This document shows, piece by piece, positions 1 through 64,000 of a stretch of 64,000 nucleotides of DNA. The notes below the pieces were generated by a model, which was not told the origin of the DNA, made no database searches, and saw only the letters and a list, made by a program, of their open reading frames with translations. Every line of letters starts with the position of its first letter. The stretch's first letter is position 1. The translations under genes and the position numbers were made by a program. The DNA comes from Dillenia suffruticosa. Taxonomy: Eukaryota > Streptophyta > Magnoliopsida > Dilleniales > Dilleniaceae. The stretch lies in NCBI GenBank assembly GCA_033439265.1, contig JAVTVX010000009.1, positions 13,171,109 to 13,235,108 of the forward strand, given 5' to 3'.

Positions 1-1250
1 TCAACAATGGTAGATAGTGGGTTCTCTCTCTCCTAAAGCAGTCGAGGTATTTGGGTGTTCGTTTGACTACGGTTCATTCAATTGGATTGGTATTTGATTA
101 TTGCCCTAGTGGAGAGATGAAGACAGCAGACACACATCTTTCATATGCCCAATGGTGAGCTCACGATCATATTACAAAATGTTGAGGTCTTTTTAGGGTT
201 TCTTTAGTGAGATTCTTGTGGTAGATAGGTCGACGGGTGTCTCATGGGGTGATGTGTATGAGAGGTTGTTAGGTGTTAGAGCTCCACATTCAGTGTTTCA
301 GGGTAGGGTAGTTCTTTGAACATGCCTTGGTTGTCTAAGTTTTTTGGTGTGTTGTTCAAGGGTATAGATAATGTATATATTCTATGATGGATGCAGACAT
401 ACATAGATAGGTCGACGAGTGTCTTATGGGGTGATGTGTGTGAGAACTTATTAGGTATTAAATCTCCATATTTAGCGTTTAAGGGTGGTTCTTTGAGCAT
501 GTCTTGGTTGTTTGAATTTTTTGGTGTGTTGTTTGAGGGTGTAGATGATGTACATATTCTACGATGGATGTGGACATATATTTTGTTGTTGATAAAAGTG
601 TGTTGTTTTGTGATAAAACTACACACTACACACTTTATATATTTACAATTTTTGTTAGTTTTAAAGGATTTATGTTTTTTTAGTAATCGTAGTTGGGATT
701 TAGCGTATTTCGCATATTTGTACAGACAGTTTTGTATAATCATACATGCAGACTCGCATGAAATAGGTGGGGCACTCATTCTTCTTCAGATTTGGGCATG
801 GGAGTTGTTTCCTTATATTGGTCCCATTAGGCAGTCACTGAATATGGAGGAAGATGGTCCACTTTGTGGTGGAAGATGCAATTGATATGACTACCCTCGC
901 TACTTATGTGCTGATAATGTAGGAGGCATTTGATTGACAGTCGATTGATCAGGTCATGTGGGTGCCCTACATTGAGAATGTATTGTCTTCCCTTACCGAC
1001 TACTATCATGAGGGTAAGGATATTTGGTATGCCCATGTACTACTTATCTATTTTAGTATCATGGAGTGATATTTTTCTGATAGAGTGATCTGTTAGTTTA
1101 AAGGTATATGGTATATTCCGATTTATTGTTATACTAAGAATTGACTCCACAAGGGTAGCACACGTGGTACACAAGATATTGATTGGTCCGTCAAGCATGC
1201 ACGATATGTTGACATTTGGACATTGTGACGTGATCACTTAACTCTACTTG
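1..1250 (+). pseudogene. Degenerate plant mobile domain (PMD, MAIN-like) gene
   Basis: Conceptual translation in shifting frames shows the usual order of the plant mobile domain family (MAIN-like; often annotated as serine/threonine phosphatase 7 long form homologue): an RQQTHxFHMPNGE-like block near 120-170, the VEVFLGF block near 180-205, a LAYLYRQFC block followed by EIGGALILLQIWAWELFP near 700-830, then a DYYHEGKDIWYAH-like block near 1000-1035 and a DIDWSVKHARYVDIW block near 1175-1220. The longest open stretch is 391-885. Stops and frameshifts elsewhere show it is not functional. PMD proteins are either MULE-borne or domesticated; I see no MULE terminal repeat here. The true start lies left of the window or is lost. 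Confidence 0.75.
221..582 (+). repeat. 182-bp tandem duplication inside the PMD pseudogene
   Basis: Two direct copies, about 221-400 and 403-582, start with a shared GATAGGTCGACG core (224 and 406) and end with an ATGGATG..GACAT motif. The offset is 182 bases, not a multiple of three. Both copies encode the same PMD segment (WGDVCE/RLLG..SxLxFFGVLF). The copies have diverged by scattered substitutions, so the duplication is not recent. Confidence 0.8.
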
Positions 1251-2076
1251 ACATGTCACTTTGACCCACGGTCGATCTTGCCTATAGTGTTGGTTCTGCG
1301 CCATCTCGTGCCGTTTCATAGGTCGTCAAAGAGTTTATTTGAACTATATAATAAGTGTAAAATTTGCTATTTTTGATTTATATTAATGGGATACTCTAAT
1401 CAGACTCGAGAGTGTGACAGTATCAATGTGCATAGGATAGCAGACTCAGTGATTACGGTTTTGGCAAATGATATGACACACCTTTCGAGATCTAGATCGG
1501 TTAAAGGTGGTGATGAGGGAGATGATGAGGACTGAGGATGTGGACGATAAGGAGGGAGAGTACGAGGCCACCACCATCATCACATCATGCATTACTAATA
1601 TATCTTAGCATCCACCTGACATCATAGGACCTTCGAGTGGGTATGTAGAGTTTTTATCTTTTGTCACACTTATGGCTGATGACTTCACTTATATTTTCAC
1701 TTTGGGGGCTCCACAAAGGGGAACTCATCCCGATATCTACATTGGTAAGGGATTGACACAGGTAGAGAGAGATGCTATACCAGCCTTGTATCATGTGTCC
1801 CCACTAGTTTTCTCTAACCTCCACCACGATGATGTAAGACCCTCTCAGATCACACAGATAAACGATCTGAGTTTAGGTTTCATGATGATAGTATAGATAT
1901 TAGATTTGATTTAGGTGTTAGGCAGTAGAGTAGGAAAGGAAGAAAACGTTAAAAGTTATGTAATCTATATTTTATATATTTTGTTATGTTAATCAAAATT
2001 ATATTTTTTTTTCTGATAATTATATTATGAATTGCTATAATTTGTTTGTTGGTTTTGTTGTATTGGTGAAAAGTTG
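1251..2076. other. Gene-poor spacer with one short open frame
   Basis: A 74-codon frame at 1672-1896 (+) resembles no family I recognise. It may be a worn C-terminal part of the PMD locus. The rest, 1900-2076, is AT-rich and shows no coding signal. Confidence 0.4.
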
Positions 2077-4970
2077 TGTCATGCTTCGACTCTTGGATCT
2101 ACCACGCGACAACTGTCGCATCACCTCGGTATATAGGTAAACCCTGCCCATTCATCGGAATAACGCAAGGCAATCATCATATTTTCAAAATAACACAACA
2201 ATATACAAAGGACTCACTCAGTCAACCCTGTTTTAAAGTCATTCATAAGGCTAATCTGGCCATTTTTAAATCCAAACAACATGTAAATGACCCACTCAGT
2301 CCATCCATGTTTTAAAAGGTATGTATAAGGCCAACTTGGACATTTCTAAATCCAATAGAATTTCATAATTCTAAAAAAAATCCAACAATGAAAAACATAA
2401 AAGAATTTAGGTACAATTTGAAATTTAGAAATCCAAATAGGGTGACAGGGTGGAGTTTTAATTACAATTCAAAAGAATATCTTCCATATGGATCCAACTA
2501 ATCTTCTCAAAAAAATTCATCCAAAACAAGAACAGTTACTAGCAGTAGGAATTTCCTCAAAAAACTAACTCGAGCTCGGCAAGGTCCGATACTAGAATCG
2601 ACTAGATCTCCTAACTTAAACTTTCTTTACAAAATGAAATAAATAAGGGTGAGTATAAAATTACTTAGAAAGTGGAGTGCAATGGCATAATTTATCAAAT
2701 AATATAATTCTAACAATTATAGTAATTAAAACAAAAAGAATGGATGCAACCAAAATTTTCATATTTTCCAAAAGTTAAGGGGTTTCCCTAAATAAACCAC
2801 TTCCATTCAAGATTTTGTCGAATCCGAGTGGAAGCCCGCTAAGAGATTTTCAATTCATTCAATTCACAACACTATATCCCCCTTCCTTGGCGTTGATTCG
2901 TACCTCACCGGTGGTGCAACTGGATAGTATGTACAGGAGGTCGCACTACCAACCTTTGCCAATAATTCCTAACCACAACACCCCGTCGGGTCGTTCCGTG
3001 GAGGGAATGACTATAGTCATTTACATCACATACACCATCCTTTCATAACCATTCAAATCTCATTCAATATATCATGATTTCAACAAATAGTTATCAAAAC
3101 ATATCATAATATTTATGAATAAATTATTTAACAACATATGGTACATTTTCATTCATAAATAATATGAATACAAACATATTTCAAATTCTCATGTCGGGAC
3201 ATCCCACAATCACAAATATTTATGAAAAATCATAAAAAAATCATTTAAAACAAATTATAAAAGGATTTTGAAATGATTCTTCTCATTAGAGGCATAGCGG
3301 TCTGTCTACTCACCTCTTGAAAGGGTAATCACTCCCAAATTTCCCAACCAAATAAGAATTATCCTTCGTTCAACTCTTCCAATGCCTTAATCTTATTTAT
3401 TGATCATAATTTAATCATTAAATCACATACCAATACTAGAGCAATCAATTTTTCCTTAATATTTTCATAATTCTATTTTTTCAATAAATTTTCCAATCTG
3501 CACAGTTATAAGAAAATGGCTATAACTTTCACTACACATATCCAAATCATATGATTCTTATCACAAATTAAAGATAAGATGTAGATCTACAAATATCATA
3601 TCCATAGCCTAATTTATCCTAGAAAGCTTCTCAAAATCGAAGGGAAACAAGCAGCTGAGATAGGACAAAAAAAACATTTTTTTGCATTATGAATTTATTT
3701 GAAAAATCATAAAGCATTCAATTCTTATCGGATTTCAACGAATCATATCTCATTTTTAAGATATGAGAGTCTAGTTTCATATGCAAAAAACCTAACTTGA
3801 TTTGATTTTGTGTAGAGAAAGTTATAAAGGTAAGATCATAGTATATTCATTATGAAAAAATCAAGAATTTCAACCCAAATATTGTTAAATCATGACATGA
3901 GCTTCATTAAATGAAATCCACTATATCAACATCCAAATAAATCACAAACTTCCCTAGCATAGCTCAAGTCTACCAAAAGAATCTGTAAGTTCAAAATTGG
4001 CTCCTCTCAAGTAGACAAGGAAGAGAACCCATTGTTTGATTCGCCTCCTTTCACCATATGATCATTAGTATATACATGATAATTGACTTATTTAATTTAC
4101 TCTCAATGGACATTGTTATCCCACTTTTTTTTGCAATAACACCTTTCCTTTGAGATGTTCTCTCTCCTTCTAATTTTTAAATTTCAGTAAAAACCCAAAT
4201 CAAATTAACCAAACTCACTTAGGCACAAGTTTATAAGGTTTAATAACAGATTTTCAAACAATCATGCCAATATACATACAAGAACTCATTCAACAACTCA
4301 AAAGCAACTTAGGGACGATGTTGGGAAGCAGTATTTGCCTTTGCTTTGCAGAAAACTCATTCCCAAACCAGAATTCCAACACTCGCACGCACACAAGCAA
4401 AGAAGTTCATGTACACAACATCTGGTCTATGAGAAAGAGCTACAAAACTCAAAATTAAAAAAGTGGATCATTTACATATTTCTACACTCCAAAATCAATA
4501 AAGAAAAATGAAATAAAATCAAAGAGAGTAGATATTCGGTCACATAGGGTACCCTAACTCTCTTTGATATTTGCAACTAATTCGAAACACTGCAATACTT
4601 CTAAAACATGGCAGATACTTCGAAAATGCTTTGGTTTGGAAGAGATTTTGAAAACCAATGAAGAATTGAAAAGAATTCAAGAGATGTACGAACTAAGCCT
4701 TAGCCGAGAAGAGATGAAATCTGACTGTTCTAGGCCTCAAATCTGACCTCCGGTGTGCCCTTGTACTTCAAGAAAACTCAAATCGTGGATGAGATTTGGA
4801 AAGAAGATGAAATTTGGGGAGAAAGAGAGGGAGCTGAGAGTGTGTGTGTGTATGTGAGAGAGAGAGAGAGAGATGAAAGGAGATGGGTTTCGAGTAAATG
4901 AAATTGAAAAAGTGAGGGGGGAGAGAATAAGAAACTTTGACTTTTTGTTCTTTTTTTTCTCAGTATTACA
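2077..4970 (-). repeat. 3' LTR of gypsy element 1
   Basis: On the minus strand it begins TGTAATACTGAG, just after a GGGGGTTAAG polypurine stretch, and ends GCATGACA, giving TG..CA ends and about 2.9 kb. The ending resembles that of the 13133-15526 LTR (GCGTGACA), preceded in both by a CGACxxTxGTCGCG-like stem. A GA-rich run at 4854-4871 lies near the LTR start, mirroring the CT-rich run in the element 2 LTR. Confidence 0.7.
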
Positions 4971-5016
4971 ACACTTAACCCCCTAAGAAATTTTGTTCTC
5001 AAAATTTAAAAGAAAA

Positions 5017-8000
5017 TTATACTTTAAAATGGTGTGGGTGTTGTTTTCGCATCGATTCTTCCGTCTCCCAAGTTTCCTCTTCTATTTGGTTACTTCTCCA
5101 TGACAACTTGATCATGGCAATTTGTTTAGTCCTCAATTGCTTGAGTTGTCGATCAAGAATTTTCACCGGTTGTACCTTAAAACTCAAGTCTTTATTCAAC
5201 TCTACTGGAGGAGCTTCTAATACATGTGAGGGATCTGAAAAGTATTTCTTTAACATTAAAAGATGAAAAGCATCATGGATCCTTTGTAACTCCATCGATA
5301 ATTCAAGACGGTATGCCACTTTTCCAATTCTTTTGAGGATTTTGAAGGGACGATATAACGAGAATTCAGTTTTTTCCATTTTTGAAATGATATTATGACC
5401 TTCCAAGAAGAGACCTTCAAAAATATCATATCTTCAACTTCGAATTCCTAGGGCCTTCTCCTTGTCAACGTAGCTCTTTTGTCGATCTTGAGCTGCCTTT
5501 ATTCTTTCTCGGATCATTCTTGCATTTTCCTTGGTGGCTTCAATCAACTCTACCCTTTCAATTTTCTTCTCACCAACCTCATCTCAACATAATAGAGTCC
5601 GACATTTCCTTCCGTAGAGAGCCTCATAGGGTGACATCCCAATACTAATTTGGTAACTATTATTGTATGCAAATTTGGTCAATGAGAGATGTCGATCCCA
5701 ACTATCTTGGAAATCCATAACACATATCCAAAGCATATCTTCTAAGGTCTGAATCGTATGCTTAGATTGTCTGTCAGTCTGAGGGTGGAAAGCTGTGCGG
5801 AACTTCAATTTAGTTCCCAAAGCGGCTTACAGCTTGGGCCAAAATCGAGAAGTGAACCAAGGGTCACCGTCCGATATAATAGATATTAGAACATCGTAAG
5901 GCCTCACAATCTCGTTGATGTACAACTTGGCCAACCTCTCCAAGAGATAAGAGTTCTGGGTCGGGAAGAAATAAGCCAATTTGGCAAGATAGTCCACAAT
6001 TATCCAAATGGCATCATGACGGCTTGGAGTACTTGACAAACCTATCACGAAATCCATAGTAATATGTTTTTATTTCCATTCGAGAATTGATAGTGGTTGG
6101 ATGATATCGGCCAATCTTTGGTACTCGACTTTGACTTGCTGTACACTAAACATTTAGCCACAAACTTGACTATCTCTCTCTTCAATCTGGACCACCAATA
6201 TGACTCTTTGATGGTTCGGTATATTTTGGTACCCCCAAATGCATGGTATAGGCTGAGGAATGTGCTTCTTCAAGTATGTCTTTCCTGAGATCCTTATCCT
6301 TCGGGACACAAATACGTCTCCTATAAGTCACAATTCCATCCTCCCAAATTTGGAACTCATAACTTTTCCCCTTATGAATTTTCTCAACAATAACCTTCAA
6401 TTCCTCATCGATCACTTGAACCTTTTGAATATGATTCACTAATGTAGGCCTCACCATAAACTTGGCCAAGAGTGCACCATGATCATCCTTAGCCAACTCA
6501 ACTCCAAGTTTTCGAAGTCTAACTAGATAAGGGAGTTAAGAGCTTCCTTGAAATTCCAGACTAGAAGAAGAGGACTTCCAACTCAAGACGTCAACAACCA
6601 CATTAGCTTTCCAATGATTGTAGTCTATTACTAGATTACAATCCTTGATCAACTCTAGTCATCTTCGCTGCCTCAAATTGAGCTCCTTCTGTGTAAGTAA
6701 GTATTTCAAACTTTTGTGATTGGTGATGATCTTGCATGTAACCCCATATAGATAATGCCGCCAAATTTTTAAAGCTAAGACAATGGTAGCTAACTCTAAG
6801 TCATGAGTAGGATAGTTCACTTCATACTTTTTTAGCTAGCAAGAGGCATAAACAATTACCATATCACCTTGTATCAACATGCACCCTAACCCTTGCTTAT
6901 TGGCATCACTATATACGACAAAATCACCGCCGCCACAGTAGAAAGAGCAAGGATGAGAGCAAATGTCAACCTCTGTTTAAGCTCTTGGAAACTACCCTCG
7001 CACCTTTCATCCTATTCAAACTTCACTCCCTTCTGAGTCAAATTAGATATTGGAGCTGCTATTTTTGAGAATCCTCTACGAATCTCTAATAGTAACCTGC
7101 TAACCCGAGGAAAATTTTCACCTCGGTAACATTTTTGGGTTGCTCCCACTTTAGAATGGCTTCTACTTTCTTGGGGTCTATAAAAATTCCATCCTCGGAA
7201 ACCACGTAGCATAAAAGGCCAATCTTCCTTAGCCAAAACCTTACACTTGGAGAACCTGGCATACAACCTTTTCTCCCTAAGAGTTTACAACACGATCCAG
7301 AGATGTTTGGAATGCTCTTCATCATTCTTGGAATACACCAAAATGTCATCGATGAAAACTATGACAAACTTGTCAAGGTAAGCATAAAACACTCAGTTCA
7401 TGAAGTCCATCAAAGCTGTAGGAGCATTCGTCAATTCTAAGGGCATCACCAAAAGCTCGTAGTGCCCATACGGCATGCTAAACGTGGTTTTCTGGGTATC
7501 ATCACTCTTAATTCTCAATTGGTAGTAACCCGATCTCAAATCTATCTTTGAAAACATACTAACGAAGTTGATCAAAAAGATCATCAATCCTTGGGAGAGG
7601 ATACTTGTTCTTGATTGTTGCCTTATTAAGCCGTCGGTAGTCAATGCATAACCAGATAGTTCCGTCCATCTTCTTCACAATGAGAACCGGAGCACCTTAA
7701 GGTGAGGTACTCAGTTGGATGAACTCCTTGTCTAACAACTCTTGGAGCTGAACCTTCAACTCCTTCAACTCCATGGGTACTATAAAATATGGCACGATTG
7801 AAATCGGTGTGGTACCGGGAACCATATTTATGGCAAAGTCAAACTCCTAGACCGGTGGCAATCCCAGCAACTCTTTCAGAAAAATGTCCAAAAAATCATT
7901 CACTATGGGAACATCATTCAAATTAGGACTCTCCACCGTGGTGACAATAATGTGAGCTAAGCAAGCATCAAACCCTTTGTGCACTAGTTTCTGTACTTTA

Positions 8001-8392
8001 AAGGCCGAAGTCACACAACTTGGTAATACCCGATGCTCACCAACAAAGACAAATGTTGGACATCCCGGTTTCCAAAATTCTACTTCCTTCATGAAACAAT
8101 CCACTGATACCGATGAAAATGCAGTCAATCCATACCCAGAATGGTGTCGAAATTGCTCATCTCCAATGGAATCAATTCTACTTCAAGAGTTACATCACCG
8201 ACTTTCACCGCACAATTCTTATACATGGTTTCTCTAATCAACTGTTGCCCCAAAGGAGTGATAACCAATAACTCTTCCACAAGTAGAGTTACAGGCTTAT
8301 CAGAATGCTTACAAAACTTGCACCTACAAATGAATTATTAGATCCAGTATCTATTAGTATACGAGCATCAATATCAAAGATTTGCATCGTAC
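5017..8392 (-). pseudogene. pol of gypsy element 1 (protease, RT, RNase H, integrase, chromodomain remnant)
   Basis: From right to left the fragments read: protease motif DARILIDTGS near 8350; FKVQKLVHKGFDACLAHI near 7950; RT block [28 protein letters not shown] (7644-7393); RT thumb/RNase H linker with [21 protein letters not shown] (7349-7086); integrase zinc-binding region (6496-6182); integrase core [21 protein letters not shown] (6057-5827) then FHPQTDRQ (5820-5584); and a C-terminal WRSNQIEEETWETEESMRKQ segment (5406-5017). Many stops and frame changes separate them, so no polyprotein can be made. Confidence 0.85.
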
Positions 8393-8718
8393 CTATTAAT
8401 ATAGACCATAAAATATTTATTAGTTGATACATAAATTAAATGATTCATATTTGACTCCCGATAATGTTTCATTACACCACACAATCATGAATATTTCATA
8501 TATTTACCTATCTTAAGAATCCATACTATTGATATAGCCATAACATCTACTTAATGGAACTCTACAAGTTAGTAATTTTAAACACATTCTCTACATTCAA
8601 CCTTGTGCATATACTATTGACCATACAAAAATCATATCATCACATATTTCACATTATAACCATATATCACCTGCATCATATTTCTAAATTATCTAATTCG
8701 AGTTTCAAAGGGTTTTAC
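8393..8718 (-). other. Putative gag-protease intron of element 1 (326 nt)
   Basis: Minus strand: gag ends ..NPDMIT-G with the exon closing ACTG, then GTAAAACC begins at 8718. The interval ends ATTAATAG at 8393 and is followed by GTACGATGCAAATC. Joining at these sites gives an in-frame ITG-TMQIFDIDARILIDTG. The gap is AT-rich. The same phase-1 junction is found in elements 2 and 3. Confidence 0.6.
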
Positions 8719-8789
8719 CAGTGATCATGTCCGGATTGACTTGAGCCTCTTCATTTGTAAAGGGCAGCTACACCTCTCACTTGGCACGA

Positions 8790-9616
8790 TTTCCTTAGGG
8801 AATTCGATCAGAGGTTCTACACCTGATTCGATCGGGACTTGAAGAGAAAAGAATTCCTTCGATTTCGCCAAGGAAATCTATCTGTGAAGGAATATGAGGC
8901 GAAATTTAGAAGCTTATCATCATTCGTACCAGAGCTAATCACCTCCGAAGAGTGCAGACGCTTCAAGTTTGAGGATGGCTTGAATCTGAATATTCGAGAG
9001 AAGATGTTGGTTACGGATAAGCACACATGCCAGAACGTGTTGCAATTGGCCTTGAGGGCCGAACAGATGGTGCTTGAAAGGGGAAATGTTAGGGACCACC
9101 AAGGGAAGAAGAGGTCCAGCGGATTTGTACCTGGCCAAAACTCTAAGAAGAACAGAACTACAGACTATCAAAGTGGTTGATTTATTTCGGGATCGGTTGG
9201 ATTTCCTCAAAGCCAACAAATTCATAGATCAAATGCTTTTGGCGTTGAAAATGTTAAATCGGGAGCAAGACCCAGAGGAGGTGGAATGCAGACTTGCCCT
9301 ACTTGTAAAGGGTATCACACAGGTCCGTGCAGAGGACCTAAGAGGTGTTATCACTGCGGGAAGGACGTACACCTCCGTTATTCTTGCCCTGAGTTCACAA
9401 AAGAAGGGCAAGGGAGTCGGCAAGTTAGAGGTCCCTCTAGCGGCTCCAAAATTGGTCCAGCAGGTTCGGTGACACCTTCCACTAGTACCATTCCTAGGAC
9501 AGGCACAAGAAGCAATGCAGTAGCTACCCCCTCTCAGCGACCTCAGCCAAGGGCTCAAGCTAGGGTTGTTGCCATGACGAACGAAGAAGCTCAGATTAAT
9601 CCTGACGTAGTCACAG
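8790..9616 (+). pseudogene. Partial gag of gypsy element 2
   Basis: It starts within the conserved retrotransposon gag domain (WHDFLREFDQRFY, stop, then KRKEFLRFRQGNLSVKEYE..) at about 8787-8900. It continues through FKFEDGL and the RAEQMV segment and, after a frame change near 9180, reaches a CCHC zinc knuckle (CYHCGKDVHLRYSC) at about 9340-9390. The end is MTNEEAQINPDVVTG. The N-terminal third is missing. Nucleic-acid binding and capsid formation are the family role; the stop and frameshift make it inactive. Confidence 0.8.
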
Positions 9617-9749
9617 GTAAATTTTCATTTAAATTTAAATTTGAAATTTGAAAATGTGATATCTATGGATTATAACTATGATTTGATGATTTGTGATTAT
9701 CAATGAAAGGGTATGATGATACGATTAAGTTTATGGTTTACATTTATAG
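9617..9749 (+). other. Putative gag-protease intron of element 2 (133 nt)
   Basis: The exon ends GTAGTCACAG, GTAAATTTTC opens the gap at 9617, CATTTATAG closes it at 9749, and GTATGATGAAAATT follows. Joining gives VVTG-MMKIFGVDAHILIDTG in frame. Without splicing, gag runs into stops within the gap. The interval is strongly AT-rich, as plant introns are. Confidence 0.65.
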
Positions 9750-12700
9750 GTATGATGAAAATTTTTGGAGTGGATGCTCATATACTCATTGATACCGGAT
9801 CAAATAATTCATTTGTAAGCTCGGAATTTGCAAGACATTCTGATAGGGATTTAGTTCCTCTTTATGAAGAATTGTTGGTCATTACTCCCTTGAGAGCATA
9901 TGATTCGAAATTTTGTACATAAGTCTTGTGAGGTGAAAGTTGATGAAACAATCTCTGAAGCGGATTTGATTCCGTTGGATATGAAGGACTTTGACGCCAT
10001 CCTAGGCATGGATTGGCTAAGTCTTCACCGAGTTTCAGTAAATTGCTTCACTAAAAAAGTGGAATTTCGTAGGGCAGGACATCCACTACTTGTGTTCGCC
10101 GGTGAACGGCGAGTATTGCGACCTATGTGATTTCAGCTCTTGAGGCATGGAGATTAATACATAAGGGCTGCGAAGCATATTTGGCTCATATCATTGATAC
10201 TACGGTAGCAAGCCCTAACCTGAGCGATATCCTTGTGGTAAATGAGTTCCCGGACGTCTTTCCAGAAGAGTTATCGGGGTTGCCACCGATTCGGGAGTTG
10301 TTCCCGGTACAGCACCAGTCTCCACTTCTCCTTATCGAATGGCACCAACAGAATTAAAAGAGTTGAAAGTCCAACTCCAAGAGTTGTTGAGAAATGGATC
10401 CATCCGACCGAGTACCTCGCCTTGGGGTGCTCCGGTTCTGTTTGTAAAGAAGAAAGATAACACGTTTCGGTTGTGTATCGATTATCAGCAATTAAATAAG
10501 ATGACCATGAAAAATAAATACCCCTTGCCAAGGATTGATGACTTGTTTGATCAACTCCAAGGGGCCAGTGTATTCTCTAAGATAGATTTGAGGTCCGGTT
10601 ATCACCAGTTGCAGATAAAGGAAGATGATGTCCCCAAGACTGCGTTTAGGACACGGTATGGGCATTATGAATTCTTGGTGATGCCATTTGGTCTGACGAA
10701 TGCTCCAGTAGCTTTCATGGACCTTATGAATCGAGTTTTTCACTCCTATCTCGATAAGTTCGTCATTGTTTTCATTGACGACATACTTGTGTATTCTAAA
10801 AATGATGAAGAGCATTCAAATCATCTTCAGATTGTGCTGCAGACTCTCCGAGATAAGCAATTGTTTGCTAAGTCTCAAAGTGTGAATTCTGGCTGAAGGA
10901 AATTGGCTTTTTGGGACATGTGGTATCCGAAGAAGGAATATTTGTTGATCCAAAGAAAATTGAGGCGATTCTAAAATGGGAACAACCCAAAAATGTACCG
11001 AGGTGCGTAGTTTTCTCGGTTTGGCTGGATACCACCGAAAATTTGTAGAGGGCTTTTCCAAGATTACAGCTCCGTTGTCTGGCTTGACGCGGAAGGGAAT
11101 CCAGTTTGATTGGATAGATAAATGTGAGCAGAGTTTTCAAGAACTCAAAAGGAGACTCACGTTAGCTCCCATACTCATTCTTCCTACCATCGGTGATGAT
11201 TTTGTTGTCTACAGCGATGCCAGTAAATAGGGGTTAGGATGCGTCTTGATGCAGGGTAACAGAGTTATCGCCTACGCTTCTCGACAGTTAAAGAAGTATG
11301 AGCTGAATTATCCTACACATAATCTAGAGCTTACTGCTATCGTATTTGCCTTGAAGATTTGGCGACATTACTTGTACGGAGCCACATGTAGGATCTTTAC
11401 TGATCACAAGAGTTTCAAATATTTGCTTACCCAGAAAGAGCTCAACTTGAGGCAAAGGAGATGGTTAAAACTGATTAAAGACTATGATTTGATGATTGAC
11501 TATCACCCGGGTAAGCCGAATGTAATTGCGGATGCTCAAGTCATCATCTTCTCATTCTCAAGCGGGTTCTTATCTCTCATTCCTTGTTGGACTTCGTGCT
11601 CTTGGAGCCAAATTTGCTTATGATGACAATTGCGCATTATTGGCAAAGTTTGAAATTCGACCAACCTTGGTGGAGCGTATTAAAGAGCTCCAGGCAACTG
11701 ATGAGGAGCTAAAGCAGATAGTAGAAAAGATTCGTAAGGGTGAAACCGATGATTTTCATATTCGGGAGGATGACATGGTGATGTATGGGAAACGGATTTG
11801 TGTTCCCAAAAATGATGAGGTTCGAAAAGCCATTCTTGAAGAAGCACACTCTTCGGCTTATGCTATGCATCCTGGAAGCACTAAAATGTACCGGACCAAT
11901 AAAGAAGCTTATTGGTGGTTGGCATTGAAGCGGGAAATAGCCGAATTTGTGGCAAGGTGTTTAATGTGTCAACAAATCAAGGTCGAATATCAGAAACTGG
12001 CCGGAACGCTTCAACCATTGTCTATACTGAATAGAAATGGGAGCATATTACTATGGACTTCGTGGTAGGATTGCCACGTACTCCGAGTCGTCACGATGTC
12101 ATTTGGGTAATAGTGGACAGACTTAGAAAATCGACACATTTCCTCCCAATTCAGAATATTTATTCTTTGAAAAGGTTAGCGAAGTTGTATCTTGATGAGA
12201 TTGTTCGACTCCACGGAATTCCAGTATCGATTGTATCAGATTGTGATCCCCGATTCACATCCAGATTCTGGCCTAAGTTACAAGAAGCCTTGGGTACCAA
12301 ATTGAAATTCAGTATTGTATTTCATCCACAGACTGATGGGCAATCTAAACGTTGGAAGACATGTTGAGAGCATGCATTATGGATTTCCAAGGGAGTTGGG
12401 ATAGACATCTCTCGCTGATTGAATTTGCATACAATAACAGCTACCAATCTAGTATTGGTATGCCTCCCTATGAAGCTCTCTACGGAAGGAAATGTCGGAC
12501 TCCACTTTGTTGGAATGAAGTTGGAGAACGGAAGATTGAAAGTATACAATTGATTGAAACTACCAAGGAAAAGGTGATGCTAATTCGGGAAAGAATGAAG
12601 GTAGCGCAAGATCAGCAAAGGAGCTACGCCGACAAGAGAAGAAGACACTTGGAGTTTGAAGTAAGGGATATGGTATTTTTGAAAGTCTCTCCTTGGAAGG

Positions 12701-13081
12701 GTATCATCCGATTTCAGAAACGAGGAAAGTTAAACCCTCGATATATCGGACCATTTAAAATCATTGAAAGAGTTGGGAAGGTGGCATATCAGTTGAAATT
12801 GCCGTCGGAGTTGCAAAGGATTCATGACGTTTTTCACGTCTCAATGTTGAGAAAGTACTTATCAGATCTTCGCACGTATTGGAAGCACCTCCGGTAGAGT
12901 TGAATGAAAATTTAAGTTTCAAGATACAACCGGTGAAAATCATTGATCGACAAATCAAGTAATTGAGAAGTAAACAAATCCCCATGGTCAAGATATTGTG
13001 GAAAAGTAATCAAGTGCAAGAGGAAACTTGGGAGACTGAAGAACTGATACGAAAACAGCACCCCCAATTGTTTGATATATA
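9750..13081 (+). pseudogene. pol of gypsy element 2 (near-complete, mutated)
   Basis: Domains in order: aspartic protease DTGSNNSFVS (9790-9830) and DFDAILGMDWL (about 9990); RT with [16 protein letters not shown] and catalytic FIDDILVYS (10339-10896); RNase H with VVYSDAS (11200-11230) and TDHKSFKYL (about 11400); integrase zinc finger [17 protein letters not shown] (11860-11980); integrase core [15 protein letters not shown] (12053-); C-terminal MVFLKVSPWKGIIRF and a chromodomain-like WKSNQVQEETWETEE before the stop at 13079-13081. Frameshifts lie near 9920, 10125, 10340, 10890, 11540, 12060 and 12350, with stops near 11230 and 12960. It is the least decayed of the two fused copies. Confidence 0.85.
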
Positions 13082-13132
13082 AATTTTCTTTCAAATTTCG
13101 AGAACGAAATATCTTTTTAGGGGGTTAAGTAT

Positions 13133-15526
13133 TGTGACACCGGACCCCATAAAAAAAAAGAAACAAAATGAAAAAGTCACTTTCCCAAAATTTCACTCTC
13201 TCTCTCCCGTCTCACTCAATCTCTCCCTCTCTGTTTCTCTCTTTCTCCCAATCTCTCCCGCCACTCTCTCTCCCGTCTCCCTCAATCCCCCCTCTCAATT
13301 TCTCCACCTCCCTCCCTCCATTTACATACACACAAACTCTTGTTTTCTCTCTCTCTCTCTCTATTTCATCTCTCGGCTTCCCTCCGCGAGGACGCGACAG
13401 CCTCGATTTCTCTCCTACTCTCGCACGACAGTCACTCTCTCCTTTGCTTGCTCGCTCGCACTGCACCCTGTGAGCTCCACCCTTCTACAACCTTCGCAAA
13501 AGCCCCAAGCTGGCAGTGACGAGAGCTATCCAAGATTCCTAGGCCGTGACTCTTCCACTGCATAGGTAAGGGTCGATTTTTAATCAATAGGTTAGGGGTT
13601 TTGATTCTCTTGGTAATTTAAGCTTAATTATTGAATTTTGTGTCAGTCTAAAAGTACTACAGGCCCAGACTGAATTGTAGATGCACGGACATTACGGTTA
13701 CGAGCTGCGAAAACCCTAGGTGAGGAATTTTTTTGATGTATGCAATAACTGAGTGGATTTAGGCTAAATTTAGAATAAGATGTCTTATATATGTTCTGAA
13801 AATATATGGAATTTGAAGAAAATGCATTTTTTTTTTTAAGTTTGATATGTGATTTTAGGGTTAATTCTAACTTCTATGTGAATTTAGATCGATTAATACG
13901 GAAGGAACGTGTTATATGAAATTAGAAACTTATTAGGTTGATGAGATTAGTTTTCCTTGGAGTTTGAATTGAAATTGTAAATTATTGGCCTAGGTGGACT
14001 TTTTGGAGACTTGAAAGGAGTCATTTTAGAAAGCTAATGGAAATAGGGAGTGAATACCCTCCTAGAGATGAGTAGATGGTTCATTGTGTTCATGAATGAG
14101 AAACTTGTTTTAAAATTGTTTTATAAATGATTTTTGAAATATTTTACGTGATTTATGCGAATTGTTTTGTGACTGTGGGCTGTTTGAACTGAATTATAAA
14201 GTATAAATGTATCCATTGTGTTTAAAAATGATTCTGTACCATATGTTACTTGATATTGCTCTATGAATTGATTTGACATGAAATTGTTGATTATTTGATG
14301 GAAAATTATGGCACATTGCTTGTGAACTGGATTGATTTAGAAATGAAGGGTGCCGCAGATGACTATAGTCATATTCCCACCACGGAGCGACCCGACGGGG
14401 TGACGTGGTTTGGGGTTTGGATGTACAGGAGAATTAGACGTTCCTCCCTCTGCCGAAATCGTACTATATCTGGTGCATCCCGATGAGGTACGAGCCAACA
14501 CCAAGGTAGGGGGTTTGTTTTGAGACCTTGGATAGAAAAACCCTTGGCGGGATTTCGTTTGGGTTTGGCCGCCCTAAGACGGAAGTGTTTTTCGATGGAA
14601 TCCCAAGATTTTCTGAGATGATAATTGACATGGTTGCATATTTTGTAAATTGTGATTTATTGAAATTTTTATGCATATGAACTGTTATTTATGAGATATG
14701 CTTTGACTCTCCACATTTACTCTTTATTTATGAACACAATCACACCATTGCACTCCACTCACTGAGTATATCCCTATACTCACCCCTCTCTTCCCCTTTT
14801 TCAGAGGAGACTTAGTTGGGAGACTACTCGACGGAGCTTGTGTAGTATTTTTGCGGATTGTATAGGTATTTGGCACATACAGGGTTACTTTTGGAGATTT
14901 ATATATCTCAAACCATGGAAAGGGAAGACTGTACATCCCCTGCAGTGCTGATTTCATTGATACTGGCCGAGTTGTTGGCAAGTATCGATAAAATCCGCTG
15001 ATTTTTGATTTGTTCTTTATTATCTTAATTATTCGATTATTTTTGTAAAACCGTTTATATCTGTACTGAGACATTTGGTCTGTAAATCTTAATTTCGATA
15101 TTTTTCTCTAACATTGTGAAGTTCTGTACAACTCATACCGTTAGAACTCTACCGATACTGGCTTGTCTTCCTCAAGTAAGTGTTGGTAAAGTCCGACGGC
15201 TATGTTTTGGGACTTTTTGTTTGTCACACGCTTTGTTGAGGTGAGAATTCTGAATGGCTAGGATGGCCACATCGCATACGTGCTTGTACAGGATCCCACT
15301 CCCCGATGTATACCAATGTGTGTGTTTGAATGTTCAGGGATGAGCCGGATGGACTCCTTGCGTGTATATTGTTATATGATTTCACGTTTTGAAGAGTTTT
15401 ATACTTTCGATGATTTATTATAAATTTGATAGCCTTGCGGAGTCCCGATATACGGGGAGGTTCTGCCCGTGTATCGAGACGACGCGACGATTGTCGCGTG
15501 GTTGATCCGAGGATCGGGGCGTGACA
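13133..15526 (+). repeat. 3' LTR of gypsy element 2
   Basis: It begins TGTGACACCGG after a TTTTTAGGGGGTTAAG polypurine region and ends GGGCGTGACA, giving about 2.4 kb with TG..CA termini. A CT-rich tract at 13190-13380 near its start probably lies around the promoter or leader. Open frames inside this LTR are by-products of low complexity. Confidence 0.75.
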
Positions 15527-16485
15527 CATGTAGCTCAAGTGGCTTTGCCTCAAGCACGCGAAGCATCCTTGGCTAGAATTTCAGAGAAGCGAAAAGAAAG
15601 GTAATTCACATTTTGGTTTGTTTGTTCTAATATAATTTGGATTCAAGCTACGGTCTATGAACCCTTCAGCCAACCAAATTTTTACCAAAATTCTCATATT
15701 CCCTTCAATCACATGGAGGAAGTTTATCTAGATGGTTTTACTGGAAATTTTGTCAAAAGTTCCTTCCTGCCCCAATCCATTTCTTCTTCGACATAGGAAA
15801 GTTAGTAAGAAAGACACCTTACATAGGTGTCCAATCCAACTTACAGTCGGTTATGGTTTTACCTCATCCTCAAATTATTATGATTAAAGAGTGAAGCAAC
15901 TGAAGACTAAGCATACAAACACCTTAGCTGGGTGTTTTACTTATACTGCATAAAAGGCCTCACTGGTAAGCTATTTGCTGTTTTCTTCTGTTATCATTTG
16001 TAGCACTGTATAGGCCTGCCTACTGGAAATCATAAACACCTAGCCTGACGCCACTTGCACTCCAATATCTCTGGGCATTATTGACAGATTTGTGATGGAA
16101 CTGGTTTTGTTGGCTGCGACACTGAAAGTCTAGTTGGTCACAAAATGTGTATGGTTATTAGTGATGGATTTGTGATCGAGAATTTCTGTCATAGAAGTCT
16201 GCTCCAAGTCCAAACAGAAGGGGAAAAAAAAAAATCCATCACTAATTGTGAGAGATCAGTGAGTAATTATTGGTGGAAAATGGGTGTTTGAGACCCACAG
16301 ATAAGGTTTTTTATTTTATTTCTATCTGAGCACAACCTAAATAGGATTTCTGTTTGCTGTCCAGGGTAATGAACGCAATGCCGTACAACATTGCCCGGCC
16401 ATCTCCAGACTGCCAACCCCTTGAAGCAGAGGGACTTAGTTTATCTACAAGTTCTGCTGGTTGTTCTCCATCTTCCACTAACTAG
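15527..16485 (+). pseudogene. 3' end of a JAZ/TIFY jasmonate-repressor gene, 5' part missing
   Basis: Exon A (15527-15600) encodes a Jas motif, VALPQAREASLARISEKRKER, and ends exactly at GAAAAGAAAG followed by GTAATTC. This is where JAZ genes carry the well-known Jas intron. The intron runs 15601-16364 (764 nt, ends TGTCCAG). Exon B (16365-16485) supplies VMNAMPYN, the X5PY part of the motif, and a serine-rich tail ending at TAG (16483-16485). JAZ proteins bind COI1 and MYC factors through this motif. The reading frame is open to the LTR border at 15526, but the TIFY/ZIM exons are not in the window. Canonical SLARFLEKRK is SLARISEKRK here, and LPxARK/R is LPQARE, so binding residues are altered. 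A tail-only pseudogene is most likely; a displaced 3' half of a rearranged gene is the alternative. Confidence 0.85.
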
Positions 16486-17571
16486 CAGTTGAGAGACTTT
16501 GGCAAGGAAAGCAAATAAAGTTGCTTCAGCGAGGCAAACTTATCAACAATTTTCTCAGCACGTATTCTTATTTCTACGTATAAATTCAATTCTTTCAACT
16601 AAAATCCATTTAAGTCCTTAGGAAAATTCAATTTTTTTCCCCACCGACTAGAGCAATTTGTTTGCATCTCCAATCATTTAGCAAGTTATCATCATTCTCT
16701 TGTGAAGATATCGGCATAGTATGGGGGTTATGAATCATCTCTATTGTTTTCTTTTGTAATTTCTAATATGGTACTCCAATACAATTCAAATTTCAGATTC
16801 AAGCTGCTTTGCTCCATTGCAGACCTCAACCAGGCCTTAGAGAATCTAAGCTCCTAATCTTAGTTCGGAAATCAGAAAACTAAGGTTGGTTTAGCCCTAT
16901 TAGTTCCGTGGTGATCAACTTTGTTTTGGTGTGAGAGAGAGAGAGAGAGAGAGCAAGTCCCTTGTTCGAAATGGGTGTGCTCAGGACCTATTCATTTTGA
17001 TTTTTAAAAGGGAGCGAAAGGAGGGAGAGAAAGGAGGGAGTGGTTTCTTGGAAACCTCCCTCTGACTCCCTCTCCCTTGTTTTGAATTTCCCTAATTTCC
17101 TATTGTTTTGAAAAACGGGGAATAAGAGAAGTGAAACAACAAAAATAAAAAAGGGTGAAGCCATTTTTTGTGTGTGAGTGAAAAGAAAACAATGGAAATA
17201 AAGTGAGGGTTTTGGAGAAGGTGGATCATTCTGCACCAATGCATTTGAATTGTGATCAAGAAGGTGATCCCATTTTTGTGACACTTTTCTAAACTTAGAA
17301 TATCCAATCATTGAAAGAGGTAAATAATTCTAACTCATCTAAAATTTTGAAGTTTTATACATGAAAAATTGAATTTGTTGGTTGTTTTAAATTGATATTG
17401 GTATTAGAGTATATTTTTCTGTCTTTCTTTGGATATTTAGAAAAATATCATGGATATTGTTTATGGTGCACTAATGGCAACTTAAAATAGGATTAATGAA
17501 ATGTTCTCGATTTTATTAGTAGAATGCTTATTACATGATCAAATCCACAAAATTTGGCATGCATGCATAGA
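16486..17571. other. JAZ 3' flank and spacer without genes
   Basis: The first few hundred bases after the JAZ stop are presumably its 3' UTR and flank. A (GA)n run lies at about 16933-16952. Purine-rich sequence at 17010-17050 is followed by AT-rich sequence up to the target duplication of element 3. No convincing coding or RNA signal was seen. Confidence 0.5.
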
Positions 17572-17576
17572 GAACA
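17572..17576. repeat. Target site duplication of gypsy element 3 (left copy)
   Basis: GAACA directly precedes the LTR terminus TGTCACGCCCCG and is repeated at 28233-28237 directly after the opposite LTR terminus TATTACA. Five bases is the usual length for Ty3/gypsy integration. Confidence 0.85.
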
Positions 17577-20081
17577 TGTCACGCCCCGAACCGGGATCGT
17601 AAGCAGCCGCCCGTTACCCTGGATGCCGGCTGTATTTTTTTACAGAAAATCGGGCAGAATCTCCCCATATATCGGAGGTTTCCCATATTAAAATAAACCT
17701 GTTACCTGTCCAAAATGGGCCATCCCGGTCTCAAAATGCATATATTATCCTCAACAACAAATCAGATCATCCTACTGCACAATCCAGGGCAACGCAAGGC
17801 TAACAAACAATTCTCCACAGTCCTAACCACAGACCTCTACTTCCATGCCCCCATCAAAGGCATGGACAGCCGCCAGTCGCCCCTCCTGTGATTTAGAGAA
17901 GGCACCGAGCGATCCTAGAGGACACTTCTAAGACATGACACATTCCCAAATATAGACGCAATGAAAGAGAAATGCCTCAATGCAATGTCATGCAGTGACA
18001 TGAGAGTTTCACAAATTAAATATTCATATTTATACAGTCATCCCAGAATTTTAAAAATGGTCATCTATAGATCTCAAAATACATATATATCACCAATACA
18101 AATTTTGCAGCGGAAATACACAATGACTCCTCAAATTCAGGCCTGATCTCCCAAAGATACTGAGCGTCCTAAAAGCGACACTCCTTGTCAAATACTATCT
18201 CTGAAACAAAAGGGAAATGAGGGGTGAGTACTCGGGAAAGAATACTCCGTGAGTAAGTGGGTCAATGCAATCGTCAAATATAGAGTGTGAAACTGGAGTG
18301 TCAAAACATAAGTATATAAATCATATTTCAAATCATCATGCTCTTCATTTCAACAATATATCATTTCAAGCATTTTCAAGTCAAATATGCATCCAAAGTA
18401 CCATCATTTAAAATCATAGAGCTGCCCCCTTTCGGGTTCAACCTGGCTAGTACCGTGTCGATAATCAAATCACGACAACTCGTGGGATACCCCAGGCCTA
18501 GGCATATCCGGACGCCACCAAAGCGTCTCTCACGGTGTCCTTCGTAGCTACGGAACAATACAATCCAAAGCCCTCAAGGCCAAAACCAATATCATATCAA
18601 AATGTGCCGAAATCAGGTTCATAAACCAATGCAACATATAGCATAAAATGACACATTATACTTTTCAACCACATGGATGCATAATTTCATAATTCAATAC
18701 AGTTTTTGGACACTCCAACGGTTCACAAAAGTCAATTTTAAAATCAGTCAAAACATTTCCAACATACGACAAATCATGCTCATTATCAAAATGTTGTAAA
18801 ACAGGATTTACATATTAAATAAAAACATTGAAGTAAATCCCACTCACAGATTTTGGGGAAGGTAGCACACTCCCCAATAACACCAAAATACACAAAACAA
18901 GGCGCCCCTCAATCGAGTCACCAAGAAAGCCAACCTAATCAAGTCATCACGATTTTCATCAATTTCTGACTATTCCAGGGTTTATCGTTTTTCTTAATTT
19001 CGTACGAACCCTAAATTCCTCAATTTATAAACAAATCAACTAATGCTACCTAATTTGACAAAGTTTATCCAAAGATTGAAGAGATTTCGTTTCTCTCACC
19101 TAGGGTTTCTCGGATCTCAGATCTAGCTTTCGTTCGCCCGTTGGTTTGGTCTAAAACTTGAATATTTCCAAATTTCAAATATATTAGAAACAACTAAATT
19201 TCTAACACCAAACCCTAGAACTTCAACCAAATATAGTCGTTACCTGCAGTACAGAAGATGCAGGTGAGCTCTCGAAGGGGAACGCCGGTCGCGGGCTCGC
19301 GGGCCGTCACGGGCTTGCGGGCTGGCCGCTGGTGGCTCGCAGGCTCTCAACCCGGCTTGCTGGCCGTAGCGGGCTTCGCGGGTTGCAGTGGGCTGCGGCT
19401 GGACTGGGCCTTGGGCCGCTGGTGGGCTGGCCCACTCACGGGCTAGGGCTCGCGCTGAGTCGCGAGCTGGGTCTCGTGCTGGCTCGCGAGCTGGGTCGCG
19501 CGCTGGCTCGCTCTGGGTCACGAGCTGGCTCGTGCTGGGTCGCGCTGGAGCGCGCTGGGATGCGTTGGGGCGCGCTGGTGCTCGCGCTGGGGCGCGCAAG
19601 TGCGAGCTGGTGCAGGGACTGCACAGGGGCGCGTAGGGGCTCGTGCTATGGTGTGCTCGAGCGATCGCGTGCTGACGTGAGGGAGGGTCGCGCGGAGATG
19701 ATCGCGCGGCTGTGCTCGCGCTCGTGCTGGGGGATCACGCAGAGGAGAGAATCGTGCTACAGTCGCGCGCTCGCTGAGGATTGGAGATCGCGCTGCAGTC
19801 GCGCGCTCGCAGAGGATTGGAGCAGCGATGGCCACGGCGCACTCGTGGGAGGAAGATCGTGCGGCTGATTCGGGCGGTCGCTCGCGGCGGAGGATGGTAG
19901 CAGAAGAGAGAGGCGCGGCGGCGGGGGATCGGGAGAAGAGAGAAGAAAAAGGGAGAGAAGAAGAGGGAGAGAGAGAGAGAAGAGAAGAGAGGGGGAAAGA
20001 GAGAGAGAGTGAGAGAGGGGAGAAAATTGGGCTTTAAGCCCTAATTTTTATTTTTCCCTTTTTTTTTAATTGGGTATTACA
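17577..20081 (-). repeat. 3' LTR of gypsy element 3
   Basis: About 2.5 kb, TG..CA. Reading on + it opens TGTCACGCCCCGAACC and closes GGGTATTACA. It contains a GC-rich block (about 19258-19900) with CGCGAGCTGGGT-type repeats and a GA-rich run (about 19960-20030), probably leader sequence near the transcription start. The partner LTR is 25476-28232. The two align along nearly their whole length with few substitutions but several indels. Confidence 0.9.
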
Positions 20082-20128
20082 TTTTCTAACCCCCTAAAAA
20101 CAAGTCTCGTCCTCGAGACTAAAAGAAA

Positions 20129-23100
20129 CTATACAGGGAAAAGTTGAGGGTGCTGTCTTCTCATGGCTTCCTCAGGCTCCCAGGTCTGTTCCTCGACCTG
20201 TTCGCTCCTCCACAAAACTCTAACAAGAGGAATCTCTTTGCTCCGTAGCTTTCTGACCTGTCGATCCAAAATAGTCACGGGCTGGATAGGTAAGCTCAAG
20301 TCCTCTCGAAGCTCAACTAGCGGAGCCTCTAAAATGTGTGAGGGATCTGGCTGATATCTCCTAAGTACTGAGACATGAAATACATCGTGAATACGCGATA
20401 GGTTTGCTGGCAGCTCCAATTTATATGCTACACTTCCGACCCTGTCAAGGATACGGAAGGGCACAATATACCTGGGACTCAATTTCCCTCGCTGCCCAAA
20501 TCGAATGACTCCCTTCAAGGGAGATATCTTTAAGAATACCATGTCTCCCACAGTAAACTCTAGAGGTCGCCGCCTACGATCTGCATAGGATTTCTGTCTA
20601 TCCTGGGCGGCTTTCATCCGTGTACGGAAAATCCTCACTTTCTCCTTCGTCTCCTCTACCAGCTCAACATTGGTGAGTCGTCGCTCACCAACCTCATCCC
20701 AGCACAACAGGGTACGACACTTCCTCCCATACAATGCCTCGTAAGGTGGCATGCCAATGCTCGCCTGATAGCTATTATTATAGGCGAATTCCACCAACGG
20801 AATATATCGATCCCAACTCCCCCGGAAATCCATAACACATGCCCTAAGCATGTCCTCTAAAGTCTGAATAGTTCTCTCTGACTGACCATCCGTCTAGGGG
20901 TGATACGCTGTGCTGAAATTCAGTCTAGTACCCAAAGCCTCCTGCAGACTGGGCAAAAAACGGGATGTAAATCTGGGGTCTCGATCTGATACTATAGACA
21001 CTGGAACCCCATGCAGCCTCACGATCATATCAATATAGAGGCGTGCCAACCTTTCAAGCGAGTAATCACTCCTAATCGGGATGAAATGTGCAGACTTAGT
21101 AAGTCGGTCAACTATCACCCAAATAGCATCATGCTGTGCCGAAATCCGCGGTAATCCCACTATAAAATCCATCGTAATATGCTCCCACTTCCACTCAGGA
21201 GTGGGAAGGGGCTGCAATGTGCCAGCTGGACGCTGGTGCTCAGCCTTCACCTGCTGACATACAAGGCAACGAGTAATGAATTCTGCAATTTCCCGTTTCA
21301 TACCCGACCACCAATAACTGTCTCTGATGGTGCGGTACATTTTAGTACTGCCGGGATGTAAAGCATAAGCAGATGAATGGGCCTCCTCAAGAATAGCCCT
21401 GCGGAGGTCACTATCTGCCGGTACACATACTCGATCTCGAAAAACCAACAGTCCATCCTTGCGAACTCTAAAGTCGTCAATATCACCTCTGCTGGCTTTC
21501 TCATAAATACCTCGGAGCTCTTCATCACTCTGCTGAAGCTCCCTAATACGATCGAGCAAACTCGGCCGAACCTCAAATCTGGCTAGTATAGCTCCCTGAT
21601 CATCACTCGCCAACCTGACTCCCAAAGCTCGGAGTCCCAATAAACATGAGAGATAAGTACTCTCGGTAGTCTGAGAAGAGGAAGATGACTTCCGACTCAA
21701 GGCATCAGCCACCACATTAGCCTTGCCCGGATGATAATCAATAATGAGGTCATAATCCTTTAGCAGCTCTAACCATCTCCGCTGCCTCAAATTCAGCTCC
21801 CTCTGAGTGAATAGATACTTTAGACTTTTGTGATCTGTAAACACTTTGTATGTGACCCCATATAAATAGTGGCACCATATTTTTAGCGCAAAGACTATGG
21901 CCGCCAACTCCAAATCGTGCGTAGGATAATTCACCTCATGCTTCTTTAGCTGTCGCGAAGCATAGGCGATAACTCTACCATCCTGCATCAATACACAACC
22001 CAATCCCTGCCTGCTGGCGTCACTGTACACCACATACTCTCGACTACTCGTGGGAAGGGCTAGAATCGGAGCGGACGTCAATCGCTGTTTGAGCTCCTGA
22101 AAGCTCACCTCACAACGATCATCCCATACAAACTTTACACCTTTTCGCGTCAATCTAGATAACGGAGCAGCAATTCGAGAAAAGTCCTCTACAAATCTGC
22201 GGTAATACCCGGCTAGACCAAGAAAACTCCTGATTTCTGATACTGTCTGTGGCTGCTCCCATCTCAATATAGCCTCAACTTTCTGCGGATCAACAAAGAT
22301 ACCCTCCGCAGAAACTACATGGCCAAGAAAACCAATCTGCCGCAACCAAAATTCACACTTGGTGAACTTGGCATAAAGCTGTCCCTCACGAAGAGTCTGC
22401 AAAATCACCCTAAGGTGCTGAGCATGCTCATCATCACTCCGCGAGTAGACTAGGATATCATCAATAAAAACAATGACGAACCGATCCAAATAATCGTGAA
22501 AAATTCGGTTCATTAGGTCCATAAATGCGGCAGGGGCATTAGTCCGCCCAAACGACATGACCAAAAACTCATAATGTCCGTATCGGGTGCGGAAAGCCGT
22601 CTTAGGCACATTCTCGGCCCTAATCCGCAGTTGATGGTAACCCGACCGGAGATCTATCTTCGAGAATACTCTGGCACCCTGTAATTGATCAAAGAGATCA
22701 TCAATACGTGGTAGTGGGTACCGATTTTTAACGGTAACTTTGTTCAGCTGTCTATAATCTACACATGGCCGAAATGTGCCGTCTTTCTTTTTCACAAACA
22801 ACACCGGTGCACCCCACGGAGACGTGCTAGGACGGATAAACCCCTTATCCAGCAACTCTTGCAGCTGGACCTTGAGCTCTCTCAGCTCAACCGACGCCAT
22901 CCTGTATGGCGGCATAGAGATAGGGTAGTCCCCGGAGCTAAATCGATCTCAAAGTCAAACTCCCGAACAGGTGGTAGTCCGGGCAGCTCCTCGGGGAAAA
23001 CATCAGGAAAGTCCTGTACCACTGGGACATCCTCCAGTCTCGGTCCCTGAGCAGTGGTGTCAATGATATGAGCCAGGTAAGTCGCACATCCGCGGCGAAT

Positions 23101-23510
23101 CATGCGTCTGGCCTCCAAAACTGAAATGACACAGCGGGGTAAAACCCGCCTCTCGCCCTCAAAAATCAACACTGGCTGATCGGGTTTTCGAAACTCCATC
23201 TGCTTCTTAAAGCAGTCAACTGAAACCCGATGAATATGTAGCCAGTCCATCCCCAAGATGGCATCAAAATCAGTCATAGCGAGAGGGATTAGATCTGCCT
23301 TCAGCACTGTATCCCCAACTTTGATCTCACATTCTCTATACACTATGTCGCGCACAATCTGCTCACCCAAAGGAGTGATGACCAATATCTCCTCGTCCAA
23401 AGGTGAGAGTGGTCTGTCAGAGTGTCGGGAGAATTTATCGCTCACATACGAATAATTAGACCCCGTGTCAATAAGGATACGAGTATCTATTCCGAAAATG
23501 GGTAGAGTAC
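20129..23510 (-). pseudogene. pol of gypsy element 3 (two lesions)
   Basis: The aspartic protease (DTRILIDTGSNYSYVS, DFDAILGMDWL) lies at 23510-22920. RT ([27 protein letters not shown]), RNase H ([25 protein letters not shown]) and integrase (zinc finger [17 protein letters not shown]; core [19 protein letters not shown]) occupy 22915-20894. The integrase C-terminus and a chromodomain-like WRSEQVEEQTWEPEEAM segment occupy 20851-20129. A one-base loss near 22917 and one nonsense change near 20896 break an otherwise open polyprotein. Polyprotein processing, cDNA synthesis and integration are the family roles. Confidence 0.9.
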
Positions 23511-23756
23511 CTATCATTTGCACAAATACACATAAACTTAGAATAATTTCAAACCTGATATGTATATATATATGTCAAAATAGTTGAGCCTCTAGGGCTT
23601 CTACAACCTCGATGTACAAAGATGTCAGAGAGGTATCATGTCGACAAAAGGGAACACAACTCAAAATACCTATACGACTGATACAATGCTGACATCCTCA
23701 AAAGAAGTGGAAATACGAATAAAGATCCTATTCTACAGGATCAGAAGGAGGAGTAC
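23511..23756 (-). other. Putative gag-protease intron of element 3 (246 nt)
   Basis: Minus strand: exon ..AATCCCGACATCATCATGG, then GTACTCC from 23756. The gap ends AAATGATAG at 23511 and is followed by GTACTCTACCC. Joined, it reads NPDIIMG-TLPIFGIDTRILIDTG in frame. Unspliced, gag ends at a stop 9 codons into the gap. Confidence 0.65.
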
Positions 23757-25188
23757 CCATGATGATGTCGGGATTCGCCTGGGCGTCCTCATGCGTCATG
23801 GCATAAACCCGGGCCTGAGCCCTAGGCTGCTGTCGTGCCTGAGTCTGCACTGTGTTACTCCCAGTGGTCACCCTGGGAGTAGAAGCTGCTGGCCGAACAG
23901 GCTGCCCTTGCTGTCCCATACGAAGAGTACTAGTGCGGCTCAGTGAACTCTGTGCTCCGAGTCCTAACTCAGGGCAAAAACTCCTAATATGCCCCGGCTT
24001 CCCACAGTGGAAGCAAGTGACCGTCACTGAACAAGCTCCGCTTGGATGGGACTGATTGCACCTGCGGCAATAAGGGTGCCGCTGAGTAGTAAACTGTGCA
24101 GGGCAAGTCGGTGCGGGCTGTCTAAACCCCTGGGAGTACTGTCCCGGTCCCAGCTCAGGAAATCCAGATCCAAATCCGCCTCTGTACGAACTGGATCCCC
24201 TGCCTCTCTTGGAATTCTTCGCAAAATGAGAGTTCTCCTTCTTTCTCTTCTGCTCTCTGTTCTCTTTCTGCCTAGTCTCAGTGCGGACCAAAGCCTCCGC
24301 GCGGTGAGCAGAGTCTATCACCTCGGCCAGTGTAAACTGTGGAGTAACAGTCATATACCTCTTTATGCTGAGACTAAGACCGTCCTCAAACTTGAAGCGC
24401 AAATACTGAGGTGTGGCCAGATCTGGTACAAATGCGGCAAGTCTCCGCATGTCTGCCTCATACTCCGAGACAGATCTGGATCCCTGTGTAAGCCGTCCCA
24501 ACTCTGACCTCATCCGGTCCTGCTGGTAGAGTGGGAAAAATCTGCGGTCAAACTCCCGAAGGAAGTCGTCCCACCGCAGTGGCTCTATTGCCTCATCAGT
24601 AAGGGTCTCCCACCATGAGAGGGTCTCTCCCTCTAATAATCGCTCTGCCACTTTCAGGCAGAGCTCCTCTCCAATCCCTAGATCGGTCAGAATCCTGCAG
24701 GTGCGGTGATCCAATGCTTGGCTACCGTAGCATCACCAAGCCCTGCAAAATCTGTGCACCCTAGCTGACGGGCCTCCTTAACCAACTGAGTCAGCTCATG
24801 TACCCGTCTAAGAATAGCCGATGTGGCCTCACTCGGCTCGGACAAAGTAGAAGGACCGGCCACCGGCGGTGGAACCGATGCAGTAGGAACTGGCGCCGCT
24901 GCAGGTGCAGGCGCCGCTGTAGGAGGTGGTGGGGGCGGAATCTGAACCCCATGCGAAGCGTACCACTCATACACCTGCCTAAAGGCGTCGAGTGTGGGTA
25001 CAGGAGTCTCAGCCTAAGTAGCTGGCTGAGTAGGTGCCGGTGGTGGCACGCGAGTCGAGGTACGATCCTCCGGCTCGTCTAAGTCCTCTCGTACTCGTGG
25101 GGTCTCGGGTGCCCGAGGTGCATCTGGCACTAACAGACCCTCAAGCGATGCGAATCTAGTACCTCTCTTTCCACGTCTAGGTGGCATA
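23757..25188 (-). pseudogene. gag of gypsy element 3
   Basis: It starts at ATG 25188 (MPPRRGKRGTRFASLEG), followed by a proline/alanine-rich region. A TAG interrupts near 25016. The frame then runs MYEWYASHGVQIPPPPPP.. to the WITAPAGF region near 24690, where a frameshift leads into the retrotransposon gag domain (LSWWETL, WDDFLREFDRRFFPLYQQDR, FKFEDGL) at 24714-24200. A CCHC zinc knuckle (CFHCGKPGHIRSFC) lies near 24010. It ends MTHEDAQANPDIIMG at the splice-like junction. Confidence 0.85.
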
Positions 25189-25475
25189 ATTCTGCAAGAG
25201 AAATATGCTTATTATCATAAAAAGAATAGGCACGGTTCAAGAATTTTGAACTAATCATAGCATGGCTACCCTCACAAAAGAATGAAATTCTTAGTTCAAT
25301 AGGAGAAGAATATAGCAAGTTAGGTTAGATACAACCGTATCTAACCCCCTAAAATAGATGAACTCATATGCCTATGACCATGCACTGGGACTTCATGACT
25401 GTATGAAACTCTCATGCATTGAGAACTTTAAAAACCAACATATTCGGGAATATTTCCAAGACTCTCATGCATTGA
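25189..25475 (-). other. Leader of element 3 with disturbed LTR junction
   Basis: No canonical tRNA primer-binding site is visible next to the 5' LTR. The 16-base string ACTCTCATGCATTGAG occurs at 25408-25423 and again at 25461-25476, the latter exactly at the point where LTR homology begins. A perfect 10-bp stem with a 4-base loop (GGTTAGATAC, AACC, GTATCTAACC) lies at 25323-25346. The terminal 25 bases of the LTR present at 17577-17601 are absent here. Confidence 0.6.
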
Positions 25476-28232
25476 GCAGCCGCCCGTTACCCTGGATGCC
25501 GGCTGTATTTTTTTACAAAAAATCGGGCAGAACCTCCCCATATATCGGAGGTTTCCCATATTAAAATAAACCTGTTACCTGTCCAAAAGGGGCCATCCCG
25601 GCCTCAAAATGCATATATTATCCACAACAACAAATCAGATCATCCTAGTACACAATCCAGGGCAACGCAAGGCTAATAAACAATTCTCCACAGTCCTAAC
25701 CACAGACCTCTACTGCCATGCCCCCATCAAAGGCATGGACAGCCGCCAGTCGCTCCTCCTGTGATTTAGAGGAGGCACCGAGCGATCCTAGAGAACACTT
25801 CTAAGACATGACACATTCCCAAATATAGACGCAATGAAAGAGAAATGCCTCAATGCAATGTCATGCAGTGACATGAGAGTTCCACAAATTAAATATCCAT
25901 ATTTATACAGTCATCCCAGAATTTTAAAAATGGTCATCTATAGACCTCAAAATACATATATATCGCCAATACAAATTTTGCAACGGAAATACACAATGAC
26001 TCCTCAAATTCAGGCCTGATCTCCCAAAGATACTGAGCGTCCTAAAAGCGACACTCCTTGTCAAATACTATCTCTGAAACAAAAGGGAAATGAGGGGTGA
26101 GTACTCGGGAAAGAATACTCCGTGAGTGAGTGGGTCAATGCAATCGTCAAATATAGAGTGTGAAACTGGAGTGTCAAAACATAAGTATATAAATCATATT
26201 TCAAATCATCATGCTCTTCATTTCAACAATATATCATTTCAAGCATTTTCAAGTCAAATATGCATCCAAAGTACCATCATTTAAAATCATAGAGCCACCA
26301 GCCGAAAATGTCCCGGCAGAAGTCTATCGCGACCTATGACAGGCGCACCGGGGATATTATATGCAAATTTCTTTAAAGTGCTCTCTACCCCGGCGTTGGC
26401 GACGAACCTCGTCCAGGTGCTCGACTTGGAGAGGACATCCAATCCAAATCCAAATCCAAATCCTCCCCCTTTAGGATTCAACCTGGCTAGTACCGTGTCG
26501 ATAATCAAATCACGACAACTCGTGGGATACCCCAGGCCTAGGCATATCCGGACGCCACCAAAGCGTCTCTTACGGTGTCCTTCGTAGCTTCGGAACAATA
26601 CAATCCAAAGCCCTCAAGGCCAAAACCAATATCATACAAAATGTGCCGAAATCAGGTTCATAAACCAATGCAACATATAGCATAAAATGACACATTATAC
26701 TTTTCAACCACATGGATGCATAATTTCATAATTCAATACAGTTATTTCATAATTCAATACAGTTTTTGGACACTCCAACGGTTCACAAAAGTCAATTTTA
26801 AAATCAGTCAAAACATTTCCAACATACGACAAATCATGCTCATTATCAAAATGTTGTAAAACATGATTTACATATTAAACAAAAGCATTGAAGTAAATCC
26901 CACTTACAGATTTTGGGGAAGGTAGCACACTCCCCAATAACACCAAAATACGCAAAACAAGGCGCCCCTCAATCGAGTCACCAAGAAAGCCTACCTAATC
27001 AAGTCATCACGATTTTCATCAATTTCCGACTATTCCAGGGTTTATCGTTTTTCTTAATTTCGTACGAACCCTAAATTCCTCAATTTATAAACAAATCAAC
27101 TAATGCTACCTAATTTGACAAAGTTTATCCAAAGATTGAAGAGATTTCGTTTCTCTCACCTAGGGTTTCTCGGATCTCGGATCTAGCTTTCGTTCGCCCG
27201 TTGGTTTGGTCTAAAACCTGAATATTTCCAAATTTCAAATATATTAGAACCAACTAAATTTCTAACACCAAACCCTAGAATTTCAACCAAATATAGTCGC
27301 TACCTGCAGTACAGAAGATGCAGGTGAGCTCTCGAAGGGGAACGCCGGTCGCGGGCTCGCGGGCCGTCACGGGCTCGCGGGCTGGCCGCTGGTGCCTCGC
27401 AGGCTTTCAACCCGGCTTGCTGGCCGCAGCGGGCTTCGCGGGTTGCAGTGGGCCGCGGCTGGACTGAGCCTTGGGCCGCTGGTGGGCTGGCCCACTCACG
27501 GGCTAGGGCTCGCGCTGGCTCGCGAGCTGGGTCGCGCGCTGGCTCGCGAGCTGGGTCGCGCGCTGGCTCGCGAGCTGGGTCGCGCGCTGGCTCGCGAGCT
27601 GGGTCGCGCGCTGGCTCACTCTGGGTCGCGAGCTGGCTCGTGCTGGGTCACGCTGGAGTGCGCTGGGATGCGCTAGGGCGCGCTGGGGCGCGTAAGTGCG
27701 AGCTGGTGTAGGGACCGCACAGGGGCGAGCAGGGGCTCGTGCTACGGTGTGCTCGAGCGATCGCGTGCTCACGTGAGGGAGGGTCGCGCTGCAGCGCTCG
27801 TGCGCTCACGAGGAAGACTGCACGGTGGCGCTAGCGCTCGCGCGGAGATGATCGCGCGGCTGTGCTCGCGCTCGTGCTGGGGGATCACGCAGCGGAGAGA
27901 ATCGTGCTACAGTCGCGCGCTCGCTGAGGATTGGAGATCGCGCTGCAGTCGCGCGCTCGCAGAGGATTGGAGCAGCGATGGCCACGGCGCACTCGTGGGA
28001 GGAAGATCGTGCGGCTGATTCGGGCGGTCGCTCGCGGCGGAGGATGGCAGCAAAAGAGAGAGGCGCGGCGGCGGGGGATCGGGAGAAGAGAGAAGAAAAA
28101 GGGAGAGAAGAAGAGGGAGAGAGAGAGAGAAGAGAAGAGAGGGGGAAAGAGAGAGAGAGAGAGAGGGGAGAAAATTGGGCTTTAAGTCCTAATTTTTATT
28201 TTTCCCTTTTTTTTTTTAATTTGGGTATTACA
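25476..28232 (-). repeat. 5' LTR of gypsy element 3
   Basis: Homologous to 17577-20081 but about 250 bases longer. Extra material: about 170 bases at 26294-26463, ending in AATCCA hexamer repeats; a 20-bp tandem duplication at about 26725-26765; extra copies of a 24-bp GC-rich unit at 27515-27610; and about 57 bases at 27789-27845. It ends TATTACA at 28232, followed by the GAACA duplicate. Confidence 0.9.
27515..27610 (+). repeat. Four perfect 24-bp GC-rich tandem units
   Basis: The unit runs from CTGGCTCGCGAG to CTGGGTCGCGCG and is repeated at 27515, 27539, 27563 and 27587, with a decayed fifth copy after them. The partner LTR has only about two recognisable copies near 19480-19510, so the array changed size after or during the last replication cycle. 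It accounts for the arginine/alanine/glycine-rich open frames here. Confidence 0.85.
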
Positions 28233-28237
28233 GAACA
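28233..28237. repeat. Target site duplication of gypsy element 3 (right copy)
   Basis: GAACA directly after the LTR terminus TATTACA, matching 17572-17576. Confidence 0.85.
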
Positions 28238-29989
28238 TTATGAGATTTTTCAAAGCTTAGCAGAAACTTTATATACTTGTATTTTTTAGAATATCATATT
28301 TTGTGATTTGACTTTTATATGATTAGAATCATCTCAAAAAAAAATTTTCAACCATATAAAAAATACGAAAAATGGTTAAAATTTGAGCAAAATATAGTCA
28401 TTTAAATTTAGTATCAAATTGCAAATAAAGCCAAAAATTAGAGAAGATGTTGAATAGTGTCCTTGAACCATTTCCGGTCTTCACTGAGGCATGCGAAACC
28501 TAAACCCTGGATTAGAAGAGTCTGATTAGAAAATCGAAACCACCATTGAGTTTAAAAGTATCAAAAATGGGAGACCAAAATTTAGAGACAGTCTGCCGTC
28601 GGGAAGGCGGCATGTTGGCCTCACGCACTCGTCGTGCATGTGAGTAAATAGTTTTTATTTTTTTATGGTGCGTATCCAATTCTGGACAATCTCTCCCAGT
28701 GGCATGTGAAGGTGCATGCGGTGCCCGTTTCTTCCAAATTTTCACCGGAATAATTTTTATTTATTTGGATTTTTCTATGAATTTTAATTTATTTTTTGGA
28801 GTTGAAAAATAATTTTTATTGATTTTAAATCAATAAATTGTTAGAAAATTATAGAAAAATCAATTTTTTAGTTTGAAAAATTATTTCCTTAATTTTGACT
28901 ACCAAAATGAAAATTATTACACCCTTTTGATTTTATGCTTATTTTTTTATGTTTGAAAATTTTGTTTTACAATATAAAATTAATTAAAAATTGAGCATAT
29001 TATTTGAAATTAGTGTTTTTTAAATTTCTTGTATAATATTATGGTTGACTGTGTGTTCGACCTAATATTTTTTCCATTTTCTAGGAAAAATGTGATAATC
29101 GGGTCCACTTTTCCAGTTCTCTATGGGAGAGTTAGGGTATTGAGAAATCCAGAGCATATAGTAAAATGGAGTCAAATGTTGACTTTTAAAATAAACCCAT
29201 ATTATATTTTAACGGATCATTTAGAGATCATGAAAGAGAAACATTTGAAAAATTTTCATCTAGACCATACTTTTTGGGGGATGACGTATACATATTGAGA
29301 AATTCGTTGACCCCTTATTGAGTTAGCGTGGTTGATGAGTTGCTTGCCGAAAACATGAATAAGATTCTTAATGATATAAGAACAATATTAATATAAATGT
29401 GAAGAGTAAAAATTGTAGAGACCCAAATGATAAAAGGACTATCATAAAACATAAATAGTTCAAACCCACGTGTCATAAGGAGATTTTCTCCTAACGATAA
29501 ATTATCTAAGAGAATAGTGAAAATGATATATCGAATAAATATGTCTGGAATGAGATAACACACTTATATATTTTTTTTGTGTTGTGTCTGTCTATTAGAA
29601 CCATGATCATATATTAAAGAAACTTTTAATTTTTTTTTTAAATATAAAGTTTCTATTAAACATATGTTTACTATATTTATTGAATTGTATTATCATGTAT
29701 ACAAAAGAAAATTAAGGTCTCTTAAATGAAAATTTTGTATTAGTAGAATTTGAGTAATTTTCATCCAAAATTGAAATATTATTTAAATACTTTGTGTATT
29801 TAAATGAAAGATTTTTTGTTAAAAAAATTTGAATAATTTTCACTTAAAACTATTGAATTTTATAATTTTAAATTAGATTTATGTTAGTGACACATTATGA
29901 CCATAGATAATGGTTGGAAACTTAGTGAAATTTTAACTTTATACCTAATTTTGACCTGTCATAAATGTTAATTTTGAATTATAAAATTG
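28238..29989. other. AT-rich spacer, no gene recognised
   Basis: Short open frames only, without family resemblance. Runs of A and T dominate 28760-29000 and 29560-29990. Confidence 0.5.
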
Positions 29990-31898
29990 TGTATTTGATA
30001 TGAGTATTAATAATTGGTTCCACTATCTTAAAACTCAAACCATAATATCAAAATTCATTATTGCGGAGTTGAATAGAGATAACAAATTGAATAATGATAA
30101 TTATGTGATATCGCGCCACAATATCCGATATGTGCTGGAAGAAAAAAGATGTCTTGGATGGAAACAACCATGTCATGCAGGATCCTTGCCTGGGCAATAT
30201 CGCTTAATATAGGAGAGATCAAAATACTTACTAGGTGTGGAAGAAGAGAGATTCAACTGCTCAAGCGATACTGGTAAGTTTTATGATCGATGACATGACC
30301 CTTGAATATGAGCAATATTCGATTGCTCATAACATCTGGATGTACCTCAAATAACATTGGAGGGTCATGTCTGATATGATAAGAGAGTTAAAATTAGTTG
30401 GTATTGTTCTCTTGGATGAACAGCTTGTTCAAGTCTTATGGTGAGTGTATATTAGCTGAATTTGTTAAAAAGTTTTGCGAGGACAAGGCATTTTCTATCA
30501 CTACACTACTCAGGGCATACCATAGCAGAATAGGGTCATAGAACGGAAGAATCGTATGCTCTTGGAGAGAGTACACCATTCTAACAAGTAGGAGTAATTG
30601 AAAGTCAATTTAACTTATAATAATAGTATGAAAACTTTTTAGGATGTTGCTTGCCACATGGAGTTAGAGAATGAGCGGCTTGATACTGCAAGATCCATAA
30701 CTGATACTTTTGTTTAAAGTCCAGTTCCAAGAAATTCTTAAGCTATAAGTATGATAGGAATAGTAAGAAAAGCAAAAAAGGAAAGGAGATTGCAAATAGA
30801 TCACAAAAGAACAGAGACCGTGAGGTGTTTGTGGATTTTCGTCAAGTGCCTTCTAATATGAGGTGGATTTATATGAGAAACAATGCAAGAATAGAGGTTA
30901 AAGGAGTTGGTATTTGCAAACTGGAGTTGCAAAGTGGATGAACTCTCATTTTGCTTGATATTCTTTATGTATTAGAAATCTGACGAAATCTAATATCTGC
31001 TGTTGTTCTTTTGAGATTTAGCTATGCTAAAAATTTTTAGAGAAATGAGGTGATTTGTGTATAAATGACATGTACTTTGGCTTTGGACAGCTTGTAAATG
31101 ATTTTATGGTTTTGTAATGTGACATACGAATGTTTAACTATTATATTGACCGCAATCTTTCGTTAAATATTTGTTGCTCTAGTAATACAAATCTTGAAGA
31201 TGTGATATGACACGCTAGTCTTGGTTACATAGGGTAAGATAGGATGAATCGACTAGTGAAGGCAAGACTATTAGATTCGCTCACAAAAATTGATTTGGTA
31301 ATGTATGAACATTGTCTTGTAAGCAAAATGATGAAAAAACCATTAGCAAAGACTATATGGATTGAATTTCTATTGTAATTAGTCCATTCAAATATTTGTG
31401 ATCCTATGAATGTGAAGGATAGACATGGAGTTTCGTATTTCATTACGTTTATAGATGATTCTACACAATTTGTCCATGTTTATTTGATTTTTTACAAATG
31501 TGAAAAACTTGAGTGGTTTAAATATTATATGAACGATATAGAAAATCAAACATATAGAACAATCAAAACCTTGAGAACAGATATAAGGCGAGAATATCTA
31601 TCAAATCAATTTAAAAATCTCTATAATAAAAGCGGCATAATCAAACAATTAACCATTCATTATACACCTTAGCACAATGGTGTTACTGAGAGAAGAAATA
31701 TGATATTGTTAGATATGATAAGATCTATGATAATGTAGACTAATTTGCCGATTTCTTTTTGGAGAAATTCTTGATGACTGCAGCTCATATATCAGAAAGA
31801 ATACCTTCAAAATAAGTACAAACAACACCGTATGAACTTTTGACCGGTAGAAAGCCGTGTCTGAGTGAATTTGAACATTGGGGATCGGTTGCTTATAT
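29990..31898 (+). mobile_element. Truncated, decayed Ty1/copia element A (gag to integrase)
   Basis: Plus-strand fragments in order: gag start with LNNDNYVISRHNIRYVLEE (about 30080-30140); LVGIVLLDEQLVQ (about 30395-30430); NNSMKTFQDVACHMELENERLD (30620-30690); the pre-integrase region YMRNNARIEVKGVGICKLEL (about 30870-30930); GAG-pre-integrase ASLGYI (31213-31230); and the integrase core with HGVSYFITFIDDSTQFVHVYL (31406-31490) and TERRNMILLDMIRSM (31680-31735). It breaks off at 31898 with EHWGSVAYIQ. Reverse transcriptase and RNase H were not found. Many stops. Confidence 0.8.
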
Positions 31899-33960
31899 TC
31901 AATGTGATGACCCGCTATCCAAACGTTGTACTCTCTATGAAAGGAGACAAACATGCAAATGCAGAAATAATCAACACGATTAAAATACAACATTTGGACT
32001 TGCGACAATCATACTCTCTGTATGTGATAATACGGAATGAGATTTATATTAAAAGAAAATAAATTACTTGTTTTTTTCAAATAAAATAATGGCAAAGTCT
32101 TCTCTATTTGGTGAGTATTTTGCCACCTGGGGTTAATATAAAACCTTATAAAGTAAACAAAACACCTCTAATATCAAATAAATAGTTATTAATGACTCTC
32201 CCGACTATCTAATAACACCATAATATATAGTCACAATATAAACAAAACTATACATATAAGTCTCTCCTTGACTTTCAACTATACGTCTACATATAACAGG
32301 TAACTCATACAAATTCAAAGGAAATACAAGAGCAACGTGCCTTAACAATATAAGTAGGTCAAAAATGAGTAGGGATCAAAACCTCTTAGCTCAAAGGTCT
32401 CTACCATGCGATTCCCTCTCGTCTCCCTGATCACCTAAAAATAAGGATATCGAGTCAGCATAAATTGAGTAAGTACACGGGAACCAATAGCATACATAAC
32501 AAATAAGTAGACATAAGAATATCAATGTCAACATGCAAATAGTGTACACAAGAGATACACATTATCTCAAATAATTCCAAATAAATAAGTACAATTATCA
32601 CTCTACATTCATTATCTTTCTCAATCGTTGTTATTCTAATTTGAAATTAATATTTAAAAAGAGAAATAGAATGTCGAACCAATCTAGACTATGAGAGTAT
32701 GGAAAAACAAGCTAAAATTTGATATTTCTAAATGAAATTTATGTCTTTTTAAGTTAGACAATTAAAACACTTTACTTGATTCTAATTCGACTCTCATAGG
32801 AAAAAGAGATACACACATAGTTATTCAAGTTTCGCCCGCAGACTTCGTAAAATTGTCGGAACTCCATATACTAACTGTACTCTTTAATCTTCGTCTGCAC
32901 ATTTCGCAAAACTTTTGGAGAAATTATCGTGTTATTACTTTTTCTTTATATTATTTTATATTTACATGAGGTAATAATCACAAGGATCTCAATTTATCAC
33001 AAGTATTACATAGGATTCATAACCAAATATCATGAATATGCAGTCTTTATAGTCAACCAACTCATAACACTCCAATGAGCCATTTCATTGAGTTTTTAGC
33101 ATAAATAAATTTTGATAAAACTGTCATATCTTGGACTGTAATGTCCGTATTGAGATTAATCTAATTATCACACAAAATTAAGACTTAGGGTTACAACTTT
33201 TATGTTCATAGCTAGGTTTAATTCTAACTACGCAAAAATCCACATCGAACATTGTTACAACCTAAAATTCACAATACAATTTGTGCAGTTATAGAAAAAT
33301 TAACAAAACTTTTTCTACACATATCAGATTGAGATGATTTCAATGGCTATTTAAAGATAAGACACATGATAACAATGTTTATGTGTAGAGGTTAACCTAA
33401 TTCATACTAGAAAGTAGCTAATAATCGAAGCAAAATTTAGCACAGAAATAGGTAGAAACATGATAGTTTTTCTGTAGAAAATATACCAATTTGAAAATTC
33501 ACAAAAAATTCATTTCTTAATGAAATTTTTCGAATTATATTTCATTTTAAAGTTATGAAAATCTAGTTTTTTCAAATGAAAACCTCACTCGATTTGCAAT
33601 TGTGCAGAAACATATATTTAATAAAATAAATAGAGCATGGTCATGCCATTAAATAGGACAGTTTTTCTGCAGAAATCATATCATTTCAAAAATTCATCAA
33701 AATTCAATCCTTCCCAAAACTCTTCAAATCATTTTAAAACTATGAAAATCTAGTTTTATCATAAGAAAACCGTATTTAATTTGCAGTTGCGTAAAAAATG
33801 TTATGAATTAAAAATTAAAACTATTCGAAAATTAAATAAATTTTCAACCACTTCCGACAGCTATTGCGACGTATTCAATGGAATTACATGTTGCACAACG
33901 GCTAATTTGAATTCTCCAACAATAAATACAGCACAAGGATGGTAGGAGAGTTACTTTTTA
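31899..33960 (-). repeat. Probable solo gypsy LTR inserted in copia element A
   Basis: TGTGATGACCCG starts abruptly in the copia integrase, and the following text (CCCTGATCACCTAAAAATAAGG..GAGTAAGTACACGGGAACC) follows the layout of the element 3 LTR (GGGTGAGTACTCGGGAAAG). The AT-rich part with repeated AAATCTAGTTTT motifs also resembles the element 1 LTR. No internal gypsy coding sequence follows. The right border is uncertain. Two related blocks about 195 bases apart (from about 33465 and 33660) share TTTTTCTG(T/C)AGAAA and ATGAAAATCTAGTTTT. Confidence 0.45.
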
Positions 33961-35222
33961 CATGATCAAAGAATCTTAAAAGCCTTACGTTTCATTCTTT
34001 GTTTTTCATTTCATTGTTATATTTTTTGTAAGCTTGTAACGAACTCATACGAAGATCATAGCTTCATTTTGTGATATCATCTTACCATATATTTGTTATT
34101 AAAGATCAGAAGATTAGTCTTCGTGATCGATGGTTGAAAATGCATTGAGTGAATTATAGTTGGGTTTGTTTGCTCTCGGGAAAGACAAGTGCAGAGTGTT
34201 ATTTTATTTGGTGCTATACCAATCGGTATTCAAAACAATATTCTGACTAATTAAGTTTGGAACTTGCAGTAGTCCAATAAGGAGACTACCCTCCCAACGT
34301 AATTTTTTTCATGTTCAACTTGCAAGTTAAGTGCAGAGTGTTATGAGAAAACACTTGTAAGGTCAACCAGTACCGGGAAGATAGTTGTTTGTACTATTTG
34401 TTAAAATTGTGGATTAAAAGTTCAAGTGAAATTTGGGAATACATTAGAAAAGTGAAACCATTATAAATATTGTGTGTATCCCATTTCTATCTATTCCTAT
34501 GTTTCAAAACTCTTTTAAATTATCTTCAATTTCCAAAAAAGCCAAAAATTTCTTAAATAACCTATTATCTTCCTCAAAGTTATTACATTTAGCGTCAACA
34601 ATTTCTGTTTCAAATATTTAATGTTTGAGATAGGTGTTTGTTTAACTTGCATGTCGGTGGTAAGGAGTGGGAGCGTTGTCCTTTTGGAATACCGACAATG
34701 CATGATATTGACATGTCCAATTTTTCAAGGCTAAAGTTGCTCTGTGTGGCTTAGTCACTGACATATGAGAGATTTTACCAAATTTTTATGAAAAAATGTT
34801 ATTAAAATAAAAGGTATAAAATTTTCACCAAATTAATTCCATATTGTCACACATATAGGTGGTAATCTAGAGACTAATATCTCAGATGGTTTTATGCTTT
34901 GTATTTAATTATGTTTAAACTTTCGCACAACTATTTTCGATGTTACGGGCTGAGATGCTTAAATTTTGAATCCTCGCACTTATCATCTTCCCGTTGCTTT
35001 CTTCTCATTCTCCAAATTTCGATCATGTGTGAATTCACTTGAATCGGAAGGTTCTTGTCTCTGGTATTTTTTTTTTCCCAAAATGGATATAGACAACATG
35101 CAATTGGTTTATGACTTTATTGAGAAAATCCACTTAAGCAAGCTCCTACGAATTAGGTAAGCAATATAAGATTAAGGAGCTGAATGTGGAACCGGCAGAA
35201 AGTTGGAGACAAACATCCTACT

Positions 35223-35228
<6 letters not shown>
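33961..35228. other. AT-rich spacer upstream of STR, no gene recognised
   Basis: No coding signal, no RNA gene and no copia continuation was identified. Confidence 0.4.

Positions 35229-35274
<46 letters not shown>
35229..35274 (+). repeat. (GA)n microsatellite
   Basis: An uninterrupted GA run of about 23 units, about 1 kb upstream of the STR start codon. Confidence 0.95.
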
Positions 35275-35277
<3 letters not shown>

Positions 35278-36003
35278 ACCTGAGTGTCATTTTAATGCCA
35301 ACAATATATCAACATCTAATATGAGAAACAAAAGAATATTATAGGAACAACTGAACTAATAAAGAAGCTATATGAATTCAATGAGAAAAGACAAGTGTGG
35401 AATAGAATGAGATAAAAATCACAACTCTGAGAATACTGGATCCAATCCAACTCTAACCACAGTTTCAAATAGCTACAGGTCATGGGACATGGGACATAGG
35501 GCAAGAGATAAAAGTTCTATTAAAAAATAATGATCAATCAAAAGTGCCTGCAATGTAACACTTCCAAGCGTGCATAACAAAGAGTCACAGTATCTGTTTA
35601 TAGAAAGGCTCGTCCAGCTCCAAACTACTTCTCAATACCTCTGTCTCCATATGATTATATCATTTCATTAGCACAAAAATCAAACATAAAAAATTGTGCA
35701 ATATCAGTGTCTAGAACAAAAGCACATACCCCTATTGGAACTTTTGTTTCTTTGGAGTATATCTTTGTCTAGAACTCCTATGTGTGTTCGTAGAAAGGAG
35801 AGAGATGGTTGACATATCCCCAAAAAGGGCTGGGAACGGCTTTCGAGCTTGTCGTTGGAGTATATTTTATCATGCATATATAGTTTTCCCAAGTAATATA
35901 AGCACAAATGCTTCTCAAAGTTAGAGGAGAAAACAACACAATAAGTAACAAAACTAGATACATTCCGGAAAACCCAAGGCATCGACGACGAGCCCAAAGG
36001 ATG

Positions 36004-36009
36004 GAGAGA

Positions 36010-36055
<46 letters not shown>
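36004..36055 (+). repeat. (GA)n microsatellite in the STR 5' region
   Basis: GA repeats with one GGG interruption, 215-266 bases upstream of the STR ATG, so in its promoter or 5' UTR. GA/CT tracts at this position are common in plant core promoters (general knowledge). Length variation could matter for expression; that is inference. Confidence 0.85.
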
Positions 36056-36057
<2 letters not shown>

Positions 36058-36269
36058 TGCAATTGGTATTTGGTTTGCCGCCCAGTTTTTTGCTCTCTCC
36101 CTCTTTGTCCACCGGCTACAATAAGTTGATTTCTTTTATTTTAACCACCGTCTCGTCCTTGTCTTCACCAACATCCTATCTCTCCTTTATACTCATCAAA
36201 ACCTCAACCTCACCTCTAGAAAAAGCTGCAATATCAGTCTATCAGCCAAAAAAAGCACAGCAGCATTCA

Positions 36270-38975
36270 ATGGCAAGGCTTAGTCGGACTAACACTAACA
36301 AAAGCCTAGAGAGTCTAATGGACATGGACAAATCAGCCCAAGTTGCGAAAAATGCTGTTCCAAATCAACCTAGGAAGATGATTCCTGGCCATGGACTTGA
36401 ATTCGGCAACTTATCTTACAGTGTCATGAAGAAACAGAAGAAGGATGGAGTGTGGATCACTAAGGAGGCTTATCTACTTAATGACATCTCTGGACAGGCT
36501 ATAAGAGGAGAAGTCATGGCCATCATGGGGCCTAGTGGAGCTGGAAAATCTACGTTTCTTGATGCTTTGGCAGGTAGGATTGCACAAGGGAGTCTTGAAG
36601 GGTCAGTCAGGATCGATGGAAAGCCAGTTAGTTCTCTCTTAATCCCTTCCCCTACGGTATTCAACATGTACATAGTTATCAGCAAGAGACTTCTTGTGCA
36701 GGTGACAACAAGCTACATGAAAATGGTGTCATCTTATGTCATGCAAGATGACCAACTCTTCCCAATGTTGACGGTCTTCGAGACTTTCATGTTCGCAGCC
36801 GAGGTTAGGCTTTCCCCTTCACTTTCCAAGTCTGAAAAGAAACAAAGAGTCTTTGAACTTCTAGATCAACTTGGACTACAGGTAAAGTCATCATTCCTGC
36901 TCCCAAGCCCGCCCTCCCTCCCTCCCTCTCTCACATGATGGCTTTATGGCCGGCTTTACAGAGTGCAACACATACCTATATTGGGGATGAAGGGAGGACA
37001 GGAGTGTCTGGTGGGGAGCGACGTAGGGTGTCCATTGGAATTGACATAATTCACAAGCCATCTCTGCTGTTTCTTGATGAACCTACATCGGGTTTGGACT
37101 CCACAAGTGCTTACAGTGTTGTGGAAAAGGTTAAAGAAATAGCAAGAAACGGTAGCATCGTCCTCATGACCATCCACCAGCCTTCTTACAGAATCCAGAT
37201 GCTCCTAGACAGGATCACTGTCCTTGCAAGGTAAACTATTCAACTGATATCATCCTTTGCCATCAGCATAAATTTGACACCCAAGGGAAGCAAGGGTCTT
37301 TCCCTAGCTAACTAGTCAAATATTTTGTTGCTACAGAGGAAGGCTACTATACATGGGAACTCCTGGTACTCTTCCTAACCACCTCTCTGGTTTTGGAAGG
37401 CCAGTTCCTGATGGAGAAAATAACCTCGAGTACCTTCTTGATGTGATCAAAGAGTACGATGAATCGACCCTTGGGCTTGACCCTCTGGTCCTTTATCAAC
37501 GAGATGGCATTAAACCTGACGCAGCTGCCAGGACTCCGATTCCAAAAACACCAAAGACACCTAAAACTCTTCATGGACACTACAAAAAGACCCTGTCGTC
37601 CAAGCATGCCATCAGCCTCCATAGCCAACAGTTCTCAACCGGACCAAATACGCCTCGAGCAACTTCAGGCCAATTTGAGTATGATGATGAAGATGATGAG
37701 GACAAATTTGACAACTCTCTTCAGCGCAAGACAATTCACACTCCTATGCAGATACATAGCGGAACGCATAACCTACGGTTGGCTTCTCAGTTCTATAAAG
37801 ATTTCTCTGTTTGGGTCTACCATGGTGTAACAGGCACTCCTCGCCGTGCACCATCGTGGACTCCTGCTCGAACTCCAGGAGCTACACCTGCAAAAACACC
37901 CAGTACAATTGGGAGGAGTTACGCCTCGAAAAGATATTCAACTCCTCACAGAAACCATGTTCCTGCCAAAACTCCTGTGTTTAGCCCATCTCACGATGGT
38001 TCATATATTCCTTCGTATGAAGAGTTTGAGATGGAAGTGCTTGATGAGCCGGAGCATAGAGCCAAGTTTGCAAATCCATGGCTCCGTGAAGTTGCAGTCC
38101 TCTCATGGCGCACTGCTCTTAATGTGGTTCGCACACCAGAGCTTTTTCTCTCCCGTGAGATTGTCCTGATGGTTATGGCTCTCATTCTGTCCTCCCTCTT
38201 CAAAAACCTTCATGGGAATAATTTCAAAACCATCAACCGGCTTCTGAATTTCTACATCTTTGCTGTATGCCTAGTTTTCTTCTCCTCAAATGATGCTGTT
38301 CCCACATTCATCCAAGAACGTTTCATCTTCATTAGAGAGACTTCCCACAATGCTTATCGAGCTTCATCATATGTCATCTCCTCCCTCCTTGTCTACCTCC
38401 CTTTCTTTGCCATTCAAGGCTTCACATTTGCAGTCATCACCAAATATATCCTCATGCTCAACAGCAGTCTCTTCTACTTCTGGCTCATTCTCTACGCATC
38501 TCTCATAACCACAAACGCTTATGTGATGCTTGTGAGTGCTATGGTTCCAAGCTACATCACTGGTTATGCTGTGGTGATCGCTACAACAGCTCTATTTTTC
38601 CTAACCTGTGGTTTCTTCCTGAAGCGATCTCAGATACCCAAATATTGGAGATGGCTCCATTACATTTCTGCAATCAAATATCCATTTGAGGCATTACTTA
38701 CAAATGAATTTCAAGGAAAAACCTGCTACAACGGTAAGACCTCAGACCTATCACCTGGTCCTCTTGGTTCGGTCAGGATTAGTGCACTGCACAATTCCTC
38801 CATTGAACATCTGAAACCTCCATGCATGTTGATAGGGCAAGACATTCTCTACACCATGGATATTACAATGGACAACATCTGGTCTGACGTCCTCATTCTA
38901 CTTGCCTGGGGAGTTCTATACCGCCTTCTCTTTTACGTTGTCTTGAGATTCTACTCCAAGAATGAGAGGAAATGA
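36270..38975 (+). CDS. STR: STR, ABCG half-size transporter required for arbuscule development
   Basis: Exons 36270-36626, 36702-36881, 36962-37230 and 37337-38975 give 814 residues, the usual STR size. The start [16 protein letters not shown] matches STR N-termini. Nucleotide-binding domain: Walker [10 protein letters not shown] (87-95), Q-loop MQDDQ (133-137), signature VSGGE (194-198), Walker B LLFLDEP (214-220), H-loop His251. A long linker rich in Thr-Pro repeats (about 335-350 and 432-460) is typical of STR. The ABC2 membrane domain follows from about 520 and the protein ends FYSKNERK. All motifs are intact. From family knowledge, STR pairs with STR2 in the periarbuscular membrane and supports lipid delivery to arbuscular mycorrhizal fungi; the gene is lost in non-host plants. 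Introns are 75, 80 and 106 nt. Intron 1 is stop-free and in frame, so retention would insert 25 residues. Expression is expected only in colonised root cells. Confidence 0.93.
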
Positions 38976-39054
38976 AAACACTCTGCATTTCCGTATCCGT
39001 GACTTCATATCTTCACATTTCCAAAATTATACTAGTCGGAGATCATATAGCACA

Positions 39055-39425
39055 TTTTCGGGATTTTGACAGATCCAAATTCATCCTAAAGACAGATATA
39101 AAACAACGTTCACTGTTCCATTTGAACAATACGAATGGAATCTTATACTATTTGGTTTAAAGAATGCACCTTCAGAATTTCAGAGAATTATGAATGATAT
39201 ATTCAATTCATATTCAGAATTCTGTATTGTATACATCGATAATGTGCTTATATTCTCATCATCAATAAAACAACACTTCAAAAATCTCAAAACATTCTTA
39301 TATGTCTGTAAAAAGAATGGCCTAGTCTTATCGGCTAAAAAGATATTTTTGTTCCAAACAAAGATACGATTTTTAGGTCACCATATAATCTGTGGAACCA
39401 TAAAAACCAATTGAGAGATCTCTGG
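39055..39425 (+). pseudogene. Endogenous caulimovirid (pararetrovirus) RT fragment
   Basis: In two frames the sequence encodes a caulimovirid-type reverse transcriptase segment: the YKTTFTVPFEQYEWN/FGLKNAPSEFQR part (39095-39190) and a frame at 39190-39414 with VYIDNVLIFSS, where the catalytic YIDD is YIDN, then KKIFLFQTKIRFLGH. Gypsy RTs here read FIDDILVYS and lack the FQTKIRFLGH wording, which favours Caulimoviridae (florendovirus- or petuvirus-like). It ends at a stop near 39412. It is a short inactive relic; no movement protein or coat domain was seen nearby. Confidence 0.7.
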
Positions 39426-40167
39426 AATTTACAAACAAATATATATATATATATATATTTAATCAAGGGGAAGATCAATAAGATTGTAAGAATAGATATT
39501 TCTAATATTAGTAGCCCTTTTTTCAATCAGAATTCAGCACCATCATACTTTCCTAGTTTGGTATTAGATTTGACCAACACAGCAGAAAACTGGCCTTGAC
39601 CTAAATCAAGTATTAATTTAGTTGGTGAATACATGGAAGATGTAGCATTCCATCTTCCAAAACCAAAGCCCAGGAGAGGAAAGGTGAAAAAAAAAAAGAA
39701 AAAAGGAAGAAGAAGAAAAAGAAAAAAAGCAACACACACACACATTGCCATGGACGGAGAAAAAAGTGTGGGATTTTATTGCATCTGTTGAGAGAGATTA
39801 GATCAGCATGACCTTGCCATTTCAGATGATTACAACCTAACCACGTCCCCAACAATTGAAGAGGGCAAAAAACTTTGAGCAATCCTAATTTATTGTCTAG
39901 AGCCCATGTTTAGGATGCACAAGGTCAGGATGAGTTTAAGTTCACATTTCACCAAGAACAAAACATCTCACAAAATTTAAATTTGTTACCATGCAACAAG
40001 AGTACATGTCCATACAAGATTATTAGTTAATACTTTTAGACATAAGGTTGCACATAAACAAAGTAATAACTAAGCAAAATAAAGAAATATGTTATGGTAT
40101 GTAAGAAGACATGAGTGCACCCATAGTTACTTTAGTCAGGCATCAGGAAATTTATTAGAGAACCAAC
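39426..40167. other. Spacer between convergent STR and TDX
   Basis: Contains an (AT)n run at about 39437-39460 and a poly-purine A/G stretch at 39680-39730. It should hold the TDX 3' UTR at the right side. No other gene seen. Confidence 0.5.
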
Positions 40168-43100
40168 TCAAGACTGGCATGCATGCTGTGAAATCTTCCT
40201 TTCAAGTCCACTTTTATCAGCCCCCACAACTTTGTCAACCTCCTCGCCATTTTTTATGAAGAAGAAAGATGGAACGCTGCTAATATTCCATCGTGCAGCT
40301 ACTTCCCTTGCCTCATCAATGTCAACTTTTAGAAAAACAACATTTTTGTATTTCTTTGCCAAGTCTGTATAGACCGGAGAAATGAAACCACAAGGTCCAC
40401 ACCATGTCGCAGTGAAATAAAGGATTGCCAACCGAGATGCTTTTGAAGCAGCATTCAGCTTGCCTTCCAATTCGGTGGCAGAATGAATTCCAATAACTTG
40501 TCCTGGTTTTTTTTTATTATTTTTGTTTGGGGGGGGGGGGACAAACAAACAAGAAAAACAAAAAATCAAATCAATGGGCAGACATACTTCAAAAGTTATT
40601 CCAAATTACAATTTATAGGGCATAGGGTTCGTTTTCCTCCTCCAAAACCAGGGGAACATTTTTCTCAAGTAGATTTCTGCAAACGATTAGGTTCTATACC
40701 CTTCCTATACATAATTAAGATCTCTGAGGGCTAGTAGTGAATTTACACAATATACACATCGTCAAGGAGAACCAATCTTTCTCCTCTGACTGGGACCCAA
40801 TCTTTACAATCAAGACCAGTGCGGATCATGCCACTAGCATCAATTTAAGTTCAAAGTGAAAATTTATTCATCATAAGGTCTAGTTTGAAAAATAACAAAT
40901 TTTTTCAACTCAAAACAAAACAAGTTTCATGGGTTATCATTATGTTATTAGCACCATGCAGTCTTACTTCCAAGTTCAAGATAAATTTTGCTATTGCATG
41001 CCTACATATTTGTGAGCAGGAAAATTCATCTGGAGCCAAAAGCCCCCAGCAATCAGCCTCAGTCTCTCAGCCCATTATCACAGCTGGTAAAGGTTCACAA
41101 TATAATCCCATACTCTAGCTGCCGTTGACATGAAAATATAGTACTGGTTTTATTTCCCAAAAACTTAAAAGCGATTAACTCTTTTTGTATTTCTACTATG
41201 GCTTTAGAACTCGTCATTAGGGCCCACACATAAATGAAATTGCTATAATGGAGATCCTGATTTTATTAGGAGAGCATATGCTATAAATTTTACTAATTGA
41301 ACAAGACCTACAGAATGCCAATATGGCAAAACAAAGTATTGAAAGAGTGCCCAAAACTAACAACATAAAAATGTATCAAGTAAAAGCAAAGAGTCACATG
41401 CATTTCAAATGCTACGAGTTGACTTGTCTACTTATCAAGGAATCGGTACTTAAATTACCCACGCATAGTTTGTCTTACCATCAGCTTACAAAATAGTTCT
41501 CTAAGCTTTGAAACTTACAAATTATATTCTATGAAGCATGAAAACACAGACACAAGGAAATGGACATGGACACCATCCAATAGGATGAAAATTCAGCAAA
41601 TTTTCCTAAAGGACAGTATAAATTTCAAAAAAAAAAATTAATAAATTTTTTCTGTAATATCTCAAATTTAGTATATAAGCAATTAATGGAATTGAAGTGT
41701 GACAATAGGGACTCCGCTAAATATGTAGAATGACACAAGCATCCCAATCTCCCAAATAATAATTTGAGTGTCCAAGCTTCAGAGATTAACCATGATCATT
41801 TATATCTTGATCAGGGTTTCTTCATAGCTAGGCACATCAGCGCAATACTAGAACATAGTCTAAGTTTAATTACAAAATAAGGCCACATATCTTAGTTGAG
41901 TTCAGTCCTATCCTATATAAACTAAACTGAGGTCAACTCTCAGCCACAGCACCCAATTCTATAGTTCAAGGATTTAAACCGTAAAAGCAGGCAAAATGTA
42001 TCCACCACTTGAGTCATTGTATTCTCTTCAGATTGCACAAACCCTCATTATATCAAGTGGAAACATATTTTAAAACATTTTGTTGACATTATCCATTATA
42101 TTTACAAGCTTTACTATGATTTAAAACTTGGACTGTACAAGCATTTTATTAGGAACTACTACCATATTTGAACTTAAAAATTGTTGTACTGCCATATCTA
42201 TGTCAGTGCAACTTATGTTACAAATGATTTGCTCCAGTTAATCAATCAATTGTAAACTCGGGAGGAAATTCATAGCTTCAAATCGTATATTGTAATCCTT
42301 TCCAACTCCCACAATGATGGACTTTCTAGAAGGATAAGCAAAGAACTCTTGAGCTGTCAAGCACTTTCTTTTTATACAGAGAAGAAAAGAGAATCCCTGA
42401 AAATGCACCAAGGAGATGCACTATGAGCTTGAATAAGAAGAGACAAACCTACAAAAGATATCACATCCTCCGATACTCCAAAAGTTTCATAGGAGAAAAA
42501 ATGAATGAATCTACTCCAAAAATTAATAAAAAAAATAATCAAAGGTCTCTCTAAACAATTAATTTACTAAGATCCTTTTCCGTTGACATCCATTAAAACA
42601 TAGGTGGACAAACTAAAGAATAATTGTCCTCTTTGCTGTAAAGCCCCTCAAACCGCTCCAAACCCACCATTTGAAGGTGATCTTTTTTGGATTCCTCTTT
42701 CACTTGGATTTCCGAATAGCACTTGCTCCCAGCTACATGTCCTTTGGACCCTTTGCCTGATTAGAAATGGATTCAAGCCACCGACACAAATATTGTCAGT
42801 CCTCTGCTCTAGCCAGATGAGCTACATGAACCACTTTCCTAAAGTTTGTTTTTATCATTGAATACTGCCCTACCTTACCACTTGACTAGTAAGGAAAAAG
42901 CCCTTAACTACTAACATAGAAAGGGCTTTTTTTGCTTGTTCGTCAAGCTTTACAAACATGATGTGGCTGGAGTAGTCGTACAGAATGTCAAATATGATCA
43001 TTAATACTATTCACTAATTTAATCAAACCAAGTTGATAATGTAGTTGATAATGATAAGCTGAGCACCTACTTGCACTTTAATACTTCCACCAAGCAAATG

Positions 43101-46100
43101 TTGGATATGTCGTAGTAGTGGTAGATCTTCGAGTCCTACAGTGACTTCAAGAGAAGTATATCTCATTTTACTAACTTGAATATTTCCATCACCATCGATA
43201 ATTCCAGCTAGCCACTCACAGAAGGATTTAATTTGCATCCTTTATAGTGCCTAATCAATCTGAGCCATAGAGCACACCGTCTCTCCTAATAGATCCAAGC
43301 TGCAGTAGGCAGGACTGGTAGATGATGGCATTAATTGATGTCCATAGCCTTTAAGTTCACGATGTAGAACAGACTGTAGGATAGGATAGTCTTTTTAATA
43401 TGACATGTTTGAGAATTTGATAGAACAATAGTCTTCCGATACTCCCCTCTTCCTTTTTCCTATTCTTTATCTCAAGCCATTTTTCATTTATCATGAGCTT
43501 ACCCTCTCTCTCTGGATCTAAACCCCCAACCTTTCCTGTCTTCTCCCTCTGGATTCTTTGTGTGTTCTACCCATCTTTCGTAGTTTCTTCAATCTCTTCT
43601 ACTGTTTCTGGTTGCTAAACCTGAGCTTTGATTCTGTGTCAATTACAGTCTTCTTCTGTAGAAAACATAGATCACTTTATATGAACCTTATAGAAATGCC
43701 AAAAGAATGTGAAGCATGTGCCACACTTTTCAAATTCAATCAAGGAGTTTATAAATCAGTATTGACGGTGATGTTGATGCCAGTTTGTGGTGCTAATTTG
43801 GATAAGAAAAGAGCTTCATTCTAGCTAATACGCTTTATCTGATGTTACTAGTAACTCGAGAATTAAGAACTAGTCTTCCCATTCATCTAATTGAGAAGTA
43901 GGGTTGACAAAGTTCACATTTTACAAACTCTTGATTATTCATCGTAACAATTAAATTGGCTTCAACTTTTCCATTCAACCTTTTTCTTGGCCAGGGGGAA
44001 GTTTTTTTTTGGGGGGGTGATGATTCTGGAAAGCAGAATGAGATTAAAAGCCAACATATTCATGGATAGTGCTCAACCAGGTCATCAAAATCATGGAGAA
44101 CATGATAAATATTACCTAACATCTTCACTTAGGACATGTTTGGTACAAGGGGAAAGGATAGTGTAGTGAGGTAAACTTTTGTAGATTATTGTGGGTGCTA
44201 TGCATGGTTGAGTCAGAAAAGGAAGAATTCCATGTTGATGGTGTTGATAGGAACTTGCATAAAAATTTGATAACAGTTTTGAAGATGGGCTGTTGCAGAA
44301 AGGAAATCAGAGATCATGTGGATAAAAAAAATTAAATGTCTTGTTGAGATTTCGAATGAAGAGATCACTTTAGAAGACTCAACCTTGTTCTCATAAGTTT
44401 CTGAGAGATAAGCCTCATTTTTAAGTAATAGCTGTCCATCAGGGCGGGGGTTTTGATGGTCTAAGCACCATGATACCTTTTCTTAAGCCTTAAGGTGGGT
44501 ATAGACTCTCTTTCTCTCTCTTACTTCTATATCACCTCAAAGATCTGATTGTCAACATGAAACTAAGAGTTCCCTAATTTTGTCTTGCTTTGAAGTAATC
44601 AATTCAATCTTGGCAGCCTACACACGCTTATTGGCACCATATTGATTCCCATAACCTTAATGTCATTACAGAATTGAGTTCTTTGGTTTATCTGCCCATA
44701 GTTATTTTCCTAGAAGGCAAGAGGGATAATCAAGAGGGATACATCCTTAACAAATTAGACTGGAGCTTGACTGTGCCTAGTGCTGCCCTCAACCAAGACG
44801 ACCCCGCTTTTCTTATCTTTATACTAAGAGGAAGAGTCCTAATAAGGTGTGGGGAGGAAATAGATCCCAATGTGCCAGGGGAATATAAGGTATCAAATCC
44901 AAGAAATTAGTTGCATTGTCATGGGTGTTACTAAGGGAAAAGGAGAAAGGTAATAGAAACCATTCTATGAATCTCCAACGATATTGTCATCACACAAGAA
45001 TCTAAGTTAAAAGAGCTAGATGATAATTTTGTTAACTCCACTTGTCAATCCACTGCCAATTTCTTCCTAATAGTAGTTCTTCGCACAAAATCATCATTAT
45101 CTAGAATGTCAAAACCTTGTCATCTCAATAGCCTTCATGGGCAATTTTCCCTATCGTTTCTTCGAGGACTTCTTAGTCTTGGTTTACGTTCCGGTATGGT
45201 ATGTAGCTCTTGAGAGAAGATGTACAGGATTTTTGATTTGTGCTCACCGAATCTGTGCATAGATGAGGGTTTAATGTTGCTAGATTCTTATTGGAGAAGC
45301 TTAATAGGTCTAGGATTACCGATACTATTGCCTCTATTCTCTTTACTAGGGATTGCAAGTTACAAGATACTGAACTTTTCGATGCCCAACATACTCGTAT
45401 GAGCCCTAGTACACGATTTAGTCAATGGATACTCTGCAGGGAATTCCTCTCTTCCCTTGCTAGAGTTTTCTCTCTCTTAGACCTTAGGTTTGACAGCCAA
45501 GATCTTGTTCCTTAACAAGTTTCCTACCGCACTTCTTTTATGAGAATTAGACTTGCCTTTTTATATATCACACTCTCTTTAAATAAAAGAAATTAGGATT
45601 TACAATAAAATAAAATTCTTACAAAAAAACAAATACTAAAATTATTCCTAATATGACGATTCTATTTTAAAAAAGATAGCTATCAACTAAAATTAGAAAA
45701 CTATTAATTTTTCTAAAATATTTTCTTTTTATTAGTTTCCAAATATCCTCCTATAAGATCTCTTTTCAATGATATACACGTTCTAGAATAATCTTTTTTA
45801 ATTATATCCAAGCGCATATCATTACTCCCCTCTTGAACAAAGAGCTTGTCCTCAAACTTGAATTCAGGAAGGGTCTTCTCCCAAAAAGCCTCCACCCTCA
45901 TCCTCTTCTTTGGACTTTAACATACCATGCTTAGCCTCTCAAAGTTCCATTGTTCCAGAAATTCTTGCCCAACAACTCTACCTGCTGCAACCTCTTGTTT
46001 TGCAGTCACTTTCAATCTTGTAATTTCTTCTCCGACAGCAGCAATATCCAGCATAAGTCCTTTAACACTTTCAATTGTCACTCTCTCCTTTTCTTCAACT

Positions 46101-49100
46101 TCCTCTATATGCAGCTTCCTTTGCCCGAGCCCCTTTACCCGAGCCTCGACTTGCTCTTTAAGTGAAGTTGACCCTGCCTTGAGAACGGTTGTCTTTCCTC
46201 TGCCCATCTGGCAATTAAAAACAAAAGCATCTATAATAGGCACATTTATGGCATTTCCATGCTTATCTACTCCCCTGCCAAAAGCATCCAAACGTAGAGA
46301 GGCCTTGAATGGCTTCTGTTGGATAGCTAGGTCAGTTGTTAATTGACCTGGAAATATATTTATAAAAGGCACAAATTCAGAATCATGGTGAAATTCTATC
46401 TTGGCAGCTTCAATGTTGGGAATATTTGTAAGACCAACCAGACCAGTCATGCCACCCATAGGCAGCTTCACGGAAGCCACAGTGGCAAAGTAGTTGCATT
46501 TGGTTCCACCTGAATAGAAGCAGTAACAGTAGCAGTAGATGGAACAGGCAGAGGTAATTTGCAGGTACCAGGGAAGGGGGTTTTGTCCCCTCCTTGGGTC
46601 CTACAGAGGGGTTGCCATCTGAACTTGTGCTAGCACCCTTATTCGACAAAGGAATTTTCTTTAGCTTCTTTGCCAAGTCCTTCAGCATTTGTAAAGCTTT
46701 TTTAGCTTTTGCTAAAGCATCAGGAGATAGGCTTCCACTTATGCAGGCAGTTGAAGACGATCTATCAGTGCTCGATTTTCCAAGATCCTCATGAGATCTG
46801 GTAATACTAACACCCTTATCTTCATTTGCGGTAGTAATGGAAGACACCTTCGGTCACACAATCTAATGCCATATTGAGTGGCTTTGCTGTGCCTCTAAAG
46901 TCATGGCACTTTTTGGGGATAGCGGTTCCTCCTTCTAGCAGACTACTCCTTTCTTCCCCTTGGTTTGCAAGGGTGTGGCTGTTGCTCCACACCTGTTGGA
47001 CCTTACTGCTCCCCTACAACTCTCGCCGAAGCAGCTCCATCTGCAAGATTAGTGTTGTCTGTTGTTGCTGCTGCAACTTCTGGAGTTTCTCCACTGTAGC
47101 TAGTTGTTGCTCCATTCCCTGCTCGTATTCCCTCATGAATCTCCCCATCCAACTAAACCATTTTGCAAAATTTTCCATGACGGCCGGCTTTGATACCAAA
47201 TTGGTATGAGCCCTAGTACATGATCTAATCAATAAATATTCTACAGGGAATTCCTCACTTCCCTTACTAGAGTTTTTCGTCTCTTAGAACTTAGGTTCGA
47301 CAGTCAAGAACTTGTGCCCTAAAAAATTTTCTACCACACTTTTTTTATAAGAATTAGATTTATCTATTTATTGATCACACCATCTTTAAATAGAGAAAAC
47401 TAGGGTTTACAATAAAATAAAATTTTTACTAAAAGCAAATCTTTAAAATTATTTCTAATATAAAAAATTCATAAAATTAACGTAACTACTATTTTTAAAA
47501 AAAGATAGGTATCGACTAAAAAATGAAACTACTATTTTTCTAAAATATTTTCTTTTTACTCGTTTCTAAATATCCTACTCGAAGATTTTCTAGAATAATT
47601 TTTTCCAATAGTATCCAAATGCATATCACATACTTGGAGTGGGGAGTGAAAGGCTACCTCCCGTAACAATCAGACTCTAACGTGCAGGAGTCTTGTTTCC
47701 CAAATCTCAGATATGAAACCCTCACAGGAACCACTTTAGACCACTATTCTATATTTTTAGAATATAATGATACCAGTTGGGGCCCTACTCCTTTTATATT
47801 TGAGAACATGTGGCTTTCTCCTAGAAGTCTCACAAAGGTTGTGGAAGATTTTTGAAGAAATACCCATGTAAAAGCATGGGAGGGTTTCAAGTATTCATGA
47901 GGTAATTGAAAAGTCTCACGGAGGTTCTAAAAGCTTGGAACAAAGAGATTTAGTTGATGTTAGCAAGAAGAAGTGTTATCCTTTTAAGATTGATGAGCTA
48001 GATTAACCGGATGTTTTCTGCCCTTCTACCCATAAAAAGTCTTAGGAATGGTTTTGGGAGTTTCTTCTAAAGGACGAAATAAGTTTGCTTCAGAAGGCTC
48101 AAATGAAGTGGGTTTGATACGGAGATTGTGACTCGAGGCTTTTCCATTTGGTGTGCAATCGTAGAAAGCAAAAGAGTTTTATTAGAGAACTAGAGGATGA
48201 CGTGGGAAATGTTATTGCCAATCTTATCTTTTTGAGAACACCATTACTGATTTCCATTGAAATCTTTATGCTGAGGAGGATAGAGGTCGTCTTTGAGCAA
48301 CATTTTTATGGTAGGGTGCGTACTGAAGATGTTTTCCTTTCTCAATTTCGATTGTGGGTAACACTATTCTTTTTCTCAAAGAGGACAATGATGGTTTTCA
48401 AGATATAATCACCCTTCTAACATCTCTGAGAAAACTTTGGGGGTTCAGATCAATAGTGAACTTGTGAGCATAAATGTGTCCAATAGATCTTTTGCTTTGC
48501 AATCAATTATCAATTGAAAGACGAGGGATGGACTATTTCCTACTTAAGAGTTCCTTTGAGGGAGGGGAAGTCTGACAAATGTTCATTTTTGGGAAATCCA
48601 AGAACTGTACAGGAAGTAATTTTTCACCAAGTTGAGATTTCTTTTTCCCCCATACATGGAATATTGCCTTTGCCCTTGCAAACTTGCAATTCTTGAACCT
48701 TGTCCCACCATGCGAAACATAACCATGTAACCTTGTTGCCACCAATTTTACCTTTCAATTTTCAGGAGTACCTTGGTAACCAAAGAATTCCTTAACAACA
48801 CTAAGGTAATTAAGAAATTCTTCTGGTTGATGACAACCATAGAATTCTGGTAACTTCATTTTAATGCCATCCAGAGGTTGAAAATTCATAAAAATCAATC
48901 CACCTTTACTGGGTTTGATGATCCGCAAAAGGATTCACATTGTTGGAATCATCACCAACATAGCCATGACTTCAACCATGCTCATTGTGAACTTTGGTTG
49001 ATTAAGTTCTAGAGTAAGTAGTTCAACTTGCCTTCGAAGTGCCTGAATTCCTTCATCTCTTATTCCGCCCATCATTTGGTTTCTTTGACACCCTCTCCCT

Positions 49101-52100
49101 CTCCTTGCTGCCATTAGAAGAAAAACCTTAAACCAAGAGCTTTTACAAGGCACTGACACCAAATATTGCATCTACCAAGGAGGAATAAAGAAAACAAAGA
49201 AAACAATAACAGCCACTAAGAAGTAAGGCAACGGAGCACACCTCAACCTAAATTCTTATCAAAGAAGTTTAATACGAAATGATCTGTCATCTTCCTCCTT
49301 AATCCCCTTGTTTAAAAGAGCTAAAATCATTAATAACAAGGTGACTATTCAGTTTAATAACTCCTTTGAGAAGCAACATCCTTCCTAGTAAAGGGATTAA
49401 TACCTTCCCAAGAATTTCCACAATGAACTTGGTAGTAATTGATATCTACTAATTCCCAAGAATGACCAACCCAAACTTGGTAGGAATTATAGCATCAATG
49501 TTCACTGCATCAGCGTAAAACATAAAAATGAAATGATATATTCTCTTGATTGCAATAAGGCATCTTACATTTACTTTTAAAAAATATAAATAAAAAATAA
49601 AAATAGAAAACGCATGCATACTTAGTAGAATCCAAGGAAAACCATTAGGAGCAATACGATTATGTAGACTGTTTTCGGATTTCAGGCTGAGGTTCACTTT
49701 TGCCACTATATCCCAATAATACATAGCAAGATCAGAATATCACAAATTTAATCCAATATTAGCAAGGTAAAAAGGCTAACCATCTTGTAAGGCGGACCTG
49801 GCTTCTCGATCCTGCATTACAGTTGAGGAATCTATCAAAACAAGCTCAATGATGACAAAAGAGGGGAAACTAATGAAACTTCTAATATATATGTATATAT
49901 CCATATGTGTGTGTATCTATATATGTGTATATATATGTGTGTGTATATATATGTGTATATATGTACCATAAGTGTGTGTGTGTACATATATATATACACC
50001 AAATTTGGCACCACAAACTCCAAATTAGTCCATCCTAACCCTCCAAATGGTCAAAACAGTGAAAACCTCTAAACTTGATTGCAAAGCTAGTGACCAACGT
50101 ACCAATTTAATAGACCACCTCATAACAAGCTCGAAAAACATTCAAAAAACATATGCAAGAGATTATATTAACTTTCGAAAATTAACTTACTGAAGGTTTA
50201 CTTTCAGAGGCATTCTTCTTCTCCCTTTCATACTTTGCCTACAATAAAGGATGACAGGAAGAAGTTAATGACTTTATACAGGACAAAACATTCCATATAA
50301 CTTACCTATGAACATACCTGGGCTTCAGCTCGCCTATGTTGCCTCTCAAGTTCTGCCTTTTTCAACTCCCTCTCCTTTCTCATCCGCTCATATTTTCTCC
50401 TGTGATTTTCAATTTTATGAACATTGGGCTCAACCTGAAAATTACAAGCACAAGATGGGTAAGTAAATATGATTTTTTTTCCTCGAAAGGAAATAAAAAA
50501 GAGTCACCTTTTTAAGTGCTGTATCAATCTCCTCATCATAGTCTAACTTTGATGCTAGTCGCAGATCGCTGGCAGCTTCTTCCCACAAGCCCAACATGGC
50601 CCTTGCCATTCCTCGCACTTTATATCCTTTTGCTGAATCAGGGTTTATCTGAAACACATGGTTGCAAGGGACGAAAACAAATTTAGGAACATGAACTGAC
50701 ATTCCATTATGGCCTTTATGAACATAGCCTAGCCAATTTGACAACCTGCAAAGCTGCATTAGCATCACGGATAGCAGCATTTGGCTTCTTTAGCTTCACA
50801 AACACACTGGCTGAGATTAAGCATGTTCAACTTTTAAGTGAGCCGAAGAGAATGTGTATATGGATATGAAGTTGGAAAGCAACCAATCAGGACCATCTTC
50901 TAATGTTAAATTACCTCTAGTTGCATAAGGTATCGCTGAACTTGGATTTAACATGATAGCTTCTGTGAGATGATCTATCGCTGTATCCAGCTTACCTGCA
51001 AAGCATTTGCTACTTAAAAAAAAAATAAAATAAAATAAAGGATAAAATAAAAGAACCAAACAAGAGCCATTAAGAAAGTCAAAATGTTATAGTGTACCTT
51101 CAGATAATGCATCCATAGCTTTCGATTTTGACACCTGAGCAGCATCTCGGTTTGCATCACTTACTTCAATGGAAGGATCTCCCATCTGGGAGAAAAAAGA
51201 AAAAAACAAAGAAAAAAGCACACAACAGATGAAGTTAGTCAGGATGTAGCCATATCAACCTTTGCTTAACCCCTCCATTCTTCACACAAGAACCTTTTGT
51301 GGGGGATCATTGTCAGGCTCCACAAGGTCTGTCTCATCCAACTCAATATCAGACTCGACAATATCATTAACTAGCACATCTTCTCTTGAGGGGTCAGACA
51401 CTTTAGCATCAACATGTTCTTCAGCTTTACTGCCTCTATCTTGCATATTGGTTTTCTGAAATCAGAACATTGCCTGAATGTTTATGTAGTTGTCATCCAA
51501 AAAGAGGTCTAATAAACAAACAAACAGTCTAAAGAAAACACTAGGAGTGCTTTCAGATGTCTTTGTAATGCTATTCCAACAAGCTAAAAAAATTCCATTT
51601 TACTTAGACACCATGATAAGCCACAGAATTAAGTTTACTAAGCAGATGCCCAATGAGAGTACATGACCACATTATGGGTTATCACATGCATTGATGACAA
51701 AAATTGCCTCAGGCTTACGGTAAATCTGATTTACTAGCCAGAACAACAAACAAGGTTGTGATAATTTGTGCAAAGACAACTGTTTGATCTTCATCCTCTG
51801 CCAGCTTATATACATTTCAGGCACTTACGGAGTTAATGCTTCTAAAATATGTAGAATAAAAATTCAGGGTTCAGATCACGAATGAATTTCGTGAATTCGA
51901 AAATACCACAAGAATGCCCACGGCCCAAGGATCATGAGAATAATTTTTGTTAAATTTTTAGAACATGTTTACACCATGAAAAAGTTCGGTCGAACCTTTC
52001 GATCGTACTAACCACAAAACTTTAGATCTATTGAATTAGAAAACAAATTGATGCATGCAAATTGTCTACATATGTTCCTGATACTCGAATCTATCGATTT

Positions 52101-55100
52101 GAGTGATTAATTGCAGTTAGCGTCACTGGAAACCGGGTTTTCCAATTTTAAGACAAAATTCCTCCTAAAATCAAGACTAGGATAAAGAAAGAAAGGAAGT
52201 CAAGACGACCTGGTGGCAAACTCGTCGAGCGAGGAAGAACCGGCCCAAACACATGGGCACGTTAAGTATGTGCGCGATGAGGCACGTGAGCGTAGGAGCT
52301 GGCGTGTGAAGTTTACACACAAGAGAGACGCGTGAGCATCAAAGGTCAGTTTCGGGTCGGGTAGACCCGGATCTGCATCCCTACCCGTTTCTCGATCCGG
52401 GATGCAATTCGCGCACGTGCAGGCGCATGACCCCACGCGCTGCATGTTTGGTGCGTGTGCCGGCGCATAATCGGCGCGTGAGGCATTAGCAGGCTTTGCT
52501 GGAATATAATTTTTTATTTTTTTATGGTCCTATGCTATTAAATGTGACTTTTTATAAATTTTTGTGTATCGAATTCAAATCAAGATGGTAAGATGCAGTC
52601 TCAGGTTGCGGTGTATTATGTCCGTTGACTCATATGCTCGCTTTAAAGTCTATACTCAAGTCATTTAGAATTTGTTTGTTCAAATAGTGGACAAAATGTG
52701 AGAATAAATATCAATAAATCACTAAATTCTTTATTGCTGTAATGACAACTATCGTATTAGATTTCTGTAAGGGGGATAAACTGAACGGTAACAATTGCTA
52801 GATTTTACATTCAGTTTATTCTCGAGGAACAAGATTATATGAGATTTTGAAACACGAAATGGTTGATCCCGGCGAGGGTACAGCACCTCAGACTAGACGG
52901 GATAATGAGGTCTATCATGCGTGGAAAAAGATGGATAACCAACTTAAGACAATTCTTAGCAGTGATACAACATTTATAAATCTATGATGAAAATGCTATG
53001 GTGAAAATGCTAACTTATAAATTTATAACTTATAAGAAAATGGTTAATTATACAATAATACAATATTTGATACAAATGTCGAGTATGATCATCAGGTTGA
53101 GGAATACGGATAAGCCCATTTCGAATAAGTTTAAAGTATTGGGTATGATCCGATCTTTACCTGACTCATGGAAGATCATGAAAACCTATCTCACACATGA
53201 TGAGAATATTCATACTTTCACTTATGTGAATAGACACTGTGAGCTCGACGAGCGTCTAGAGATGAGTAGGCCATACACAAGTCATACTTATGCAACGAAG
53301 TCGAGTAAAAACTCCCGTGACACCAAACACGTAAGGCATAAACGTGAGAAGAAAACTCAAGATCTAGACAAAAAAAACCATCCGATAAATCCAACAATAA
53401 GGTACAAAAGCCCAGGAAGAATAAGTTTGATAAGACCAATGCGAAGTGCTACGCCCACGGTAGATTTGGTCATTTTGCACATGAGTGTGACAGATAAAAG
53501 TTATGTCTTTTTTCTTACGTGGTTTGAGTTTTGTCTCTCATCCACTGTGATACTTATTGATTTCTCTCATTTGCAGATTATAGACTCAGGAGTCACTGAC
53601 CACGTAACTCAAGACAGGAACACATACGCGGAGTTCCACTGAGTGAGTCCTCAGGCTAAAAGGATTTACGTGGGAAACAAAATATTTATCGTCGCAAGAG
53701 GAATTGACACTTGATTTTAGTATTTTGTTCAGATCGCCTAAAATATGCTTTGTTTATTGGAATCTTTATTGTTTCTATTAGTTATGACAACTTTTTAATT
53801 TGTTTCGGTTTTGTGAATGGACTTATGTATTGGATGCTATTTCTTTTAATAGTATTTCTTGTCATTTTTTTATTGTTTTTATATCTGATTGCGTAAATGA
53901 TGATGTGAATGCATGACATAGTAGACCTGGACCTATAGGGTAAGAAAGGATTAATCGATTAGCAGCTAATGGTCTATTAGGCCCACTACCCAAAGTCGAG
54001 TTGCCCATATGTGAATTGTGCCTAACCGACAAAGTTACGAAAAAACCATTTGACAAAGCAATAAGAGTTGGGACCTTATGAACATGAGAACCCGAAATAG
54101 AGCTATGTACTTTATTACCTTCATAAACGAATACACGCGTTTCAGTTACATCTATCTGATATCGCACAAATATGAGATATTGAAATATTTTAGGAAATTT
54201 ATTAACGAGATTGAGAATCAATTAGACTTAAAAATGAAAACTCTCGTAACCGATCGGAGGCGTAAATATTTGTCTGAATAATTTAGAGAGGTCTATTTCA
54301 AGAAGTGTAATACTAGACAGTTGACTATTCCTACTGCTCCTCAGCTCAATAAAGTAGCTGATAAGAGAAATAGGACTTTGTTGAAGATGGTAAAATCTAT
54401 GATGCGACAAACCAATTTGTCCATCTCCCATTGCAGAGATGCTTTATTGACTGCAACCTACGTTCTCAACCGTGTCCCATCAAAGTCCACAATTAGTACC
54501 CCATATGAGCTTTGGAGAGGGAGACAACCTAACCTTAGCCACTTGAGGTCATGGGGTTGTGTCACGTATATTTACGATTTCTCGCATCCATATAGCAAGT
54601 TAGACCCACTAGAAAAGAAATATATCTTTATAAGATACTCAGAATACTTCAAAGTGTATGTGTTCTTAGGTGAGCATACGGACAACACTGTCACTGAAAT
54701 TGAATCCTGTAATGCCACATTCCTTGAAAATGATTTCCCTAATAAATGTAAAATCAATCGGTGCTTTACTTTCTATAAGATGGATGAGGCTAATGGCTCA
54801 GCTGAGCCCGGCGACAATACCAAGAAACCATTACAGATCTTGGTTCTAACGAGAGCGATCCATCTAGAGGTAAAGAGATTCTCCCTCCTTATAGGATATC
54901 GAGGACACGTACTTAAACGTCACTTCCCAATTGAGGGTGAGGCCCTCATTGTGACCATCGAAGATGATGAGAAGTCTAAAACAGTCCAAGAGACTCTTGA
55001 GGGTTTTGCGAATGACCATTGGTTGAAAGTCTTGGATGAAGAGATAAAATCAATGACAATCAATAGGTCTGAGACCTAGTTGACTTGTCTGAGGGTAAAA

Positions 55101-58100
55101 AGACCATTGAAAATAAGTGAATTCTCAAGATTAAAAGAAAGGTATATAAATCGATAGAGAAGTACAAAACCTATCTGGTAGCCAAGGATTACACTCAAAC
55201 TAAGGACGTGAACTATGAGACTTTATCCTCAATTGTCAAATTTATCTCGATATATTTACTTTTAGCGATTCTCGCGAACATGGATATGGAGTTATACCAT
55301 ATGGATGTAAAATCTGTCTTACTTGACTGAAGTTTGGATGAGAAAATCTTTATGGAACAACCCTTTGAATTCGTTCTAAAAGGTCAGCAGGATTAGGTCC
55401 TTCGAGTTCGGAAGTTGATATACAGCCTTAAACAATCATCCAGACAGTAGTACCTGAGATTTCATGAAAAAGTGATATCTTATGAGTTTGTGATAATCAA
55501 GGAGGATCATTGCATGTACCTAATACGTTCTACTAATTCCTTTGTGATCATGTTCTTATATGTGGATGACATTCTATTGGTTAGGAAAAACAAAGAGTAT
55601 CTAATGATTATTAAAATATGGTTATTGTCAAGTTTTAATACGAAAGATACGGGTGAAACTCAATTCATTCTTGGAGTTAAGATCTAAAGGGATCGCTCGA
55701 AGCGGGAGTTGACTTTCACAAGAGTCTTATATTATGAAGGTTTTCGAGCATTTCAAGATAAGCGATTGCAATCTCATAGATATTCCTATCATTAAAGGTA
55801 AGGGACTGAGTGTTGATATATGTCCTAAAATTCGGGAAGAAATATGAGAGATGAATAGAATCTCTTATGCCAGTAGAATAGGCAATCTGATATACGCAAT
55901 AATGTGTACACGACTAAATATTTGTTTTGCAGTAAATCTAGTGAGTAAATATCAATCGAATCCTAGAAGGGGTCACCGGAGAAAAGTGAAAAGAATTCTG
56001 AGATATTCCAAGAGAACTACAGAGCTCTCCTTGTGTTACAGAGAAGATGATTTGCGTCTTCATTAGGTATTCAAACACCAACTAGGGTAGCAATATAGAT
56101 GAATGCAAATCGACATCAGGTTTTGCTATCTTGTCCAACGACGGTGCCATATCTTGAAGAAGCAAGAAGCAAACCTATGTATCTTCATCTACGATGGAGG
56201 CTAAGTTTGTGACATACTTAGAGACAGTTCAGGAGAGTGTTTAACTCCGAAGATTTTTGGATGATTTAGGGATTGTGGCAAATAAAGGGAGATCAGTGAT
56301 AATTTATTTGATAATCAGGCTGTCATTACCTACAACCAAGATCCTAAGTATCACAGTAGAATCAAATACATTGATATCAGATACCACTTTGTAAAAGATA
56401 TCATCGAGAAGCGTATGATGACATTAAGTACACTTTTACAAACAGTATAATGGTCAATCCTTTCACCAAACCCATTACAAGAGATTCCTTTATGAGACAT
56501 AAGAAATCATTAGGTTTATATGTATTTTGACATTTTTCACTATATACTGATTATAGTACTTATTGTTTTATATATATGACATACGTGCATTATTCAGTCA
56601 CAAATTTAATTATTACAGTTATTTGTTATCATATATTTTGTGATGAGGTGTGATAAAAGATATATCAAGCAGGTGTGGTCAAGTCTCTCACACGAATGAT
56701 CATCTCTGGCTTTAAGTGAGCGAGGATGAGACGGTTTCTAATTATAAGAGACTTTGAAAGTAACCCTGCTAAAATATAAATCGCCCTTATACGTGTTCAG
56801 GATGAGATTTATGTGATATGACTGACATGAACATACCCACATCCATATTATCTGTAAGTAGTTAAGTCCGAGATTTGGAATATCACCTACGTCTCGTGAT
56901 ATCATCTCTTAGATACTCTCTCTGAGATCTCTGAGTAAAGTCTCATGTGTAGACTAAATCACATACCTGTACAATGCAAGAGAAATCTAATATATGCCCT
57001 TTGGAGAAATAGGGGAATGACAATGTGGTACATGTTTCATACTACAACAATAACAACAAATTTAATCTTAATCCCAATATTTGATGTCGGTCATTTGAGA
57101 GATAAATTTAAAAAAATAAATAAAAGAAAAATAAAGTGAAAATAAAAGAAAAAAAAATAAAAAGAGAAATAAATAAATCAATAAATAAATATCTAAAATA
57201 TATTGATTTAATTTGTGCAAATTCTTCTACGCCATCCATTTCTATCCAACATAATTTCTTCTTCTAAATCCTTAATTTCCATATCTTTACAAATAATTTG
57301 CATTCAAGTTTTTAACGATCTACCTTTACATTTTACTAAATCTACTATATTGAAATTCTCGGTTCTCTTAATCAGGGTATCTTTGGATCTTCTTTGCACA
57401 AGCCCAAACAAGCTCACACGGCACTCTCGCATCTTATCCACAATTGAGCTAACTCCCAACTTGTTACGAATTTCTTCGTTTCTAATTCTATCTCTTCTAT
57501 TTTTTTCACACATCTATCTAAACATCTTCATTTCTTCTACAATCATCTATATGTCTCCATCAAATGTCTTAATAAGTGGATTGCTTCCATGGTAGATCTT
57601 TCTGGCATAAATTCAAATTGATTTTGTGATACATTTATCTCTGATCTCAATCTATGCTCTATTACTTTTTCTCATAATTTCATGGTATGACTCAAAATTT
57701 TAATTTAATTGGAGCAATCCTATATGTCTCATTTATTCTTATATAACGGTACAATTACACTCTTCCTCCATATTTGGGGTATTCTCTTAATTTGTCAAAT
57801 TTTATTGAAAAAATCCGTTAACACTTTTACACCAAATTCAGCCAAATATTTCCACACTTCTATAGGAATGCCATCAAGTTCTATGGATTTATTGCACTTC
57901 ATGAGAGTGAATCTTATGTTTAAAATCTCTATTATCATCTTCTACAAGTATCTAAATATTTCTTATATCTATTATACACTTAACATTAAAAAGATCGTCA
58001 AAATAATCACACCAACGCTTTCTAATATTCTCATCCTTTACAAGTATATTATTGGTTCCACTCTTAATGCACCTAACACCATTTAGATCTTTACCATTTT

Positions 58101-59925
58101 TTCTCTTAGTTTGGCAATTCTATAGATCTCTCTCTTTCTCTTAGAAGAGGAAATGGTGTTGGAAAGAAATGGATGGCGTAGAAGAATCAGCATAAATTAA
58201 ACAAATATATTTTAAATATTTATCTATTGATTTATTTACTTATTTTTCATTTTCTTTTTACTTTATTTTTATTTTTATTTCATTTTTCTTTTATCTATCT
58301 TTTTCAAATTTGTTTCTCGAATGGTCAATCTTAAATATTGGGATTAAGACTCATTTTGTTATTGTTGTTGTTCTCTCTCTCCGTCTTTAGTCTCCAATTT
58401 TTTGTATAATTCATTATACAGCTTGCTCTTTGACTCTTAGATAATCATTTTCACCTCTTTTTTTGCGTTTTTATATTTGTCATATATATCACTACTACTA
58501 TTACTTTTAAGATTCCTATAACACTCTCGTTTAATATGGAGAGATGTTTGAATTTATTCGTTCCGGCACAATAATTCTTTGCCTATAAGGACCTCCTTAG
58601 ATACACCAAGAACTTCCTTACCTATGCTCATAATATTGGTTGATATCTCTTTCCCCATTATTTCTGAATCATTATTAATAGACCAATTGCCAATTGAATT
58701 AATTTTTCTCTAAAAGTCGTCATCTTTTCTATTTTCAGATTTCACCACTTAATTCATGACTCCATGAATGGACGATTTCTTTTGCCTTTTAGACACGTAT
58801 ATCTACAACTAAGGGTTTATGCTGAGTTGCCACACTCTCCCCCAGTATAACTTTACAATCCTTAGAAGTCATTCTATCATCTTTCCTAGTGAGAAAGAAA
58901 TATATTTCACTAACATTAGACTCACTTTTATATGTAACTAAGTGCGATTCTTTTTTCTTAAAATATGTGTTTACAAGTACCAAAATCGAATATTGTAACA
59001 AACTCTAAAATGGTTCCTCTCGCCTCATTCCTACACCCAAGTCCCAAGTTTCCATATACGGTTTTGAATCCTTCATTCCTCTCGCCTACATATCCATTTA
59101 GATCTCCTCCTATAAATAGTTTATCTGTACTAGATATAATTTGTATAAAATTATCTAAATTCTTTCAAAATTTTCTTTTACTAATTGCATTTATATCTAT
59201 TTGAGACGCATACACTCTAACTATATTAACTATGTTGTCTTCATCTACTAACTTGACAATTATAATTCTTTCTTCTTTCTTATCTCTATTACATCTTCTA
59301 ATAGATCGTTATGTATAATTATTTCTACCACATTCTTAGTTCTATCCCTACCTGTATACTAAAACTTATAACTATAGGGTTCTACTATTTTAGCCTTCTC
59401 CCCCACGCACTTAGTTTCTTGAAGCACAAAATATGAATTTTTCGTTTATTCATTATTTCTTCTATCTCTCCTAACTTACTAATTAAGGATCCTACTTTCC
59501 AAGTGACTATGCGATCCTATTTTCATGGACTAAGTTATTTACCCGCACCTTAAAGTCCCTTGTTAACTTGTCGCCACATCCGGGATCTACTGTAACGCGT
59601 CGCTGAGGAGAAAACATCCCAAAGGTTTTTAATTGTTTGTCTCTCATTTTTTCTCATTTGACAAAATTTTTACGCTGACTGTCAACCTACAGCAACCCTA
59701 CTCCTTTACCCAGACTTGAGATAAACCGTGGCGAAGTTCTTCAAATAGAGATATATAAAACAAATTAAGTAAAAAAACACAAAATAAATAATAGCAAATA
59801 AGTACATAAATAAATAAATAGGTAAATAAAATGAGAGATATATATCATAAAATATATATCTATAATAATAGTAATAATAATAATAATATCAGTAATAATG
59901 GTAATAGTGAGAAGTGATAATATTA

Positions 59926-59967
<42 letters not shown>

Positions 59968-62784
59968 TAAATAATAATAATAATAATAATAGTTACTAAT
60001 GATATAATAATCCTACTGATAATAATAATATTAATACTAATTATAGGATTACTAACAATAACAATGCTATGAGCACCGGACAGAGAAGGCAAGGGGGAAG
60101 GGAGGTGGGGGGAGGGAGGCAAAAAGTGAGAGAGCAGGCGACCAAGGAAGAGGGTAGAGGGAAGCCGAGAGCGTGGAGGGGTTTTTGCCTTGGGAGTGGT
60201 GATAGGCTTCCTACTGGCATCAGCAGTTGGAAAGGGAGGCAGAGAGTAGGCGAGGGGTCAGCAGGAGAGGGGGAGGGAGGCAGAGAGAGAGAGAGAGTGC
60301 AAGAGAGCGAGAATGGGTCCTAGATCAAAGATCCGTCAAAAGATTTGAGTTTTTCTTTACCGAGTCGAGAGAGATAGATCTGGATTTCCAGCAAGATTTG
60401 GGGCTTCGAGGGTTTCCGAGTACGGATCTGGACCGTTATGGTGGATGGGAAGATCTGGTTCACCTAGAGGTTGGGGGGAGATAGTAGGACCTATTATTTG
60501 AGATGCTAGTGTGATCATGATCCTCATTCCCACTATGTAAAATCCCAGATCCATTGGGCGGAATCTTTTATACCCTTATTACTTTCGCCTATTTTAGAAT
60601 TTTTAATTCAATATTTGCTATTTTAGTCTATTTACATATAGTCCGAAAGATAATTGAGCTACAAGGGACAGGTCTAGAAAAACAATTGAATTGAGGTTAA
60701 TGGATTCAAGTTTGGAAAAAAAAAAGACTAATTGATATTACATCATCGTGTAACATTCACCGGTCGACATGTTATGTTAATCCATATTGAGATTCAAATA
60801 TAATAGTAAATACGCAGTCGAATAATAATTGGAGATCACTTTCGATGAGAAAAATAACTGGATGGATATAACCACAATGAATCTGGAGTACATCGAATTG
60901 TTTTTTGTACTAGTGGTGGTTCATCAATCATTCTAGTAGGTGTATTGAGAAATCTTTGCTTACAGGTGTTCTCGCCGATATCACGACGCCCATGTGCAAG
61001 TGGGAGATATTAATAAGTATGTTCACGTAGTGGCATTTTACCAGAGTTAAATTTCATTCAATTTTGAATTCGAAATAGGGATAATGAGATAACTCCCATT
61101 ATCCCTTAACTGACCCATGATCTCTTAACCTCCATGTGAGTCTCTCCAATTATTCTAAGAACTTTTTACGTAAGTTATTCTTTTTTGGGAGCAAGTTGAG
61201 GATTTGCCATGAGGGAGAGAGATTGAGAGATCACATTTTCTAGAGTAAGAAATATTAAGAGATTGAGAAATTTTTGAGTAAAAAAATTTCTCTCGTCATT
61301 TAGATCACTAGATTTAAGGTTGTAGCATTGTGAATCTATGGTGATGGTTCGTATAACGTAATCATCATCCCAACCGTGCGATCTGTTTGAGGGGATTTCG
61401 CAATCCTGTTATTTTTTTTTTGAAGACCTACATATCGAGATATTTATACAAAAATTCCGACCTATTAACACGTTTCCACATGCGCATGTAGATAATAAAT
61501 CTAATAGCTGAATTAGAATAAATATTTCGAATGTAAATTTAGCATAACCAGTGTTTTAGATGAGGGGTTAATAAATATTGAAGAAGATGTACCCAAGAGG
61601 GATAAATTTCATTACTTAGATCCATCAAACATAATGATAGTCAAGACAACATGGATGAAGTGTGGCCATGCTTGGGTACACAAACACGAGGGTCTACACA
61701 AACATGGGAATATTAAGGTCAGTCAACTACTCTGGACTGAAAGGGATTTGCAAATGAGCATATCATGGCAATGTTGAGGCATATTGGCTACTCTAATTAA
61801 GGATTGTTAGAAAAAATTGATTAGATGAGCTGGCTGTATGCAAAATAGACTTGTAAATGCAACAGTAGAAAAAAGTTGATAACATACAATTGAAGGTAGT
61901 TCATGAACTACAGATGCAATAAAAAATTTTATCAAATAGTCAGATACATTTGCCTTGACTTTACAAGTACCATGTAGCCTTAAATAGTGCAGACTAGTTT
62001 AAGACATAAGGCTTATTCGAGTTGAGCTAAGCAGTAATCAAATTTAAGTGCCCATGTGTCATATTGATTTTTATGTAGCTACTTGCATGTCATCTTATTT
62101 CTAAGGTACATAAGGTGGCCAGAAGGTCTAGAAACGAAGAAAAGAGATGCTACAAACGATCAGCCTCAAGTGCAAGCATCCAGACATCACACATTTGATT
62201 GAGGGAATTTTGCTTAGAAATTTGGCACAAAAATTTTCTCTCATTTCATTTAATAAACAGAAAAACGTTATCGTCAAATCATCCCCTCCTCAACACATGC
62301 CAAAACAAAGGCCTAGTTTAATGGTACACTTATTTTGATTTGGATAATTATTATTAGCCTCTAACATATGATGGCAACAACCCAGAGACTCATTTTTTAT
62401 ATCAAATGGAAGACAAAGTCAGAAATTATCACTAAAGAACACAAACCCATCAACAAATTGAAGCCCTGAAAGGCTAGAAATACTTGGTTGAAGCAATTGA
62501 AGTAATGAGATACTCACTGATTTTGGGTCAGGCGGAATTCTTGCTCCCAAGCTGTATAACAAAAACCCCAAAATGTCACAAGAAAAATTTCTTACAGCCA
62601 AAATTGATTTTCCGCAGACCCAAGTTCGTGAGTGTGACTGTGCTTGAATTAAATGAAAGAAGAGAAAAATTAACCTGAGCAGATAATTTTTGAAGAAACC
62701 AAGAGATGGGTTGTGGAGAATTGAAGGGTTTGATTTGCACTGGTCCACGAAGTTCTTCAACTCTTCTATTTTGGCAGAATCCAT
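40168..62784 (-). CDS. TDX: TDX/Hip-type protein: Hip N-domain, TPR and thioredoxin
   Basis: Eleven exons on the minus strand: 62784-62675, 62551-62518, 51455-51294, 51185-51098, 50995-50915, 50810-50746, 50648-50508, 50434-50318, 50238-50191, 49811-49781 and 40502-40168. All junctions are GT..AG and phases agree, giving 403 residues (Arabidopsis TDX is about 380). Residues 1-48 form the Hip dimerisation domain ([20 protein letters not shown]); 49-102 are acidic; about 115-225 form three TPR units ([58 protein letters not shown]); 228-282 are charged and probably helical; and 293-403 form thioredoxin with active site WCGPC (326-330) and cis-Pro370. From family knowledge it is an Hsp70-interacting disulfide reductase/co-chaperone. 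The start chosen is the family start; an in-frame ATG at 62829 would add 15 residues. Introns 2 and 10 are 11.1 and 9.3 kb and filled with transposons. Confidence 0.92.
40503..42600. other. Intronic sequence without recognisable elements
   Basis: AT-rich. Short open frames only, none with family resemblance. A G-run lies at 40530-40540. Confidence 0.4.
42758..42831 (-). pseudogene. Mitochondrial-type tRNA-Phe (trnF) pseudogene
   Basis: The 74 bases align without gaps to the plant mitochondrial trnF(GAA) layout as I remember it: acceptor start GTTCA, D-arm GCTC..GAGC, variable loop GTGTC, T-arm GGTGG..CCATT, end TCTAA. The anticodon loop reads CTGACAA instead of CTGAAAA, so the anticodon would be GAC, and the anticodon stem (GAGGA/TATTT) no longer pairs. 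This supports a decayed organelle-to-nucleus transfer rather than a working gene. Confidence 0.65.
43023..43238 (-). pseudogene. LAGLIDADG homing endonuclease fragment
   Basis: A 71-codon frame holds one classic LAGLIDADG helix, [19 protein letters not shown], followed by [29 protein letters not shown], the usual first beta-strands and helix of group I intron endonucleases of mitochondrial or algal organelle type. The aspartate of the first motif is present. The second motif and C-terminal half are absent, so it is non-functional. It lies 0.2 kb from the trnF relic, which suggests one mitochondrial insertion (inference). No host function is implied. Confidence 0.75.
43240..44920. other. Intronic sequence between LAGLIDADG relic and L1 endonuclease
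   Basis: A frame at 44674-44910 (+) and the surrounding decayed sequence could be the 5' part (ORF1 side) of the L1 that follows, but I recognise no domain. CT-rich text at 43440-43560 resembles a leader. No RNA gene seen. Confidence 0.3.
45390..45394. repeat. Target site duplication of the gene-carrying LTR element (left)
   Basis: CATAC, repeated at 47629-47633. Removing the element and one copy restores the L1 codons GCC CAA CAT ACT TGG AGT GGG GAG (AQHTWSGE), the expected (F/Y)TWSG endonuclease motif. Confidence 0.9.
45395..45821 (-). repeat. 3' LTR of gene-carrying element
   Basis: Matches 47202-47628 from TATGAGCCCTAGTACA to GCATATCA. The terminal TG is mutated to TC here. Confidence 0.85.
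45825..45834 (-). promoter_or_regulatory. Polypurine tract of gene-carrying element
   Basis: AAGAGGGGAG on the minus strand, three bases before the 3' LTR start, in the position where plus-strand DNA synthesis is primed. Confidence 0.7.
45917..46186 (-). pseudogene. Captured fragment of a plant coiled-coil protein gene
   Basis: About 88 residues beginning [20 protein letters not shown], then [20 protein letters not shown] and [20 protein letters not shown], ending with [16 protein letters not shown]. The heptad-like spacing and wording match, from memory, a plant myosin-heavy-chain-related coiled-coil protein whose segment reads [26 protein letters not shown]. The frame is open and continuous with the preceding paladin and PRP3 pieces. 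Source gene identity is only moderately sure. Confidence 0.6.
46187..46240 (-). pseudogene. Captured fragment of a paladin (protein phosphatase-like) gene
   Basis: Eighteen residues, [18 protein letters not shown], match the paladin loop [16 protein letters not shown] around the CX5R-like phosphatase signature. The fragment is short but the wording is highly specific. It is joined in frame on both sides. Confidence 0.7.
46241..46847 (-). pseudogene. Captured fragment of splicing factor PRP3 gene
   Basis: The first part (46847 to about 46571) reads [20 protein letters not shown].. [20 protein letters not shown], the N-terminal lysine-rich region of the U4/U6 snRNP protein PRP3. After a frame disturbance at about 46480-46570 the second part (46480-46241) reads [11 protein letters not shown] and [22 protein letters not shown], then [16 protein letters not shown], matching the PRP3 stretch [33 protein letters not shown]. 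No intron is visible within it. The joined exons suggest capture from spliced RNA (inference). Confidence 0.8.
47014..47178 (-). pseudogene. Gag-like leader ORF of gene-carrying element
   Basis: The ATG at 47178 lies 8 bases after the primer-binding site. It encodes [20 protein letters not shown].. followed by a glutamine-rich helix and a stop at 47014. No zinc knuckle or capsid motif is visible, so it may be a retained stub of the parent element's gag or simply leader sequence. Confidence 0.5.
47187..47198 (-). promoter_or_regulatory. Primer-binding site of gene-carrying element
   Basis: TGGTATCAAAGC, complementary to the 3' end of initiator tRNA-Met apart from one base, three bases inside the 5' LTR. 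Confidence 0.85.
47202..47628 (-). repeat. 5' LTR of gene-carrying element
   Basis: TGGTATGAGCCC..GCATATCA on the + strand, 427 bases, direct repeat of 45395-45821 and flanked on the right by the CATAC duplicate (47629-47633). Confidence 0.88.
48570..49140 (-). pseudogene. Ty3/gypsy gag fragment with adjacent PBS-like site
   Basis: Minus strand: [17 protein letters not shown].. then [17 protein letters not shown] (from about 49110), then [36 protein letters not shown] and [13 protein letters not shown], the normal order of a plant gypsy gag N-terminus (LPEFxGxxxPEEFLxWL, AxRLxGxAxxWWxQ). A TGGTGTCAGTGCC site at about 49163-49151 could be a primer-binding site next to an LTR lying to the right. 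The rest of the element is absent; it abuts the L1 at about 48570. Confidence 0.65.
49870..50005. repeat. Imperfect (TA/TG)n microsatellite in TDX intron 9
   Basis: Alternating TATATATG and TGTGTGTA blocks. Low-complexity DNA, no coding meaning. Confidence 0.85.
52740..56540 (+). mobile_element. Degenerate Ty1/copia element B (gag-IN-RT-RH)
   Basis: Plus strand: gag opening GDKLNGNN (about 52775); [28 protein letters not shown] (53130-53220); a zinc-knuckle remnant [10 protein letters not shown] (53460-53490); the protease-like region [13 protein letters not shown] (53575-53625); integrase (54078-54600) with [13 protein letters not shown] and [20 protein letters not shown] (55130-55690) with [29 protein letters not shown] and catalytic [10 protein letters not shown] (55553-55580); and RNase H (56100-56540) with SSSTMEAKF and a final [12 protein letters not shown]. 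Many stops. 53100-53230 is close in wording to the same part of copia element A, so the two are related. Confidence 0.85.
57041..59640 (-). mobile_element. RTE-clade LINE, degenerate
   Basis: Minus strand: the apurinic endonuclease part starts near 59590 ([14 protein letters not shown]) with VxVYAxQIxLxAxIK and [16 protein letters not shown] text at 59230-59080; then [18 protein letters not shown] (58430-58380), interrupted at 58371-58136, then [10 protein letters not shown] (58125-58090), [23 protein letters not shown] (58070-58000), RT residues YRGIKLMSHTMKLWEK-like (57720-57650) and MPGRSTMEAI-like (57615-57580). The C-terminus is [29 protein letters not shown] (57513-57420). The 3' tail ends in TTGTTGTTATTGTTGTAG at 57041. 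This protein is often mislabelled craniofacial development protein 2-like in plants. Confidence 0.8.
58136..58371 (+). mobile_element. 5'-truncated RTE LINE 3' end nested in the other RTE
   Basis: 236 bases: the last RTE codons ([14 protein letters not shown]) plus an AT-rich 3' UTR ending GTTATTGTTGTTGTT. TCTCTCTCT duplicates at 58127-58135 and 58372-58380 flank it and may be target site copies. Its sequence is the reverse complement of 57041-57260, the 3' end of the host RTE, giving an inverted pair 0.9 kb apart. Confidence 0.8.
59860..60062 (+). repeat. (TAA)n-rich microsatellite region
   Basis: Long runs of TAA/AAT units broken by short variants, purest at about 59930-59990. Possibly grown from a LINE or copia tail. 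Confidence 0.9.
60065..60600. other. Purine-rich segment of unknown origin
   Basis: GGGAGG- and GAGAGA-rich sequence at 60080-60310 then mixed sequence. An 84-codon frame at 60069-60323 is arginine/glycine/glutamate-rich and fits composition, not a protein family. It may be a LINE leader or unrelated filler. Confidence 0.35.
60740..61560 (+). repeat. Probable 3' end and LTR of a copia element
   Basis: GCCCATGTGCAAGTGGGAGAT at about 60989-61009 is the usual copia polypurine context. The text before it looks like a copia 3' untranslated region and the text after it like an LTR start (TATGTTCACGTAGTGGCAT). It may be the displaced 3' end of copia element B, separated by the LINE insertion, but the matching 5' LTR was not found. 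Confidence 0.4.
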
Positions 62785-64000
62785 GACCGCTTCTATCACT
62801 CTCGTTCTCGGTCTCCGTAGAAAAAGCAATTGAAGAGTGTAGAATACAGTAAATTAAATAGCTGCTGTTTGGTATGTGTGAGGTATTTACTTTTGATAGA
62901 CCCCCAACTCAGAATTTGTTACCTGAGGTCAAAAATCAAAATTGATGACATGGCGACGCGATGTGCTAAGATCCAACGGTTGAGCATCACTAACAGCATT
63001 CGTAACAATGAGTAACAACAGAGGAATTTTGTCCCAAGGGACCTTGGGAATCAGATACGCGGGCTCATATTAATTGAATTAAATAATTTATATAAATCTT
63101 GTAGATTTTTATTTTCATTTTATACTATTTTTGTACAATTTTTGTTATTTAGATACAATAAGATATTACATAAGGTTTTTATAAACATTATTAGATAAAA
63201 ATTTAAAATTAGGAAAAATTGTAAAAATGTACCCTAAAATTACGAGTGAAATTCAAAAAAAAGACCTTAAATTAAAAAGAAATCCCTCTGAAAAGTATAA
63301 ATTTAATCTTTTCAAAATCATTTATTTCTAACATTAAAATAAAAATTAAAATTTTTTTCATTTAAAAATTTAGATAAAAAATATTTTTTCTCTCCACCTA
63401 TTCTTTCCCTCTCTACCTCCTTCCTTCCACAACTAAGATTCTCTACCCTCTCGTTCTCTAAATCTCTTCGATCTCTCTTTTTCTCTCTCTATCTCTCTTT
63501 TACTCTCTGGTAATGGAAAGTGCGGTGAGAATTGAGACTTACAATCTCACCGATTATTTTAAAGTTATACAAAATTTAAATATAAAATCACTAAATTAAT
63601 AAAAAAAATTTATACCACTATATTATTTCTTTGGGATGTTTACAACCTCGCCATCAAACGGCAAGATATCTTGCTGCTTTTTAGAAGGAAAGTCTGCCGT
63701 CTGACGGTATCAATAGGGCATGGCCCCATGGTATTTTTCACAATGGTGGTAGCCACAGTCGTGCCCCTCTCTCTCTCGCTTGTGAACTCTCACTTATGAA
63801 AGAGAAGACTTAGCCGCAAATGTCGGCCAGGGGCCTCCCTCTACCCATCGAAGATGACCAAATGCCACACTAGCAGCAGGCCCCCGCCCAAAAACGAAGG
63901 CCGCCAAGCTGCAACATAGCCCGACGACAATCGCACAACCATGGCAAGGTGAAGGCAAAGTTAAGAGTTTGAAACCCCAACTATTCTCTCAATTAGGTCT
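62785..64000. other. TDX upstream region and AT-rich flank
   Basis: The TDX promoter and 5' UTR should lie within the first few hundred bases (62785-63060). Beyond that the DNA is AT-rich, with CT-rich runs at 63390-63510 and 63765-63785. No other gene recognised. Confidence 0.45.

Follow-up and report, generated by a model that had tools for sequence, protein, structure and literature searches.

The DNA between positions 45395 and 47628 of the window (the whole 64,000-nucleotide stretch analysed, from contig JAVTVX010000009.1 of the Dillenia suffruticosa assembly GCA_033439265.1, to which the coordinates refer) raises the question of how parts of several host genes came to lie in one sense between two long terminal repeats (LTRs), and whether together they make a gene. 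The segment is an LTR retrotransposon copy on the minus strand, 2,234 bp long and one of a scattered family, with the following features.

45390..45394, no strand: left target-site duplication, CATAC
45395..45821, minus strand: 3' LTR, 427 bp
45822..45834, minus strand: polypurine tract AAGAGGGGAGTAA, adjoining the 3' LTR
45822..45950, minus strand: 3' end region
45917..46600, minus strand: 227-codon open frame over the PRP3, paladin and coiled-coil segments
45951..46178, minus strand: coiled-coil cargo made of two exons joined by splicing, from an At3g49055-like gene (donor pair C24/C26)
46187..46243, minus strand: paladin remnant, 57 bp in three pieces (donor, the C17 gene)
46237..46880, minus strand: PRP3/RDM16 cargo, spliced parts of exons 2 and 3 (donor pair C34/C16)
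46898..47201, minus strand: family leader with a short open frame (MENFAKWF...)
47187..47198, minus strand: primer-binding site TGGTATCAAAGC, 3 nt after the 5' LTR
47202..47628, minus strand: 5' LTR, 427 bp
47629..47633, no strand: right target-site duplication, CATAC

The element coordinates, 427-bp LTRs and CATAC duplications of the original prediction are exact to the base. In the sense of the element the 5' LTR begins TGATATG and terminates CATACCA, the 3' LTR ends in CATACGA, and these direct TG..CA-type repeats with a short target duplication are those of an LTR retrotransposon. The LTR pair is about 79.5% identical (K2P 0.243 over 415 aligned sites, in an alignment that takes in a few flanking bases). 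The Met-type primer-binding site and polypurine tract that had been proposed are both located, the first beside the 5' LTR and the second beside the 3' LTR, and TGGTATCAAAGC matches the initiator-Met site at 11 of its 12 positions. The scanned frames contain no gag or pol domains, in keeping with the predicted lack of replication enzymes, and the copy, which has no reverse transcriptase or integrase of the Ty3/gypsy chromovirus lineage, does not qualify as an autonomous element. The last codons before the polypurine tract may resemble the end of a Ty3/gypsy pol, and from about 45917 on the 3' end region recurs among the copies fetched, whatever their cargo type. With its length of 2,234 bp and LTRs of 427 bp the copy lies outside the usual TRIM size class. 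The flanking peptides had suggested that the element sits in an old LINE, a suggestion that found no confirmation in Pfam.

Judged by its matches, the cargo has three donors among the host genes, namely PRP3/RDM16, paladin and a coiled-coil gene resembling At3g49055; these are the ones that had been named, and the segments map to three genes rather than one, all found in the same genome on different contigs. Compared with the element, PRP3 gives matches down to E 2e-64, and the coiled-coil segment reaches E 6e-16 (against a database of 5.8 billion proteins). The paladin segment alone is weak (Pfam E 2.5e-4, below the family cut-off), no paladin protein is among the 23 protein-search matches for the cargo, and it is placed by comparison with the paladin gene of this genome, to which it corresponds in three ordered short pieces flanking an intron. 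When the 227-codon frame was first compared with protein databases, nothing was returned at E 0.01, probably because the query is so much shorter than the donors; an NCBIfam search with the cargo gave no matches, and searches against solved structures yielded no donor, the matches looking like chance or low complexity. The PRP3 match stops about 27 bases inside exon 3, the coiled-coil match halts one or two bases short of an exon end, and the paladin remnant and the end of the PRP3 match overlap by a few shared bases, TGCCTA being found in both donors at this passage. The predicted in-frame joins, PRP3 to paladin and paladin to coiled coil, both lie within the 227-codon frame. Because its PRP3 part has lost 24 nt in a deletion and is frameshifted twice, the chimera as a whole is no longer open. 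The K2P distances of the PRP3 and coiled-coil segments to their donors are 0.12-0.14, about half that of the LTR pair, as is expected if capture shortly preceded insertion.

An mRNA-level origin had been suggested, and comparison with donor DNA for PRP3, coiled coil and paladin bears this out, in that each segment precisely lacks a donor intron, of 197 bp in PRP3, 184 bp in the coiled-coil gene and 124 nt in the paladin gene. The cargo is thus evidently derived from spliced RNA. At least five introns over the three genes have been removed exactly, including two of the paladin gene, about 1.25 kb and 3.8 kb long, that are absent from sister copies. The window paladin remnant also spans a 69-nt GT..AG gap, and the paladin gaps have GT..AG ends, of which one uses an authentic acceptor; the large gap that reaches this acceptor is present in its exact pattern in 7 of 11 paladin-bearing copies, and the longer gap is at 23513-23822, read against the copy sequence. 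Other gaps have a different character. Some sister copies lack about 99 nt inside a paladin exon, bounded by GAGAGGT direct repeats, where the matching donor stretch is open coding sequence and not intron, and gaps of 24 nt and 13 nt in PRP3 are without GT..AG ends. The missing introns show an RNA step, but not the site at which the joins were formed.

The LTR has many dispersed relatives, and the leader open frame is present at 110 places in the genome. Of 29 other LTR matches, 17 contain family internal sequence, although one of these (L025) is a mere scrap and another two (L011 and L022) are parts of a single element; the remaining 12 are probably solo LTRs. Away from the donors, cargo pieces form 124 clusters, a count based on cargo matches, with LTRs known only for the minority read as DNA; PRP3 is present in 25 of the 124, and PRP3 and coiled coil jointly in 19. 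Rows from the donor genes themselves are left out of these counts (13/54 for PRP3, 6/48 for coiled coil, 6/17 for paladin, 6/20 for SAC3, 8/16 for EF-Ts and 2/105 for the long-ORF gene). Sisters with the same coiled coil bear other upstream cargo. Fragments seen in sister copies derive from SAC3/GANP, from EF-Ts, from a long-ORF gene without a name (donor at C17:6185414 and C20:6825383) and from a zinc-finger exon (donor at C29:17362713 and C37:7854921), putatively of JMJ type and without a match in Pfam, such that the family holds pieces of at least six host genes, probably seven. LTR, leader and 3' end are common across the family, between which several cargo sets are found. Among nine sisters with both ends located, the target duplications are perfect in six, four-of-five in two and three-of-five bases in one, as expected of dispersed LTR retrotransposons. 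Some short-type sisters are 1,508-1,745 bp, and those read extend to about 3.8 kb. Copy L003 has the left join, the PRP3-paladin join and the 69-nt paladin gap of the window copy, L042 has part of its cargo inverted, and L046 shows no LTR within the 8 kb examined. The dispersed PRP3 rows are all inside residues 210-464 of 867, and dispersed copies often contain stops and frameshifts. No gag-pol partner was found beside the LTR loci read (the 29 other matches), and the leader matches contain no long frame, the longest being 369 codons among the 150 of 183 candidates scored. The proposed genome search returned sisters with other cargo; the idea of a single chimera made in one event gives way to an extensive family carrying its cargo in several sets, and the joins of the window copy are shared with another copy.

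The best-supported scenario, to which we assign a probability of roughly 0.84, is that the copy is old and decayed and belongs to a non-autonomous LTR retrotransposon family that accumulated fragments from at least six host genes, probably seven, in a stepwise manner. Spliced host mRNAs would have been co-packaged with element RNA, and a partner element, itself not seen, would have supplied the reverse transcriptase that switched templates; we infer that this took place inside a particle. For the PRP3 line, synthesis would have left the leader for PRP3 mRNA and moved on to the paladin stretch of a cargo acquired earlier. The resulting PRP3-type form would then have been amplified, with the cargo a passenger rather than a working gene. 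A broader formulation, which we favor with less assurance, is that the family is an LTR-borne exon collector, with pieces of seven or more unlinked genes acquired by successive switches, some from alternatively spliced mRNAs, and with exchange of whole blocks between a fixed leader and 3' end.

Two other routes can be considered. The chimera could have arisen as a host transcript, through read-through, trans-splicing or nested processed copies, and been taken up by the element in one step such as read-through transcription; segment ends near exon ends, as in the coiled coil, and the GT..AG paladin gaps are consistent with this. We consider it improbable, as the donors are on different contigs, the PRP3 match ends within an exon, and the same coiled coil with different upstream cargo in sisters would require several events. 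Slightly less probable again is uptake at the DNA level by recombination or gene conversion with processed pseudogenes, with later deletions mimicking splicing. Deletions of this kind do occur, both in the PRP3 gaps and in the repeat-bounded paladin gap, but this route is difficult to reconcile with the exact loss of so many introns and the recurrent use of an authentic paladin acceptor, and no free processed PRP3 beyond the captured part is seen.

It is very unlikely that the family encodes a beneficial fused protein and was retained for it, as has been claimed for Bs1. The 227-codon frame does follow the donors' own frames through all three segments, and the long type stays in frame across its paladin gap, but frameshifts and stops are frequent among the dispersed copies and substitutions relative to the donors show no clear third-position excess in any segment, at codon positions 1/2/3 being 102/111/122 for coiled coil (14 copies), 196/160/173 for paladin (11 copies) and 33/21/35 for PRP3 (2 copies). 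The fused protein of the original prediction is therefore not supported by these patterns, the window copy being frameshifted as well, and we regard the frame as a relic rather than a gene. A reading of the LTR pair as an unrelated tandem duplication flanking debris of host genes might account for the lack of gag-pol in the window copy, but it is refuted by the dispersed LTR relatives, together with the primer-binding site, polypurine tract, target duplication and sisters with duplications of their own, and has almost no probability left.

The mode of capture itself is already known, with precedents in maize Bs1 and soybean GmaRetroS15. Bs1 is an LTR element containing exon-derived pieces of three host genes, and its chimeric gene is described as transcribed and translated (PMC13317346; PMC4717578). 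The Dillenia copy is similar, with intronless exons of unlinked host genes between LTRs, but its donors differ and its family is large, drawing on at least six host genes in several combinations, with no coding constraint seen. GmaRetroS15 and other gene-fragment TRIMs of soybean are small, non-autonomous and present in several copies with 5-bp duplications; the gene-carrying ones are 1,172-1,449 bp, and exon-only fragments of three host genes are combined in one element (PMC4717578). The Dillenia elements share these properties, but are larger (2,234 bp, with sisters to about 3.8 kb), with more donors and several cargo sets per family. A maize survey counts 425 intact LTR retrotransposons with host fragments from at least 189 captures and reports no element that combines fragments from two or more standard nuclear genes (PMC2774510), whereas the Dillenia element, otherwise similar in carrying host fragments, combines several. 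Pack-MULEs and gene-carrying Helitrons form families in which numerous fragments of host genes are carried and mixed (PMC13317346), Pack-MULEs capturing introns along with exons (PMC4717578). The likeness in mixing is evident, but those are DNA transposons, and the Dillenia cargo is spliced and lies between LTRs, which does not fit DNA-level capture.

Few cases of multi-gene capture by LTR elements inform how host genes are picked up. Here one genome contains donors, joins and differently loaded sisters, such that the order of capture, the short sequences shared at joins and the role of alternative splicing can be read directly, providing an unusually rich example of a known but poorly understood route for copying and shuffling gene parts. 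Gene finders may take many such fragments for genes or exons in Dillenia. If the family is indeed an exon collector, it would be an RNA-level counterpart of Pack-MULEs and Helitrons.

The element at 45395-47628, on the minus strand of the window, is a complete LTR element: it has LTRs of 427 bp, a CATAC target duplication, a primer-binding site and a polypurine tract, and no replication domains were found in the scanned reading frames of this copy. Its two LTRs differ by a K2P distance of 0.243, which would place the insertion about 17 million years ago if 7e-9 substitutions accrue per site each year. The insertion flanks (44971-45389 and 47634-48302) resemble the endonuclease region of an old LINE, a likeness that Pfam did not support. 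Three further features lie in the window:

17602-28232, minus strand: Ty3/gypsy element, whose gag and pol frames (20129-24732, the domains for reverse transcriptase, RNase H and integrase falling within 20894-22945) are flanked by long repeats (17602-18422 against 25475-26295 at 98%; 18425-20081 against 26465-28232 at 90%).
35958-38975: gene for an ABC transporter, of the half-size ABCG type judging by its layout, in which the ATPase domain precedes the ABC-2 membrane domain.
52980-55079: decayed copia-type element with gag-like and SH3-like retroviral polymerase domains.

The donors of the three cargo segments are genes of the same genome. With element positions counted from the 5' LTR inwards (E1 is window 47628), DNA comparison matches E749-1392 to exons 2 and 3 of a PRP3 gene on contig C34, at 89% (207 bp) and 92% (26 bp) for exon 2 and at 80% over 452 columns (gaps included) for exon 3. 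The intervening 197-bp intron, bounded by GT and AG, is precisely absent from the cargo. The top two plant proteins matching the PRP3 cargo are both from Dillenia turbinata (83% and 79% identity over the same 95 residues), and the other 23 of the 25 compared, drawn from the best 120 of 523 matches, reach at most 74% over those residues; the genome's own two PRP3 genes are 82-95% identical, per exon, to a D. turbinata protein, which makes this plant a probable near relative of that species. Several records name the PRP3 donor (its cargo lies at window 46237-46880) RDM16, RNA-directed DNA methylation 16. The coiled-coil cargo, E1451-1678, matches two exons of a gene on C24 at 86% and 90%, and the 184-bp intron is again absent. 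A protein search with this stretch found 23 proteins (E 6e-16 to 2.5e-7), including 'uncharacterized protein At3g49055' and several called 'paramyosin'. Of paladin, 57 bp remain, as three pieces in order (16, 21 and 24 nt; 94, 95 and 92% identity); in the paladin gene on C17 an intron of 124 nt separates the second from the third.

Copies elsewhere in the genome carry other cargo, and three types can be distinguished, each listed from the leader, the family-common region after the 5' LTR, to the 3' end:

PRP3 type (window copy and locus L003): leader, PRP3, paladin remnant, coiled coil, 3' end.
Long type (L041 and relatives): leader, long-ORF piece, zinc-finger piece, SAC3/GANP piece, paladin, coiled coil, 3' end.
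Short type (L055, L056, L058 and others): leader, long-ORF piece, piece taken as EF-Ts, 3' end.

The long-ORF piece comes from a gene pair whose open frames are 1691 and 1739 codons long, and a 391-base read of one of these genes is open; the similarity ends at the same donor base in seven of nine cargo copies and within 8 bases of it in the other two. The SAC3 identity of the long-type piece is firm from its Pfam matches (E 1e-13 and 4e-8), and any of the SAC3 genes on C1, C24 and C26 may be its source. Candidate donors of the zinc-finger piece lie on C29 and C37 (79% over 34 residues). Its exon presumably resembles JmjC proteins; if so, two cargo donors, this one and, by its name, PRP3/RDM16, bear on silencing. 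We read the second cargo piece of the short type as EF-Ts from a genome Pfam search, which found eight short dispersed EF-Ts pieces, all matching the domain start and two adjoining LTR matches; when the L055 peptide was scanned directly, the match reached only E 0.13. In L041 paladin takes up about 500 bp and spans one exon's end, most of the next (about 99 nt of which are absent), a third and the start of a fourth, the introns (about 1.25 kb and 3.8 kb) being absent. Wherever cargo was compared, its orientation is that of the element, apart from one inverted part in L042. Many donors exist as two paralogues on different contigs, a pattern as after whole-genome duplication (PRP3, C34/C16; coiled coil, C24/C26; EF-Ts, C12/C27; long ORF, C17/C20; zinc finger, C29/C37).

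The genome searched comprises 596 Mb in 37 contigs. With 40 of 464 first-look candidates scored, the LTR of the window copy shares 76-82% identity with the other matches listed, and family internal sequence is present at 17 of 29 other LTR loci. Among 150 scored of 183 candidates, the leader peptide is matched in at least 110 places, one of them the window copy. Dispersed cargo pieces, donors left out, form 124 clusters (long-ORF gene 83, coiled coil 39, PRP3 25, paladin 11, SAC3 9, EF-Ts 8), with PRP3 and coiled coil together in 19. LTR pairs of 12 other copies differ by K2P 0.11-0.22. Both ends were located in nine of 11 copies examined for target duplications: six have perfect 5-bp duplications, two agree at four of five bases and one at three of five. 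One 878-bp copy (L060, 4169-5046 of the reverse complement) has two LTRs and hardly any internal sequence, and another (G000:C20:5883150-5884269) has the longest leader frame among those scored, 369 codons, with a coiled-coil piece downstream.

The window copy and L003 have in common the left join, the PRP3-to-paladin join, where both donors read TGCCTA, and a 69-nt paladin gap, and these therefore predate both insertions. Since the PRP3 and long types each keep paladin sequence absent from the other, neither shortened form can be derived from the other, and the two suggest an ancestor in which more of paladin was present. The gap of 69 nt has GT..AG ends, and the 310-nt gap of the long type, found with the exact pattern in seven of 11 paladin-bearing copies, runs from a GTGAGT to the authentic acceptor; both may have been produced by alternative splicing, either of the paladin mRNA or of the element's own RNA. 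GT..AG ends are present at the 99-nt exon gap too, but direct repeats flank it, and so it carries little weight. Template switching between co-packaged RNAs, a described route to such chimeras (PMC13317346), would have built those of this family.

The 227-codon frame of the window copy runs through both joins and reads each donor segment in its original frame. Substitutions relative to donors at codon positions 1/2/3 number 102/111/122 in the coiled coil (14 copies), 196/160/173 in paladin (11 copies) and 33/21/35 in PRP3 (2 copies), with no clear third-position excess; the test is coarse because the three paladin blocks are uneven (one 84/75/38, another 65/30/68). In our reading the frame survives from the coding sequence of the donors, with a 1-in-9 coincidence at the two joins. 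The PRP3 and coiled-coil cargo differ from their donors by K2P 0.12-0.14, about half the LTR-pair distance of the window copy, which counts two branches, and capture was thus probably not much older than the window insertion.

Three genes inside one LTR element have true precedents in Bs1 (as reviewed in PMC13317346) and the soybean TRIM GmaRetroS15 (PMC4717578); a maize survey reports more than one standard gene in none of its 425 elements (PMC2774510), and rice and sorghum surveys give 672 and 1,343 captured genes. No description of this family was found in the open literature searched. Though of an ordinary kind, the finding is unusual in degree, its host donors, copies and cargo sets exceeding the precedents compared, and the case is notable also for having donors and joins within one genome.
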